Below are positions 1-64,000 of a stretch of DNA of 64,000 nucleotides, in pieces. Both the position numbers and the translations under genes were made by a program. Source of the stretch: Mytilinidion resinicola (taxonomy: Eukaryota > Ascomycota > Dothideomycetes > Mytilinidiales > Mytilinidiaceae); assembly GCF_010093595.1 (NCBI RefSeq), contig NW_022985440.1, forward strand, positions 461,215-525,214, in the 5' to 3' direction. How positions within the stretch are numbered: position 1 is the first letter of the stretch; each line of letters begins with the position of its first letter. The notes beneath the pieces are model-generated. The model was not told the DNA's origin, searched no databases, and saw nothing but the letters and a program-made list of their open reading frames with translations.

Positions 1-1
1 G

Positions 2-250
2 TCAGGCATGGTTGGGATATACGGTTCTGTGACGACGGCAGATGTTGCCACGAGCATACGGCAATCGCTGGCGAACAACGACGAGGCTGCACGGGTCATT
101 CTCGCCGAGAACGACATCCGGTTCGTTGAAGGCCTTGTGGACGGGGAAACGTCGCGCGTCAAACACCTGGGCAAGTTCAAGGTGGAGATCCAGGTCAAGG
201 GTGCGGAGCAAGCTCTCATACGGTCCGTCCGCGTTCTACCCCAGAAGTGA
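2..250 (+). CDS. Mitochondrial ribosomal protein bL9m, C-terminal part (5' end outside window)
   Basis: This is the last 82 codons of a gene that begins before the window. The frame is open from base 2 and stops with TGA at 248-250. The segment YGSVTTADVATSIRQ followed by RVKHLGKFKVEIQVKG and a terminal VRVLP matches the C-terminal domain of bacterial and mitochondrial ribosomal protein L9 (GSVT-x-x-D-I, then the H-x-LG-x-x-V beta hairpin). bL9 is a structural protein of the large subunit; here it would act in mitochondrial translation. An internal ATG at position 8 is not the true start, because the L9 domain and the targeting sequence must lie upstream. Identity rests on motif recognition, so it is solid for family and less certain for exact orthology (yeast MRPL50 is the L9 homologue). 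Confidence 0.8.
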   Translation, partial: SGMVGIYGSVTTADVATSIRQSLANNDEAARVILAENDIRFVEGLVDGETSRVKHLGKFKVEIQVKGAEQALIRSVRVLPQK

Positions 251-1095
251 CAGCCTCGCCGCGAATCGTGGAGGAGTGGGGCTCCTCTGGAGAGTGGCTT
301 GCATATAAGAAGGGCCCGCCTGCTGCTTGAGCACACTGGACAGGAGTCTTCAGCGGGATAGAGCGTCGGCTACCGCAGGGCGTGTTCGGAACCTCGACCG
401 GGCTTGTAGCGCTCGGCCGCGGATCATTTCCCGGGGACCTGTGTACATAGTGAGTGGTGAAATATATTCTGTGGTGTAAACAACCATGTGCGGGTAAATG
501 GAGCTTCGATGCAGCTCGTGTGACGTTGCTGTGTCCAGTTGAAGTGCTCGGGGGACGTCTGGCTGTCTTGGGACCGTGCAATTGGCCAGCATCTGACGAT
601 GCTCGCTCAACGGCCTCAGGCATCCGGCAATTGGAGTGCGGGCTCGCTGCTACGGAGAGACCCGGAGGTCAACAGCACTCGGAACGACAGCAAGCACTTG
701 GCCGTGTGAGCTCGGCTTTCCAGCGTGACGCCAGTCTTCCCCGCCACAGCACTTCAGTTGTGCGTCTGGCCCGCAAGTCATCCATACATAAACCTCACGC
801 CCCACGCCCACGCCCACGCTGCCAAAACCCTCAATTGCCCTGCCACCCTGCTTGATTCGCCCCCCAACCCCCCAAAAGTAAGTGTCACGCCGCTGCGACA
901 GAAAATGCTGGCGTCTTTGCTTTTCTCCATGCCCGCAGCCAGATAAGCTTGTCACGCTGCATCGCGCGTTCTTGGAGGGGCATCCGAAAGACCCACCCCA
1001 ACAATTATCCCTCACCGCGACTCCATCTTCATATACCGCGCCAAATCCCGCATTCTCCCAGCTGACACCCAAAACAGTCAATTCTCATCTGCACC
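251..1095. other. Intergenic: bL9m 3' flank and aldolase promoter
   Basis: No supported gene. ORFs here run on both strands without domain motifs. The last 300 bases before the aldolase ATG are C/A-rich with pyrimidine runs (about 790-880 and 1000-1080), as is usual for strong fungal promoters. No clear TATA box was seen. Confidence 0.5.
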
Positions 1096-3138
1096 ATGGC
1101 CACTGCTGTCCTCTCCCGCAAGGCCGGCGTCATTGTCGGCGACGATGTCCTGAAGGTGTGCTATTCTACCCCGCGTCTTTCACCAAACGTCACTAATGAG
1201 GCCCCGTCAAGCTCTTCAACTATGCGCAAGAGAAGAACTGTGAGTGCTCTGCTCCCGGCCAATTCCCGTGAGATTGGTGTACTAATCAGCCTGCAGTCGC
1301 CATTCCCGCCATCGTAAGCATCCAGTCCTGGACTATCTGGCTTCAATGGCTAAGCCTTGTAGAATGTCACCTCCAGCTCCACTGTAGTTGCGGCCCTTGA
1401 GGCTGCGAGGGATGCCAAAGCTCCCATCATTCTGCAGATGTCACAAGGTGGGTACACAACCACAATTCCTCGCTTCCAGATTTCGGAGTGTCCGCTAATA
1501 CTTCGTCCAGGTGGTGCTGCCTACTTTGCCGGTACGTTCAGTCAACCATCTCCACTTTTCTGTGAAGAATCTTCCCAACCTCCTCCTCATCGCCAATGAG
1601 CCCGTCCTTTCCTGGATTAGCATAATTCCATCGTACACTGGACGAGGGCTCTGTCTGATCCGTTTCTGCCGAACCATATATGTACGATCCTTGGAAATAT
1701 CGGAGAACAAGCGGGGACCATGGACGCGAAAACTCAGTCCTCCAGAAAGCCAAACGTTGGTTTTAGTACCAGCTTTGGCTAGGTGTCATAACGTTGAATC
1801 CAGACAAAAATCAAAATCAAGGACACAAAAGCAAGGATGACAACGGACGAGCAGTATACGATGGAACTGTGCTATACAGGATGAAACAAAAGCGCTTTCG
1901 TAAAGCATGCTGAAAGGACGTGGGCTGACACCACAGTTTGACAGGCAAGGGCGTCGACAACAAGAACCAGGAGGCTTCCATCGCTGGAGCTGTTGCCGGA
2001 GCCAACTACGTAAGGCCTACGTAATTCTGAAATATCAAAGGTACGATCTAACATGCAAACAGATCAGGAGTGTGGCGCCAGCCTACGGCATCCCCGTTAT
2101 TCTCCACACTGACCACTGCGCGAAGAAGCTGCTTCCTGTGGGTCTATATTCTTCCTCCAACATAGCCAAGCCAGGACTAACAAACCTGTGTGTTGTAGTG
2201 GCTCGATGGTATGCTGAGCGCAGATGAGGCTTACTTCAAGACTCATGGCGAACCCCTATTCAGCAGCCACATGATCGATCTCAGTGAAGAGGCCGTTGAT
2301 TGGAACATCAAAACCACTGCCGAATACCTCAAGCGCGCGGCGCCATTGAAGCAGTGGCTAGAGATGGAAATCGGCATCACTGGTGGCGAGGAAGATGGTG
2401 TGAACAACGAGGACGTCGACAACAACTCACTCTACACCCAGCCCGGTATGTCTTGCATTCTACTTCACTTTTTCGAGGACATGTGCTAACGGTTGACGTC
2501 AGAGGACATCTACGAGATCTACAAGACTCTCTCCCCTATCGTAAGTCTGAGTCGAGCGCCTTGGTTACTGCAGTGACTCATTTTCCCTAGAGCCCATACT
2601 TCTCCATCGCCGCCGGTTTCGGAAACGTTCACGGTGTCTACAAGCCTGGAAACGTCAAGCTTCAGCCAGGTCTGCTCAAGAAACACCAGGCTTACGTCAA
2701 GGAGAAGATTGGTGCCAAGGAGGAGAAGCCGGTCTTCCTGGTCTTCCACGGTGGCAGTGGCTCCACGGTCGAGGACTTCAGGGAAGCTATCTGTAAGTCC
2801 TAGTACCACGTCAGTCTAACCGCTAGCTAACACCCTAAAAGCATACGGTGTCGTCAAGGTCAACTTGGATACTGATCTCCAATGGGCCTACCTCACCGGC
2901 ATCCGGTACCTAGCCCCTCCTTAATACTTCCCACAACGCATATACTAATGATAGGTGTAGTGACTACGTCCTTAACAAGCAGGAATACATCAAGACTCAA
3001 GTCGGTAACCCAGATGGCGAGGACAAGCCCAACAAGAAGTACTACGACCCCCGTGTGTGGGTCCGCGAGGGCGAGAAGACCATGACCAAGCGCATCATAA
3101 TCGCGCTCGACGACTTCAACACTGCTGGTAAGTTGTAG
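1096..3138 (+). CDS. FBA1: Fructose-bisphosphate aldolase, class II
   Basis: Cytosolic glycolytic and gluconeogenic enzyme that interconverts fructose-1,6-bisphosphate with DHAP and glyceraldehyde-3-phosphate. I assembled twelve exons: 1096-1155, 1212-1239, 1297-1313, 1363-1447, 1511-1531, 1945-2009, 2063-2137, 2199-2445, 2503-2540, 2591-2792, 2842-2905, 2961-3138. All joins keep frame and use GT-AG. The product starts MATAVLSRKAGVIVGDD and holds class II hallmarks: HTDHCAKK (zinc His), GITGGEEDGV, FGNVHGVYKPGNV, the phosphate-binding FHGGSGS, and NLDTDLQWAY. It ends DDFNTAGKL with TAG at 3136-3138. Predicted length is about 360 residues, as expected for fungal FBA. Intron 5 (1532-1944) is 413 bp, far longer than the others (about 50-65 bp). 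Start choice is supported by a good Kozak context (caccATGG) and family N-terminus. Confidence 0.95.
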
Positions 3139-3547
3139 GTCGAAATGCGTCGTGGGTCAAGGTAAATGAGAAGGAAAGGAATTGGACTCCGGGGCCGATT
3201 GCAGGCAGAAGGATGGCGTCTATCCCCCTTTTTGCGGCCTATATGTAACTAGAGAACGAAGTTCCGATGTGGTCATATGACCTCTTCCCTTCTCGCCCTC
3301 TCAGGTTCTCATCAACTGTGGTTCGTGCCGCCAAGCAGCATCGCTATCATACTTACCTATAATTTTCCTGGCCATACATCGCCCCTTCCCCCTCTCTGCC
3401 AAGAATGAAGTCTCGACCTCTGATGCGCTCTGGCGATTCCCAAAATACTAAAACCCGTTCCCTTCGCCCTCTCTTCCATCCCCGACCACTCACTTACACA
3501 CTTATACATACATACATACACACACGCGCGCGAAGGTTCTCGCACAA

Positions 3548-3681
3548 CTTCAAGCCAACAGCCTCAGCACTTCAAGCCAACAGCCTCAGCACTTCGAACC
3601 AACAGCCTCAACACTTCAGACCAAACGCCTCAACTCTTTCCACGCCAAACACTCCAACACTCCAAGCCAAAAGCTCCAACA
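3548..3681 (+). repeat. Degenerate 22-bp minisatellite
   Basis: Units based on cttcaagccaacagcctcag plus two bases repeat head to tail. Units 3548-3569 and 3570-3591 are identical, 3592-3613 and 3614-3635 carry a few changes, and 3636-3681 holds two more diverged units. The tract is almost free of G on the plus strand and lies in the probable promoter or 5' leader of the small ORF at 3917. Confidence 0.85.
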
Positions 3682-3832
3682 CTGCCACGCCAAAAAAAAA
3701 AACTCCCAACAAACTCCACGCCCAAAAGGCCTTCCACAACTTCACGCCAAAAACCCCCAACGCTCCAAGCTAAAAAGCCTCCACGACACAACACAGTGCC
3801 ACGCTTCCCCTCCCAAAAACAAACCCACAACA

Positions 3833-3869
3833 CCACACACACACACACTCTCTCTCTCTCTCTCTCTCC
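3833..3869 (+). repeat. (CA)n-(CT)n microsatellite
   Basis: A run of CA dinucleotides passes directly into about ten CT dinucleotides, 48 bases before the ATG at 3917. CT-rich tracts at this distance are common in fungal core promoters and leaders. Confidence 0.9.
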
Positions 3870-3916
3870 GCCTTACCCAAAACCAAACCAAACCCTCTCG
3901 CACCACCACCACCGCA

Positions 3917-4189
3917 ATGGCCGCCAACGACGAACCCTACGACCCGACCACCGGCGCGCTGGACACGGCCGTCGTCGACGCCGAGCTGCATCGCTACAGG
4001 AACGACCGCACCGAGCACCGCGCCGAGAGCGGCCACGCGCGGCATAGCAAGAAGTGCCCGTGCCGGCGCGGGGCGGGGCGGAGGAAGGCGTGGGCGAACC
4101 GCTATCGGAATAGTAGGAAGCGGCATGCGTTGAGGGTGGGGCGGTTGGAGGAGGGGGGGTTTTGGTGGGAGGATGGAGATGAATGTTAA
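3917..4189 (+). CDS. Small basic hypothetical protein (90 aa)
   Basis: Single-exon ORF starting in a strong Kozak context (ccgcaATGGCC) just after a CT-rich leader, which is the main reason to believe it. I do not recognise the product. The first half is acidic to neutral (MAANDEPYDPTTGALD). Residues 40-70 are rich in Arg/Lys with a Cys pair (KKCPCRRG) and repeated RYRN-type motifs, and the C-terminus is acidic. No signal peptide, membrane segment or domain is visible. Codons are very GC-rich early on and purine-biased at the end, because the gene sits on a sharp strand-composition switch. A 212-codon antisense ORF (3770-4408) exists but looks like a compositional by-product. Function unknown; existence moderately supported. 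Confidence 0.5.
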   Translation: MAANDEPYDPTTGALDTAVVDAELHRYRNDRTEHRAESGHARHSKKCPCRRGAGRRKAWANRYRNSRKRHALRVGRLEEGGFWWEDGDEC

Positions 4190-5115
4190 GGGGAGTGAGG
4201 GAGGTGTGAGAGGGGTGAGGATTTTGGAAGAGGGGACTGGTTTTTTGGCTTTTATTTGAGAACGGTGCGCGTTGGGGAGGGTGGGGAGTTTTGGTGTGAG
4301 CGGTGGAGGAGTTTGAGCGGGCGAGAGGATTGAGCGGTGTGGACGGGTTGTTGGGACGTTTGGAGGTCTTTGGTGGAGTGCTAGAAATTGATATTGCTGG
4401 AAAATCATCGTGGTTTGATGCTTTAGTGCTATACCGGGGGGCTTCTCTAGCAGTCTATCAGAATGTTAGATAGGATGTGAAGAACTCATGACTATATGTC
4501 GTGATGCCGAATCTAACATCATCCTGTTGGCATTGTACTACAGCTTTCGGAGCTCTGTCGACAGTCCATCAACAAACCTAGTCAGATGTAAATTGTTGAA
4601 TGCTACAGATCATGACACACTAATTTCTACCTCACTGCAATATTTAAACGTCTTGCGATAATCCGTCAAAATCACACTGTAGATGCCAACTTTTGTAAGC
4701 TGTGAATCAAGGTACTAACTCTCCTCCTCGTTTACAACTTAATGCGACGTCCAGAGGTCCTCCACAACGCTCGCCAAAGACAAGACGACACAAAAAACTT
4801 CAGCACTGTAGGACTGTCAATAAAATTGAAGATGCCGAAGATGTCTCGAAGCATCCTTGACAGTATTGACGGAGTGCACCACTTATCATGAAGCATATTA
4901 AATCTTATTATCTTGTTTAGGAAATTCCAAACAGACTAGAACACCTGAACCTCTCCTTAGCCACCACAAGCCACATTATAAAGATCCCGTTTTAGAGATC
5001 AGACCTTCTCTTCGATTATAATACCATGCCGCTAGAAGATACAAATCGACCCTACGCACCCAACCATAAGGCGTCCAACCCGACAACCCCCTAGCTTTCC
5101 TTCTCCCAAAACCAC
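4190..5115. other. Intergenic, G-rich then AT-rich
   Basis: 4190-4380 is strongly G-rich on the plus strand with several GGG runs, and 4430-5040 is AT-richer with no coding signal. The last 100 bases are the 3' flank of the minus-strand oxidoreductase gene. Confidence 0.5.
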
Positions 5116-6147
5116 CTACTCCGCCACAACAACAACCTTCCTCGCACTGACCCCCTTCTTCAACACATCCAACGCGACCTGCACCCCCTCCAGCCCCCTC
5201 GTCTCCACCACCTGCGGCCGCGGCGCCACCTGATACACCCCCATCTCCAACGCCTCGGGCAAGAACCCCCCAAACGTCGCCGGGCTCACCTCCCCAAACA
5301 TCTCCACGCCTCCCGTCCCAAACGTCATCTTCGCCTCCACGCCCTCCGGCGCATCGCCTTCGCCGACCGGATTCGACGACGCCACAAACAGTTTTTGCCT
5401 CGACCGGTGCGAGACCAGGCACGTCGCGGCCACCGACGCGCCCGCCGCGTGGTAGATGCCCGCGCACACGCCCTTATCCAGCTCGGCGACGATGTCGTCG
5501 ACCGCGGGCGGGCTGTTGTAGTCGAAGACCGCGCCCGCACCCAGGCTCTTCACGTAGTCGAAGTTGCGGGGCGAGCACGTCGCCACGACGACGAAGCCCG
5601 CGGCTTTCGCGAGCTGGATGGCGTTGCTGCCAACCGCGGAGGCGCCGCCCCAGATCAGGACCGACTTGCCCGAGCTAGTAGAAGTCGTGGTCGGGAACGG
5701 CAGGCCCAGGTAGTCTTTCCCGAAGAGCGCGAACGCGGCCGTGGTGATGCACAGTGGGAAGACGGCGCCCTCGGCGAAGGAGAGGGCGGCGGGGATCTTG
5801 CACGCCATGGTGTGGTGCAGGATGAGGCGCTCCTGGAAGCCGGCGTGCGCGGGTCGCCTGCTGATGGTGCCGAGGGCCATGCCGATGATGCGGTCGCCGA
5901 CTTCGAATTTGGCGGCAGCGGTGCGCCCGACGGCCTCGACGGTGCCCGCGACGTCTTCGCCCAGGATGACGGGGTAGGTGACGAACGGCAGAGATATGTC
6001 CTGCAGCATCGAGTCGCAGGGGTTCATGGCCCACGCGTGGACCTTCACGACGAGCTCGCTGTCTGCGATGTTGGACGGGAACGGGGCGTCGCGGATGACG
6101 CCAGGCACGCCAATCTTGTCCTGCCACAGGGAGTGGTTGGTAGGCAT
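5116..6147 (-). CDS. MDR-family oxidoreductase (zinc-less alcohol dehydrogenase / enoyl reductase-like)
   Basis: Intronless gene of 343 residues. The N-terminal GroES-like domain carries the family pattern ELVVKVHAWAMNPCDSML and YPVILGEDVAGTVEAVG. It is followed by VGDRIIGMA and the nucleotide-binding Rossmann fold with VLIWGGASAVGSNAIQLAKAAG (about residues 168-190), then DYNSPP. There is no structural-zinc cysteine cluster, so it belongs with the zinc-independent quinone/enoyl-reductase side of the medium-chain dehydrogenases, near fungal ToxD/LovC-like proteins. It is expected to reduce a substrate with NADPH; the substrate cannot be told. No polyketide synthase or other biosynthetic gene is next to it, so a secondary-metabolite role is not supported. 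The first ATG (6147) fits the family N-terminus. Confidence 0.88.
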   Translation of the reverse strand: MPTNHSLWQDKIGVPGVIRDAPFPSNIADSELVVKVHAWAMNPCDSMLQDISLPFVTYPVILGEDVAGTVEAVGRTAAAKFEVGDRIIGMALGTISRRPAHAGFQERLILHHTMACKIPAALSFAEGAVFPLCITTAAFALFGKDYLGLPFPTTTSTSSGKSVLIWGGASAVGSNAIQLAKAAGFVVVATCSPRNFDYVKSLGAGAVFDYNSPPAVDDIVAELDKGVCAGIYHAAGASVAATCLVSHRSRQKLFVASSNPVGEGDAPEGVEAKMTFGTGGVEMFGEVSPATFGGFLPEALEMGVYQVAPRPQVVETRGLEGVQVALDVLKKGVSARKVVVVAE

Positions 6148-7445
6148 TGTTGGAGTTTTAGGTTGAAGGAAGCTGGAATGATTGGGCGGACGGCGATGGA
6201 GTGATGTTCTTCGATGACTGCTAGTAGGTCAATGAGTTGAGCACAAAAACAAAGAGGCCGGTTCCATTTGAGTACAGTAGTCCAAATTAGCTATGATACG
6301 GAGATTATGTACGGACTTTGTGGGTATTTCCGCCGTAGTAGAAGATGCTACATTGTAATTGCGGCATCCTGCTCGGTTGCAAGGGCCCTGAACGATGGAG
6401 CAGCAATAGAGAACGCTATGATTGAGTTAGTTTGCAGGCGAAAGCTAAATGGCCTCAAATTGTTAACGGATATACCAGTTTAGAACGGCATAACGACTGA
6501 TCGTTAGAGCGAGGTTTGCGAGATGTAGTTTTTGAGGTAGGCATTGACGCTTCCTCTCCTTGACCCTTTTTGGACACGCCTCGGGGCTAAAGATTTAACG
6601 CCGTGTAATGAACAGATCCACACAAGATTGGAGTGGAGCAAGCACGACTGGGTCTGGTCCGATTCGCACAAGGCCATAGAGATTGGAGATTGGAGATTGA
6701 AACAGGCAAGAAACAGGCTGAAGAAAACAATTGAGAAGAAGACAGAACCTTCGTTACTGGGGAAGTAGCTGAAGGGCTTTGCAACGACAGTCCTACAACT
6801 GTTGCCGAAGAACCGTCACTAGAGATGCTATATTATCGAGACAAAGTTGAAAAACGAGTCATACCAAATATCGAACGGTAGACGTATCGCAAGAAATGTC
6901 CAAACTTCGAAAGTAGGACTTTCTGTATTTTCATATAACCGCCATTTTCTGAGATTCCAGAGAGCCGACCACGCATACCAAGTGAAGGAAAACAATTCCG
7001 CCAATGGGATCCGTCGTTGCACATGCAAGTGCCAAGTTACGGCTCTCATGCAAACATGCAGCAAAGTTTCTCCCCTCCAGATGAGACATTGAAACCATCG
7101 TTAGCTGTCGAGCCAGAGCATTGGATGACAAGGAAAAAGCAGATCCAACCCCGTAGAGTTGTGACGAGCAGTCGTAACAATCCCAAGCCCATATCATACA
7201 GAGGAGGAAAGAAAAGGAAAGAAAGAGAGTTGGAGACCAACAACCGATACCACCTCGCCAAATTAAACTAACTTCCATCTCACTGTCCGTCGTCTCTCGA
7301 GTCTCGCTGAGTTCTGTGGATCGAGCAGCTAAGCTGAGTATTGGCGGAGAGGACGAGGGTCGAGCGGAGTAGATCTTGAAGGGTGAGCCATGTTCAGTGC
7401 ACACGCAGAACGAACTGCTTAGTGCCAAGGGGGAGAGAGGAATGT
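6148..7445. other. Intergenic
   Basis: No supported gene. Short ORFs lack motifs and conserved splice structure. 7000-7445 is probably the 3' untranslated region of the minus-strand SR-protein gene; the left part is the promoter of the MDR gene. Confidence 0.5.
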
Positions 7446-9070
7446 TTACCAGTAACGAGGACGAGGAACGTAGTTGTCGTCGTAGCCAGCGCGGGCTGGG
7501 CTCCTAGGGCGGCCTCGCGGGGAGGGAGGACGGCCATCGTACGGTCTAGCATGACCATTCACGTACGGATCAGCCTCATATCCGCGACGAGGAGGGGGTC
7601 CTCGCGCATCATAACCATCATCAGGATAACGGCGGGGAGGAGCTCCATACTCATCGACTGGGCCACGAGGACGGGGCGAAGCACGGGCATAACGATCGCG
7701 AGAATCGTAGTAATCGCGCGGTGGTGGCGAACGGCGACGATAGTCGTCGCGACGGGGACTATAGCCACGAGGGGGGCCACGACGATCATGGTAGTAGTCG
7801 TCACCAGCTGGCGGGTATCCGCGTCGACCACCCGGGGGAGGTGAACGGGAGCGGAATCGGTCTCGAGGACCACGGTCGTCCATTCCCTGCGGGGGGTATG
7901 GCTGTCGCATCTTGAACGGTGGCTGTGGTGGGGGCGAGCTGACATCCTGAATGCATCGGACCTGTTGACCCTTGAACTCACGATTGTCCAACTTCTCCAC
8001 TGCATTCTTGAGATCTGCTGCGGTCTCATACTCGACGAACCTGAGATGTTTCAGTATCTTCATGCGACTTGAGTAGTCAAGAGCTGAGAGCTTACCCAGT
8101 GCCATCGCGATCACGGCCTACTTCGGAGTAGACAACATCGAGGCCAGACTGACGGGCGAAATCTTTGAGATCCTATAAGGTCCAGTGTGAGTCCGGGCGC
8201 CTATAACCATATAGGTGTGGAACGTATAGAAAGCAAACGAGGGTCCAAAGGCCTCCCGACAAGCGGCATCCATAGAAGGGTAATACAGTCTCAAATCCTG
8301 GTGTAAACGAAGCACGGGGATGGCCAGTAAACATTAAAACAGACACAGAGGTGGAGCGGCCAGCAGCCAGGAAGGAGTGGTGAAACGCAATTCAAACATC
8401 CAAAGGAAAGGGGCATGTGTTCGTCCAACAACCAAGGGATATGGAAGATGTGCTGACCTGCCAGCTGGTCTCAACCGGAAGCTGAGAGATTCGCATCCGG
8501 TACGGAGTGCGTCGAGGACGAGGGGCCGCACGCTCCTGGTGGGCAAAGTTCTCAGTGCGACGGGAGCCACGTGCGAACTGTACGATCAGGCGTTCGCCCA
8601 TGAAGTCGGAGCCATCTGTATGTGTCGAAAATTAGGTCATGCATTCAGAGGAGGGATCGAGGAGTCACTGTTTTTGCTTACGGAAGGCTACAGTAAAACT
8701 AGGTCAGCTTTCGATGTCTTAAGATCAAGTATAGAGGTTCGGTATGGAAGCTTACCTGGAACAACATCGCGCGCATCCATGGCATCTTTGTACTCGATGA
8801 ATCCGAAGCCATTCATCAGCTTGATCTCGGTGATTTCGCCGGTTCCGTGGGTCTGGAAGTGAGCCTCAACTTCGGCCTTGGTGGCTGCGCAGGTTTGCTA
8901 GTCAGCGACGCCAAATTCCATGGAGTTGAGCCAGCGCGATCCTGGATCCTTGACGGTCCTCATCCAGAACACGCGTTCTCGGGGCTGGCAATTCCTTCCG
9001 GGGCAGGGACAAGCATACCATTGCGAGGCAAATTCCCCAGGTAGAGTCGAGTGGACGAAACCTCAGTCAT
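7446..9070 (-). CDS. SR-type RNA-binding splicing factor (two RRMs, RS/RGG tail)
   Basis: Nuclear pre-mRNA splicing factor of the SRSF1/Srp2 type. Five exons on the minus strand: 9070-9019, 8884-8756, 8615-8458, 8172-8096, 8040-7446; 336 residues. The start MTEVSSTRLYLGNLPRNAT gives RNP2 of RRM1, and NGFGFIEY gives RNP1. A second RRM starts YRMRISQLPVETSWQDLKD; the SWQDLKD heptapeptide is the signature of the pseudo-RRM of SR proteins. It ends near GTGFVEYE and KGQQVRCIQD. The tail (about residue 165 on) is rich in RS, RGY, DDYR and PPP repeats and ends VPRPRYW. RS serines would be targets of an SRPK kinase such as the one at 23655. Exon 5 is GC-rich repeat-like sequence. Five exons in a splicing factor gene leave room for alternative splicing. 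Confidence 0.9.
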
Positions 9071-9815
9071 CTTGGACAGTTGGACCTTCTTCAACCAAGT
9101 GGTAGACAGACGGGTAGTGTTGCGGACGGCGTGAGGAGAGGCCGGGACCTTGAAGTCGAACCCAAGAAAAAGTGAGGCGCGGGAGAACCGGTGAGGCAGA
9201 AGCGGGCAGGGCGCCAGGCGGGAAATGTATATCTGAGCAGCGGTCGCAGAGAGCGGTGCTGGGGCTTTCTAGTGCGGTCAGTACGCCCTAGCGATATGCA
9301 AGTCGACGGTGATGCTGTGGCAAGGCGACAGCAACGGCGGTGGCAGAGGAGGAGGAAAGGTGGTGAATGAGGCTTCATGAAGTGGAAAACTTGGGCGAGC
9401 CAAGCGACGCTAGCCGTTTGAGGAAAGTCACGTGACCATTAATATGGCTGCTACATCACAACTCCCCTCCAAGGCCTTTCTTTCTGCGGTATGTAACGGG
9501 AGATGCCTGCCAGAGCAGGAGAGAGGACATCGTGGACAAATCATCACCCGCCTTGTCACCAATACGTCACCGGCGTGTTACAGCGAAGAATGCAGTTCGA
9601 GCAAGGTAAAAGCTTGCGCTTCCTGGTCCTGCTGCCCAACCGGCGGGGCCCTGTGAAGAATGTCTATTTACAGTAATCCGGCATCGCTCCATCCTATGTA
9701 CAGAGCTGCTCAGAAGCGGATGCTGAACAGTAATGGTGGTAAACAGCGGAAACCAACCCTGCCTGGTTGTATCAAATAAGCCTCGCAGCGTAATCCATTA
9801 CGTCGTCCTAGGAAC
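9071..9815. other. Intergenic: SR-gene promoter and ETF-QO 3' flank
   Basis: Both neighbours are on the minus strand. The part next to 9070 is the SR-protein promoter and 5' leader; the part next to 9816 is the 3' flank of the ETF-QO gene. No gene seen. Confidence 0.5.
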
Positions 9816-11747
9816 CTATGTCAGCACGTATTTCGGGCCTTCGCCGCCTTGAGGCGTGGTCCAGTTGATGTCTTGGTCCGGTACTTTGATATCGCAAGTC
9901 TTGCAATGTACACAGCTAGCATTCCATCAGTACAAGTCTGCACTATAGCACCATTGAACTTACTTCTGTGCGTTGATCTGGAACCGCACGCCAATATCCT
10001 TACTCTCGTCCTCAACATACTCGTACACGCCCGCAGGGCAGAAGCGATTCTCCACGCCCTTGTATTTCGGCCATTCCAGCTGAGCGTGCTTGTCCCAGTC
10101 TTTGACTTGTAAATGCACCGGCTGGTCTTCTTCGTGGTTTGTTCCACTGCGACTGACACTGGTCAGAATGTCGAAGCTGATCTTGCCATCTGGCTTCGGA
10201 TATTCAATCTTCTTGCACTTGTCAGCAAGCTTTGTGGCCGCGTGGTCTGGCTTCCCATGCTTCAGCGTCCAAGGTGTCTTGCCGCGGAAGACATAAGCCT
10301 CCAACCCCGAGTACATTACTCCACCATACAGTCCCAATGGAGTGTGAAAAGATGGTCTCATGTTCCGGACAGTCTTTAGCTCTGACCAGATGGTGGAGGA
10401 ACGGAGTTTATCCTCGTAATCATAAAGAAATACGCTGCCCTCGTCCGTTGAAGTGAGAGCGGTGTATGTTGCCTCGGCAGCTAGCATTCCTGATCGCATG
10501 GCAGTGTGTGTGCCTTTGATCTTGGGTACGTTGAGAAAGCCAGCAGTATCTCCAATTAGCGCTCCTCCTGGAAATGCGCATTTGGGGATTGACTGGAAAC
10601 CACCTTCATTCAAGGTTCTTGCGGCATACGAGATACACTTGCCTCCCTCAAGAGTAGACTTGTAGAGCGGGTGGTGCTTCATCTTCTGGAATTCGCCGTA
10701 TGGTGATAGCCATGGGTTGGGGTAATCGAGCCCTACAACCAGCCCGATGCTGACCATATTCTCCCCGAAGTGGTACATCCAACCACCACCATACGTATTC
10801 GAGGGCAAAGGATAACCCATTGAATGGACTACTAGACCAGACTGAAATTTCTCCGGATCAATCTCCCATACCTCCTTGATGCCTAGACCATACGTTTGAT
10901 GCTGGCTGTCACGTCTGAGATCAAACTTTTTCACAATCTGCTTCGTCAAGCTGCCGTGACAGCCCTCCGCAAGGAGCGTGACTCGAGCGCGGAACTCCAT
11001 GCCGCGTTCGAAAGAGTCCTTCGGTTTGCCCGCTCGCGAAATGCCCAAGTCATTCGTCGCTACCCCTCTGACTGAGCCATCACTATTGTATAGGACCTCT
11101 GACGCAGCGAATCCAGGGTATATTTCGACGCCAATTTCCTCGGCCCGTTCGCCTAGCCATTTTGTGAATTGATTCAAACTTATTATAAAATTCCCGTGAT
11201 TGTTCATCTGAGGAGGTTTGGGGATAGGAATAGCCATCGTCTTGGTGAGGAAACGCATCTTGTCGGCTTTGGCAGCAGTAACGTGCTCGAATCGGTTCGG
11301 ATTGTCTTCGGCATTCCAGTTTGGGAGGAGCTCATTGAGAGCAGATGGCTCTATAACATTCCCCGACACAATGTGGTCTCCCAGCTCGCCAGCCTTTTCC
11401 AAAAGAAGTACCCTGAAGTCCTCGTTGCCGGCTTCGTTGGCCAGCTGCTTCAGTCGTATTGCAGCACTCAGGCCGGCGGGACCGCCACCCACGATGCAAA
11501 CATCGACCTCATCGCTCTCTCGCTCCTGTTGCCGGGGATCAAAGGATTCCTGCGCTTCTGCAAGCCTTGATCTTGCCGTGCTTGTAATGGCTCGTCTTTG
11601 GCCGGCAACATAGATAGCGGGCCGGTAAGCCTCCAGAAGGGTTCGTCGAGCGGCGGCCGCGAAAGGTCGGGGGCCATTGCGGAGGAGTCGAGCTGTCGGG
11701 TTGAAGCACCGCCGACTCAGGGATGACGAGAGCGCTTTGGAAGCCAT
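9816..11747 (-). CDS. Electron transfer flavoprotein-ubiquinone oxidoreductase, mitochondrial
   Basis: Inner-membrane iron-sulfur flavoprotein that passes electrons from ETF (fed by fatty-acid and amino-acid dehydrogenases) to ubiquinone. Two exons: 11747-9964 and 9915-9816; 627 residues. I chose the ATG at 11747 ([13 protein letters not shown]), giving an Arg/Ser-rich mitochondrial presequence, over one 20 codons upstream. The FAD-binding [15 protein letters not shown] lies near residue 90, with [14 protein letters not shown] and the ubiquinone-domain region following. The 4Fe-4S ligands are split by the intron: FCPAGVYEY in exon 1, and the remaining cysteines ([11 protein letters not shown]) in the 100-nt last exon, which ends GPKYVLT. 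Without the second exon the protein would lack three of the four cluster cysteines, so the splice is functionally required. The hydroxyacyl-CoA dehydrogenase at 17593 feeds the same oxidation pathway. Confidence 0.95.
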
Positions 11748-13095
11748 TGTGAGGTGCTGGATGCGTGGTGGAGCATCGAAGAGAGCCGTGGGCAATAAAG
11801 ACGCCAACGACTCAGAGCTTGGAATGACGAAGTTCGATATCCGCTTCCGAGGTCCAATCAGGCGAATTGTATTTGCCGGCTAAACTATGCCTCATCAAGA
11901 CCACTTTTCTTGAACGCATGTGACCCTGTAACCTTCGTAGCAGGTCTCGAAGTCCAACTTGTTGTTGACCTGCATTGTGATCATATCAGAATGGTTATCA
12001 GTGAACAGTTCTGCGTGGTTGTGTGAGAGGTCAAGCAGATCACATGTTCGGGCTAAGGGAGTCCCAATGTTCCCGGCAAATTTCGTAGGACGTAGAAAGA
12101 AAGCCACCCATCTCTCTGTCACGATGATTACTTTGGCACGGCACTTACCGCCGCAGTCGGTCTCCGAGATTCCGTTCCATTCATGTATGGTCGTGGAAGA
12201 CGAATGCCTCTAATCTTGAAGCTCGCCATCTAGTCGCGGTTCTGATTTTCGTTTCCTTATTCACGCCCAGCTCCCAAATACCACATAACAGGCACTTAAC
12301 TGAAACAATAAACGAGAAAAATCAATAACTTTTCCGAGGTTCAACTATTCTCTTTGTTGTTATGACATCGAGTTGTGGCGGTTTCTCCTCCAGGGGGCTG
12401 TTACGTGAGCGGTATCGAGGGCCTGAAACCAGGCGAGCTTCATATCCGCAACATCGGCTCAGAACAGCTTCGTTCCACAACCAACTCCAAACTTTATGCG
12501 TTTACTTAAGCTACGTTGCCATCCTGGTCTTCCGCTGGTCTCCGACGACATACGTCCGGGCTACGAGGCTTGTGATTTTTGAGCCGCGTCATATTCCTTG
12601 CGAAATGTCTCTGATTTGCTCGGTCCGGCCACTGTGCGTTGACTTCTGGAGTACCTTTTGTTCCATTTGCGTGAGCAATCCGAGCAACCGCCAGCCAAGC
12701 CGCCTTAACGAGAGGATCATCTGTGTTACTCCGACGTGTGGGTCTGCCATCTTCAACAAGCCTCATCGATGGACCTACCTCCAGACATCTTATGTTAGAC
12801 ACGAGTGGATATCTGAAAAGTGTCTCTCAGGGGCCAAACTTCATTGGGTTGAGTGCACTCCCCTGTAGACTTTGCCATCATATACATATATCTGGGCCTG
12901 TCTAGCTAAGAGTTCTACAACTCCACCTTCGCCCTCCGTTTCCAACACTCACATTCGTGCTGGACACACTCTCTTTATTGTTGCTTTCTTTTCTCCAGAG
13001 CTGAGCTCACTCGTTAACGTTCCTTGGTCAAGCACGTCTCCGCTGTATCCAATCCTTACACGATATCTGCATTTTTCCCGGCACTCCTTTTCAAT
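11748..13095. other. Intergenic between divergent genes
   Basis: Contains the promoter of ETF-QO on the left and that of the secreted-protein gene on the right (CT-rich, 12930-13090). A 168-codon plus ORF (12362-12868) has no motifs, no family resemblance and no splice support, so I do not call it. Confidence 0.5.
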
Positions 13096-13669
13096 ATGAA
13101 GGTCGCATACTCCCTTCTCACCTTCCTTTCAGTGGCTTTTGTAGCCGCTGGTCCAATACCTGCGAAGCATGGACGTAAGTGTAGCTTCTACACGGCGATT
13201 TCCAGAAGGCTTGCTGACATCATTCTTAGCGGTCATCACGAAGGATGGCATCCAGGGACTGACGATTCCCAACACCAACTTTGCTCGGGGTGAGGTCGTG
13301 GCTCTAGAAGATGCCGATCTCGTGACCAAGAGAGCAGTCGATGCCCAGGATGCGGCATCAGTCTCACTTGAGGCTCGACACAAGAAGAAGGGCAAAGGTG
13401 CCAAGAAAGGGAAAGGTGCCAAAAAGGCTAAAGATACCAAAGGTGCTGCTGGAAATGCCACCGCAGCGGCTGCCAACACGACTGCAGCTGCTGTCGGCAA
13501 TATTACAGCCGCCGCCGGCAATGGAAAAGGCAAGGGGAAAGCAGGTGCAGGTGCAGAGGCCGGCGGTCTCAGCGGTCTTCTAGGCGGCCTACTTGGTCGG
13601 AAACGCGAAGTCCGACGGAGTGTGAATCTGTGGGAGGCAGAGGCCATGAGGGACGCGGTCGGTCCTTGA
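13096..13669 (+). CDS. Small secreted lysine/alanine-rich protein with dibasic sites
   Basis: Two exons, 13096-13174 and 13230-13669, joined in frame; 172 residues. The N-terminus MKVAYSLLTFLSVAFVAAG is a clear signal peptide, cut near GPIPA. The mature part has a conserved-looking segment (VITKDGIQGLTIPN), then a Lys/Gly/Ala tract (KKKGKGAKKGKGAKK) and an Ala/Thr tract with three N-glycosylation sequons (NAT, NTT, NIT). It ends with GGLSGLLGGLLGRKRE and VRRS. KR dipeptides (TKRAVDAQD near residue 80, and GRKREV near 150) could be Kex2 cleavage sites. I do not recognise the family. It may be a cell-wall-associated or processed secreted protein; the low-complexity tract makes homology inference weak. 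Confidence 0.7.
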
Positions 13670-14687
13670 ACGGTCTTTTGGCTTGGTGTTCACGGAATGG
13701 ACAGCCGAGCATTCTTCGATTTGTAAAGGTGTTGCTCTATAAAGCAGCATGATGATATCCTGGCGTTGTTATAAATGCTGTAGAACATACAAACGAAATA
13801 ATGCCACTGGTTTGGCGATGATGAATACTGCGCACTTGTGCGAATTTTTACCGCTGCTTGAGAATCCCGCGCTTTCAAATCATTTGAAGCGTGAACGGTA
13901 AGAGGAGGCACTTCGCGTGAATACCTAGACATCAACATTTTTGTCGATAAAAGGGACAGTCTACAGGTATGCCCCACTACTGTATAGAATGCCCCCGGCG
14001 CTCCCCCCACCCCGGAGCCTCGTTAGCACTCTCGCGTAAAGATCGGTCTCGCCGACGCTGAGGCTCAGTAAATTGTAAGGCGTTGTAAGGTGTTCATGAG
14101 TTGAGGAACCCCTGACTAAGGAAGGTTAACCTATTCCAAACAGGATTAACATATCAAAAAACTAGTATAACCCCAGTACAAAACTGGCAAAGCGTCAATA
14201 TAAAGGCGCCGGCGCCTCATACAAACCTTAACTGAATGCCTTTGTAAATAGTTCCTGGTATTCGAGATTCACGCTCTCCTCGACGCGACGTCTCAAGGGT
14301 TTCGCTGTCTGCACGTGTAAGTCGACCATCGGCTTGCCACAGAGCCCTCTGGCGTCGCGTTGAGCCTTCCCAATCTCTATAAACTATCCATTATCGATCA
14401 AGCCACATCCACTAGGGATTGATCTGGACGCGCTATGCCAACGTTTAATCGAGCGGCGTGGTCGAGATTCCTCTTCAAACGCCACGGCCTGAGAAACACC
14501 TGCCAGTGCTTGCACCATGGCGGTAGTAGCGTATCGCCTTCAGCTCCCTCCTTAATATAGTAGTCATGCCCTTGCTCTGTTTCCCTCCGACGTCTGATCT
14601 TTTCCTCGTTCTGGTCACTTCGTCCCCTTCGTCGCTCGTCCGTCTGTCATTCGTTTAGCAACCTCCAGGGTTGCGCTCACACTCGTT
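13670..14687. other. Intergenic
   Basis: No supported gene. A short GC palindrome (ggcgccggcgcc) lies at about 14206-14217. The right end is the promoter and CT-rich leader of the next gene. Confidence 0.45.
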
Positions 14688-17017
14688 ATGGTCCCCTCCA
14701 CGTTCATTACAGCAATCATCCTTTTCGGGTCTCTCATCACCGCATCACCAGTTAAGAAGAATAAGAAGCTCAAGAAGCGAGAATTCTGCAACTTCTCAGC
14801 GTACACACAAATCGGAGATCCTATCCACTATTGTTCAACCTTTCTTCACATCTCGGATGAAATCATAGGCACAGCGACGACGTATATACACTTTCCTTGA
14901 ATCTCTCGTCTCATATACTAACCTCTGACAGCACTGTGACGGTATATTCCCCTAGCCCAACGGCTGCTCTCCCTGTGGCCGGACGAGCTGTGTCTGCTCA
15001 GACCACAACCTCCTCCAAGGCGTCGACCACTACTGCACCGTGTACATGTAAAAGTCTTGCTACCTCGCTTGGCAAGATAAGCACCAGAACCGTGACTGGA
15101 TCGGCCTCCTGCACGAGCCTGAAACTGACGCCGACCTGTCCTACTGCACCGTGTACATGTAAGAGCCTTGCTACCTCGCTTGGAAAGACATATACCAGGA
15201 CTGTGACCGGATCGGCCTCTTGTACTAGCCTGAAGCTTACACCAACCTGTCCCTCTTCAACCGCCTCATCGACCAAAACGTCGTCATTTTCGTCAACAAA
15301 GAAATCCAGCTCCACGAGCAACAGCAAGAGTTCTAGTGTATCATCAACTCGGGCGTCAACTTCCTCCGTGCGAACATCTGCCTCTTCGATCAAGACTGCA
15401 ACTACATCCACGGCCCGCAGTACCTCCGTGACCTCCTCATCAAGCTCTTCTGTAAGCCACATTAGGATACATGCCAGGTTCTTCTGCGCCGGATATTTTA
15501 AAATCACTTACTGCAATCTTGAAGCTTCGTCTCAGCTGGGTTACAAGTGTGGCCAAGTGGTTTTTTAGATTTATCAAACGCTAGGAGGGCCTAGGACTTG
15601 TACCAGTCTACCCCCTTTTCAACCGCCTGCTAATATGCCTCCCCAGGTCAAAACTTCAACATCCACGAAAGCGTTGTCGTCTTCGGTTTCGAGCTCCAGT
15701 TCAAGCAAAACATCGTCATCTACATCGCCATCATCAAGCTCCTCCAAGACTAGCTCCGTCGTTGTGACTCCATCGTCTACGTCCCATTCTTCCAGCGCGA
15801 GCTCCTCAAGTAGCACAAGCAGCTCCGCTGTTGTGAGCTCCTCATCATCTACGTTTCATTCTTCCAGCGCCACCTCGTCAAGCAGCATAAGCAGCTTCGC
15901 CGTTGTGACTTCCTCATCGTCCACGTCTCACTCTTCCAGCTCGAGTTCGTCAAGCAGCACAAGCAGTTCCACTGCTGTAACTTCCTCGTCGTCCACGTCT
16001 CATTCATCTAACGCGGTATCGTCAAGCAGCACAAGCAGTTCCGCCGCTGTGACCTCCTCGTCGTCCACGTCTCATTCTTCTAGCGTGGTTTCGCCAACCA
16101 GCGCAAGCAGCACGCTATCAATCAGCTTGTCCTCCACTTCCGTGTCCTCTTCTACAACGACATCAGCGTGCGCTATCCAGACGAATTGGGTGGACTATCC
16201 CAATACCGACTACTGGGGAACCGACGACCCAAGCAGCCCACAGGTCATCAGTACCCTGGCTGAATGTAAGGCAGCATGTGAAGCCTTAAAAATCTGTGTT
16301 GCCGTTTCTTGGCTCCCATCGACGAATGGAGGCCCCAGCTTCTGCTATCTCAAAGACAGCGTTACGAATGAGGTTGCTGATACTTCAGCTGGCCAGATCG
16401 GAGCTAAGAAGGTGGTGACTTCTTGCCCTGTATCAGCTATCAGCTCTTCATCGTCGTCCCTAGTCCCAACCGTCACTTCTACGAGCTCTGCTACTCCATT
16501 ACCAACCACTGGGTGCATCTCAACCACTGGAGGCAATTGGATGATCACTCCGGACACGGACTATTGGGGAACAGACGACACGAGTAGCCCACAACAGGTC
16601 ACCACCTTTGATGGGTGTATTGCCACGTGTAACAGCCTCCCTAACTGTGTTGCCGTTTCTTACCTACCATCAACCAACGGAGGAGCCAGTTTCTGTTATC
16701 TTAAAGACAGCGTTACGAACACGGTTCCGGAAACCGGAGTCGGCCAGATTGGAGCAAAGAAGGTCACATCTTGCCCCGGACAGTCGAGCTCTTTCTCTTC
16801 CGTGGTCTCGACAACCATCTCCTCTTCTTTCACGACTTCTACAATGGCGATTACGACAACTTCTCCCACACGCACTATATCGGTGGCCCCGCATACGTCC
16901 GACGACATAAGGAGTGCTTGCGAGTGCTTGGGACTTGAGCCTACAACGGGCAGTACCACGGTAACGGAGACATCGACTGTTTACACAAGTGCTGCTGCTG
17001 TAACCACACCTGCCTGA
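14688..17017 (+). CDS. Ser/Thr-rich extracellular protein with two PAN/apple-like modules
   Basis: Exons 14688-14881, 14932-15451 and 15647-17017, joined in frame; about 695 residues. MVPSTFITAIILFGSLITAS is a signal peptide, followed by a basic KKNKKLKKR stretch that could be a Kex2 site. Next come a short Cys-containing domain, two 37-residue repeats (PCTCKSLATSLGK ... GSASCTSLKLTPTCP), and a long Ser/Thr stalk with 24-residue repeats. Two homologous Cys-rich modules follow (about 16168-16432 and 16513-16782), each with DYWGTDD, C-x3-C, CVAVSWLPSTNGG or CVAVSYLPSTNGG, FCYLKDSVTN and QIGAKK. These resemble PAN/apple domains of fungal surface proteins. It is likely heavily O-glycosylated and wall- or surface-exposed; ligand unknown. 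The ATG at 15635 lies inside intron 2 and is not a start. An in-frame TGA ends the gene 2 bases before a good intron donor (see findings). Confidence 0.78.
15032..15253 (+). repeat. Two 111-bp tandem coding repeats
   Basis: Units 15032-15142 and 15143-15253 are over 85 percent identical and encode the 37-residue Cys-containing module twice (two CTC/C sets each). This indicates a recent internal duplication. Confidence 0.85.
15760..16110 (+). repeat. 72-bp Ser-rich coding repeats
   Basis: About five units encode variants of SSSSTSHSSSASSSSSTSSS. The period is 24 codons. They form the stalk of the PAN-module protein and are expected to vary in copy number between strains. Confidence 0.8.
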
Positions 17018-17592
17018 GGTAAGTTGCCTCTTTATTCAATCACTCACGTGACTTTACTAAAATGTAACTCTTTCAGTACAACCCTCTCAATCAGTAACCT
17101 ATGGGCCAAACATCAATCTTACATTTGAAAGCACGGGGAGAATGATAGAGTCTTGCGGAAAGACTTCCTCGGCTAGAACTATAAAACAAAGAATAGATGA
17201 GCGGACCTAGGATAATTTTTAATGTTTCAATTGCAAACGGTGTCAGGACATGCGTCTACGCATACTTGTTTGACACTGCTTAGGATACGTCTGCTGACTT
17301 TCAGTACACTGGACTAGATGCCACCCGCTTGATATTCCAGACTGGAACAGTGCGACGTGCACAACTGCTCATTACTCCTCAGAGTACCTCGGTCCATTAC
17401 TAGAAATTTAGATGAGATGTAAGTAACTCAATACCGAAATCCAGAAGGATTTTGAAATGATAGTGATGATCTTGGCAGCGCACTGGAGCGCCTCAGGCAG
17501 TGGTCAACAAGGGTTACATTAATTTCCTAGCGTTATCTCCGAATCAAAGGCATTGGAAGCTCTCGAAGCAAATGAGATTGAAATTTGATGCT
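17018..17592. other. 3' flank of the PAN-module gene; probable 3' intron
   Basis: Starts with a consensus intron (donor gtaagt at 17019-17024, acceptor ctttcag ending near 17079). After splicing, the frame following the TGA stays open for about 43 codons. The rest, up to the minus-strand dehydrogenase, shows no gene. Confidence 0.5.
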
Positions 17593-18708
17593 CTAGTAGT
17601 CGTAAAAGCCCTTTCCACTCTTCTTGCCTAACCAGCCCGCATCCACCATCTTCTTCAGCAGAACCGCTGGTCTGTATTTCGAGTCACCAGTGTCTTCGTA
17701 CAACACTTTCATGATTGCGAGACATGTGTCGATGCCAATGAAATCTGCAAGCTGCAAGGGACCCATGGGCACGTTGGTCCCGTTCTTCATTATGCTGTCG
17801 ATATCTTCTTTCCTCCCTACGCCGGTTTCTAGACATATGATAGCTTCGTTGATGTATGGCATGAGGATGCGATTGGCTAGGAAGCCGGGAGAGTCGGCAC
17901 TTGTCGAAGGGATCTTGCCCATCTTCTTGCACAACTCTATGGCGGTTTCGAGGGTGTCCTGGGATGTCTGAAGGCCCGTAATGATTTCGACGCCCTTCTG
18001 GACAGGCACGGGGTTCATGAAGTGCGTACTGATGACACGGGAAGAGGCGGAGAGGTCGGTGGGGTCTTTTGTAGTCGAGGCGGCGATTCGAGTGATTGAG
18101 ATTGAGGATGTGTTGGTTGCGAGGATGGCGTGGGAGGGGCAGATTTGGGCGAGCTGGGCGAAGATTTTGGCTTTCAGATCTGGAATTTCCTTCATTTGTT
18201 GTTAGCTTCCGTTATAGTATGGAGCGTATTTTGTGCGTACGGGAACTGCTTCAATTACGAAGTCTACGTCCGAGAGATCATCCAGAGTTGTGCCTGAGAT
18301 CAGCCGTTCTCGCGCTGCCGCAGCATCGTCCTTTGATATCCTCTGCTTCGCAACGTCTTTTTCTAGTAGCTTATCTGCCGGATTATCAGTCGACTAGCGT
18401 TTTAGATTGTGTGCTTTCCCTACCCGCGAATTTTAGGCCTTTGTCGAGAGAGGCTTGGGAGGTGTCTATTATCCGCACAGGGATGTTCGCTTTCTGTGCT
18501 GCTACAAGTGCTATTCCTAGACCCTTGATTGTGTCAATTGACTATTCTGTGTGTTAAGCGTCTCATGACTTACCATTTGACCAGCTCCAATAACCCCGAG
18601 CCTCTTGACCTCCGCAGCTGCGTTGATAGATGGTGTCGAGCTGAAGCTCCGGCGTTGCGCCCTTGCGGATGAGCGCAGAATCTGCCGCGAAACTACAGAG
18701 AACGACAT
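17593..18708 (-). CDS. 3-hydroxyacyl-CoA (3-hydroxybutyryl-CoA) dehydrogenase, mitochondrial
   Basis: NAD-dependent beta-oxidation enzyme oxidising 3-hydroxyacyl-CoA to 3-ketoacyl-CoA. Four exons on the minus strand: 18708-18574, 18523-18424, 18374-18241, 18189-17593; 321 residues. The N-terminus [25 protein letters not shown] is a mitochondrial presequence. The Rossmann motif [18 protein letters not shown] spans the first intron. [21 protein letters not shown] and the catalytic-loop THFMNPVPV are followed by the C-terminal domain with [38 protein letters not shown], and the terminal [14 protein letters not shown]. This is the stand-alone, short-type enzyme, not the multifunctional peroxisomal one. 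It is divergently transcribed from TOF1 over 289 bp. Confidence 0.94.
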
Positions 18709-18997
18709 TGTGATCTAGCTGTTCAAATCTGGACAGTTCGAATGGAGAGTATTGGAGGTGAAAATCGGTTGCAACAGTGAATAACGGAAAGACCCGATGG
18801 AAACCGGGCCTTCACCGAAACACCCAACCTCGGCATCCCGCCAGAGCGTTAAGAATCATCGCCGAAGTCTCCCCGAATATTACGGCTCGGCTGAATCGAT
18901 TGAGGTCTTGGCACTTTAGACGCGTTCCCAGGGTTCCGATACGCGTCGTGCTGCCCAAAGTTCGCGACTACAACTACTCCGCTGTATCCACCACAAC
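18709..18997. promoter_or_regulatory. Shared divergent promoter, hydroxyacyl-CoA dehydrogenase / TOF1
   Basis: 289 bp separate the two start codons on opposite strands. No specific factor site was identified. Confidence 0.6.
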
Positions 18998-21900
18998 ATG
19001 GCGACAGGGACGCTCGACGACTGGGTTGACAGGGAGGTGGTCCCTCTTGTGGATCCAGAAGCCCGCGCGCATGTTTACAATCTTGTATCAGCTGTAAGTA
19101 ATCCCGTTGTCTATTCAGAAGGCACTGCTCACACTTCCCCAGGTCGGTGGTGCTGGAGATGATGGTGGATACGCCCTTGGAGACGATGCTCTGGCGTGTT
19201 TGAAAGATCTGAAAAGATGGCTCCAATTCTTCGAAAACAAGCTCAATCGGCGCGATGTGGCTCAGTGTATGGCAGAGGCCAATTTGGTCAAGGGAGACCT
19301 GCTGCCAATACTAGCAAAGATATCGGACAAGGTGACGACCGACAAACTGAAGCACAGGATCGCAATAGCTTGCTGTAAGTGCCTTTTCATAGAGAGAATT
19401 GGCATTACTAACTTCTTCAGTGGAGCTTCTCGTACCTCTTACCTGGCCCACCGAAATCGATCCCAGCTCCGCGACCGTCAACCATCACCGACATGCTCCT
19501 TACTTACAATTGGCACAAATCGGATACAAGCGAGGGATACTCCAGTATGACGCCGCAAAAATCCTCCAGACGACCGTTCGTATCGCATTACCTTCTATGT
19601 TGGAACCTAGGAAAGAGAGAACTGTTCGGGATGAAGCTATAATCCGTATTGTGTTGTACTTTATTCGAAACATTGTCATGCTCTCGCAACCCAAAGGACT
19701 CCCGGCCGACGGAGACGAAGCCGAGATATCACGTTCGGCGGCCATCGACGCTTGCCATTCTCAGGACATTTTCCAGATGCTTCTCACTATCTCCTCGAGC
19801 ATGGGGGATGAGTTCGTCTTACAGGATGTAGTAGTTCTAGAGATACTGTTCCACCTGGTGAAAGGTGTGGATGCTGAGAAGTTGTTCATGGAAGAGAAGA
19901 AGCTGTCGACCAAGAATACCGAGGAGCTCAAAGATTTGATCCAAAAAGAGAAGGCTATGCTCGCTGGATACGCCCGCCATGCTCCAACTAGACACAATCG
20001 ATTCGGGACAATGATCTGGGTGAAGAGGGATGACGAGCGAGTCTCTACCATTTCTGGACAGGACGTTCTCGGAAAGGCTCAGGTCAGCTTGCGAAAGATG
20101 GATAAGACCAAGAAGTGGAATAAGCCACGCAACCGGGGTCCTAGAAAGGACGATGAGGCCAGTCGAGAAGAGTTCGACCTGCCAGTCCCACTAACGCCTT
20201 CCGGACGGAAACACCTGAAAGCTTTTGTCGAGGACTTCCTGGATTCGTCTTTCAACCCCCTTTTTATCCACTTGCGGAGAGCTATTGAACGCGAGGAGGA
20301 GCGGGTTGAATCGCGCCACTCTCGGCAATACTTCTATCTTATATCGTGGTTTCTGCGAGCTGAATGCGCTCGTCGCCGCCAAATTAAAGAGAGTTTCGCA
20401 AAGTCGAACGATCTGACGGCAATCACAGCAGAGGATGAAAGTTTCGGTCTTATTGCCGGGGTCATGAACCAGGAAACTTTCATTCTCCTCAACCGATTTA
20501 TGCAAAGAAGTATCGATGAGAAGACCTGGCAGGACCTGAATGCGGGCATGAAATGCTTCACGCAGATTCTCCACACAGTACAGGAGATGTCCGAAGCGGC
20601 CTTGGAGGAGGACCAAGAGATTGCAGAAAACATTCAAAACCGCATTTTTTACGAAGAGTCAACACATGAACGTATCATTGCCATTCTACGGGGCTACAAA
20701 GATCAAGGATTTGGCTACCTGGATGCTTGCACGGAGCTTTCCCATGTCTTCCTACGCATGCTCGAGCGCTATTCGAAACAAAACCTCGACCTACAGGTGC
20801 GATCTCGACGACGAGCGCGAAAGAAGCGCAAGACTCCGGTACGAACAGAGGAGGGTGAAGAAAACCGCGATGATGCAAATGGCTCCGAAAATGAAGAGCT
20901 CCAGGAAGCCCAGCGGACCACTAGCGAACGTAAATTTGATTTTGCTCGATTTTCAGCGAGATTCATGAACCAGAGCTGTGTTAATACCTTTGTCTCGTTT
21001 ACGCGGTTCTACAACGACTTGAATGCGGAGCAGTTGAAGCGGGCCCACCGGTTCTTCTATAAGGTTGCATTCAAGGTGGACATGAGCGTTCTTCTCTACC
21101 GGGCCGACATACTTCAGCTATTCAACAAGATGATCAAAGGACCTGAAGGGCTAGATCCCGAGCTTCCTGCATTCAAAGAGTGGGAAGAGTTTGTGAAGCA
21201 CTTCTTTAGAACAGCTGTGAAGAAGATCCAGGAGCGACCGGAGCTCGTGGTAGAGATGCTTTTCAGCAAGATCAACGCTACGACCTACTACTTGCAACAT
21301 GGTTACGATAAAGAAATAGTCACTCGAACGCCTCGTGCTCCGGCAGAGCTGGAAGTTAAGGGTGGGATGGAGAAGGCTGATCAGATTGGTGTGGCTGTGG
21401 GTGTGCTACTCAATCAGGCAAAGTCAGATGCTCTGAAGTGGTTAAAGGACATCATGTCCTCGGCTGCTGATGAACGTAAGAGCTGGGAGGACATGGAAGA
21501 AGGGAGGAAAGCAATGGCCGAGTCTGAGGCACAGCCATCAGTTGAAGGCGAAGATGCACCGGCCCTGCCGGAAGACGAGGAGGGACCTAAAACACCTCCA
21601 ATCAGTAAGAACACTCATCCAGCTCTCGCTGACTCGTGACTAATAGCATCACAGTCGTGAAACCTGACAATGAAGAACGGCGGATCGCCCTGTATAAAGA
21701 CAACAAACTCCGGCTCCTTATGACGTTGCTCGGCTTTCTAAGGCTTGGTCTCGACACCGATATGGAGGCCAATTGGATCATTCCCCACACATTGACTGCC
21801 TCCGACTTGAAGGAGGCAGTGAACCTAATACAGAAGTTCGAGTTCGATCCTCCCACCTATGAAGATGGCAAGGCAGCCGAAGACTTCCTACGAAGCAAGG

Positions 21901-22673
21901 CAGCTGGCCGTAGGAGACGCGCTTCGTTCGACGACGATTCCGAAGGTGCTGGCGGGTCTCAGAGCGAGGACCATGGGGAGTATGGCGCTCTAGGCCCTAC
22001 CGCCACGAAGTCAGATGCGCTGGAGGAGTTGAAGAAACGTCGTAGGCGGAGACGACGGAGTGGAACGCCGCAAGAGCTTGATGATGCGGAAAAGGAGCGA
22101 CGGAAAGAGGCCAGACGACTGAAGGACCTTGAAAAGCAAGCGAAGCACAAGAGTACGATGTTTGTTCACGACTCGGACGACGAGTCAGATGAGGAAAGAG
22201 ACAGAATATTCTTTGAGCGGGAGGAAGAGTTGAGGAAGGCTACGGGGAGAGAGCATGCGAAGGTCATCAGTACTGAAAAGACCAAGAAGCCAGTGTCGAA
22301 GAAGCGGAAGTCAGCTGCTGGACCGAAGACAGGACGGAAGAAGCGAAAGGAGATGTCTTCAGACTCAGAAGAGAACGAGAGCGAAGAGGATATAATTGGC
22401 GTGAGCAGCAGGGCCTCGTCGGTTGCCATTGGTGATATACTGGCGAGCGATGATGAGGAAACTACTGACACGCCCATCTCATCTCAACACCACGAAGCAG
22501 GACAGGCCAGCGACGAGGACGGTTCAGGGCTAATATCAAGAGCTGCTGCAACTGCAAAAGAGGATGCGATGATGGTGGATGACGATGAGGACGACGACGA
22601 CATCGCTCCAGCCCGGCGGCCTGTGGCGAGGAGGATGCGGGCTGGCTTTGTGATTGACAGCGATTCGGAGTAG
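18998..22673 (+). CDS. TOF1: Topoisomerase 1-associated factor 1 (Tof1 / Swi1 / Timeless)
   Basis: Nuclear replication-fork protection factor; with Csm3 it stabilises stalled forks, couples helicase and polymerase, and promotes checkpoint signalling. Exons 18998-19093, 19143-19374, 19421-21604 and 21655-22673; 1176 residues. The N-terminus (VDREVVPLVDPEARAHVYNL, then GDDALACLKDLKRWL and LVPLTWPTEID) matches the TIMELESS domain. The central part holds RNNIVMLSQ-like and EESTHERIIAIL segments. The last third, after WIIPHTLTASDLKEAVNLI, is charged and disordered, with Arg/Lys-rich and Asp/Glu/Ser clusters and an acidic tail (MVDDDEDDDDIAPARR). The last intron is 50 bp and lies before the VKPDNEERRIALYKDNKL region. 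Length is typical for filamentous-fungal Tof1. Confidence 0.93.
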
Positions 22674-23654
22674 TTTTGCATACTGTGTTCTGGATCACTG
22701 CAACGGTTAGGGGATGGAATCACGTCCCGAATAGATACCCAATGAAGACACGTACAGAATCAACTCTTTGAGCAAGTCTCGGTAGCTGTAGTGGTCTCGG
22801 AACGGGCCAGTATGCCCGAAGATGCTGAAGCGAGAAGCTTTGTATCAGACTATTTCCTTGCTATCCTACACGATTGCCGACTCAGTATTAATTTGTACCT
22901 GTATGTTCTTCGGGAATAGCAACTGCGCAAGGCTGGTGAAGCCATAAAGCCGACGTCGGGCTGGAGTCCGATGAAAGGAGAGGCATTGCGTGACCAGTCA
23001 CGGTGATGAAATGCTCGAAGACACGCCAAAATGTTTGCCGCACAGCTCTATCACAGCAACCGTAGCCATCCATCTCTCGCCGTCGTACTCTCCCTTGGGG
23101 CTCACGACGGGGCAGCTCTGGCGGCGTGCGTTGACTTGAAGAAACCTGCGTCCCGGTGCTCCATTCACGGCGGCGGTTGCATCATCGTTCCCCAGCTCTC
23201 CGGACCTGCTCGCGGCCACACCTGCGCCTTTCTTGACCGCTCCAGTCTCGCGATTCTGACGTCTGCTACTGCCCTGACAGCGGCCTGCACCACCCGCTAT
23301 TCACCCTCACCATCGACGCCCTCGCCGCCCCGTCAACCGCGTGCGAAGGAAGAGCGCGCTTCCCGCTGTGCCCAAACACCCCGCCTACGCCAATCAGGGG
23401 ACCCAGTGCTGGGATAGGCCCAACCAGACGAGCGGCTAGTAGGACCAGCCCGACCCTCCAGCAATTGAGAATTGGTGCTCCCCACCTCACCACCACACGG
23501 CCACCCCCCCAAGCTCACCCCCAAGCTCACCCCCATACCGCATCCTCGCCCGCGAGTCCATGAGGCTCGATCGACGCCCCTCGATCGCTTGATCGCCCCG
23601 ACCGCTCTCCTACACCCTATCGCGAACCCAACCCGTGGCGGGGAAACCACCACG
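22674..23654. other. Intergenic: TOF1 3' flank and SRPK promoter/leader
   Basis: No supported gene. The right half is C-rich and includes a repeated aagctcaccccc motif (about 23508-23535) and the short upstream ORF listed separately. Confidence 0.5.
23560..23592 (+). promoter_or_regulatory. Candidate 10-codon upstream ORF in the SRPK leader
   Basis: ATG at 23560 is followed by ten sense codons and TGA at 23590-23592, ending 62 bases before the kinase ATG. It sits in a tcgatcga-rich palindromic stretch. It is relevant only if transcription starts upstream of 23560, which is not shown. Confidence 0.35.
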
Positions 23655-25718
<2,064 letters not shown>

Positions 25719-26436
25719 TGGCCGGCGGCGGCGGCTAGAGCGGTGTATGGGGTTTGATGATGATGACATGCATGGGAGCTTTGTTCGTGGCGGGCGGTTT
25801 ATTCTAGCTTTTGCAACTGGCTTGGCTTGGGGCTTGAGGCGAACCTTGTGTGTGTGTGTGTGTTTTTTTTGAGAATGATGATTGATATGGCATCCCATTG
25901 GAATGACGATATGATGGTTCTTGAAGCGTGTTGTTTTGATAAGTGGTGGTGTGGTGGCGGGGTGTGGTTATGGCTTTTTGGAATGCTGGGAAATGGATGA
26001 GAAGGGACGAGATGGGACGGAGTGGGATGGCGCTTTTGGTCAGGTTGGTTTGGATGAGAGGGCTACGGGCATCATTCTTTCCTTCCAATTTGCTGTTTCG
26101 GTACTTTCACGAGCATGCTGTTCTCGGCATATAGGTGCAAAGCTGGGGCGAGATAGGGGTACAGTGGCTGTCGATTTTTGGTGGTTTTCTGGCCGGCGTT
26201 GTATTGTAGATATGATCATATACGTTCTGCGACATTGAAATAGTCATTTTTGGTCAGAGAGTTTCGTCGATCCGAGGGTACGATTACGGCAATAACAATA
26301 TCACTAGCATCGCTCTCCTATGCACATATACGTTCAGCCATCTATTCATTACACTACCTTCTATCCGCTCAAAACCGCAACAATGCCCTCACTCATCCGC
26401 CATCTGTTCTACAACCCCCTCAGTCTCCACACCCCC
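25719..26436. other. Intergenic between convergent genes
   Basis: 3' flanks of SRPK (plus) and YIP1 (minus). A (TG)n microsatellite followed by a T run lies at about 25844-25870. No gene seen. Confidence 0.5.
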
Positions 26437-27607
26437 TTAACCCCCCGCCACCTTCGCCGTAACCACAGCCCCCGTCCCCCTACTACTGAAAATCGCCATG
26501 ATCCCAAAACTCCCATAGAAAAGCACCATTGGGTACGCAACCAGCCCCCGCATACTGCTCATCCGCCCCACCACGCAGAACATCGCCGACGAGCTGTACG
26601 TGCACCATGCGATGGCTAGGGCCGTGAGGGCGTAGCCGAAGAGGGTGTCCATGGGCGCGATGATGCCGATGAGGGAGGTCAGGACGAGCGGGAGGAGGCA
26701 GTAGCCTAGGACGGAGGCGGAGCGGGGGAAGGTGAGGGTGGAGGAGAAGTGCGAGGGGCGCTGAGCGTGGTCGTGGGGTGTTGGGGGCACGGTCGAGGGG
26801 TCGAGGGGTGGTGACATGAGGGAGAGGATTGTGTGGAGGGATATGCTACCTAGGAGGGCGAGGCCTGGGGTTTTCTATTAGCGTTTGACTAGGGAAATTG
26901 GGACGAGGTTGGTGTAAAGTGGTATGGATGGAGGAACAGGCTGGTAGGAAATGTTTTGCAGGTAGTGACCAAATTAAGGTCCTCTAGTCTGCGCATCTAG
27001 GAGAGCTTAGCTTACCGTATATGTATCCAAAATGCACCTTCCCCGATAGTAGCAGAAACGTCCCAAATAACAGAAAGAATAGCACCGGTCCTGCCAGGTC
27101 CGAATCATCCATGATGTGCTGGTTTATCCGCCCAAACGGGTTCAACACCGTCAGTGTCTTCTCCTGGATATGTGCGAAGTTGACGCCTAGTTCTTCCCTA
27201 CAACACCAATACGTTAGCCACTATTTCTAACGGCGCCCATTTTTTGTGCAACTCTTCCCATGAATCCCATGGTAGCTCTAGTATCCAACATTTCGAGGGT
27301 AGAAGCTCGGAGGAAAAACGTACAATAAAGGCGGCTCCCCCTCGTACCCCTCGGTCCCAAAGGCCGCCAACCACCCTGTTCTTAGTCCACCGCTGTTGTC
27401 TCCCATTCTGCCTGCGACACCCCCAAAGCCAGCGCCATAGTTCGCGGGGTACGCCTGTGTTGACGACGCGCCGTAGCCTGCTTGGAAGGGTGTAGAGTGG
27501 CCCGACACGGGCTGGTTGCTGAACGATGAAGGGTAGAATTGCAGATTCTGGGCGCCGGGAGCAGGCGCGCCATAAGGTGGGGATTGGCTGTAACCGTAGG
27601 AGGCCAT
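26437..27607 (-). CDS. YIP1: Yip1-family Golgi membrane protein
   Basis: Integral membrane protein of ER-Golgi vesicle traffic that binds Ypt/Rab GTPases. Three exons on the minus strand: 27607-27324, 27197-27016, 26864-26437; 297 residues. The N-terminal 95 residues are cytosolic and Tyr/Gly/Pro/Ser-rich ([18 protein letters not shown]). The Yip1 motif region follows: [18 protein letters not shown] and [19 protein letters not shown], which is the family's most conserved block. Then come five hydrophobic segments ([55 protein letters not shown] and so on), ending AKVAGG. Length and topology match YIPF5/Yip1. Confidence 0.93.
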
Positions 27608-28453
27608 GGTGGCCGGGTGTTAGGGTAGTGGTCTGGTTAGACTTTTGGTGAGGTAGGTAAGATCGTGGATAGGCTCGTTAGGTTGCGAGCGAGGCTAGGT
27701 GCTGGTGTAGCAATCGAATGGGGCGTTTGGTGGATGTGAGAGTACTTTTAGTTACAGGTTTCGAGAGAAGGGCGTGGGGTGTTGAAGTTGGTGTTGGGGC
27801 TCCGATTATATACAATGACATTGACGGAAAAGGTGTCGTTTCGTTTGTGAGGCCTTGGCGCTCCGCGGTATCTTTCCCTTTTATTCTAGGTACATATACA
27901 CTCGCTGTACTCAGACATTCACTCCATCACCCATTGCTAATAATTGGGGAACGATATCATCGCTTTAGAGTCTGGTATTTGTGTGTCTAAGGCAGTCTTG
28001 CTCGTCTGCGCCTTTCTTTCGTCACTTTCCAACTACAACGTGAATGTCCAATGCCACCTGCGTAGCGATGCAGGCTGCAGGCAGCACTGCTCAGCCTTGA
28101 TCCTGAGCCTTCCTCATGGGAGCTGAAAACCTTCACACAAGACTTTCCTACCTTCACGTTACATCACATACATTGCTCTTACTTTCACTTGGCCTCGAAG
28201 TGTGCAGTACTGGGCTATACGTCTAAGCACACGGATAGTATCGCATGAGTGCTAATTTAGCAGGTAGACAGCATAGTTAGGAGCAGCCCCGTTGCTACCT
28301 AGGCAGTAAGCCAGCCGGTCCAGAGCTAGTGCAGATTGCGCTCCCTAAAAACTTGAATTGCGCCCAGGTTTTAGACTCTATGAGAGCACCCCTAGCATTA
28401 GTGAACGACTGTATACAGCCCTGGGGACTCATAATCGGTCACTGTAACAAGAC
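27608..28453. other. Intergenic between divergent genes
   Basis: YIP1 promoter on the left, HET-gene promoter on the right. No gene seen. Confidence 0.5.
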
Positions 28454-30253
28454 ATGAAGCGCCTCCGGGAAGCTGTCCAACGAGCACGTCGGTTCCACTA
28501 TGATCGTCTCCCAACTGGATCATCCCTTCGCATACTCGAACTGCTGCCCGGTAGAAAGGATGATGAGCTTGCATTCCGCTTAGTCGTCGCTGACTGGAAC
28601 AATCGGCCAATCTATGAAGCAATATCCTACGCATGGGGAAGCCCCGCAGAAAGAGTCTGGACGCCTCATAACGGGAGATATATACTGGTGCCACAGAATC
28701 TCCTCGATGGTCTTTGTCAGATGTGCTTCCCCGATCAGTCAAGACTTATATGGGCCGACTCCATTTGCATTGATCAAAACAGTGAAAAGGAGAAGGCTGT
28801 CCAGATTTCCAACATGAGACGCATATACACACGCGCAACTCGTGTTCTTGTCTGGCTCGGGCGGGATAAAGATGGCCTGGCAGGAAGAGCCATTCGGGCA
28901 ATTGACAACATTGTCAAATTCTGCTGCGAATGGTCCGGGCAATCGATTGAAGCTTTTCCGAGAGAAGACCCGTATGCTTCAATGCCTTCCCACATCGACA
29001 TGTCTTCCTCCGACGCTTTGAGATTCAGCGGTTGTAGTAGCGACGTCACACAGGAATATCTAAGCAATTTCTTCAGGTTACCCTGGTGTTCGCGGCTTTG
29101 GGTGATCCAGGAGGTTAGCGCTGGCAACAGCGTGCTGATTCTATTCGGCGCCTTTCAGATTCCCTGGGATCATGTAGGTCTGGCAGTAGCTTTCATAGAA
29201 CGCTGGCTGCCTCAGACCATCGATGTGTAACATGTCACATATCTATTTGACCCTATCTACGTGCAGGCATCTATGTTCTTCACTCTTCACAGGGGTAGAA
29301 ACTTCGATGCGTGTTTACCAGCTGATCATATATACGGTATGCTTGGCCTTCCCGCTCTCGAATCCCTCAGCCAAGCTGTAGTGCTAGATTATACAAAAGA
29401 CTCTCAAACGCTGTTTCAACAAGTCGTAAGGATTTCAGTAAAGCAGCAGGGTAACCTAGATGCCCTCTCTTTTGCGCAACATTCCGGCGGCGTCCCATTT
29501 CATCGTCCAACATGGGTTGCGCAATGGGACGAGAAAATCTGTTTGAATTTGCTCTTCGGTTTTTCAATCTTCACTCGTCGTCGGTCGAACGCCGATCGCA
29601 GCTCTGCTGTACAGACTAAATTCTCTGGAGACTATATGCTATCAACTGGAGTTTGCTTGGATTCTATTGAGAGTCGACTAAAGATCGACTCCTCCTATTG
29701 GTTTGATGAGTCGTCTCTCGCCGACGTTGACGACCATCCCCTTCTGACATTCATCCGTACAAACGCCAAGAACGGGAACAAATATCTTCGCAGTTCAGCC
29801 GTTCTCGCCTATGGAAGAACCCTAGCTGGCGGGGTGGATGGAGATTTCTTCGGTGACAACCAAGCTGGTGACGATAGCCCTGGTATTGTCGGCTTCTGCC
29901 AGTATGTGGTCGAGTTGATGAAAGGAGCAGGCGAAAGCCCGGATTCGTACTCTGATTTTGAATTAGATATGGAGGGGGTGTGGCAGACCTACGCGTTCTA
30001 TGCCAGCACGAAAATGTGGAATCGTTGCATTTTCACGACGAGAAAGGGCTACGTAGGATCTAGGCGCGACCTTTTACAATCTAGCGACAAAATCTGTGTT
30101 CTTTTCGGAGGTCGGGTTCCATACATCCTTCGGCCGCAGCAACATTATTACCAACTCATCGGAGAGGCATACCTGGACGGTTTCATGGAAGGCAAGGCCA
30201 TGGATATGCTAGACAGGGGTGAACTGGCGGAGGAAGTTTTTGAGATTCACTGA
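28454..30253 (+). CDS. Heterokaryon-incompatibility (HET) domain protein
   Basis: The HET domain is found in fungal allorecognition and programmed-cell-death proteins. Motifs in order: RPIYEAISYAWG, VPQNLLDGLCQM, LIWADSICIDQNSEKEKAVQIS, RRIYTRATRVLVWLGR, and FFRLPWCSRLWVIQEV. The second part has ADHIYGMLGLPALES, typical of the region after HET, and a C-terminal half ending in the FGGRVPYILRP / YQLIGEAYLDGFMEGKA segment of the HET6-like family. The frame is identical on both sides of 29225-29266, interrupted only by TAA at 29228-29230. I treat that 42-bp GT-AG stretch as an intron, giving 585 residues; it is very short, so a premature stop is the alternative. It lies outside the DUF3435 island. 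Confidence 0.8.
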
Positions 30254-30999
30254 GAATTCGAGAGCTAACACATAGTTCTTTACCATCGTTTAAGGGCCTC
30301 CAATATACTTTGAAAGATTGGAGAGAAACGTGGATCAACCGTTTTGAACGATCTGTATGCCCTCTGGGCTACCCCAACCGCTGTCGTTTATGATTCACGT
30401 ATGAACTGTGGAAAAATGGTCTGCGCACACTTCTTTACCACTGCGTGAGGTGCTCCGGCACACTATGAGAAATCCGGACGAGATGTATAATCTAGACAAC
30501 GTGAATTCACACAGACTATTAACACAGACTTCACCAATTATTCTCAACTCATCTCGCCGCCGTTCAGGGGTTTGACATACCATCAGAAGTTGGAAAGAAA
30601 CTACAAAGCGGTGGCAGGAAAGGGTACACAAACTCAGGTCCTAAAATCATGTTTATAATCATGTTTATAATCACGGCGAACTTGCGGGCCATTACTTCAT
30701 TTTATACCTATCATCAAACACCTGAACGACATGGTCCACTGTGCCTTCAATTATCCACTAGTACGCTATGCCGTCGTATAATACAACGAAAATGAGAAGA
30801 AGCTTATATGGATACACAAATAGCCCCACATCTCAGCTATTTTCCCGAAGTGGACCATCCACAAGAACGCTCCGAATCCACCATTCTATCCAGCTAGGCC
30901 GACCGAACATCGCGCCCAACACCACGCACAAACACAAACGCCAGCAAGTGCCTCAAACCACGCTAATCACTTAAGCTTCTAAAAATGCTAGGTAAGCCA
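30254..30999. other. Intergenic between convergent genes
   Basis: 3' flanks of the HET gene and the golgin gene. A tandem duplication of about 14 bases (aatcatgtttata) occurs near 30644-30672. No gene seen. Confidence 0.45.
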
Positions 31000-33900
31000 C
31001 TACTTCGCAGTAACAGCCGCCATCCACTTCTGCTCGTCCTTCTTGTCGAAATGCAGCAGCATGCCTAGTACCGGTATCAACTGCTGCTGATACTTCTTAT
31101 CCTTCTGCTCCAAGAACTGCAGGAGCACGTTCTTGAGGTAGACGTAGTCCAGCGAGCTCGACGCCGCTGGTTCGGGCTGGCTAGATGGAGTGCGAGATTT
31201 GGGCAGTGGAGAGCCGATCCGACTGCGTGGAGAGGAGTCGATGGAGGACCGGGAGGACTGGACGTTGGTGTCCAGGACTCTGTTCTTCGCGCCCTGGAGC
31301 GTTTTGAGCTCGTCGGCCATTGTCTGTGAGGAGTTAGTATATACGAACTGATGGAGATGAGGAGAGAAAATTTACCTTGTTCGCTTTTTGCACCTTCTCC
31401 AATCGACTTTGTAGCTCATCGAACGTGCGCCGGAGATCTGTTTTCTCTTTTTCCAGGTCTCGGGCTTGCTTCTCACTGTCGTCTAACGCGTCACGAAGCT
31501 GGCTCATTGCTTGTCTGACCTCCGCGACCTCCTCGTTCGCTTGTGCAGTCTTGCGATCCAGGTCATCCTTTTGCCTACGTAACTCCTTTTCGGACGCTGC
31601 AAGATCTTCTTTATCCTCGACAGCGCGAGCAAGCGCCCTCTCCGCATCCCGAGCCTTGTGCTTGAGCTCCTCAAGCTCTCTAGCTCGCCGCCGACCAAAC
31701 GTGCTAGCTTGCTCCTCTGCTCGCTCTCGTTCCTCAATAGCCAAGTCTAGGCTTTCTTGCATCTCTCGTATCCTGGAGTCTGCGCGGCCTTGCGCATCTG
31801 CGAGTAGTCTCCGCATAGTTTCTCCTTCTCTGCTTCGCTCGCTCAACAACCGGTGGGCATCTGCTAATTCCTCTTCGAGACTTTCGCTTCTGGCCCGGAC
31901 CTCCTTCATCTGTGTGCCCATTTCCTGCGTCTGATCTTGCATGCTGTTCATGAGATCCTGGGCACTGACGTACTGAGCAGACTTTAGCTGGATCTCGTCC
32001 CGTAGGCTCTCGATGTCCCTGGTCAACTTAGCAGCATCCTGCTCCAAGTCTCGTAGTTTTGTGCGCGACGCCCTCAACTCTTCCTGAGATTTGGCTAGAT
32101 CCTTCATGAGTCTATCTCTTGTTTCAACGGCTTCTTGGCGGTCGATCTCGGTTCTCTGTAGATCACGTTGGGCTTTCCTGTTTGTTTCCTCGAGTGCCAG
32201 GCGCTGGCTCGTCTCTTGCTTGATCTTTTCGTTCAGAGATCTAATATCACCGTCTTTGTCGTTCATCTCGGATTTATATGTCGCAATCTCAGACCTGAGA
32301 TCCTTCTCCCGGATTTCTAGTCGGCGGACGTCAGCTGACCTAGCTGTCAATTCCTCCTTGGTGCCTCGAAGTTCAGCAACTTCGCTGCGTAGCGACATCA
32401 GCTCTGGCTGCGCTTTCTGGAGAATTTCCCGCATGTCGGTAAGGTCTTTGTATCTCGATGTAGCGAGCTGTTGAACCACTGATAGATCAGTCTGAAGCGA
32501 GTCTGCCTTCTGCTTCAGTTCCTCAAACTCGGAGGTCAAGCTTTGATGCGCTTTTGCAGAGCTTGCATTCGAAGCATGACTGGTGCGTAGTTCCGCGATC
32601 TCCCTCTCTAGCTTATGCATCCCCTCTTCCAGAGCCTTCTTCTCGGCCTCTAGCTCTTTGATCTTGTCCTTTGCTTCAACATGCCCTTGTCCGATATCGA
32701 GCATCCCCTCCTTGAGTGTTTCGATCTCCTCTTCAAGGGCCTCCTGGTCTTTGATTTTCTTTTGGATTAGGCCCATCGAGTTCTCCTTCTCAGCAACCTC
32801 GGTCTGTAGGCGTTCGATGGCGACAGTCTTTGCGGACACTTCCTCTTTGAGTTGTGTGAGCAGCTTTTGCGCGTCCTCCCATTGTGCTGTAGTGATGTTG
32901 GAAGATTCTGGTGTAGATTGAGCTTTGACGTCGACGCTCTCTGGTGTCATGATTCCTTCGGTTGGCGGGTTGGGGCTAGGTGCCTTGCCTCCCTTCTTCT
33001 TCTTCTTATTTTTCTTCTTGGACGGGGCGATCTCATCTGCCTTTGAAGTGGTCTCGGCGACCTCCTGAGTTCGCTCCGCTTGACTTTGGAGAGCTTCAGC
33101 ATCCTTCTGGGCTTGTTCGAGTTTGGATACAGCGCTGTCCTTCTGCGATTCCATGTCCTTCAATTGGCCTCGCAGCGTATTCACTAAGTTGTTCAATGTG
33201 TTACCGCGCTTTTCAGCTTTAGTATGAGTCTCGCGCAAGCCTGCGAGTTCGGCCTCAAATCTCTCCACTTGAGTTCGAAGCTGGTCTTGCTCGTCGTTTC
33301 CGATCAGCTTCTCTCCCTCGGCAGAGTGCAGCTCCTCTAGCTCTAAGTTAGCCTTGTTGAGCTTGGTCTGGAGATCCTTGACAGCAGCTTCGTGCTTAGT
33401 TTGCGTGGTTTCTCGATTTCGAAGCTCCTCCTCAGCCTTTTGCAGTTTGGTCTTCAGGTCCTCGGTGGTAGTCTCGAGAGACTTGCATTGGTCGCTTAAC
33501 TCTCGGCTTGAGCGCTCTGCGGTGTCTTTGAACGTCTGTAGATCCATTGTGGCAGTTTCTAGATTCTGAACTAGATGTTCTGCTGACTCCTTCGCAACAG
33601 CTAAATCAGTCTTCAATGTACCGTTCTCATGTTGGAGTTCCTCGATCTTTTCTTCCCGCTCTTGTAACTGTGATTGTAGACGCGGCAGCTCACTGTCGTA
33701 GGAGAAGAATTCCTCGCTCTCTTCAACCGTGTCCGAGACCTTTCGAGGAGATGTAGGATTATCGTCATCTGTAGCTTGTGTGGTGTTGTCATCCTCCCCT
33801 GTGGTTGGCTTGGTGGCTTGGCTTTCAGTGATTTCCGCCTTCAACTTTATAACCTCGTCCGACGCATCCTTGGCCCTCTTTTCTGCCTCCTCATACTTCT

Positions 33901-34671
33901 TGTTAAGCTCGTCCCGCTCTCTTGACACGCGCTTGAGTTCATCCATAATCATATCACCCTTCTGGTTTATTTGGTTGAGGTATTCGACGAATGCGCTAGG
34001 CTCCGTGATCGAGGTCAGAGGTGTGTTTTCGCGGAGGGAAGCTTCGAAGGACTCGATTGCGCCAACTCTAGCATGGGCTATGCGGTAGGATCGTAGGAGT
34101 TCTACCAGGGCATCATTAGAAACGTGTTAGGAACAGGGCCTAGAATCATCGTACCAGAATACTTGGGTTCAAGTTTGTCAAGCTTTCGAAGCCTAGCCTG
34201 TACTTCTGGAGGTACATCATCATGTACCTTCTCCTTAGGAGATTCCTTGGGACTCTCCTCTGGCTCCTTGCCATTGGGTTCCTTCTCCTTTCCAGCCTCC
34301 TCGGTCGACTCCACAGGTTCTGTCTTCTCCTTGGGCTTCGGCGTCCCAACACGACTTGGCACCTCATCCTCTCCTATAACAAATTCAGGGTCAAATTCCG
34401 AGGGATCGGGGCCCTTTCCCTGGGGCGCTTTGCTTCCATTGTCTTGATCTTTGGACCGCGCGGCTCGTTTGGAGGGCGAGAGGTTTCGGGTGCCAGCGGA
34501 GCGTCGGGCGGAGGAACTGGATCGGGAGGGCGACTGTGAGGAGGGTGATTTCTGCTTTGCTTGTTCCTCTGCTATTCGAGCATCTATGGCTCCTTTGATG
34601 CGCTGGAAGTTTGTCAATTGCGGCTCTCGGGAATGTATGAGCATTAGAGGTACCTGGAAGCCTTGGAACAT
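31000..34671 (-). CDS. GRIP-domain golgin (Imh1-like)
   Basis: Long coiled-coil tether of the trans-Golgi, recruited by Arl1 through its GRIP domain. Four exons on the minus strand: 34671-34654 (18 nt), 34602-34155, 34101-31376 and 31323-31000; 1171 residues. The product starts MFQGFQRIKGAIDARIAEEQA, where the RIKGAID-x-RIAEEQ block is typical of fungal Imh1 orthologues. A Pro/Ser/Glu/Lys-rich linker follows, then about 900 residues of heptad coiled coil (rich in E, K, L, Q) with one basic break (KKKNKKKKKGGK, about residue 390). The C-terminal GRIP domain has the conserved Tyr in SLDYVYLKNVLLQFLEQ and ends FDKKDEQKWMAAVTAK. The first in-frame ATG upstream (34929) would add unconserved sequence, so I use 34671. 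It is divergent from zuotin. Confidence 0.9.
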
Positions 34672-34927
34672 TATGAGGGGGGGGACTGCCAGCACACGAT
34701 CTCCAGTGTCTATCAACAAGTCAATCCCATAGCGTGGAGAGGCTGTAGGTGGTTTCTTACTCAAACACCGCCGAGACCAGTGATGCTCTGACGGCGCTAA
34801 CAGCTCACGTGATGCGGATCTCCGTACCCCTGTCACTTTAGTCTGGACTTTTCGCGAGACAAAAAATCCAGCTCCACCAAAGTCAGCCTTTCCTTCTTCA
34901 CGTCGCATAGAAGACCAGACCCAAGCC
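34672..34927. promoter_or_regulatory. Shared divergent promoter, golgin / zuotin
   Basis: 256 bp lie between the opposing start codons, so both core promoters must overlap here. No named motif was identified. Confidence 0.6.
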
Positions 34928-36366
34928 ATGACGACAGTTCAGATTGGGCTGCCTCTACCAGTCCTTTCAAAGGACTGGTCTGCGCCGACTGAGTCCAACA
35001 ATACTCTCACCGCTGCGACCGATCGCAACATCGAGCCTGTTGGCCCGCATTTCCTCGCGCATGCCCGGAGGGTAAGACAGACTTGTTGAACGGGGGAAAA
35101 CAGTACTGATGCGCTTCCTGTTATAGAAGCGACATAAGCGCACCTTCTCCGAGGATGACCGCATCCAGGCTCAAACCAACGTCAAGAAGGTTGAGGATGA
35201 AGATGCTGGGGAGATCAGCGAACCCGAAGATCCTTTGATGCTCTCCAGAGATGCGAAAGACTGGAAGGTACGTTGCGTGTTACTTTGGTGATTTCTAGAC
35301 AAACGATCTAACATCATCCTAGGGACAAGATCACTATGCTGTCCTTGGATTGTCCAAATACCGATACAAAGCCACCGAGGACCAGATCAAGCGCGCCCAT
35401 CGCAAGAAGGTCCTAAAGCATCATCCCGATAAGAAGGCCGCAGCCGGTGGCACCGAGGACGACTCCTTCTTCAAGTGTATCCAAAAGGCCACTGAAATTC
35501 TCTCCGATCCCGTCAAGCGTCGCCAATTCGACTCCTGTGATGAGAACGCCGACGTGGAGCCACCCTCTAAGAAGGAAACGCAAAAGGGCAACTTCTACAA
35601 GCTGTGGGGCAAGGTGTTTGAGGCCGAAGGTCGCTTCTCAAAAAACCAGCCTGTGCCTAAGCTTGGCAACGACAAGAGCACCAAGGAGGATGTGGAGCAT
35701 TTCTACAACTTCTGGTACAACTTTGACAGCTGGAGGTCTTTCGAATACCAGGACGAGGATGTCCCGGATGACAACGAGAACCGCGACCAGAAGCGTCATG
35801 TGGAGAGGAAGAACCAGAACGCTCGTAGGAAGAAGAAGACGGAGGATACCGCACGCCTACGGAAGCTGGTGGATGATGCTCTAGCACTGGACGAGCGAAT
35901 CAAGAAGTTCCGCCAAGCCGAGCACGCACAGAAGAACAAGAAGCGACTAGAAAAGGAGGCTGCGGCCAAACGCGAGGCCGAAGAAGCGGCAAAGGCTAAG
36001 GAGGAGGAGGCCAAGCTGAAGGCTGAGCAGGAGATCGCTGAAAAGGCCGCGAAGGCTGATGGCAAGAAGGCTAAGGAAGCTGCCAAGAACGCCGCAAAGA
36101 AGAATAAGAGAGTGGTTCGTGGCGCCACGAAAGAGGCGAATTACTTCCACAGCGGAGGAGCTGCTTCTGCGGCTCAGATCGACTCTGCATTGAACGACAC
36201 CGACCTGATTATCACAAAGATCGACAGCGAAGAGCTCGCTGCGTTGACAGCGAAGCTCAATGGGAAGAAGGATCTCGCAGAGATCAAACAGATATTCCTG
36301 GACGAGATCAAAACGCTTGTTAGTGCTGGAAAGTTGAAGGAGGGCGAGGCCAAGTCACTAGCATGA
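34928..36366 (+). CDS. ZUO1: Zuotin, ribosome-associated J-domain co-chaperone
   Basis: Hsp40 subunit of the ribosome-associated complex; with its Hsp70 partner it stimulates Ssb at the nascent-chain exit tunnel. Exons 34928-35071, 35127-35267 and 35323-36366; 442 residues. The N-terminus (MTTVQIGLPLPVLSKDW) is followed by KRHKRTFSEDD and [24 protein letters not shown], leading into the J domain with the catalytic HPD in LKHHPDKKAA. The zuotin homology domain has GNFYKLWGKVFEAEGRFS and FYNFWYNFDSWRSFEYQDED. Next comes the long charged ribosome-binding helix (AERKNQNAR-type, Lys/Glu/Ala-rich), then a C-terminal bundle ending GEAKSLA. The family SANT domains of animal MPP11 are absent, as expected for fungi. 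Confidence 0.95.
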
Positions 36367-37602
36367 TCACGGGTAGCATTCGATTGAGATTTAGTACATG
36401 GATTGCGCTGGGAAACTGATTTTGGAGATTGGAATGAACACTTTCTCGTCAACCCGCTTGCTACTTTGTCAGTGTTCGTTTGCCTGTTGTCTTTGTTGAT
36501 GACCGTGATACCTCGTGAGCAAATTACAGCCAACGATATCAACCTACTTTTCACAGCCTGATTTGGTATGCCAGGTAATAACATGCTAAAACCGAGTTTA
36601 GATCGCACGGACTGGCTCCCGTTCGTAGATTTTACCACCTAGTTACCTAAATCAACCATTTCCTTAGGCCCGATTTACGAGCTATGTCAACGAATATGCC
36701 AAAATCAAGTGTGATCATACGGACTGGCTCCCATTTCTACATCTGCCACATACAAACCAGTTTTAATCCCGTGGTCTACTATAGGGTGCACAGCAAGTGA
36801 CATCTCCAAACGGTCCAATAAACTTGGTATGAGCTAACGGGCCTCACGCCAATGCGACACCGGAGTCCTATTTAGAAGCCAGCAATGACCCGCGTTGAAT
36901 TCACACTACTTGGCCATTCCCAAGGCTACGAGTTGCCCCTTCCGTCCAGCCATCGTGACCTCATTCATGCAGCTCTCTTATCGGCTCGTGATGGGATTAG
37001 TGTGCATATCAGTTTGCATATGCCTCCACAACGCTCAACCATCGAGTGTGCTAGGCTATGTCTTGGCTGAGATTGATTGCTTCGTGTAGGCCATAATGCG
37101 GAGAAAGAATCTCTCCACCGTCTGACCATGTCGTGTGCTCTCCAGTGTGACGGGCCCTCCGACTGCACCGCCATCGCGAAGTGCGTCTACTAAGCATTTC
37201 CCACCGCCCGCCGAGAAGCTCTAAGCCCGCTCCCCTGCCCGCCGTAGCCAGCCAGGATGGACCAAGAGCTCTTGGTCCGCCCAGACATAGCTGCGACTGC
37301 GTGCGCTGCCCTTAACTGAGCAGAAGCCGCCGCCCTGGATCACACCTCCGACGTCTCTGCATCGTCACTGCAACTTCGTGGCCTCACCGATCGTAAACCC
37401 CCACTCCGGCGTGGAAGCTCTCCGCACTGTGCCTCGCCGTCCACGACATTCTTCTGCAGCTCTTCGCCTGTGAGAAGGCTCCACGCGCGCCAGGGTTGTC
37501 CGCAAGCGGGCAAGACCCCAGATTGCCTTTTGACGGTGACGGGATACTCGTTACGACCGCGTGCCTCCATCAACTGCCTGGAAATACCAATCGGAAATCA
37601 GG
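36367..37602. other. Intergenic: zuotin 3' flank and USP-gene promoter
   Basis: No supported gene. A block near 36595-36620 (cggactggctcccgttc) recurs near 36719-36740 (cggactggctcccatttc), a short direct repeat of unknown meaning. GC-rich sequence from 37190 on is the likely promoter and leader. Confidence 0.45.
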
Positions 37603-39179
37603 ATGGGCGAGTCCCCCACGCCCTCCCCAACTTCTGCACCCGCTGGCGTCCTCAAAGCCTCACCACAGGCCGCTGCTGTGTCTGCCTCCACGCGGCTGCC
37701 TGTGAGCCCTCTGCTGCTGGCCGCTGCCGGCGATGAGACACACGATGCACGACGGCCCTCGATCCAGTTCATCCCGCATATCCAGGTCGGCTTGCCCCAG
37801 GGCCTCCCGAAGTCTGGACGCTTGCAACGGCGGATGTCGTCGCCGCCACCTCCTCCGTAAGTATATATTCACAGGACTGCCCCTCCTCCAGTCGTGTGAT
37901 GTCACTAGTACCTACCCTCTATAGACTCATACACAAGCATTTCTAAATAGCGGGATGGCCGAGTATGGCTCACTAGCCTTGGTGTGGCTGCTAAGAGAGA
38001 CATATACTGGCGTCTTGCCTGCCGTTCATCTCACGCTGCCGCTCAATTGGACCATACTAACGGCATGACCAGTCTTTTCCGACCCCGTGTCTCCTTTGAC
38101 ACCTTCGACCGGCCTGCAGACTTCATAGAAGAGAACTCATTCACTCTGATTACGAAACACAAAGACTACGAATACACGAAGCGCTCGCGAACGTTTCTGT
38201 GCGGATTAGACTCCAACGACTACTCCGAGTACGCGCTACAATGGCTAATCGACGAACTAGTCGATGATGGAGACGAGATTGTGTGTCTGAGGGTGGTGGA
38301 GATGGACTCGAAGGTCGCAGCAGACTCCAGCATCGAGAATGGCAAATACCGCAAGGAGGCTGAGCAGTTGATGAAGCACATTCAAACTAAGAATGACGAC
38401 AATAAGGCTATCAATCTGATACTGGAGTTCTCGCTAGGAAAAGTGAACAAGGTCATTGACGAGATGGTATGTCTGGTCTCGTACCCTTGAGTTTGTAGCT
38501 AACGACGTAGATCAATCTCTACGAGCCAGCAATTCTTGTCGTTGGCACTCGTGGTCGAAGTCTGGGCGGCTTTCAAGGCTTGCTCCCGGGTTCAGTGTCG
38601 AAATACTGTCTACAGCACTCTCCAGTTCCGGTTATAGTCGTTCGACCGAGCACTAAACGAGATAAGGCGAAACAGAAGCGAAAGGCTGATGGACGCCATG
38701 CGTACAAGGACATTCTGGACAAAGCCGCTCCCATGACAGGCCATATCCTCAACATGAGCCACAGGAATAGTTTCATTGAGGAGGAGAACCTGCCGGCATC
38801 GGATGATGAGGCTGGCGCGGTTGCTGCAGCTATAGGATATAAGCCATCCCGAGGAGAGACCATTCATCCGCTAGCACATGTCCAGTCTGCCCCTGGAAAT
38901 CTGGATTCGCCAGAGCTTAGAGGTGAACACAACGGTGACGTTTCACCAGACGATTTCCGAAGTCCAGGAGTTGTCATGAAAAGCCCCCACCTACAGAATT
39001 TGGACAGTCCACCATTGAGCGATGACAGCAGCAGCGATGATGAGAACGGCCCCGAAGGAGGCGTTCCAATGGACCCTGAGGATTCTCCTGATGAGTCTGC
39101 AAAGCCAGCTGCTTCAAGGGCGGCGGAGAGACATTCAGTAGCGTTCGTGGAGCCAGACGATCTACCAACGAGGAGCTGA
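37603..39179 (+). CDS. Universal stress protein (UspA) domain protein
   Basis: Exons 37603-37856, 38073-38466 and 38511-39179; 438 residues. The N-terminal exon encodes a Pro/Ser/Ala-rich region ending RRPSIQFIPHIQVGLPQG and GRLQRRMSSPPPPP. It splices (branch TACTAAC at about 38054-38060, acceptor ag at 38071-38072) into LFRPRVSFDTFD, the usual entry to this fungal family. I prefer this to a start at the ATG 38065, which would fall inside the intron. The USP fold runs from RSRTFLCGLDSNDYSEYALQW through DEIVCLRVVE to the nucleotide-binding GTRGRSLGGFQGLLPGSVS and PVPVIVVRP. The C-terminal 200 residues are acidic, Ser/Pro-rich and probably disordered. Likely a nucleotide-binding stress protein; exact role unknown. 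The start ATG is the least certain part. Confidence 0.85.
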
Positions 39180-39656
39180 ACTGAACGCCAGGTCAGACTT
39201 GACGAATTCTGATACCTAGAGATGGGTCAACGAGCACAAACGGATTAATGGGGCGGATTCATGGTGTCATTACTAAAGTCATAGCTACACATGGCTATGG
39301 CAGGGTCGGCTCAGATTGAATTTTTAGTCCACTCGCACGTTGACACGACGTTGACGGCCGTAATGAATACCCGATCTCAATTATGAAACAAAAGAGGTAT
39401 ACGACGCTCATAGGGCTTGTTCCTGACGTGACTTTTATTTTTGGTGGTGACGAATTGCGGGGACCCCTCCCCTACCACATGGGATTAGACAATGCCGCGT
39501 CCCTTCCGCGAGGCGTCATGCAAGGTTACCCGTATTACCTTCATGATCAATACATGCACCTACGGACTGCTTGAATCAATGGGAACCACTCGAATCCACA
39601 CCTCCAACCTGGATTTCTAACCACCTCCCGTTGTTCGCTCCCGCAACTCCCGCCAT
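39180..39656. other. Intergenic
   Basis: USP 3' flank and GPHR promoter. No gene seen. Confidence 0.5.
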
Positions 39657-41318
39657 ATGCTCCCCTCCGACGACTGCGATGACTGCGTGCCGGACTATGT
39701 CAAACAGCGAAAGCTGTCCGCCCTAGCCTTCTCCTCGCTGCCCTTTATCCTCACATTCCTCATCGTAGCGACCGCCGTTTCCCACAAGCTTTTCCCGCTG
39801 CTGTCTGGGCAAGCGGCTCGCAAACAGCATGATGCGCAGTTACCAGCGTCGACATACAACTTTTCGGAACGGCCGTCTGTCCAGACACGGCTGAAGCGAT
39901 TCACAGCTCGTAGTCTCGCGGGCATAGTCTTCTCGACCAACATTGCGCTTTCAGCTGTGCTGGTCGAGCTGATCCTGTGCGAGATCTCGAATACCGTCAA
40001 TCCCGCTGCGCGCAGCCTCGCCTTGAAGATCACGCTTCCCTCGCTCCTGTTCCTCCTCATCATCGCGACGCCGGCGTTGGAGATACACTCGGTTATATCA
40101 GCGGCAGGATGGAGCTTTGGCGAGGGGCGTAAGGGACACCTCAGGACAGCTTGGGCATTGGAAGGAGTGGGGTTTGCGACATGGCTGATCGGGTTCTGGT
40201 ATCTTGGGCGGGCGCTGCTGGGGTCGTATCTGCATGAGGAGTCGTATATTCGGGATCACAGTATCAGTGAGGGGTGTTTGGAGCGGATTGGGATCATTGG
40301 GGTTAGTCTCATGGCGTCGTTGGCTGGATTTGCGGCGGTGAGTTCGTTGTGGCAGACTTTTGGGGTTAAGTTTCGGCCGGTGAGTGCTCTACGATTTAAC
40401 CTTGGAATCTGGTATAGATTGTTGATAGGATATTAGGTTACTGAAGCTACCCTTGCTCGAAAGCAGGCTGGATTGGATGCGACCAACGAAATGCTCCTTA
40501 CGAAGGAGAGCCGTCTTCGAGCTATCCAACGCAAGCTATCCGATCAACCCCAAGAAGGGTTTGTGACACGCATGGTTGGTAGCATCCGTGGTAATTCGGA
40601 TGTACAGGAGCGAAAGACACTCGAATTGGAGATAGCTGGGCTTGAGACCATGCGGACTGCTCTTTCAAACTCGTTGTTCACCCTACAAACGAGGAGACAA
40701 GCCCAGTTACGGGCCCATACACCTTACGGACGAGTCGTAAATCTGTTCTCATACGTCTTCTCTCTGTATTGCCTCTACCGCCTGTTTGCCACCACCTTTA
40801 CCACTCTCCGCCGGTTCTCATCACCGAATACTAGTTTCTCGAACAGCGATCCGATCAACAATGTGCTCGCAATCCTAGCTAAGCACTGGGACCCGACCCT
40901 CGATCGTGTCGCATGGAGCCGCCAGATCTCCTTCCTCCTCTCCGGCGTCATGCTCCTAGCCTCCTTCAACAGCGTCCTCCAGACTTTCCTCCTCTTCGCT
41001 AGGATTGTGCCTGGTATACTCCAACATGCTCAGGCTAATATGGCATTATTCGTTTCCCAAATCAGCGCGACTTACGTCATTAGCTCCGCATTACTTCTGC
41101 GGAGCAATCTTCCTAGCGAAGTGCGCAGCGTGATTTCGGATGCTTTGGGAGCACCTCTTGAGCCTAGCTTTACCGAACGGTGGTTTGAAGGGTGGTTTCT
41201 CGCTGTCAGTGCATTGACCGTATTAGGGATTTGGGTCGGAAGAAGAATACGATCATCAGGTTGGGACGACGACGATGACCTTGGAGAAGGGGATGTTGAG
41301 ATGGGGAAGATGAGCTGA
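39657..41318 (+). CDS. Golgi pH regulator (GPHR) family membrane protein
   Basis: Multi-pass membrane protein of the GPHR/GTG family (ABA_GPCR and DUF3735 regions), an anion channel acidifying the Golgi in animals. Exons 39657-40379 and 40437-41318 joined by a 57-bp intron; 534 residues. Nine or so hydrophobic segments are visible. Examples: LAFSSLPFILTFLIVATAV, SLLFLLIIATPALEIHSV, FATWLIGFWYLGRALLG, IGIIGVSLMASLAGFAAV, YVFSLYCLYRLFATTF, and a final GWFLAVSALTVLGIWVG. Between the halves lies a cytosolic helical hairpin (ATLARKQAGLDATNEMLLTKE through TMRTALSNSLFTLQTRR). The SDPINNVLAILA segment before TM6 is typical of the family. It ends in an acidic DDDDDLGEGD tail. Confidence 0.9.
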
Positions 41319-41960
41319 ATTGAATCAGCGTACTAGAATATGGGAGTATGGGAAAACTAGGCGCTATCGGAATGGTACATGCATATATCAGAACTTCAAA
41401 ATCCCATGATTGAAATGCCATGTCACGCGTATCGAGAACGTGCATAGGACATTTTGGCGTGTCTTCCAACTTCATGCGAGAAAATGACCGACACTCACAT
41501 GCGAACCCACACTTTGCTCTGTCAGCGCTACCTAGTTCTTCCGATGATTGAGAGCTTGACGTGATGTGCAGGGTGCTCTGCAAAGATGCCCGAAACGTAG
41601 CTGCCAAGACTTGGTTGGGGATGACGTCAAAAGAAGTAGGAGGGGCAATAAAGCGCGGGGCGCGCTGGAGACTCGTAGATTTTACATCTACACTATCCAC
41701 GACTTGAGAAGCACCTGGTGAGTCGATGAAAAGTGTTGAAAGTGTTCAATTGAGCAGAAGCTGACTCGTATTCATCTTAGAATCCTACACCTCTACACTA
41801 CAGTACGTTCACACCACCATTCACTACGACTTCGGGACCATTCCTTCCTCCAGTCCGCTATTTAGACCTCATATCCTATCCGAACCAGCATAACAGACGC
41901 TCAAATCTAACACCCGTTCGTAGACCTACAAACCAAATCCAACCAACCCACTACACCAAG
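41319..41960. other. Intergenic
   Basis: GPHR 3' flank, then the promoter and 5' leader of the small gene at 41961 (C/A-rich, 41790-41955). No other gene seen. Confidence 0.5.
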
Positions 41961-42158
41961 ATGTCCGCACCCAACGCCGGCCGCCAGTCCCCCGAGCCTG
42001 AGAACCAGACCGGTGCCCAGCAGCAAGATGCACAGGCCAACCCGAACGACCAGGGCGCGACTGACCAGGGCGACGGGAAGAAGGAGTTAGCGGGTTTGGA
42101 GAGCAACCCAACGCATATCCTAGCGAAGTCTGCCGAGGAGAAGACGAGTAAGAAATGA
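41961..42158 (+). CDS. Conserved small hydrophilic fungal protein (65 aa)
   Basis: Single-exon ORF MSAPNAGRQSPEPENQTGAQ... ending HILAKSAEEKTSKK. The pattern of an N-terminal SPEPE-QTGAQQ stretch, then LxGLxSNP, then an A-E-E-K-x-S-K tail resembles short proteins annotated in many Pezizomycotina. No signal peptide or membrane segment; probably intrinsically disordered. Function unknown. It is preceded by a long pyrimidine/adenine-rich leader of the kind seen for highly expressed fungal genes. Confidence 0.72.
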   Translation: MSAPNAGRQSPEPENQTGAQQQDAQANPNDQGATDQGDGKKELAGLESNPTHILAKSAEEKTSKK

Positions 42159-42921
42159 GGACGAAAGGAAATAGTGCAGCAGGGGGGACCATGGGTATGA
42201 AGTATTCATGCTCCTGAAGGCGGTGTGTTCTATCGATGATGATGGAGGGTTTGGAGTCAGCTTGACTTGAGCTGGCTTCATGAGACTCATGAGGCGATAT
42301 GAGAAATGAAATGAACTTCTCTGAACTCAAGACATGTTGTAATTGTGTAAGAGACTCGTTTTAAGGAATGTGTTGCATCAGCTCTCGCAATTGTGTGCTA
42401 GAAGACAGCTGACTTGACGCGAGTTGAGAACTGCAAACCTGCTGCCAACTTGACCTTAAACTTATGGAATCATCATATGTCCTAAAGCAATCACATATGA
42501 TCCTATTACACCCGCTCCAAGGGACAATACGAACGAATGTCTTCATGCTCCAGGAGAACTCCTGGATGACCAAGGGCGGAGTCTACTCCTTCCTGCTCGC
42601 GGCTAACTCGAACACAACGAAATCAAGTACCGAAACACTGTTTCGACGCAATTACCTAGCAGTTCATTAGGTAGATGATTTAGTAATTAATCTTCATGAA
42701 TTGCTACGAACGATACATAGCCCTGCTCAATCGCGTGATGGCCCATAAAAGGCAGAGCTTGGATTTACCCACTTGCCAATCCATCAGTGAAGCAACACGT
42801 AATCAACACACACCGAACAGCGTCCAAAAAAACCGCCTAGAGGCCCCAGCTCCCCCTCCTTGAAGGCTGCAAAGGCAAAAAAAATCAAAAAAATCTGGAC
42901 ACTTTGGGAATTGCACACCAC
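42159..42921. other. Intergenic, core/accessory transition
   Basis: 3' flank of the small gene and then AT-richer sequence with no coding signal, ending at the tRNA gene. This is the left edge of the accessory region. Confidence 0.45.
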
Positions 42922-42925
42922 AAAA
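42922..42925 (-). terminator. Pol III terminator (TTTT) of the tRNA-Ala gene
   Basis: AAAA on the plus strand reads TTTT on the tRNA strand, starting four bases after the discriminator base. This spacing supports real Pol III transcription. Confidence 0.75.
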
Positions 42926-42928
42926 GAA

Positions 42929-43068
42929 TGGACGCTGTGGGAATTGAACCCACGACCTTTCACAAATACGTATCGAGAAGATGCGAAGCGAACTATTGTT
43001 GGTTAGATGAGTAACCTAGGTAAGGTTTTCATGGTGAACTTACAATCATACCCCTAGACCAAGCGCCC
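42929..43068 (-). tRNA. tRNA-Ala(CGC) interrupted twice: canonical intron plus a 51-nt spliceosomal-like insert
   Basis: Read on the minus strand from 43068. Acceptor strand GGGCGCT pairs with AGCGTCC (42936-42930) with a G3:U70 pair, the alanine identity element; discriminator A at 42929. The D arm is TGGTCTAGGGGTATGATT (A-box fit). The anticodon stem is TTCGC (42992-42988) with GTGAA (42963-42959), and the loop TT-CGC-A gives anticodon CGC. The variable loop is AGGTC. The T arm is GTGGG, TTCAATT, CCCAC (B-box fit). A 17-nt intron (42981-42965) sits at the canonical 37/38 position. A further 51-nt insert (43043-42993) falls exactly between positions 26 and 27. It begins GTAAGT, holds CTAAC 9 bases before its end, and ends AATAG. 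With both removed, the mature tRNA is 72 nt with all stems intact. Confidence 0.82.
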
Positions 43069-43523
43069 TTGTGGACAAGATACTGGATCTTGTTTCCAGA
43101 TAATTGGAGAACGAAGAAAAGATTTAGTTTTATATAGGCTTTTACATGTTTCTTCAAGGCGTGCCATTACTGAATCCTAGGATTTCTATCCCCCCCCGTC
43201 TTTCGCCGTCAATCAGCAAGCGCTGCTAGCCTGATTTTCAGTGGGTGAAGAGTTTTTTGTGTAAGCACGGTATTAAACTTGGCGCCGCCCCACCTCCTGA
43301 AATAATACGCGCCTGTTCCCAAAACACGATCCCGAATACACTCTTTCACCACGTTGAGCCGGATCAATAAATCAATGTACCTGCGCCGCAATGGCCATTC
43401 GAAATAGAGGCCGCCCCCCCGCTGCTGGGGCGCTGGCCGTTTTAATTTCCCTCCGCTGCCCACTTATCAAAACCTACGCTTTTGACCTCCTGCCGCACCC
43501 CTCCTTACATCTTGACCTTAACC
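43069..43523. other. Left flank of the recombinase relic
   Basis: No supported gene. An 84-codon minus ORF (43209-43463) and an overlapping plus ORF show no recognised motifs. If the relic at 43524 was a mobile element, its 5' end should lie here; I could not identify a terminal repeat or target duplication. Confidence 0.4.
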
Positions 43524-46008
43524 ATGTCATTTGCAGACCTAAGGAGCCAACTACACGAAAAGGACGATGCTCCCAAACTGGATATAACCCGTCTTACCAA
43601 AACTGTGCCCAAGGCTTCGGCTGTCAAGAGGCTCTAGAGGCAATGGGACGAGTAAGTGCAGCACAGAGTCGCCTACATTCATCCCGCTTATTGATCTAGA
43701 TTTCTTAGGGAGATGGGTCTGCCAAATGACCTCGAGGGGTTTCAAAAAGCTCCATCACTCCGGGAACTGATGGTTTTCATCAGATATATCGCACGAACCT
43801 CAAAGGGAAGACTGGATGATAATCACATAGTTACCTTCTAGTATCTGTCAAAGCTGTGGATCCTTATTAGAGAGATTATATCTTGCCACACAGGCTATTT
43901 CTATTCAAAGCAAGACATCAGAGAGGTGCAATGTGTAAGTAGTTTCACCAACCACAGCAACAACCGTCCTTGCCCGAGGAAGAGAAGCAAGAGGCCGGCC
44001 TCGCGGAATAGCGAAGCCGCTACGGTGGCCGCCAGAAGGAGTCCCTCGTCCTCTAATTCACGAGCTAACATAGCTTCTATAGAGCATCAAGGACCTTATT
44101 GAAAAAGGAGAGGCAGTGACAACAGCAAAAGTGAAGCCTGTAGCTCTGTTCGGCGCCACCGAGGACATTCTGCAATAACTCTGGTGCTGCGACGAATATG
44201 ACTACGAACCTCGAATGAGACTTCAGATGGCTTGGATCATCAGTGTCATGTCCCACGCAGGATTTCGTACAGGGGAGGTTGTTGAATCCAGCGACTGGCG
44301 AGGGTCGAATGAAGGCATACTCTACAGAGACGTGGACCTATACATCGCCCGATTCATTGGAGTGCTTGGGTTCCATATGAGCATAAGAATACGGAATCAG
44401 AAAGGTCATCGAGGGGAAGAAGCAACGTAATTCCACAGTCCCAGGGCTTCTTGATATGTTCTAACTATTCACAGGATGGAAACTCCGTTCGCTATAGAAA
44501 CTGATCCTTCCAACTAGTAGTCCTGCCCTGTTGTTAATTTCGTGGGATTCGCCTTAGCGGATGACGCCTTTGAAGACCTGCCTCGCTTCATCTGCTCTGT
44601 CTCTCGCACCTTCAGCGAACTCTTACAAATTGCGGAAAAACCCTGACAAGATGGGTCTGCCCGTGTGCCGTAGTCTTGAGAAGAAGGGCAAGATTTCATC
44701 TCATAAGATAATGACGGGATACATGTTCTGGAAATACTCAACAGAACTTGGGTATCGTGTCGGTTATAATGATAGGCTTTCTGGCCATGCCCTTCGCAGA
44801 GGTCTCGGAAACGGTCTTGAAGGTACGACAAATCTGGCTGCTTACTGTCTTACTGTTCTACTCATGCTAACCTCTCTAAAAGTAAAACAACAGTTGCAGC
44901 AAGACAACAGATCATGGGACACCATGGCACCACTGATCAAGTCTTTCAGAAGTACTACGCCTGCAATACTGTCGGGATAGATCTTCCCTCTCTTGTCCGA
45001 AGAAGATCTCAAAATCAAGACTACATAAATTTCGCCCGGTGTATCACCTTCGGCAGGCATACCAATGCGCCGGCTCCACCGGGATCGTTTATCAACAGCC
45101 CGGATCAATTCGTCCCTTCAAAGGAAGAGCTGGCTAGATTGGAATTAAGATATCCTGGACGTGAGAAACGTGACCTCGTAAGAGTTGCAAAGAAGGAAGA
45201 TATCAAAAGGAGGAGAGAAGCATTCTTTGCTGACGTTGAACACCACCGCACTGGTGAAAGCAATGCAAGCTCACAGGACGCGAACCAAATTTAGCCAGCG
45301 CCATCGTACTACTGCGAGACTTTGCTGAAGTATGATCATAACAGAAAGGCTGTCATTGAAAGCTTTTGGGCTCAAACACCAAAATCACTGAATGAAGTTG
45401 TACGCTCTTTACAAATAATCGCAAATCCCATTCCGAAGCCTCACTACTATCCAGGAGCGGAGATCCATTGCGGAGAATGCCCCGTCGCCAGGTTAGTGGT
45501 GTCTTGACGTATATCGATCATTTAGTGTGATGTGTCTGACATTGCTGCCAGTTCTCATGAGACCGCCGAATATTGCTTGTTGTGCGCCATGACTCATTCG
45601 AACAACAAGTTTTGCGTCCCATGCCGTTGTTGGGTATCAAGTACAAGCTGGGAAGACCATTGCAAGAAGCACCTAGAGCTGCTTAAAGAAGAGAGAGGGA
45701 ATTTCTGCGGGTTCGGAAGACGCCTCGGGCTGACAATAGCTCCAGCCCTTTGCCCTTTCTGCCTTGGCAGCAACAAGCCGCCATCGGTACGATATAAGCA
45801 GTCCGTAATCCGCTCGGAATATCGGTATCATATGCTGCGTCATGATAAAGATAACCTTTTTGGAAAGAAACCAGAGCTAGGCGTGGTGTTAGAATTTTAC
45901 GAACCGCAATCCTGTCCACATCCGCTTTGCTCGCACAGCATATCTTCGCCAGAAGAGTATCGTACACACTTCAGGGAATCTCATGGCATTTGCTTTCGTA
46001 ACGCTTAA
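43524..46008 (+). pseudogene. Decayed DUF3435 tyrosine-recombinase-like gene with C-terminal zinc fingers (Starship-captain family)
   Basis: Family segments occur in order on the plus strand but in several frames with stops between them. They are MSFADLRSQLHEKDDAPKLD (43524); LRELMVFIRYIARTSKG and YLSKLWILIREIIS (about 43760-43890); LWCCDEYDYEPRMRLQMAW, HAGFRTGEVVESSDWRGSNE and LYRDVDLYIARF (about 44180-44360, first active-site Arg region); and FALADDAFEDLPRF (about 44550). Then come LSGHALRRGLGNGLE (about 44780, the H-x-x-R box), QIMGHHGTTDQVFQKYY (about 44910-44960, second His and Tyr) and NAPAPPGSF (45070). A Cys/His region (45532-46008) has CVPCRCWVSSTSWEDHCKKH, CPFCLG and CPHPLCSHS. Known family role: site-specific recombination moving large fungal elements. 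Multiple stops, including in the N-terminal part and before the zinc fingers, indicate inactivation, although some interruptions may be introns. Confidence 0.78.
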
Positions 46009-46255
46009 TTCACGTAGTCGCGTCTCAATTCCATACTGTCACATTCAAGATCCTGTGCCCTGCTTTCAGCTTGGCGACTACTAACCCGTCGCTTAAAACG
46101 CTCCCAGTGCCTAAGTGTCTCTTGTCCCAAAACGGACTCCTGGGATCAGTGATCTAGGTATGTACCTCGATAGCATATACTGTAGACGGCTTTGCTGTCA
46201 TATCGAGGTGGCGTTTCGCAAGAGACCATTCGAATGATGGATCAGAGCTTTCTGA

Positions 46256-46495
46256 TACAGCCTCTCACTGCGTCCGGTGGTCTAGCGCGCAATTGAAGCC
46301 ATAGGCCCAGTAGGTGGAAATAAGTCTCGTGATCGCGGGGAACAACCATTTCTGGACTAAGTCTTACCGGTCGGAGCTTAACTTGCTAAAAGCACAGTAC
46401 TTCCGGGCGTTACTTTCAGAAAGATACCCCTGTCCAGCGGCTTCGTTTGTGGCTTCAATTGCGCGCTAGACCACCGGACGCAGTGAAAGGCTGTA
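46256..46495. repeat. Inverted repeat, about 46-bp arms
   Basis: Arm 46256-46302 (tacagcctctcactgcgtcc and on) is matched in reverse complement by 46450-46495 (ending gcagtgaaaggctgta) with only about one or two mismatches. The spacer is about 147 bases. No ORF lies inside. Confidence 0.85.
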
Positions 46496-46820
46496 GATCC
46501 AAAGATCTCGCTTGCTTTCTTTTCGTCATTTAATTCGCTCGTCGTAATACTTGAGGTTGCTCTTTCAGCGATTACCACTGGGTAAATGTTCTGCGATCGC
46601 AAATCTGAAATAGGTCTCCGGTTTCACAAACCTTGTTTAAGCTCACGAAATACTGTATCCACCTCTGAGATCTTCATGGGGATCCTTTATGAGGACGAAA
46701 GGCTGCATCATCCCGCTCGTACCATTAATAGGATCCAGCTTCTAGTCCCACATACAATTATGAGATGGTTGTTCCTGGATTCCGCTTCCTGTTTTTGCCG
46801 AGACCCCTACACAACACAGG

Positions 46821-47381
46821 CCCGTACGGAAATACAGACTTCCGAGATTTTTCCCAGAATGCCCCCTGCCCAAAAATGAGCCCTATACTCTATAGTCCCG
46901 TACGGGTACAGACTACCGATGTTTTCAGGATTAAGCTCCCCCGTGCGTGAACAGGAGCCATACACTCCATGCTCTCGTACGGGAACGCAGCCACTAACCA
47001 TTTTCAGGATACAGCTTCCCCCTGCGTGAACAGAAGCCCTACATTCCATGCTCCCGTACGGGAACGCAATTACTAACACTTTTCAGGTTTCAGCTTCCCC
47101 GTGCGTGAACAACTTCGTACTCCCGTACGGGGACACAGATTGTGTTGAACAAGTGATAGTATTGATTGATCTGTATGTCTATGGATGGGCGGGGTGCCTT
47201 ATATATGTACCCATTCCCATCCCCTGTCACGTTGTTTCATCCACCAGCTGCCGTGATATTCAACAGATTGCCCGAAATATTTCAGGATTCTGCGTGAACC
47301 CTACGCTCTATAGTTCCGTACGGGAACACAGGTTACCAAAATTTTTGGGATCCCGCTGCCCTATCTATAGTCCCGTACGGG
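46821..47381. repeat. Array of CCCGTACGGG palindromes, about 77-bp spacing
   Basis: The 10-bp palindrome or a one-to-two-base variant occurs at 46821, 46897, 46974, 47053, 47122, 47315 and 47372. The first four intervals are 76, 77, 79 and 69. Flanking words recur as well: ctccatgctc or ctctatagt before it, gggaacgcag or gggaacaca after it, then ttttcagg and gcgtgaacag. This is a degenerate tandem repeat with the palindrome as its best-kept part. Confidence 0.85.
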
Positions 47382-48100
47382 GTTGCGGCGATTTTCTGGC
47401 GTGCGTGGATGGCCGTATACTCAATCGACGCGCTCTTCTCGTAACCGGCACACTGGGTAATTCCATATGGAATGTAATACGGTAGTGTATATACAGCTTA
47501 GATGAACAGAGGGTGCTATCAAGATGATGGTGGGGGCCTGTGGCCGCAGAGCGAGAGACTTTCGGCTAGAACAAGCGCCTGCCCAACTACACCATTCCTC
47601 GTCGAATCAGCGGCGAATTTATTCCGAGGCACCGTGCATAACAACATCAAGACGCATTTTCGAAATTGACTGATTTTTGCTGGCAATGCTCATATACTGA
47701 CTCAAAGTTCCTCCGATATTCTTTTGGAAGATAATTGGTTCAAATTTGGAGGACAATTGAGTAGTTTCGGGCTGTGTTAGGGGTGCTACAATTCAGCTGC
47801 TGAGTTCGATGACGGAGATTGGACCGGGGCGACGCAGATCCCCGCGATACCCATCCCCAAGCGAACCTCTGCATGTCGCTCTTGGCTGCTTCGAGCAGGT
47901 GGACAAGGAAAGACGACAGAAAGCGGAGGAGCTCTTGTTACCCATGGCAGGACTGGTACATGAGCTTCCTAGACTAATGTAACTGCAGACAAGGTCAGGG
48001 AGTGTTCCAAGTTGATAGTCATGGACAAAAGGTAGGTACGCAGCTCTTCAACTCCGTTCCTCTATGGTCCTGCACTGCACATTTCTTTCCTCTGCTCAAA

Positions 48101-50053
48101 ATGACCATTCTTTCATCTCTTCTTCTGCTTGGCTTCGTGTCAATCTTGGGCGTGCAGGTATCTGGCCTAGTGCTCCATGAGTCTCTCCCAGGCGTTCCGG
48201 CAGGATGGAGCGTCTCCGACGTTCCTAGCGACTCGTCGCAGATGGTGTTGCAAGTCTCTCTGTCGCAGCAAAACATTGACCAGCTAGAGACGAAGCTCGC
48301 AGCAGTATCCACACCAGGTTCCCCCGAATATGGACAATATCTCGACGCCGATGAGGTCAATGCATTGTTCGGCGCCAGTAATGAGAGCTCCGCTGCCGTC
48401 GAATCGTGGCTAAAGGCTTCTGGCGTCACCCAATACGTCGCACAAGCTGGAAGCTACTGGTTCCAGGCCGATGTCGGCACTGCCAACTCCATGCTTGGGA
48501 CTACTTTCAAAACCTACAAGGACAGCACTGGAAAAACCAAGCTCAGAACGACCAAGTACTCCATTCCCGAGGACTTGGTCGGCCATGTCGCCCTTGTCTC
48601 TCCGACGACCTACTTCGGAAACACGAAAGCTATGATGCCAGCACGAGCGGAGGACCGCAAGCAATTGGCCAAACGAGCTACACCACCAGCCGAGTGCGAG
48701 CTGAGCGTCACCCTAGACAACGAGACATACGTAGCCTTCGGGCCGGCTTGCCTCAAGACCATTTACAACATCAACAACTATACTGCAGACCCCAGTTCCG
48801 GCAGCGAGATTGCTTTCGGCTCATTCCTGAACCAGAGTGCCAGCTACTCCGATCTATTTCTGTTCCAGGGGAACTTCAGCATTCCTGAGCAAAACTTCTC
48901 CGTCATTCTTGTCAACCCTGAAGATGGTGCAACTGCCTATCCTCAACCGCCTCTTGATGCGAATGATGGCGAAGCCAACTTGGACAGCCAATACATCTCA
49001 GGCATCTCACACCCATTGCCCTTCAGCGAGTACATCACCGCTGGCAGCCCCCCATACTTTCCCGACCCAGTAGAGCCAGCCGGCACACCAAACGAGAACG
49101 AGCCTTATCTGCCCTACTACGAGTACCTCCTCACTCAACCAACACTTCCACAGGTTATCACCAACTCTTATGGTGACGAGGAGCAGACGGTCCCGGAGAC
49201 ATACGCTGTGCAGGTGTGCAACCTGATTGGACTGCTAGGACTTCGTGGAATCTCTGTCCTCCACTCTTCTGGCGACGAGGGAGTTGGTGCTTCCTGCCTC
49301 TCTACCGATGGCTCCGTTGCCCAATTTAATCCAATCTTCCCTGTAAGTAAAGCTTAGAAAATCCGTTGAGCATTCACTAATTTCCTTTCTAGGCCACATG
49401 CCCCTACGTCACCAGCGTTGGTGGACTAGTCTCTTTCACCCCAGAAGAAGCTTGGGTTGGGAGTTCTGGCGGCTTCAGCAATGTAAGTGCACAAAGCCCT
49501 TGTCCACGCTTCAGATCGAAATACTGACCAGCCATCTACACAGTATTTCAAGCGCCCCTGGTACCAGAACAAAGCAGTGAAGGCATACCTTGACAAGTAC
49601 ATCAGCGCCGAGACCAAGTCATACTATTCCGCATACACCAACTTCTCCGGCAGAGGCTTCCCCGACGTGTCTGCACACTCCCTACACCCCGACTACATTG
49701 TATATCAAGGCGGCGAGGAAAATCTGTCTGGAGGCACCTCGGCCGCTGCGCCTGTGACGGCCAGCATCATCGCGCTGCTCAACGATGCACGCCTCCGTGC
49801 CGGCAAGCCCGCTCTTGGCTTCTTGAACCCATTCATCTACGCCTACGGCTACAAAGCGTTCACGGACATCACCTTGGGGCAATCCGATGGCTGCAATGGC
49901 AACGACACGCAGACCGAGGAACCGATCCCAGGTGCGGGTGTCATTCCCGGCGCTCACTGGAACGCGACCCCGGGTTGGGATCCCGTGACTGGATATGGAG
50001 CGCCAAATTTCGGCAAACTCCTGCACCTGGTCAACGGCCAGTATGGTTGGTAA
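48101..50053 (+). CDS. Secreted sedolisin-family tripeptidyl peptidase (S53)
   Basis: Extracellular acid protease releasing tripeptides. Exons 48101-49342, 49393-49482 and 49544-50053; 613 residues. I start at 48101 (MTILSSLLLLGFVSILGVQVSG), which gives a signal peptide; an in-frame ATG 33 codons upstream would spoil it. The propeptide (pro-kumamolisin-like: STPGSPEYGQYLDADEVNALF, TKYSIPEDLVGHVALVSPT) ends near KQLAKRATPPAEC, where KR is a likely processing site. The catalytic set is the Glu and Asp in GEANLDSQY, the oxyanion Asp in HSSGDEGVGASC, and the Ser in LSGGTSAAAPV. The Ca site is near FTDITLGQSDGCNG and GWDPVTGYGAPNF. All catalytic residues are intact and the frame is clean, in contrast to the decayed genes around it. 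Confidence 0.93.
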
Positions 50054-50629
50054 TTGTTCTTTTCCAACCCACTTTATAGTGAAAATTTCCATCACCACCC
50101 ATTTCCTTAACCCAACCTGTGACATTTAACTTCACGCCGCGCCTATTGCCCTTATTAGTGGCCTTGTACAGCTCTACATCTTCCAGCGTAGCAGGTTGGA
50201 TTGAAAAAATGGCCAATGAACTTTTTTTTCTGAAAAAATGAGATATGAATACGGGCTAAACGTATATGAACAACTGCATTTTACTAGGAACCCATCTAGC
50301 TATATATAGGAAAACCCTATTCGCATACTAGAGAGTATATTACTATTGTTCTCGTATAGAAGCTAGACTCCGGTAAATGAATGCATTGTTACACTCCGCC
50401 ACCGGCCCAGCAGCAGTGCACACCAATCAAAAAGGTACAGTGTCGAGCAAACTACTCGACGGGCCGGTGTTCAACATATATATGCGACTTGACTTGCCCC
50501 GCAACCGCGCCTAAGGCCGCGCGCGCCCGAGGCCACGCCCGGCGCCGCGCCGAGGCCGCATCACGTGCAATCTCGCCACGTGCCTGCCACACATGTGGTG
50601 CGCCGTAACATGCATACCCACGCTCCAAA
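50054..50629. other. Intergenic with GC-rich block
   Basis: Protease 3' flank (AT-rich 50200-50380), then a GC-rich block at 50480-50620 full of gccgcgc/ggccgc-type inverted words. No gene seen. Confidence 0.45.
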
Positions 50630-50815
50630 ACTATAAATCTTAAATAAGACTTTAGATAGCTTAGATTATTAGTATTATATGCTATATAGAATTTTATATA
50701 GAGAAAGTTATTAAATCTAGTAACTAGTAAGGGTTAAATAAAGGTATACTCTACAGAGATATAGACCTATATATCGCCCTATTTAACAAAGTGCTAGGGT
50801 TCCTCATATTCTGCC
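50630..50815 (+). pseudogene. AT-rich remnant with a second DUF3435 fragment
   Basis: 50630-50740 is extremely AT-rich with TA-rich words. 50740-50810 aligns with 44311-44377 of the first relic and translates to GILYRDIDLYIALF and LGF in one frame. Differences from the first copy in the best-matched part are mostly C-to-T or G-to-A (gacgtggacc versus gatatagacc, tacatc versus tatatc). This is the pattern left by repeat-induced point mutation. Confidence 0.68.
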
Positions 50816-50895
50816 GAGCGGTGAAGGATCCAGCACAAACAAACAGTCGCCCTTCCAGACTTCCACTAACAACACTCGAAACCTCATGGATTTCC

Positions 50896-52374
50896 ATGTC
50901 GCAACACTGTGATCACTCCTCGGTTCTGTCTTGGCTGGAAAAGCTTCCATCTCCGCCTAAGTCCACCTCAGCCGACTGTCCCAGTAACGGGCCGCGGCGG
51001 AGCAAGCGCGGCCGCCATGACTCTTTCGAAATGGACGCTCCTGCCACACGCACGCCATCACCTTCCAAGAGACGACGCATCGATGGCAGCGTTGAGGATA
51101 CGCCGCGAGCTATGTCCATACGGCCTGCCCCGTCGCTCGCCAGCTCGGAGCAAAGCTTCATTTCCCGACGGTCGCAGAGTCCGGAGAAGAAAATCAAGGC
51201 CATGAGATCTGCGCCGCAGCCCGTCGAACTGCAACAATTCCACGAACGGAGGGAAGAGATCCCAGACGAGCTCAAGACTATGCTTAGGATCATCGACGGT
51301 CGTCTTTCGCGCGGCATCCGCGTCATATCCAACGAATACGAGGTTAACTCGTCTTCCTACCTGTTGGATAGTCCATGCTGACCATTTACCCAAGAATGAG
51401 ATTGCTGGCATCAAAACAGGCGCCCTCGGAGCCATCAACGCCTACGATTTCGTCTACGCCGATTTGGACGACCTTCCTGGCCCATCTCCGACTCCTCGAC
51501 AATGCGCAAAGGCTGTGTGGCTAGCCGCCCGGTGCGAAACAAAGGGTTGTAGCGAAGCCGCTTGGAACAGCAGCGTGCACAATTACATACTTGACCTGGC
51601 GCTATACACTAAGCCTTTCATGGATCAAGTATACTTTGTTAACTGGTGCGTTTTCGGGTCTTCTAGGTCCATGTTGGATCCCCTGACATCTTACAGTACA
51701 TCTGCGCAAATCGCCCCCTCCTCCCTAATCCCACCCAGCGACCCCGCAACAGCCTCGCAAGGAAAAATGACCGATTTCGCAATTACAGTTGAACCTTCCG
51801 ACCGCTTCAAGGAAGCATTTAACACACGATTCCGCGGCAAGACGGCCAAGTCTGTCAATCACACCCTCCACGAACCACTGACACATTGCCCGATCGGAGT
51901 CAGCATTGAGACGAAGCGCACAGGAGAGAAGTGGAAGGAGGCGGTGTATCAGCTGGAGATCTGGACCGCTGCGCAGTTCAACAAGCTTGAGGAGCTGATG
52001 GAGGAGGTGAGGGAGATGAGAGGCGAACAAGAGACGGGCGGCACAGACGCGAGTGGTTTGCCATTCTTGCCTGTGATAATCGTGCAAGGGCATCAGTGGA
52101 AATTTCTGGCAGCTGTACGGTATCCAGGTAAACGAACGGTCAGTTGCATGACATTCGGCCATATGAGCACCGCTTACGGTTCCTATCGCAGTGTCTGTAC
52201 GAAGAAGTTACTTTCGGCAGTACCAACTCCGCTCTCGGAGTCTACCAGATCGTCGCGACTATCCAGCTTCTCGCTCGCTGGACTCGCGATGTCTTCGCGT
52301 CATGGTTTGAGAGGGAATGTATGAATATGACGCCAGAGCCACTGAGCACTTCAATTATAGGAATTCAATATTGA
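50896..52374 (+). CDS. PD-(D/E)XK nuclease-like domain protein
   Basis: Exons 50896-51342, 51395-51645, 51697-52138 and 52192-52374; 440 residues. The N-terminal half is basic and Ser/Pro-rich (RRSKRGRHDSFEMD, SPSKRRRID: probable nuclear localisation). The C-terminal half resembles the fungal PD-(D/E)XK nuclease-like family. It has CAKAVWLAARC, EAAWNSSVHNYILDLAL, the core IGVSIETKRTG (E-x-K), KWKEAVYQLEIWTAAQFNKL, LPVIIVQGHQWKFLAA, FGSTNSALGVYQIVATIQ and LARWTRDVFASWF. Family members are common, lineage-specific and uncharacterised; a DNA-cleaving role is inferred only from the fold. Exon 4 uses donor gtcagt. The gene starts 80 bases after the DUF3435 remnant, so its promoter overlaps the relic. 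Exon joins 2-3 and 3-4 are plausible but not certain. Confidence 0.72.
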
Positions 52375-52919
52375 CGTTATAGCGTGAAGTATCGGCATCG
52401 GTAGGTGCAAGTGATGAATACCAGCGCAATATTGTTAGGGCAGGAGCATCCATGCATGTTGAACAGCATGAACGATGTTGCATTAACCTAGAAGCGCCAA
52501 GCGACGTCACTAGAATGGAGATCACGCTTTGGTCTTAGCTTTGAGGACTTTTGAAGGACTAGCCACAGGTAGCGGATGTAGTTTAGTTTCCTAGCAGAAG
52601 ATATAACTACAAAAGTAAAAGTATAGTAATCAGGTGTTGGTGGTGAGTGCTCTCCGGCCATGCGCGGTCTTTCCTAAGTAGCCATGAAATTTCCGATGGT
52701 TGGTACTGTAGAACCTCTAGAGCCCAAGCCCACCACCTCGACATGCAACTAGTCAGCTAAATTCATATTACAGAATTCGCCATCTCACAAGGTCATGACT
52801 AGAGCGGGCCAGCCGTCCTCCCTGCTTTGTGGTGGCAACGTTAATTGCAAATTCAACATCGTTACTATTTAGTATAGTTTGTAAGCATACTTACGTAGCA
52901 AACCTATTCTATATTCATA
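52375..52919. other. Intergenic
   Basis: No gene seen. Homology to cullin stops at 52920, so the truncation breakpoint of the next gene is here. Confidence 0.45.
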
Positions 52920-54564
52920 CTAGCTTGATATTCTAGGTAGGCTACGTATATACTCAAGGGTACAAACTTCTCCCAGCTTGCTAATCATCCTCTTCTCGGC
53001 CCTATTAGAGACGAGTATATTTTGCTTTAGACGCTCGGCTAACATTTCCGAGTAGTGCTTCTGGAAGACGTCCTTGTCCTCAATGTACTTGAAAAGAGTT
53101 ATGATCTGGGTAAGACGCGTTTCTCTGTCGTCTGTGGCCATCGTGAGGATTGATCTCTTTAGCACGGTGTCGGTGTACTTGGCGAGAAGCTCGGCTGACT
53201 TGTTTGACCCCGACAGGCAGATCTTGTTGCGGTTAACAAACTCACGGCAGGCGTTGTCCACCGATTGCATGAACCCCGAATCTCCATTAAATGAATGGTT
53301 GACTAGACTCTGGTATTGTGCGTGAGTCTTATGGAGAGCCTCGGCGTAGACCTCTGGCTCAAGGTTATCATCTTCCCGAGCCACCTCTTCGACGGCTGCC
53401 AGACCAGCCTTGCGGACATGGGTCGAGAAGCGGCCCTGGAGACGACCTAGATCTGCGGAAACACGGACACAAAGCTTGTACACGCGTCTAAGATCTTCAT
53501 GTTTGTTGTGATCAAGAAAGTCCTGGAACTCTTCGTGTAGATTTTTTCCTTGTTTCCTTTTCCTTTCCCTTCTTTTTTTCCATGAAATGATTGATAATAA
53601 GAGATTCCTCACATTTCTGCATCAGAAGCGGTTTAGTATCGTCATGGAGGTACGGTGAAACGCGTTCCTCCTCTTCTTCTAGACAAGCCTCTGCCATTTT
53701 CATGTACTCCGCGACGTTGTTCTCGGCTAAGAACAGTTTCGATTTGGTGTCATAATATTCCGTGGTGGCCTTCAGGAAGGGCTCCTGGAAGTATTCTTTG
53801 CAGAAATCGACAGTGGACTTTGATTCATCCGACTCATCCAGATCGAGGGGCTCGGTCAGATTGCCGAACGATTCGATAACGGGCTTGATGCGAGACTTCT
53901 CAATCATCTCACCGTTCCTTTGCCTCTCAATGAGCTTGAGGATCGCCTGCACGAGGCTCTCTTGGGTGTTGATAAACACGTCCTCCTTCCACCGCACTAG
54001 GTGGAGAGTTATAACAGTGTAAATATCCTTTCTACCCTGCTTGATCTTGTCTTTTATCCAATGACGGTTTAAATATTGAAACAACCAGTTGTTACATTCT
54101 GCAGCCGTCCTGTATTGATGCCATTCCGTAATATAGAATGAGAGGAGAGCATCATCGATATACTCCTTTGATCGCGCCTGCACGCCCTTCAGGTGGGAGC
54201 TTAGGTACTCGGTGAGGTGTTCGTAAAGGTATTCAGCACGCGCGAACGAGGCGGGGCCCGGCACTACGCAGAATTTGTGGATAGAAGTGTAAAGGGCAAA
54301 GTATGCCTTTAAGTTGTTCTTCATGTGTTCTTTAAAGTCGATGCCGCCCCGCACGTCGGTCATAATTTTCTTCACGCCAGTCTCGATATGGTTCCACCTG
54401 CAGAAATCAAAAAGAAATAAGTATTTGAATATATAGTGTGCTTATGCATGTTTCATGCGGCTGATGTGGGCCACATGTTGCCTTTACAATCCCAGAGGAT
54501 TCTGAGCACGGCGAAAACAAGAAAAAAAGGGAGGACGAGCTTACCTTGCTTCGACATCATCCAT
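52920..54564 (-). pseudogene. Truncated, frameshifted cullin (CUL1/Cdc53-type) paralogue
   Basis: Cullins scaffold RING ubiquitin ligases. On the minus strand, exon 1 (54564-54545, MDDVEA) splices to 54397 (RWNHIETGVKKIMTDVRGGIDF). The N-terminal cullin repeats then read well: YTSIHKFC, YLNRHWIKDKIKQG and LVRWKEDVF. After CEESLIINH at about 53590, a purine tract of about 40 nt (53538-53580) throws the reading frame off. The protein resumes in another frame as HEEFQDFLDHNKHEDLRRVYKL and continues with NACREFVNRNKICLSGSNKS, LLAKYTDTVLK and FKYIEDKDVFQKHYSEMLA. Homology ends after MISKLGEVCTLEYIRSL. The cullin homology C-terminus, the RING-binding part and the NEDD8 lysine are missing. A functional CUL1 must exist elsewhere, so this is most likely a dead partial duplicate. 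A short truncated product cannot be excluded. Confidence 0.82.
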
Positions 54565-55193
54565 TGCAGGGGTTGGGCGGTTACGTGTTGTAGCGCAGGT
54601 TTCGAGAGTGCTTTCGTACGTACAAAGAGGCGTACAGTGAAAGTTGTGTGCTTTGAAACGGAATTTGAGCTAGATTTCGGGTGCGGTGTTGACAAGGTGA
54701 AGCAACGCTGTCAAGAGGATCAGGACAGATAAATGTGTAAATGAGGAGCAGAGCAACAGTGCTGGAGAAATAGTATATGTTGGTTTATCGCGGGGAAAGT
54801 CCAGGCTGAAGCTGACCGGATGGGTCGTGGAGCGGGGTTGCGTTGCACTTAGGCTAATTTCTCTACAACTCTTCGCGAGCCTTAGAGACACAGTAAGGCT
54901 CAATCCGCCTTCACTGCGCCATGCTCCAAGGCTGATCTCTGGATTTTCCTTTTTCTTACCTTTAGCCTCCTGCTTTCGACCAACTATAAACCCAGCTTCT
55001 CACTGCAAGATTCTACGTAAAGTCATCAGATTTCGCATACAATCAACTACGATCTATTCTCACCGAGAAATCTTTGCATTTGCACGTGGAACTTTGTTCT
55101 TTGCTCCGATGCGTTTTACGCCGTTGACGCTTTCGCTACAATCCGCCTAAAGCCCTCCTTTAGTGTTGGTACGTTGCTTACACGCAAGCTACT
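54565..55193. other. Intergenic between divergent genes
   Basis: Promoter regions of the cullin relic and the HET gene. No gene seen. Confidence 0.45.
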
Positions 55194-56786
55194 ATGAATG
55201 ATTTTCAATACGAACCGATCGATGTCAAGGGGCGTAATTTTCGGTTACTGCGACTTTGTCAGGGCAAAGAGGGCATCGAGTGCAAGCTCTTTCCAGCCCA
55301 GCTTCACGATGAAGCCCCGCTCCACGATGACGCCCCGCTCCACGATGACGCCCCAACCTACGAGGCTTTGTCATATACATGGGGCCCCAATGAAATGTCT
55401 GAATCCATAAAAGTAAATGGGAAAGAGTTTGGTGTTACCGAAAACCTCTACCTTGCACTTCAGTACCTCCGTTCTGAAAAATCAGACAGAACACTTTGGA
55501 TTGATGCTATTTGCATTGACCAAAGCGACGAGAAAGAGCGAGGCCACCAAGTCCGACAGATGGGGGGCATCTACAAACAGGCTAATAGAGTCATCTTCTG
55601 GCTAGGCCCAGCGACGTACGAGACAAATGTGGTTATGGATTCTCTGAAGTCTCTGCAGAACAAGGATAACAAAGAGACGTCTAAAGACTGGAAAATTGCG
55701 GACAAGCGTTGGATGGACCCTTGGCTAGCAGTGCAGTCTGACCTAAGAAGGCAACATCCAGGTCTGGAAACTCTGCAACGTGTGGGTATGAAGTTCCTTT
55801 TCGAGAGACCTTGGTTCAAGAGGGTTTGGATTTTGCAAGAAGTCGCCAATGCCCGAGCTGCCTTAGTCTGTTGCGGCACCAAGTCTGTCTCAGCACGCAT
55901 CTTCGCCCTTGCGCCGTCGCTCATAGAGGTGCAACCAGAGCCTCATTGCCAAGCTGTCTTGAACATGATGCCAGGACTAAATCAAGACGACTCTTGGTGG
56001 GGCAAGGAACCAAGTCTTTATACTCTCTTGCTGCAATTCAACGGAAGCAAAGCGAGTGACCCACGAGATATGATATATGCCCTACTTGGTATATCTAAAG
56101 ACGCAAGGAATTCCGATATTCTGTATGCAGACTATACGAAGAACATTGAGCAAGTTATCCAAGACACTACTTCATTCGTATTCGACCTATCCTACTCTCG
56201 CTACCGTACAATGGAAGATTTTCTACAAAATCTTACGGATTTAAACAAGAAGTCAATCTACGAAGCTGCGCGTTTGAGTGATGCGAAACGTGTGGCTGAA
56301 TTCTTGAAGAGACGAGGAAACGAGGTAAATATTACAGAAAGTGTACTCGAAGCCGCAACGTGGAATAGGTCGAGCGGAAAAGAAGTAATGGAGCTTCTTC
56401 TTCAGCAGCAAGGGGACGGGGTAAAGATTACAGAAAGTGTACTCAAAGCCGCAGCAGAGAATGAGTCGGGCGGAAAAGAAGTAATGGAGCTTCTTCTTCA
56501 GCAGCGAGGGGATAGGGTAAAGATTACAGAAAGTGTACTCGAAGCCGCAGCGTGGCAGAGCGGAAAAGAAGTAATGGAGCTTCTTCTTCAGCAGCGAGGG
56601 GACGGGGTAAAGATTACAGAAAGTGTACTCAAAGTTGCAGCGCAGAATAGGTCGAGCGGAAAAGAAGTAATAGAGCTTCTTCTTCAGCAGCAAGGGGACG
56701 GGGTAAAGATTACAGAAAGTGTACTTGAAGACGGAGAGCGGATTTTGAGAAGGTATAATATATATATATCTTCTTTTGCAGTCTAG
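55194..56786 (+). CDS. HET-domain protein with C-terminal near-identical 32-residue repeats
   Basis: Intronless, 530 residues. HET motifs in order: PTYEALSYTWGPN, VTENLYLALQYLR, LWIDAICIDQSDEKERGHQV, GGIYKQANRVIFWLGPA, RPWFKRVWILQEVANA and DPRDMIYALLGIS. Near residue 40 a six-residue unit LHDEAP/LHDDAP is repeated three times. From about residue 365 (KKSIYEAARLSDAKRVAEFL, ankyrin-like) the protein passes into five repeats of the type ITESVLEAA-x(6)-SGKEVMELLLQQRGDGVK. They resemble the GKEVM-LLL ankyrin-like repeats at the C-termini of fungal HET and NLR-type proteins. Such high-identity repeats are known in incompatibility receptors (for example the HNWD family) to vary fast and set recognition. 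The last unit breaks off into DGERILRRYNIYISSFAV. Likely role: nonself recognition or cell-death trigger. Confidence 0.86.
   Translation: MNDFQYEPIDVKGRNFRLLRLCQGKEGIECKLFPAQLHDEAPLHDDAPLHDDAPTYEALSYTWGPNEMSESIKVNGKEFGVTENLYLALQYLRSEKSDRTLWIDAICIDQSDEKERGHQVRQMGGIYKQANRVIFWLGPATYETNVVMDSLKSLQNKDNKETSKDWKIADKRWMDPWLAVQSDLRRQHPGLETLQRVGMKFLFERPWFKRVWILQEVANARAALVCCGTKSVSARIFALAPSLIEVQPEPHCQAVLNMMPGLNQDDSWWGKEPSLYTLLLQFNGSKASDPRDMIYALLGISKDARNSDILYADYTKNIEQVIQDTTSFVFDLSYSRYRTMEDFLQNLTDLNKKSIYEAARLSDAKRVAEFLKRRGNEVNITESVLEAATWNRSSGKEVMELLLQQQGDGVKITESVLKAAAENESGGKEVMELLLQQRGDRVKITESVLEAAAWQSGKEVMELLLQQRGDGVKITESVLKVAAQNRSSGKEVIELLLQQQGDGVKITESVLEDGERILRRYNIYISSFAV
56331..56730 (+). repeat. Five 96-bp coding repeats (one 90 bp) in the HET gene
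   Basis: The word attacagaaagtgtact starts at 56331, 56427, 56523, 56613 and 56709, giving periods of 96, 96, 90 and 96. Units are over 85 percent identical at the DNA level. The third lacks two codons, so array changes stay in frame. Confidence 0.9.
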
Positions 56787-59700
56787 AAGGTTAGACCTTT
56801 AATCACAATAATAATGACTTTCCGTTAGCTGCGCAAAGCCTTCAGCTCTATGTAGCCCTGTTTCTAGCTGAGACGACTTAATTGCAGTAATTGTAATATT
56901 GTAGGATCTAAACTTGTCTAGCAGCCTAAACTCTTGCAATCATATAATATGTACTTGTCGAGAACACTAGGATAGCCAAAGGCGATGCAAAAATACCACT
57001 TACCTTAGACTACAACCTTCGTTTCGTATATTAAGGATAGAAGCCCATGTTTAGTCTAGTGTCGCTATACGCGTGTAGGTTGCGCCTCGCCACCGCTAGT
57101 AGGGATATCGGCCGACCCGCTCAAGTCACACTCTTGCGCAAGAGGCGTTATTTATTTTTGCATTGCATGAAGGAAAAGTTTGGGGTGGGCGCTATTGCCA
57201 CTAGGTAGCATATACTGGCAATATGGGATGTGGTGGGCGCCAAGAGGCTCTAAGCACAGCCACGGCCAGACCGGATCGAGAGAGAGGAGGGATCCGGAAC
57301 CTGGCACTCTGGGCACGATCCACTACGGGAACAAAACGGGTCCTACATGTATGTACACTTGACTATGCACAGCCCAGGCGCCGTGGGAACTAGGAACGAG
57401 ATCACAAACGTTTGCCGAAGCATTGTGGACCGTGCTCACGATTTCCTTGAAGCTTGTCTCGACTTCTGGATATGGAGGGGTGGGAACGAATGAAAATTGG
57501 GATTTTTGGCTACTGCTGCGACTGCTCACAAATATGAGTGGCCACCACCTCTCAGGCACCTGCTCCGCAATGAAGAAATTGCTGTCAGCGCGCAGATAGG
57601 GAACCTTACTGCAAAATGATTTGATTTCGTGATGGAGTGTTAGCATTGCACAGAGCTTCCGGGATACGTACAGCCACTGCAAGTCGTTTCAACTTACTTG
57701 GTGCCACGTAGCAATACTATTCCAAATTATTCGCCAGGAGAGATAGCCGAGGCCAAGTAGTAGTAATGTGAGGAAATGGTAGATCTACACAAACACTAAA
57801 TCCTGTACTTTATTCTGAAGCATTAGAAAAGCATTAACAAGAAACCTGTTATCTAAGAAAGAGCTATGGAACGTGAGCGAATGTCTGCTTAATGTCTATA
57901 TAAACCCACAATATTGCAAGTGCTTCGACATGTGTATTAAAGAAAAGTCAAAGATGCCGAATATAGGTTGGAGACCTCGCCAGCACCGCGCTCTACGTCC
58001 ATCAAAGCTGAATTAAGACCTTGGTGTTGTGGTGAAACCAATCGGCCGCTGGAGCTGGGCAAGACGTCGAGTCACGTGATTGTTGCACCATACATGACCA
58101 ACAATGAGAGCTGCTCATCCGTTATCTAACCCCATGCTTAACAAAGGAAATGCCTCTCACGCTTATGGAGAGGTGTTTTATATTTTTGCCGTGGTAGAAG
58201 AGACTTTGGAGTGTTGTATAGAATAGAATCCAGATTTCGGCTTGCCTTTCCAACGAACCTCCAAGCAAGGCTAATCATCGTCGACACTTTGACAGGCTGC
58301 GACGCCCGTAGCGAGAAGACTGAATGTAAGGAGACAGCCCAGAGGCAGGGAGGAGTGCTGCAGCCAGTCAGGCAACCTCGCCGGCCCATGAGCGAATCCA
58401 GTCCACCAGTGCCACAAGACGGCTGTGGACACATTGGAGCCTGGAAAGCGCCGAGTACCGGCTGAGAAGGTGAGCGTTGCTAGCATGGGTACCCTGCCCT
58501 TCTAGCGGGCTTAGCACTACAGGATGCAGTACTCGGCTTTAGTGTTATATCCCCAAGTCTTGAATCTGGTAATCTACATCCAGGACACTAATTCACAAGA
58601 CGGCACCCTGTAACCTGAAATTAAATCGAAGGGGACAATGGTTCGCCTAGATCAAGCGCCCGGTGATGTTGAGGGCGGTGACAATTATGCTGCATGTCAA
58701 GACTGTGAAAATGGGAGGGGTAGAGCGATATTTTGAATGGGAGGGGGTGGATGTGGGAGTGGGGGGAACGGGGGTGGATTAGAATGAAAGAGGATCGGTG
58801 CGCTAGGGCTACCTTGAATATAAAGTGGCAGCGCCACTTTATGTTCAAGGAAGCCGGTCTGGGGTTTTTGCGCCTAAGCCCATCAACCACTGTTGATTCT
58901 ACTCATCTAACTTCTAGGATAATTTTTCCAGATTTTGTACATATTCATCGGAATTTCGGATTAAGTTAACCCGTTGCCTTCGGACCACAATAGTCCAAGG
59001 GCTAGGCGAAAAAGTTGTGCCCACGCTAAATCATGAGCTTTGTTTGGAATTGAGCAACTTAGCATACAATTAAGAGATTTCCTCAAACGCTAAGAAATAA
59101 GCTTTAAGACTACTTTTCTATCCGAACGTCGAGATTTAAAAATATCTGATTGTTTGTGGTTGCAATATCAGTCGTTGAAATTGATGACTTTGGTGGGCTC
59201 GGGCCATTTACAGTGTAGCACTCACCGCAAATAATATTATTCTAAGCGAGGATATGAAATTGCCAGAAACAGGTCTTCATCTTTGCAGACCCCTTGTTGA
59301 AGACAAGCCAGATAATACAATCGTATTTGTTCACTTCACGGTTCATGAGTAAGTGTATTCTAATAGCTTCGTGCCTTATTCTTGCGCTTCTAACTCTGAG
59401 AAGATATTTTCTGCATGGTGACTGCTGGAATCACTCTTAAGCTCGGACCTATAGATCCTCATGTAAATATATACGGTCAATAGGCTCGGCATGAAGCTCC
59501 GTGTCTGTCACGGTCTCGGGCGGCAGGATTGCCCTAGCTAGCTCGGGCAGGTAGGTAGAAGTAATAACTGAATTCACTACGTGTTCTATAATGCACGGCA
59601 GGCAGGCGGGTTGAATAACAAGACGTAGCTCAAGGAGCTACAAGGAGGCAGGGCGGCGGTCGGCAGGTATACTCCTGCCAAGGCTCGCATAGGCCCTTGC

Positions 59701-59999
59701 AACAAGGCCTCTCGCCGGGTCCTAACATCACGTGTTACGCTGTGCAGCAAGCTTCACCGTTCAAGCCGTGACAGTGTCTATCCTGTAGATCTATACAGCT
59801 TCATACTTCGTACGTATATGTACGTAGCTGCGACATCAGCTTTCGTCCTTTATAGCTACTCCACGTCATGTTACTCTCCTTTCTATCACGTATATAAGCT
59901 CACTCATTTATCTCAATATAGCCTCATATTCAATTCAATCTATCTGACCAACTCTTGGCGCTTCCGCCAGCAATCGAGTGGGCCATTTGCGCGTAGAGA
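56787..59999. other. Gene-poor stretch
   Basis: No supported gene in 3.2 kb. ORFs at 57323-57682 (minus), 58138-58434 (minus) and 58621-58890 (minus) lack motifs and splice structure. It contains a hairpin at 58812-58850, a tRNA-like 5' fragment at 58635-58661, and AT-rich relic-like sequence (56800-57050, 58900-59400). Confidence 0.5.
58812..58850. repeat. Perfect-like hairpin, 18-bp arms, 3-base loop
   Basis: ccttgaatataaagtggc (58812-58829), loop agc, then gccactttatgttcaagg (58833-58850). One mismatch in 18. A similar half (gccactttaggttcaa) recurs near 60520. Confidence 0.85.
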
Positions 60000-60109
60000 G
60001 AGCGCTTGGTCTAGGGGTATGATTGTAAGTTCACCATGAAAACCTTATCCAGGTTCCTCATCTAACCAACAATAGTTCGCTTCGCATCTTCTGGATACGT
60101 ACTTGAAGG
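60000..60109 (+). pseudogene. Truncated tRNA-Ala copy carrying the same 51-nt insert
   Basis: Aligns to the tRNA at 42929-43068 from the acceptor 5' strand (GAGCGCT, one change) through the D arm (identical) and the insert (60025-60075, 51 nt, three substitutions, GTAAGT/CTAAC/AATAG all kept). It continues through TTCGCTTCGCATCTTCT and ATACGTA to GAAGG. The T arm and 3' acceptor strand are missing, so no B box and no mature tRNA. It lies on the opposite strand to the first copy. Confidence 0.85.
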
Positions 60110-61839
60110 CTTCCAAATCATCGACATGACCAAAAATCTTACGTCCACACTCCATTGAATCAAGCAGACGCTAGCTTAATTATACTCCGTTCAGTGGCCT
60201 GTGCCCAGTGTACATTTGTCCGCAATCGTTGGAGCTCCTTTGATACCTTTTTAGAATGCCGAATCAGTTGTGGAGCGACAGGCTGGTAGGGTACCGGACC
60301 CCGGTACCATACCGGACTGTCGCTGCCATGAACGAAAAGTGGTAGTCACGCATCTGCGAATCTATTCCACAACTTTATGTCCTTTAGATACACACTCCCT
60401 CTGGGGTTGTGTATACTTCCCTAGCACGGTTTGAGGTCCCCTGGTACGATCAAAAGCTGTGAAAGGACATTTTTGACTAGTCTGATAGGTCGCTAAGCCG
60501 CCTCAGATGGTGTTGGACTGCCACTTTAGGTTCAACAGAGCTTGGTACCTCCCTAGACTACCCCATATGGTGTTGCGCTTGACTCCTAATCTTGCAACTC
60601 GCGTTCAATAACGAGATGGAACATAAGCTACGTAAGATTATACCCAACTTGGATTGTGTCCGTGTAAGAGTTCGGGTCATTTTGACAGGATAAAGTCATG
60701 GAGATGAAATAGAGGCCTAAAAATATTCTCAAGGTTTCAAACACAAAGCCCATTTGATGAGCAAAACAGCGCGTTGAGGGAAATCGAGAAGACCATGATC
60801 AGCTCTGAGAACTCGGTGTCAAGCTAACCCACAACAGACTGGAAAGGCATTTGTCCCAGCTGATGCTTGAGGAAAGGATACTCCATGGAGATGGCCGGCC
60901 TTGTGAGCTTTGTATAGCTGACGAACCATGGACGACGCTGAAAAGACGAAGATTTGGTCAAGCAAATCACAACTTCGAACACACCTCGAGAGCTAGGTAC
61001 ACATCCCGTTTTACCAGTCCCAGTGACGAATGGAAATGAAGCAGCAGAGTCATCCGGGGAAGCGGCTTTTCTGTCCTTCTGGCGCCTGCAAAGAAGACTT
61101 CAACGAGGTTTCGGCAATGTGTACCCTCGGTGTGATCTTGAAAGCCCTTACTATTTCCTCTACAAGGCTATCAATCTTGTAAAGACGACACAGCTATTGA
61201 TGTTCCTCTTTCGCAAATGCGTTATACTTGCCGTGAACTCAAGCCTTTCCAAACCGTCGAGTTGGGACAATCTCATAGATTCACCAGGCACGTTCAGCCG
61301 TGAGAAGAAGGTGTTTAACCATGTGCATAGAAAAGGCCCTCTCTGTAGCCCTCGTGCTGAAGCGGAATCATTCCCTCTCGAGATCCGCCGTATGCCACCG
61401 TACCTTTGACCGCCATACCCGTTCGAAGATGACTGAAAAGAAATAGTAGTTACATAGGGGTATGAAAGAGGAAGAAAATTGGAGTCCCGGGGAAAGCAAT
61501 ACGCAGATCGAAGCTCAGGCGATGGTTTCCGACACATGCCTCCGCTCTAAGAGGATTAGTGGCGTAGATCGAGATACATTCGCTAGCTTCTTCCGGAGCT
61601 AGATGAATGCTGAGTAAAGCTGTTGAAGGTGATGAATGAAGTGATAAGCCATCAAGTCGAAGTCGTAGAAGTTTGTAACGGCGAAGTAAGCGGGAGACTT
61701 GATGCCATTTTGGCATGTATCAGTTCGCCGTGCCGAAAGATGGACTAAGCCGCCGCGTTCTTTGGGTTCTCGGAGGACTCCTTCCACTGAAGGAGAAGTC
61801 AGTGGTAGGACATGACGGAGGCGCGTCCTTTTCGAATGA
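60110..61839. other. Gene-poor stretch
   Basis: No supported gene. A GC-rich ggtaccgg/ccggtacc palindromic cluster lies at about 60288-60310. ORFs at 60851-61039 and 60954-61409 have no motifs. The right end is the 3' flank of the small minus-strand gene. Confidence 0.45.
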
Positions 61840-62184
61840 TTAGAGAAATTCGATGACGTAACGCACCATCTTGCCCAGCTCCTTCTGCTGTTCCTTGAAC
61901 GTCATTCCCGGAAACTCCTCGCGGTGCTCTTTGACTGTGGTTTCCTTGGTTAGCATTCATCCAGTCATGTCATAAAGTGAAAAACGCGTGTTTCAGATGT
62001 CCGGGCCAAGCTGACAGCTGATCTTCCGACGCAAGATGAAGAGGAGTCACTCACAGTACTTCTGCATAGCAGCCATAGCGCCCGACGCCTTCTTGCTCTT
62101 CCGGCCTGTGGGGCCTTTCTTGACGCCTCCGGCAGCTTTGACCTTGGGAGCAACAGCTTTGGGACGACCTGCAGTGGGAGCCAT
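61840..62184 (-). CDS. Small basic HMG-like protein (74 aa, two exons)
   Basis: Minus-strand exons 62184-62055 and 61934-61840, joined by a 120-bp GT-AG intron (donor gtgagt). The product starts MAPTAGRPKAVAPKVKAAGG, continues KKGPTGRKSKKASGAMAAMQKY, and across the splice reads FKEHREEFPGMTFKEQQKELG and KMVRYVIEFL. It has a Lys/Ala/Pro-rich, AT-hook-like basic N-terminus. The helical segment MQKYFKEHREEFPGMTFKEQ resembles the first part of HMG-box/YABBY-type helices (aromatic-K-x-x-R-x-x-F-P-x-M-x-x-x-E). The role is probably nuclear or chromatin-associated; this is inference. Both exons are short, so the gene is easily missed by ORF scans. The ATG at 62184 has a good context. Confidence 0.78.
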
Positions 62185-64000
62185 TGCGAGAGGTATTTAC
62201 TTTGTAGGAAATTATTGGTATTGAGTTGGCTTAATCGAGCTGGAAGAAGGTCAAAGTGAGGAAAGAGACGAAGACTTGGTAGGAGAGTGAGGTAGAAGAT
62301 GAGAAGCGCGACAAGCCGAGACGTTGACAACATCACGTCGGGCTAGCGTTAGCGCTAAATCGAGCCTCCAACTTACCTAGGTAATATATGCAATATCGGT
62401 CACGCTGTAATATATTCAACCGGCTATATTGTGCCGTGCTATTTTCCCAAGATATGACAAAGTAGCCTTGCTTCTTACTGTGCCTCACGCTGTTCTGAAG
62501 CTCTCTAACAGGGGCAAAATACCAACACATCAGAAGCTAGCGGCTGCAGAATAGTACCGCGTACTTCTCACTATTTTGCAAAGAGCTAACGATAGGGGTA
62601 GGGTATTGAAATCTTCCAAAATCGAATGTCTTTGTTTGCTTTTGCCTTTCTTGGATATTGACGTGGGATGAACTTATCAACAGTAGTCCCAAATGAGCCA
62701 ATGACGTTGAGCATGGTGGTTGGAAGTTTGAGATGCAGAATGAATACGTGTCAAAGCTCTCACCCTTGTGCTTCGTCAACGGTATTGCGCAGCACAGCTG
62801 ATCGAGCTAGGCAGTATGGAGAGGCCTGGAGGGCGTTGTGTTGGGGCTAAGATGTGATTTGTCTCACCCGCCGGCAGGATTTGTTACCTGCCCGTCTCAT
62901 GTTCTTGATGTTGCCGCAGGACAAATTGTGGTTTCAACGGGTATCACGCAGAGCGCCTTACGAACTTCCCGAAGTGTTATTTCTTTGCTTCTATGCGGCA
63001 CGCTCGAATTGCTACCAGCGCGTCCATCACATTCTCAATGCTCTCATGTGGCCTATCTGCTTGTCAGCGCATTCATCCTATCAGCGCTTTGATCATCAAA
63101 ATAGAATCTGGAGCCAGTAATCAGCCGCTGAAGACTCACGTGTCCCAGCTAGCCATAGCGCCTGGTCATCTATTTCCCATCCAGCCATGACTGCACTCAC
63201 TTAAACCCATTATCCCAAATCTCGAGTGAGGCACACCCTCACCGTTGCCGAACGTGTTGCACGGAGAACAAATTCTGGTGGAGAGAAAGCATGACAGGGC
63301 TTCGAGTCCCACCGACCCTCTTTCATTCGCTAACCGAAATCCGTCTTCCCGCTCCCACTTCACCCACTTTCACATATATATCACTCCCCCCTTCCAATTT
63401 ATAGGCCGGTAGTAAAGGCACGGCTCCCTCTACTACCTGGGTGAATTGTTCGTTTGAACATCGTCTAAACTTGAAAAGCCGGAAAATGTGGAGGACTGGC
63501 AATCAAAACACCTTTCCGAATGAGAAGTATTGGATTAAAAGTCGATTAAACTCTTGTCTTTCACATGACAGTCGCATTTGCAAGTGCATATCTCTACTTT
63601 TACTACTTTCACAAAGTCTCCAAAGCTAAGCTCAAGCTTATTCCGAGGTTATACAGTGTCCTAGCCCTAAAAGCTCTGCTCGTATACTCAAATAGCTGTA
63701 TAGAATGAGAGTCTCTGTCTCCCTGCACGCTCCCTCGCCTTTCTTCATCGTAGTTGCGCAACGTCGAGATCATTCATGATCTGCGAATGAATCACGTGGT
63801 TAATCCGCGCGAAGGGGCCTTCGCTACACCATCCGGGCTCTCCGAATAGCCCGATGGCTCCACTTTTGGTTCTCGGCCTGGAGAACCATGCACTCTTCTC
63901 CCGCCATGCGTTTTCCATATGTTCAGTCCTTGTTCAATCTCGCACTTTATGTCGTTGTCTATCCAGTCAGCTGGTATTCTGTTTTGTGATACGAGGCTTA
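62185..64000. other. Intergenic to window end
   Basis: Promoter of the small HMG-like gene at the left. No supported gene in the rest; ORFs up to 88 codons overlap in all frames and have no motifs. Confidence 0.45.

Follow-up and report, generated by a model that had tools for sequence, protein, structure and literature searches.

Spliceosomal-type introns in a tRNA-Ala(CGC) gene and at least 22 further nuclear tRNA genes of Mytilinidion resinicola

Results

Structure of the tRNA-Ala(CGC) gene

The minus strand of the window, by which we mean the whole 64,000-nt stretch of M. resinicola DNA that was analyzed, carries at 43068-42929 a tRNA-Ala(CGC) gene that is interrupted twice. All features of this gene lie on the minus strand. 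Exon 1 (43044..43068) is 25 nt long, covers tRNA positions 1-26 with position 17 absent, and holds the 5' strand of the acceptor stem, the D-arm and the A box. It is followed by a spliceosomal-type GT-AG intron of 51 nt (42993..43043), which sits exactly between positions 26 and 27. This insert starts with the 5' splice-site motif GTAAGT (43038..43043), in agreement with the consensus of the 32 inserts described below, contains a branch-site motif, CTAAC (43002..43006), 9 nt from its 3' end, and finishes in AATAG with the 3' splice-site AG at 42993..42994. The next exon (42982..42992, positions 27-37) supplies the 5' strand of the anticodon stem and the anticodon CGC. A 17-nt canonical intron at 37/38, the position of the tRNA-endonuclease type, occupies 42965..42981 and was reported by ARAGORN once the 51-nt insert was removed. 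The last exon (42929..42964, positions 38-73) contains the T-arm, the B box GGTTCAATTCC, the 3' strand of the acceptor stem and A73, and a TTTT run resembling a Pol III terminator lies at 42922..42925.

With 43043-42993 deleted, ARAGORN folded the gene into a 72-nt cloverleaf carrying the 17-nt 37/38 intron. All 7 acceptor pairs and all 5 T-stem pairs form, and the identity elements G3:U70 and discriminator A73 are present, so that the locus combines the cloverleaf, G3:U70, A73, an Ala anticodon, A and B boxes and a T run, as a nuclear tRNA-Ala gene does. The ends of the 51-nt insert are unique, no equivalent shift giving an identical product. The anatomy and boundaries proposed in the preliminary description proved correct.

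Searches of the unspliced DNA returned little. ARAGORN found no tRNA in the 64,000-nt window when introns were disallowed; when they were allowed, it called one Ala(CGC) at 43068-42929 with a single 51-nt intron misplaced into the anticodon loop. No Rfam family scored above threshold anywhere in the window, and no group I or group II intron match was found above threshold in the window or listed at 42800-43200. The sub-threshold matches from a permissive Rfam search of 42800-43200, for example tmRNA at 18.4 bits against a cut-off of 47, were rejected.

A whole-genome DNA search with the gene returned that gene and one truncated copy only. This copy, at 60002..60105 on the plus strand of the window, is 95% identical to bases 3-106 of the gene; it keeps exon 1, the entire 51-nt intron with its signals and the anticodon part. 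Both T-arm and 3' end are missing, and the copy is clearly dead. An uninterrupted Ala(CGC) gene, the finding that the preliminary description had named as counting against its reading, was located neither by the whole-genome DNA search nor among the 67 tRNA genes resolved below. The sister Ala(AGC) genes (L066 and L067) are continuous across 26/27, without the insert.

mRNA and U6 introns of the same genome

We mapped mRNA introns exactly in the window with M. resinicola's own proteins. In this small sample from two genes, the four introns are 48, 49, 58 and 76 nt long and the starts are GTAAGT, GTAAGC, GTGAGC and GTATGT. The kinase gene at 23655-25715, minus three introns, gives the exact 626-residue M. 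resinicola protein, and the ETF-QO encoded in the window is 100% identical to a protein named for Mytilinidion resinicola. These protein identities assign the genome to that species (Dothideomycetes). The four introns resemble the Ala(CGC) insert in size and signals, in keeping with the earlier observation that its signals are those of the mRNA introns of this genome.

One U6 snRNA gene (L154, G000:C1:2369760-2369910) contains an intron, GTACAC...CTAACGTCAACTAG, between ACAGAGAAG and ATTAGC, and this intron (GTACAC...CAACTAACGTCAACTAG) is similar to the tRNA inserts. The remaining 16 U6 matches measure 99-103 nt, which leaves no room for an intron; eight of them were read. These eight have a TATA box, and most have a B-box-like stretch downstream. 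A U6 variant with an altered ACAGAGA box (L035) was discounted as important, the eight other copies being normal.

Census of interrupted tRNA genes

The 47.1-Mb assembly (44 contigs) was searched by two approaches. The Rfam tRNA model gave at least 35 places at E <= 0.001, with 63 of 1387 candidates scored, and several of these places showed an insert ending CTAAC...AG immediately before the B box. The second approach was a pattern search for a B box and then a T run, with loci read individually. GGTTCRANYCC plus five Ts matched 100 times in the genome, and its reversed control 7 times; loci with more than one T run contribute more than once to the 100. Other B-box patterns gave 38 against 8 and 123 against 21 among the matches listed, and early pattern searches, which discriminated weakly, gave 4 against 3, 29 against 15, 10 against 6 and 13 against 13. 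Since the early patterns rose barely above their reversed controls, true tRNA genes were picked out by reading.

At least 67 tRNA genes were resolved, a lower bound that covers the places fetched and read: 44, by our manual reading, are without GT-AG-type inserts outside 37/38 and 23 have them. Four tRNA-like loci (L009, L108, L127 and L129) were left out of these counts. Anticodons were assigned by reading the loop because ARAGORN isotypes were wrong for several genes (Phe given as Val, Lys as Ala). The 23 genes hold 32 inserts at about 19 tRNA positions, given here in our own numbering, and none of the 32 lies at 37/38. The Ala(CGC) gene, initially taken as a single odd case, is in fact one of at least 23.

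The inserts lie at 26/27 in Ala(CGC) and 10/11 in Ala(TGC); at 52/53 in Arg(ACG), 53/54 in Arg(TCT) and in the D-loop before G18 in Arg(CCG); at 47/48 in both Asp(GTC) a and b; at 28/29 in Gly(GCC) and in Ile(AAT); and at 14/15 and 26/27 in Ile(TAT). Leu(AAG) is interrupted at 16/17 and 30/31, Leu(CAA) at 17/18 and 34/35, Pro(TGG) at 49/50, Pro(AGG) at 45/46, Ser(GCT) a at 30/31 and in the variable arm, and Ser(GCT) b and Ser(AGA) at 52/53. The others are at 16/17 in Val(AAC) a, 32/33 in Val(AAC) b, 24/25 and 51/52 in Thr(TGT) b, and 26/27 in Cys(GCA) b. Two of the three initiator-Met genes have three inserts each (18/19, 26/27 and 52/53 in a; 18/19, 23/24 and 53/54 in b) together with one canonical intron. 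In Leu(CAA) (L086, upstream of G000:C1:97281-97319, minus strand), the anticodon itself is divided, as C|AA, by a GT-AG intron. In Arg(TCG) (L016) and Thr(CGT) (L144), a long insert close to the canonical site has GT-AG-like ends; both were classed as canonical, since this gives a fitting loop length.

Several other loci were seen in the course of reading. An initiator-Met gene at G000:C20:219480-219850 (L138) is without GT-AG introns and has an unusual D-arm. A multi-copy tRNA-like family, TCCGGTGTGGTTTAGTTGG...CGCCGGAC (L152, L157, L161, L164, L165 and more), possibly represents tRNA-derived repeats. Small loci that are not tRNA genes fall into four groups of similar members (L041/L042/L052/L160; L134/L135; L104/L105/L107; L155/L156); they combine a TATA-like stretch with a B box and a T run and perhaps encode Pol III RNAs. 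Rejected by reading, as chance matches or non-cloverleaf Pol III-type genes, were L029, L030, L034, L038, L040, L053, L054, L057, L061 and others, and also L145, L153, L163, L170 and L171.

Splice signals of the inserts

The 32 inserts start with GT (28), GC (2) or GA (2), and every one ends in AG. Position +5 is G in 31/32 and position -3 is C or T in 27/32; lengths run from 49 to 57 nt, plus one of 65 nt. A YTRAY branch motif occurs in 29/32 inserts compared with a mean of 4.0 and a maximum of 10 in shuffles, and CTRAY with its A 6-16 nt from the end occurs in 26/32 compared with a shuffle mean of 2.2. Because the boundaries had been chosen to restore a tRNA, equivalent shifts were counted as well. 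Among 80 equivalent boundaries in all, GT/GC-AG is possible for 30/32 inserts, with a chance expectation of ~0.6 (80 x 2/256, our arithmetic). In a contrast set of 37 ARAGORN introns (5 to 75 nt) from 41 loci of genes without such inserts, GT/GC-AG was found within 3 nt in 2. With 32 such inserts in 23 tRNA genes and this excess of GT/GC-AG, the sequences indicate that the Ala(CGC) insert is more than chance.

The two GA-AG introns, a non-standard class, belong to two Ser genes (L010, G000:C24:257740-257882, and L011, G000:C17:609403-609534). Both start with GAAAGTG at 52/53, have a normal branch site and end in AG, and no equivalent boundary is GT-AG; an alternative 5' site, GAAA|GTG, was rejected as it would break the T-stem. 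YTRAY is absent from intron 2 of Thr(TGT) b and is replaced by CTAAG in two introns of initiator Met b. C is found at +9 in 15/32 inserts and at +10 in 17/32, frequently in the form ACC, a short way in from the 5' splice site.

Boundaries of the inserts

Allowed introns of up to 40 nt, ARAGORN found a tRNA in 23/23 genes after exact removal of the inserts compared with 1/23 unspliced. When the boundaries were shifted, 23 of the 23 were still found at -2, -1 and 1, 22 at 2 and 3, and 19 at -3, falling to 15 at 5 and 7 at 12 in either direction. Because ARAGORN tolerates shifts of 1-3 nt, this result shows that the inserts must go, not where exactly they end. With introns of up to 120 nt allowed, 9/22 unspliced genes were called, 4 of them with the wrong isotype, compared with 22/22 spliced. 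ARAGORN differed from our manual reading of the spliced genes in naming Ile(AAT) as Asn and Leu(AAG) as Val.

The predicted ends of the inserts are instead set by the stems and by paralogs. Spliced junctions match uninterrupted paralogs at 18/18 bases for Gly(GCC) and Ile(AAT), at 17/18 twice for Asp(GTC), and at 16/18 and 14/18 for Val(AAC) a and b. In all six comparisons zero shift was best or was tied solely with equivalent boundaries. For the more distant paralogs (Leu-CAA, Leu-AAG, Thr and Cys), other shifts scored as well as zero or better.

Integrity of the interrupted genes

After removal of the inserts, all 23 genes have 7/7 acceptor and 5/5 T-stem pairs. Pairs also change jointly across introns. 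In the initiator genes the T-stem pairs co-vary (AACG|G/CCGTT vs TGCGG|/CCGCA), and in the Asp genes the acceptor stem has co-changed at 5:68 and 6:67 (TCCTCAA/TTGGGGA vs TCCTTGA/TCAGGGA). The B box from G53 is continuous in the DNA of 23/23 interrupted genes; for introns at 52/53 and 53/54, the final G of the intron supplies the letter preceding the B box. The A box pattern is matched in the DNA of 20/23, the exceptions being Ala-TGC, Arg-CCG and Ile-TAT, and a T run lies within 40 nt downstream in 23/23.

Nine tRNA kinds are also represented by uninterrupted copies, namely Gly(GCC), Ile(AAT), Asp, Leu(AAG), Leu(CAA), Val(AAC), Cys, Thr(TGT) and initiator Met. For ten anticodons every gene located carries inserts: in this incomplete inventory of at least 67 genes, no uninterrupted gene was found for Ala(CGC), Ala(TGC), Arg(ACG), Arg(TCT), Arg(CCG), Ile(TAT), Pro(TGG), Pro(AGG), Ser(GCT) or Ser(AGA). 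Among the genes found, ordinary wobble would leave the codons AGA, AGC/AGU, UCU/UCC, CCU/CCC and CGU/CGC without any other usual reader.

Discussion

Nature of the inserts

The inserts have the features of U2-type spliceosomal introns, namely GT(GC)-AG ends with a 5' splice-site consensus, a branch motif near the 3' end, and the size and signals of mRNA introns. We weighed this reading against three others. The truncated copy at 60002-60105 (+) is clearly dead, and uninterrupted copies exist for nine of the tRNA kinds, from Gly(GCC) to initiator Met, which would be expected if all intron-bearing copies were dead and every tRNA were supplied by uninterrupted genes elsewhere. We consider this very unlikely because the stems are intact and pairs change jointly across the introns. 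The mature parts, the B box and the T run are preserved in 23/23 genes, and for ten anticodons the (incomplete) inventory holds no uninterrupted copy.

The inserts might also be ectopic bulge-helix-bulge introns and be excised by the tRNA splicing endonuclease. The red alga Cyanidioschyzon merolae has ectopic introns of this type, in tRNA-Ile(UAU) at 12/13, 37/38 and 53/54 according to the accessible part of PMC9602550. In a simplified test, however, bulge-helix-bulge complementarity was found in 0/32 inserts under strict rules (null mean 0.3) and 3/32 under relaxed rules (null mean 3.0). This explanation also leaves the GT-AG ends and branch motifs unaccounted for, and just 2/37 ARAGORN introns from the 41 loci without such inserts have GT/GC-AG within 3 nt. 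Nor is the location that of a Sen-type intron, with 26/27 in Ala(CGC) and 0/32 inserts at 37/38, and we regard endonuclease cleavage of the inserts as highly improbable. Finally, the narrow range of insert lengths and the common signals would suit a single mobile, introner-like element that has inserted recently and repeatedly and resembles an intron without being one. An all-against-all blastn (E <= 0.1) of the 32 introns argues against this, as the longest shared stretch was 21 nt, between two Asp paralogs, and all others were 10 to 12 nt. This test of near-identity took in the 32 introns, the rest of the genome having been searched with the Ala(CGC) gene alone; we give the mobile-element explanation almost no weight.

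The same mRNA-type marks in at least 22 further tRNA genes imply that the mRNA-splicing machine very probably also splices tRNAs in this fungus. We consider it highly likely that the 51-nt insert of Ala(CGC), like at least 31 others in the 23 nuclear Pol III tRNA genes, is a spliceosomal intron of the U2 type, and that it is removed from the pre-tRNA by the spliceosome. The anatomy, the genome-wide repetition, the intron-free paralogs and the pairing preserved across introns are directly seen; from the sequence we infer that the spliceosome takes the inserts out and in what order the processing steps follow. The Ala(CGC) gene would be transcribed by Pol III from its A and B boxes, and U1, U2 and U6 would recognize GTAAGT and CTAAC in the nuclear precursor. 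The spliceosome would then excise 43043-42993 from the nuclear pre-tRNA before the tRNA endonuclease acts. The spliceosome is placed first because the tRNA endonuclease reads the mature tRNA fold. Folding of the cloverleaf would be possible only afterwards; RNase P and RNase Z would trim the ends, and the 37/38 intron would then be removed by the Sen endonuclease and Trl1 ligase. Acceptance of a non-Pol II transcript by the spliceosome is known for U6.

Implications and comparison with known systems

In the textbook view, nuclear tRNA introns belong to the tRNA endonuclease and normally lie at 37/38. M. resinicola appears to break this rule in at least 23 genes and at about 19 positions, including genes that look indispensable. 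It is likely, in our judgment, that roughly one nuclear tRNA gene in three depends on the spliceosome in this fungus and that two unrelated splicing machines act successively on one precursor. Two initiator genes would then require the spliceosome three times and the tRNA endonuclease once, and one Leu anticodon would be assembled from two exons. We hold it equally likely that this couples protein synthesis to the capacity for mRNA splicing and that Pol III genes acquired introns on many independent occasions. The genome is a naturally occurring test case for three questions: can short Pol III transcripts serve as substrates of the spliceosome, at which places do new spliceosomal introns insert, and how does an internal promoter withstand an intron? 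Interrupted genes of this kind are overlooked or wrongly named by standard tRNA finders.

Spliceosomal introns are known in the U6 snRNA genes of S. pombe and other fungi. As in the tRNA genes, an mRNA-type intron lies in a small Pol III gene, and M. resinicola itself has one such U6 gene (L154). However, U6 is part of the spliceosome, whereas the tRNA hosts have internal promoters and a second splicing system. In the titles and abstracts searched, spliceosomal introns were not described from nuclear tRNA genes, although a report may exist in subscription papers or bioRxiv preprints, and the accessible parts of PMC4090602, PMC11782384 and PMC8450103 report none.

The rDNA of lichen ascomycetes contains a few spliceosomal introns, and introns of this kind were spliced out of a Pol I transcript in yeast, according to the accessible part of PMC8527467. 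These too are spliceosomal introns outside Pol II transcripts, but the host there is Pol I rRNA (PMC8527467, in part) and in M. resinicola Pol III tRNA. In C. merolae, the accessible portion of PMC9602550 describes several introns per tRNA gene in the D-, anticodon and T-arms with one at 37/38, an arrangement like that seen here; those introns have bulge-helix-bulge motifs, whereas in the M. resinicola inserts such complementarity is at chance level and GT-AG ends and branch sites are present. Noncanonical tRNA introns of archaea, as far as the accessible text of PMC8450103 describes them, are similar in numbering two or three per gene with many off the canonical position, but differ in being archaeal and in having been found by bulge-helix-bulge models.
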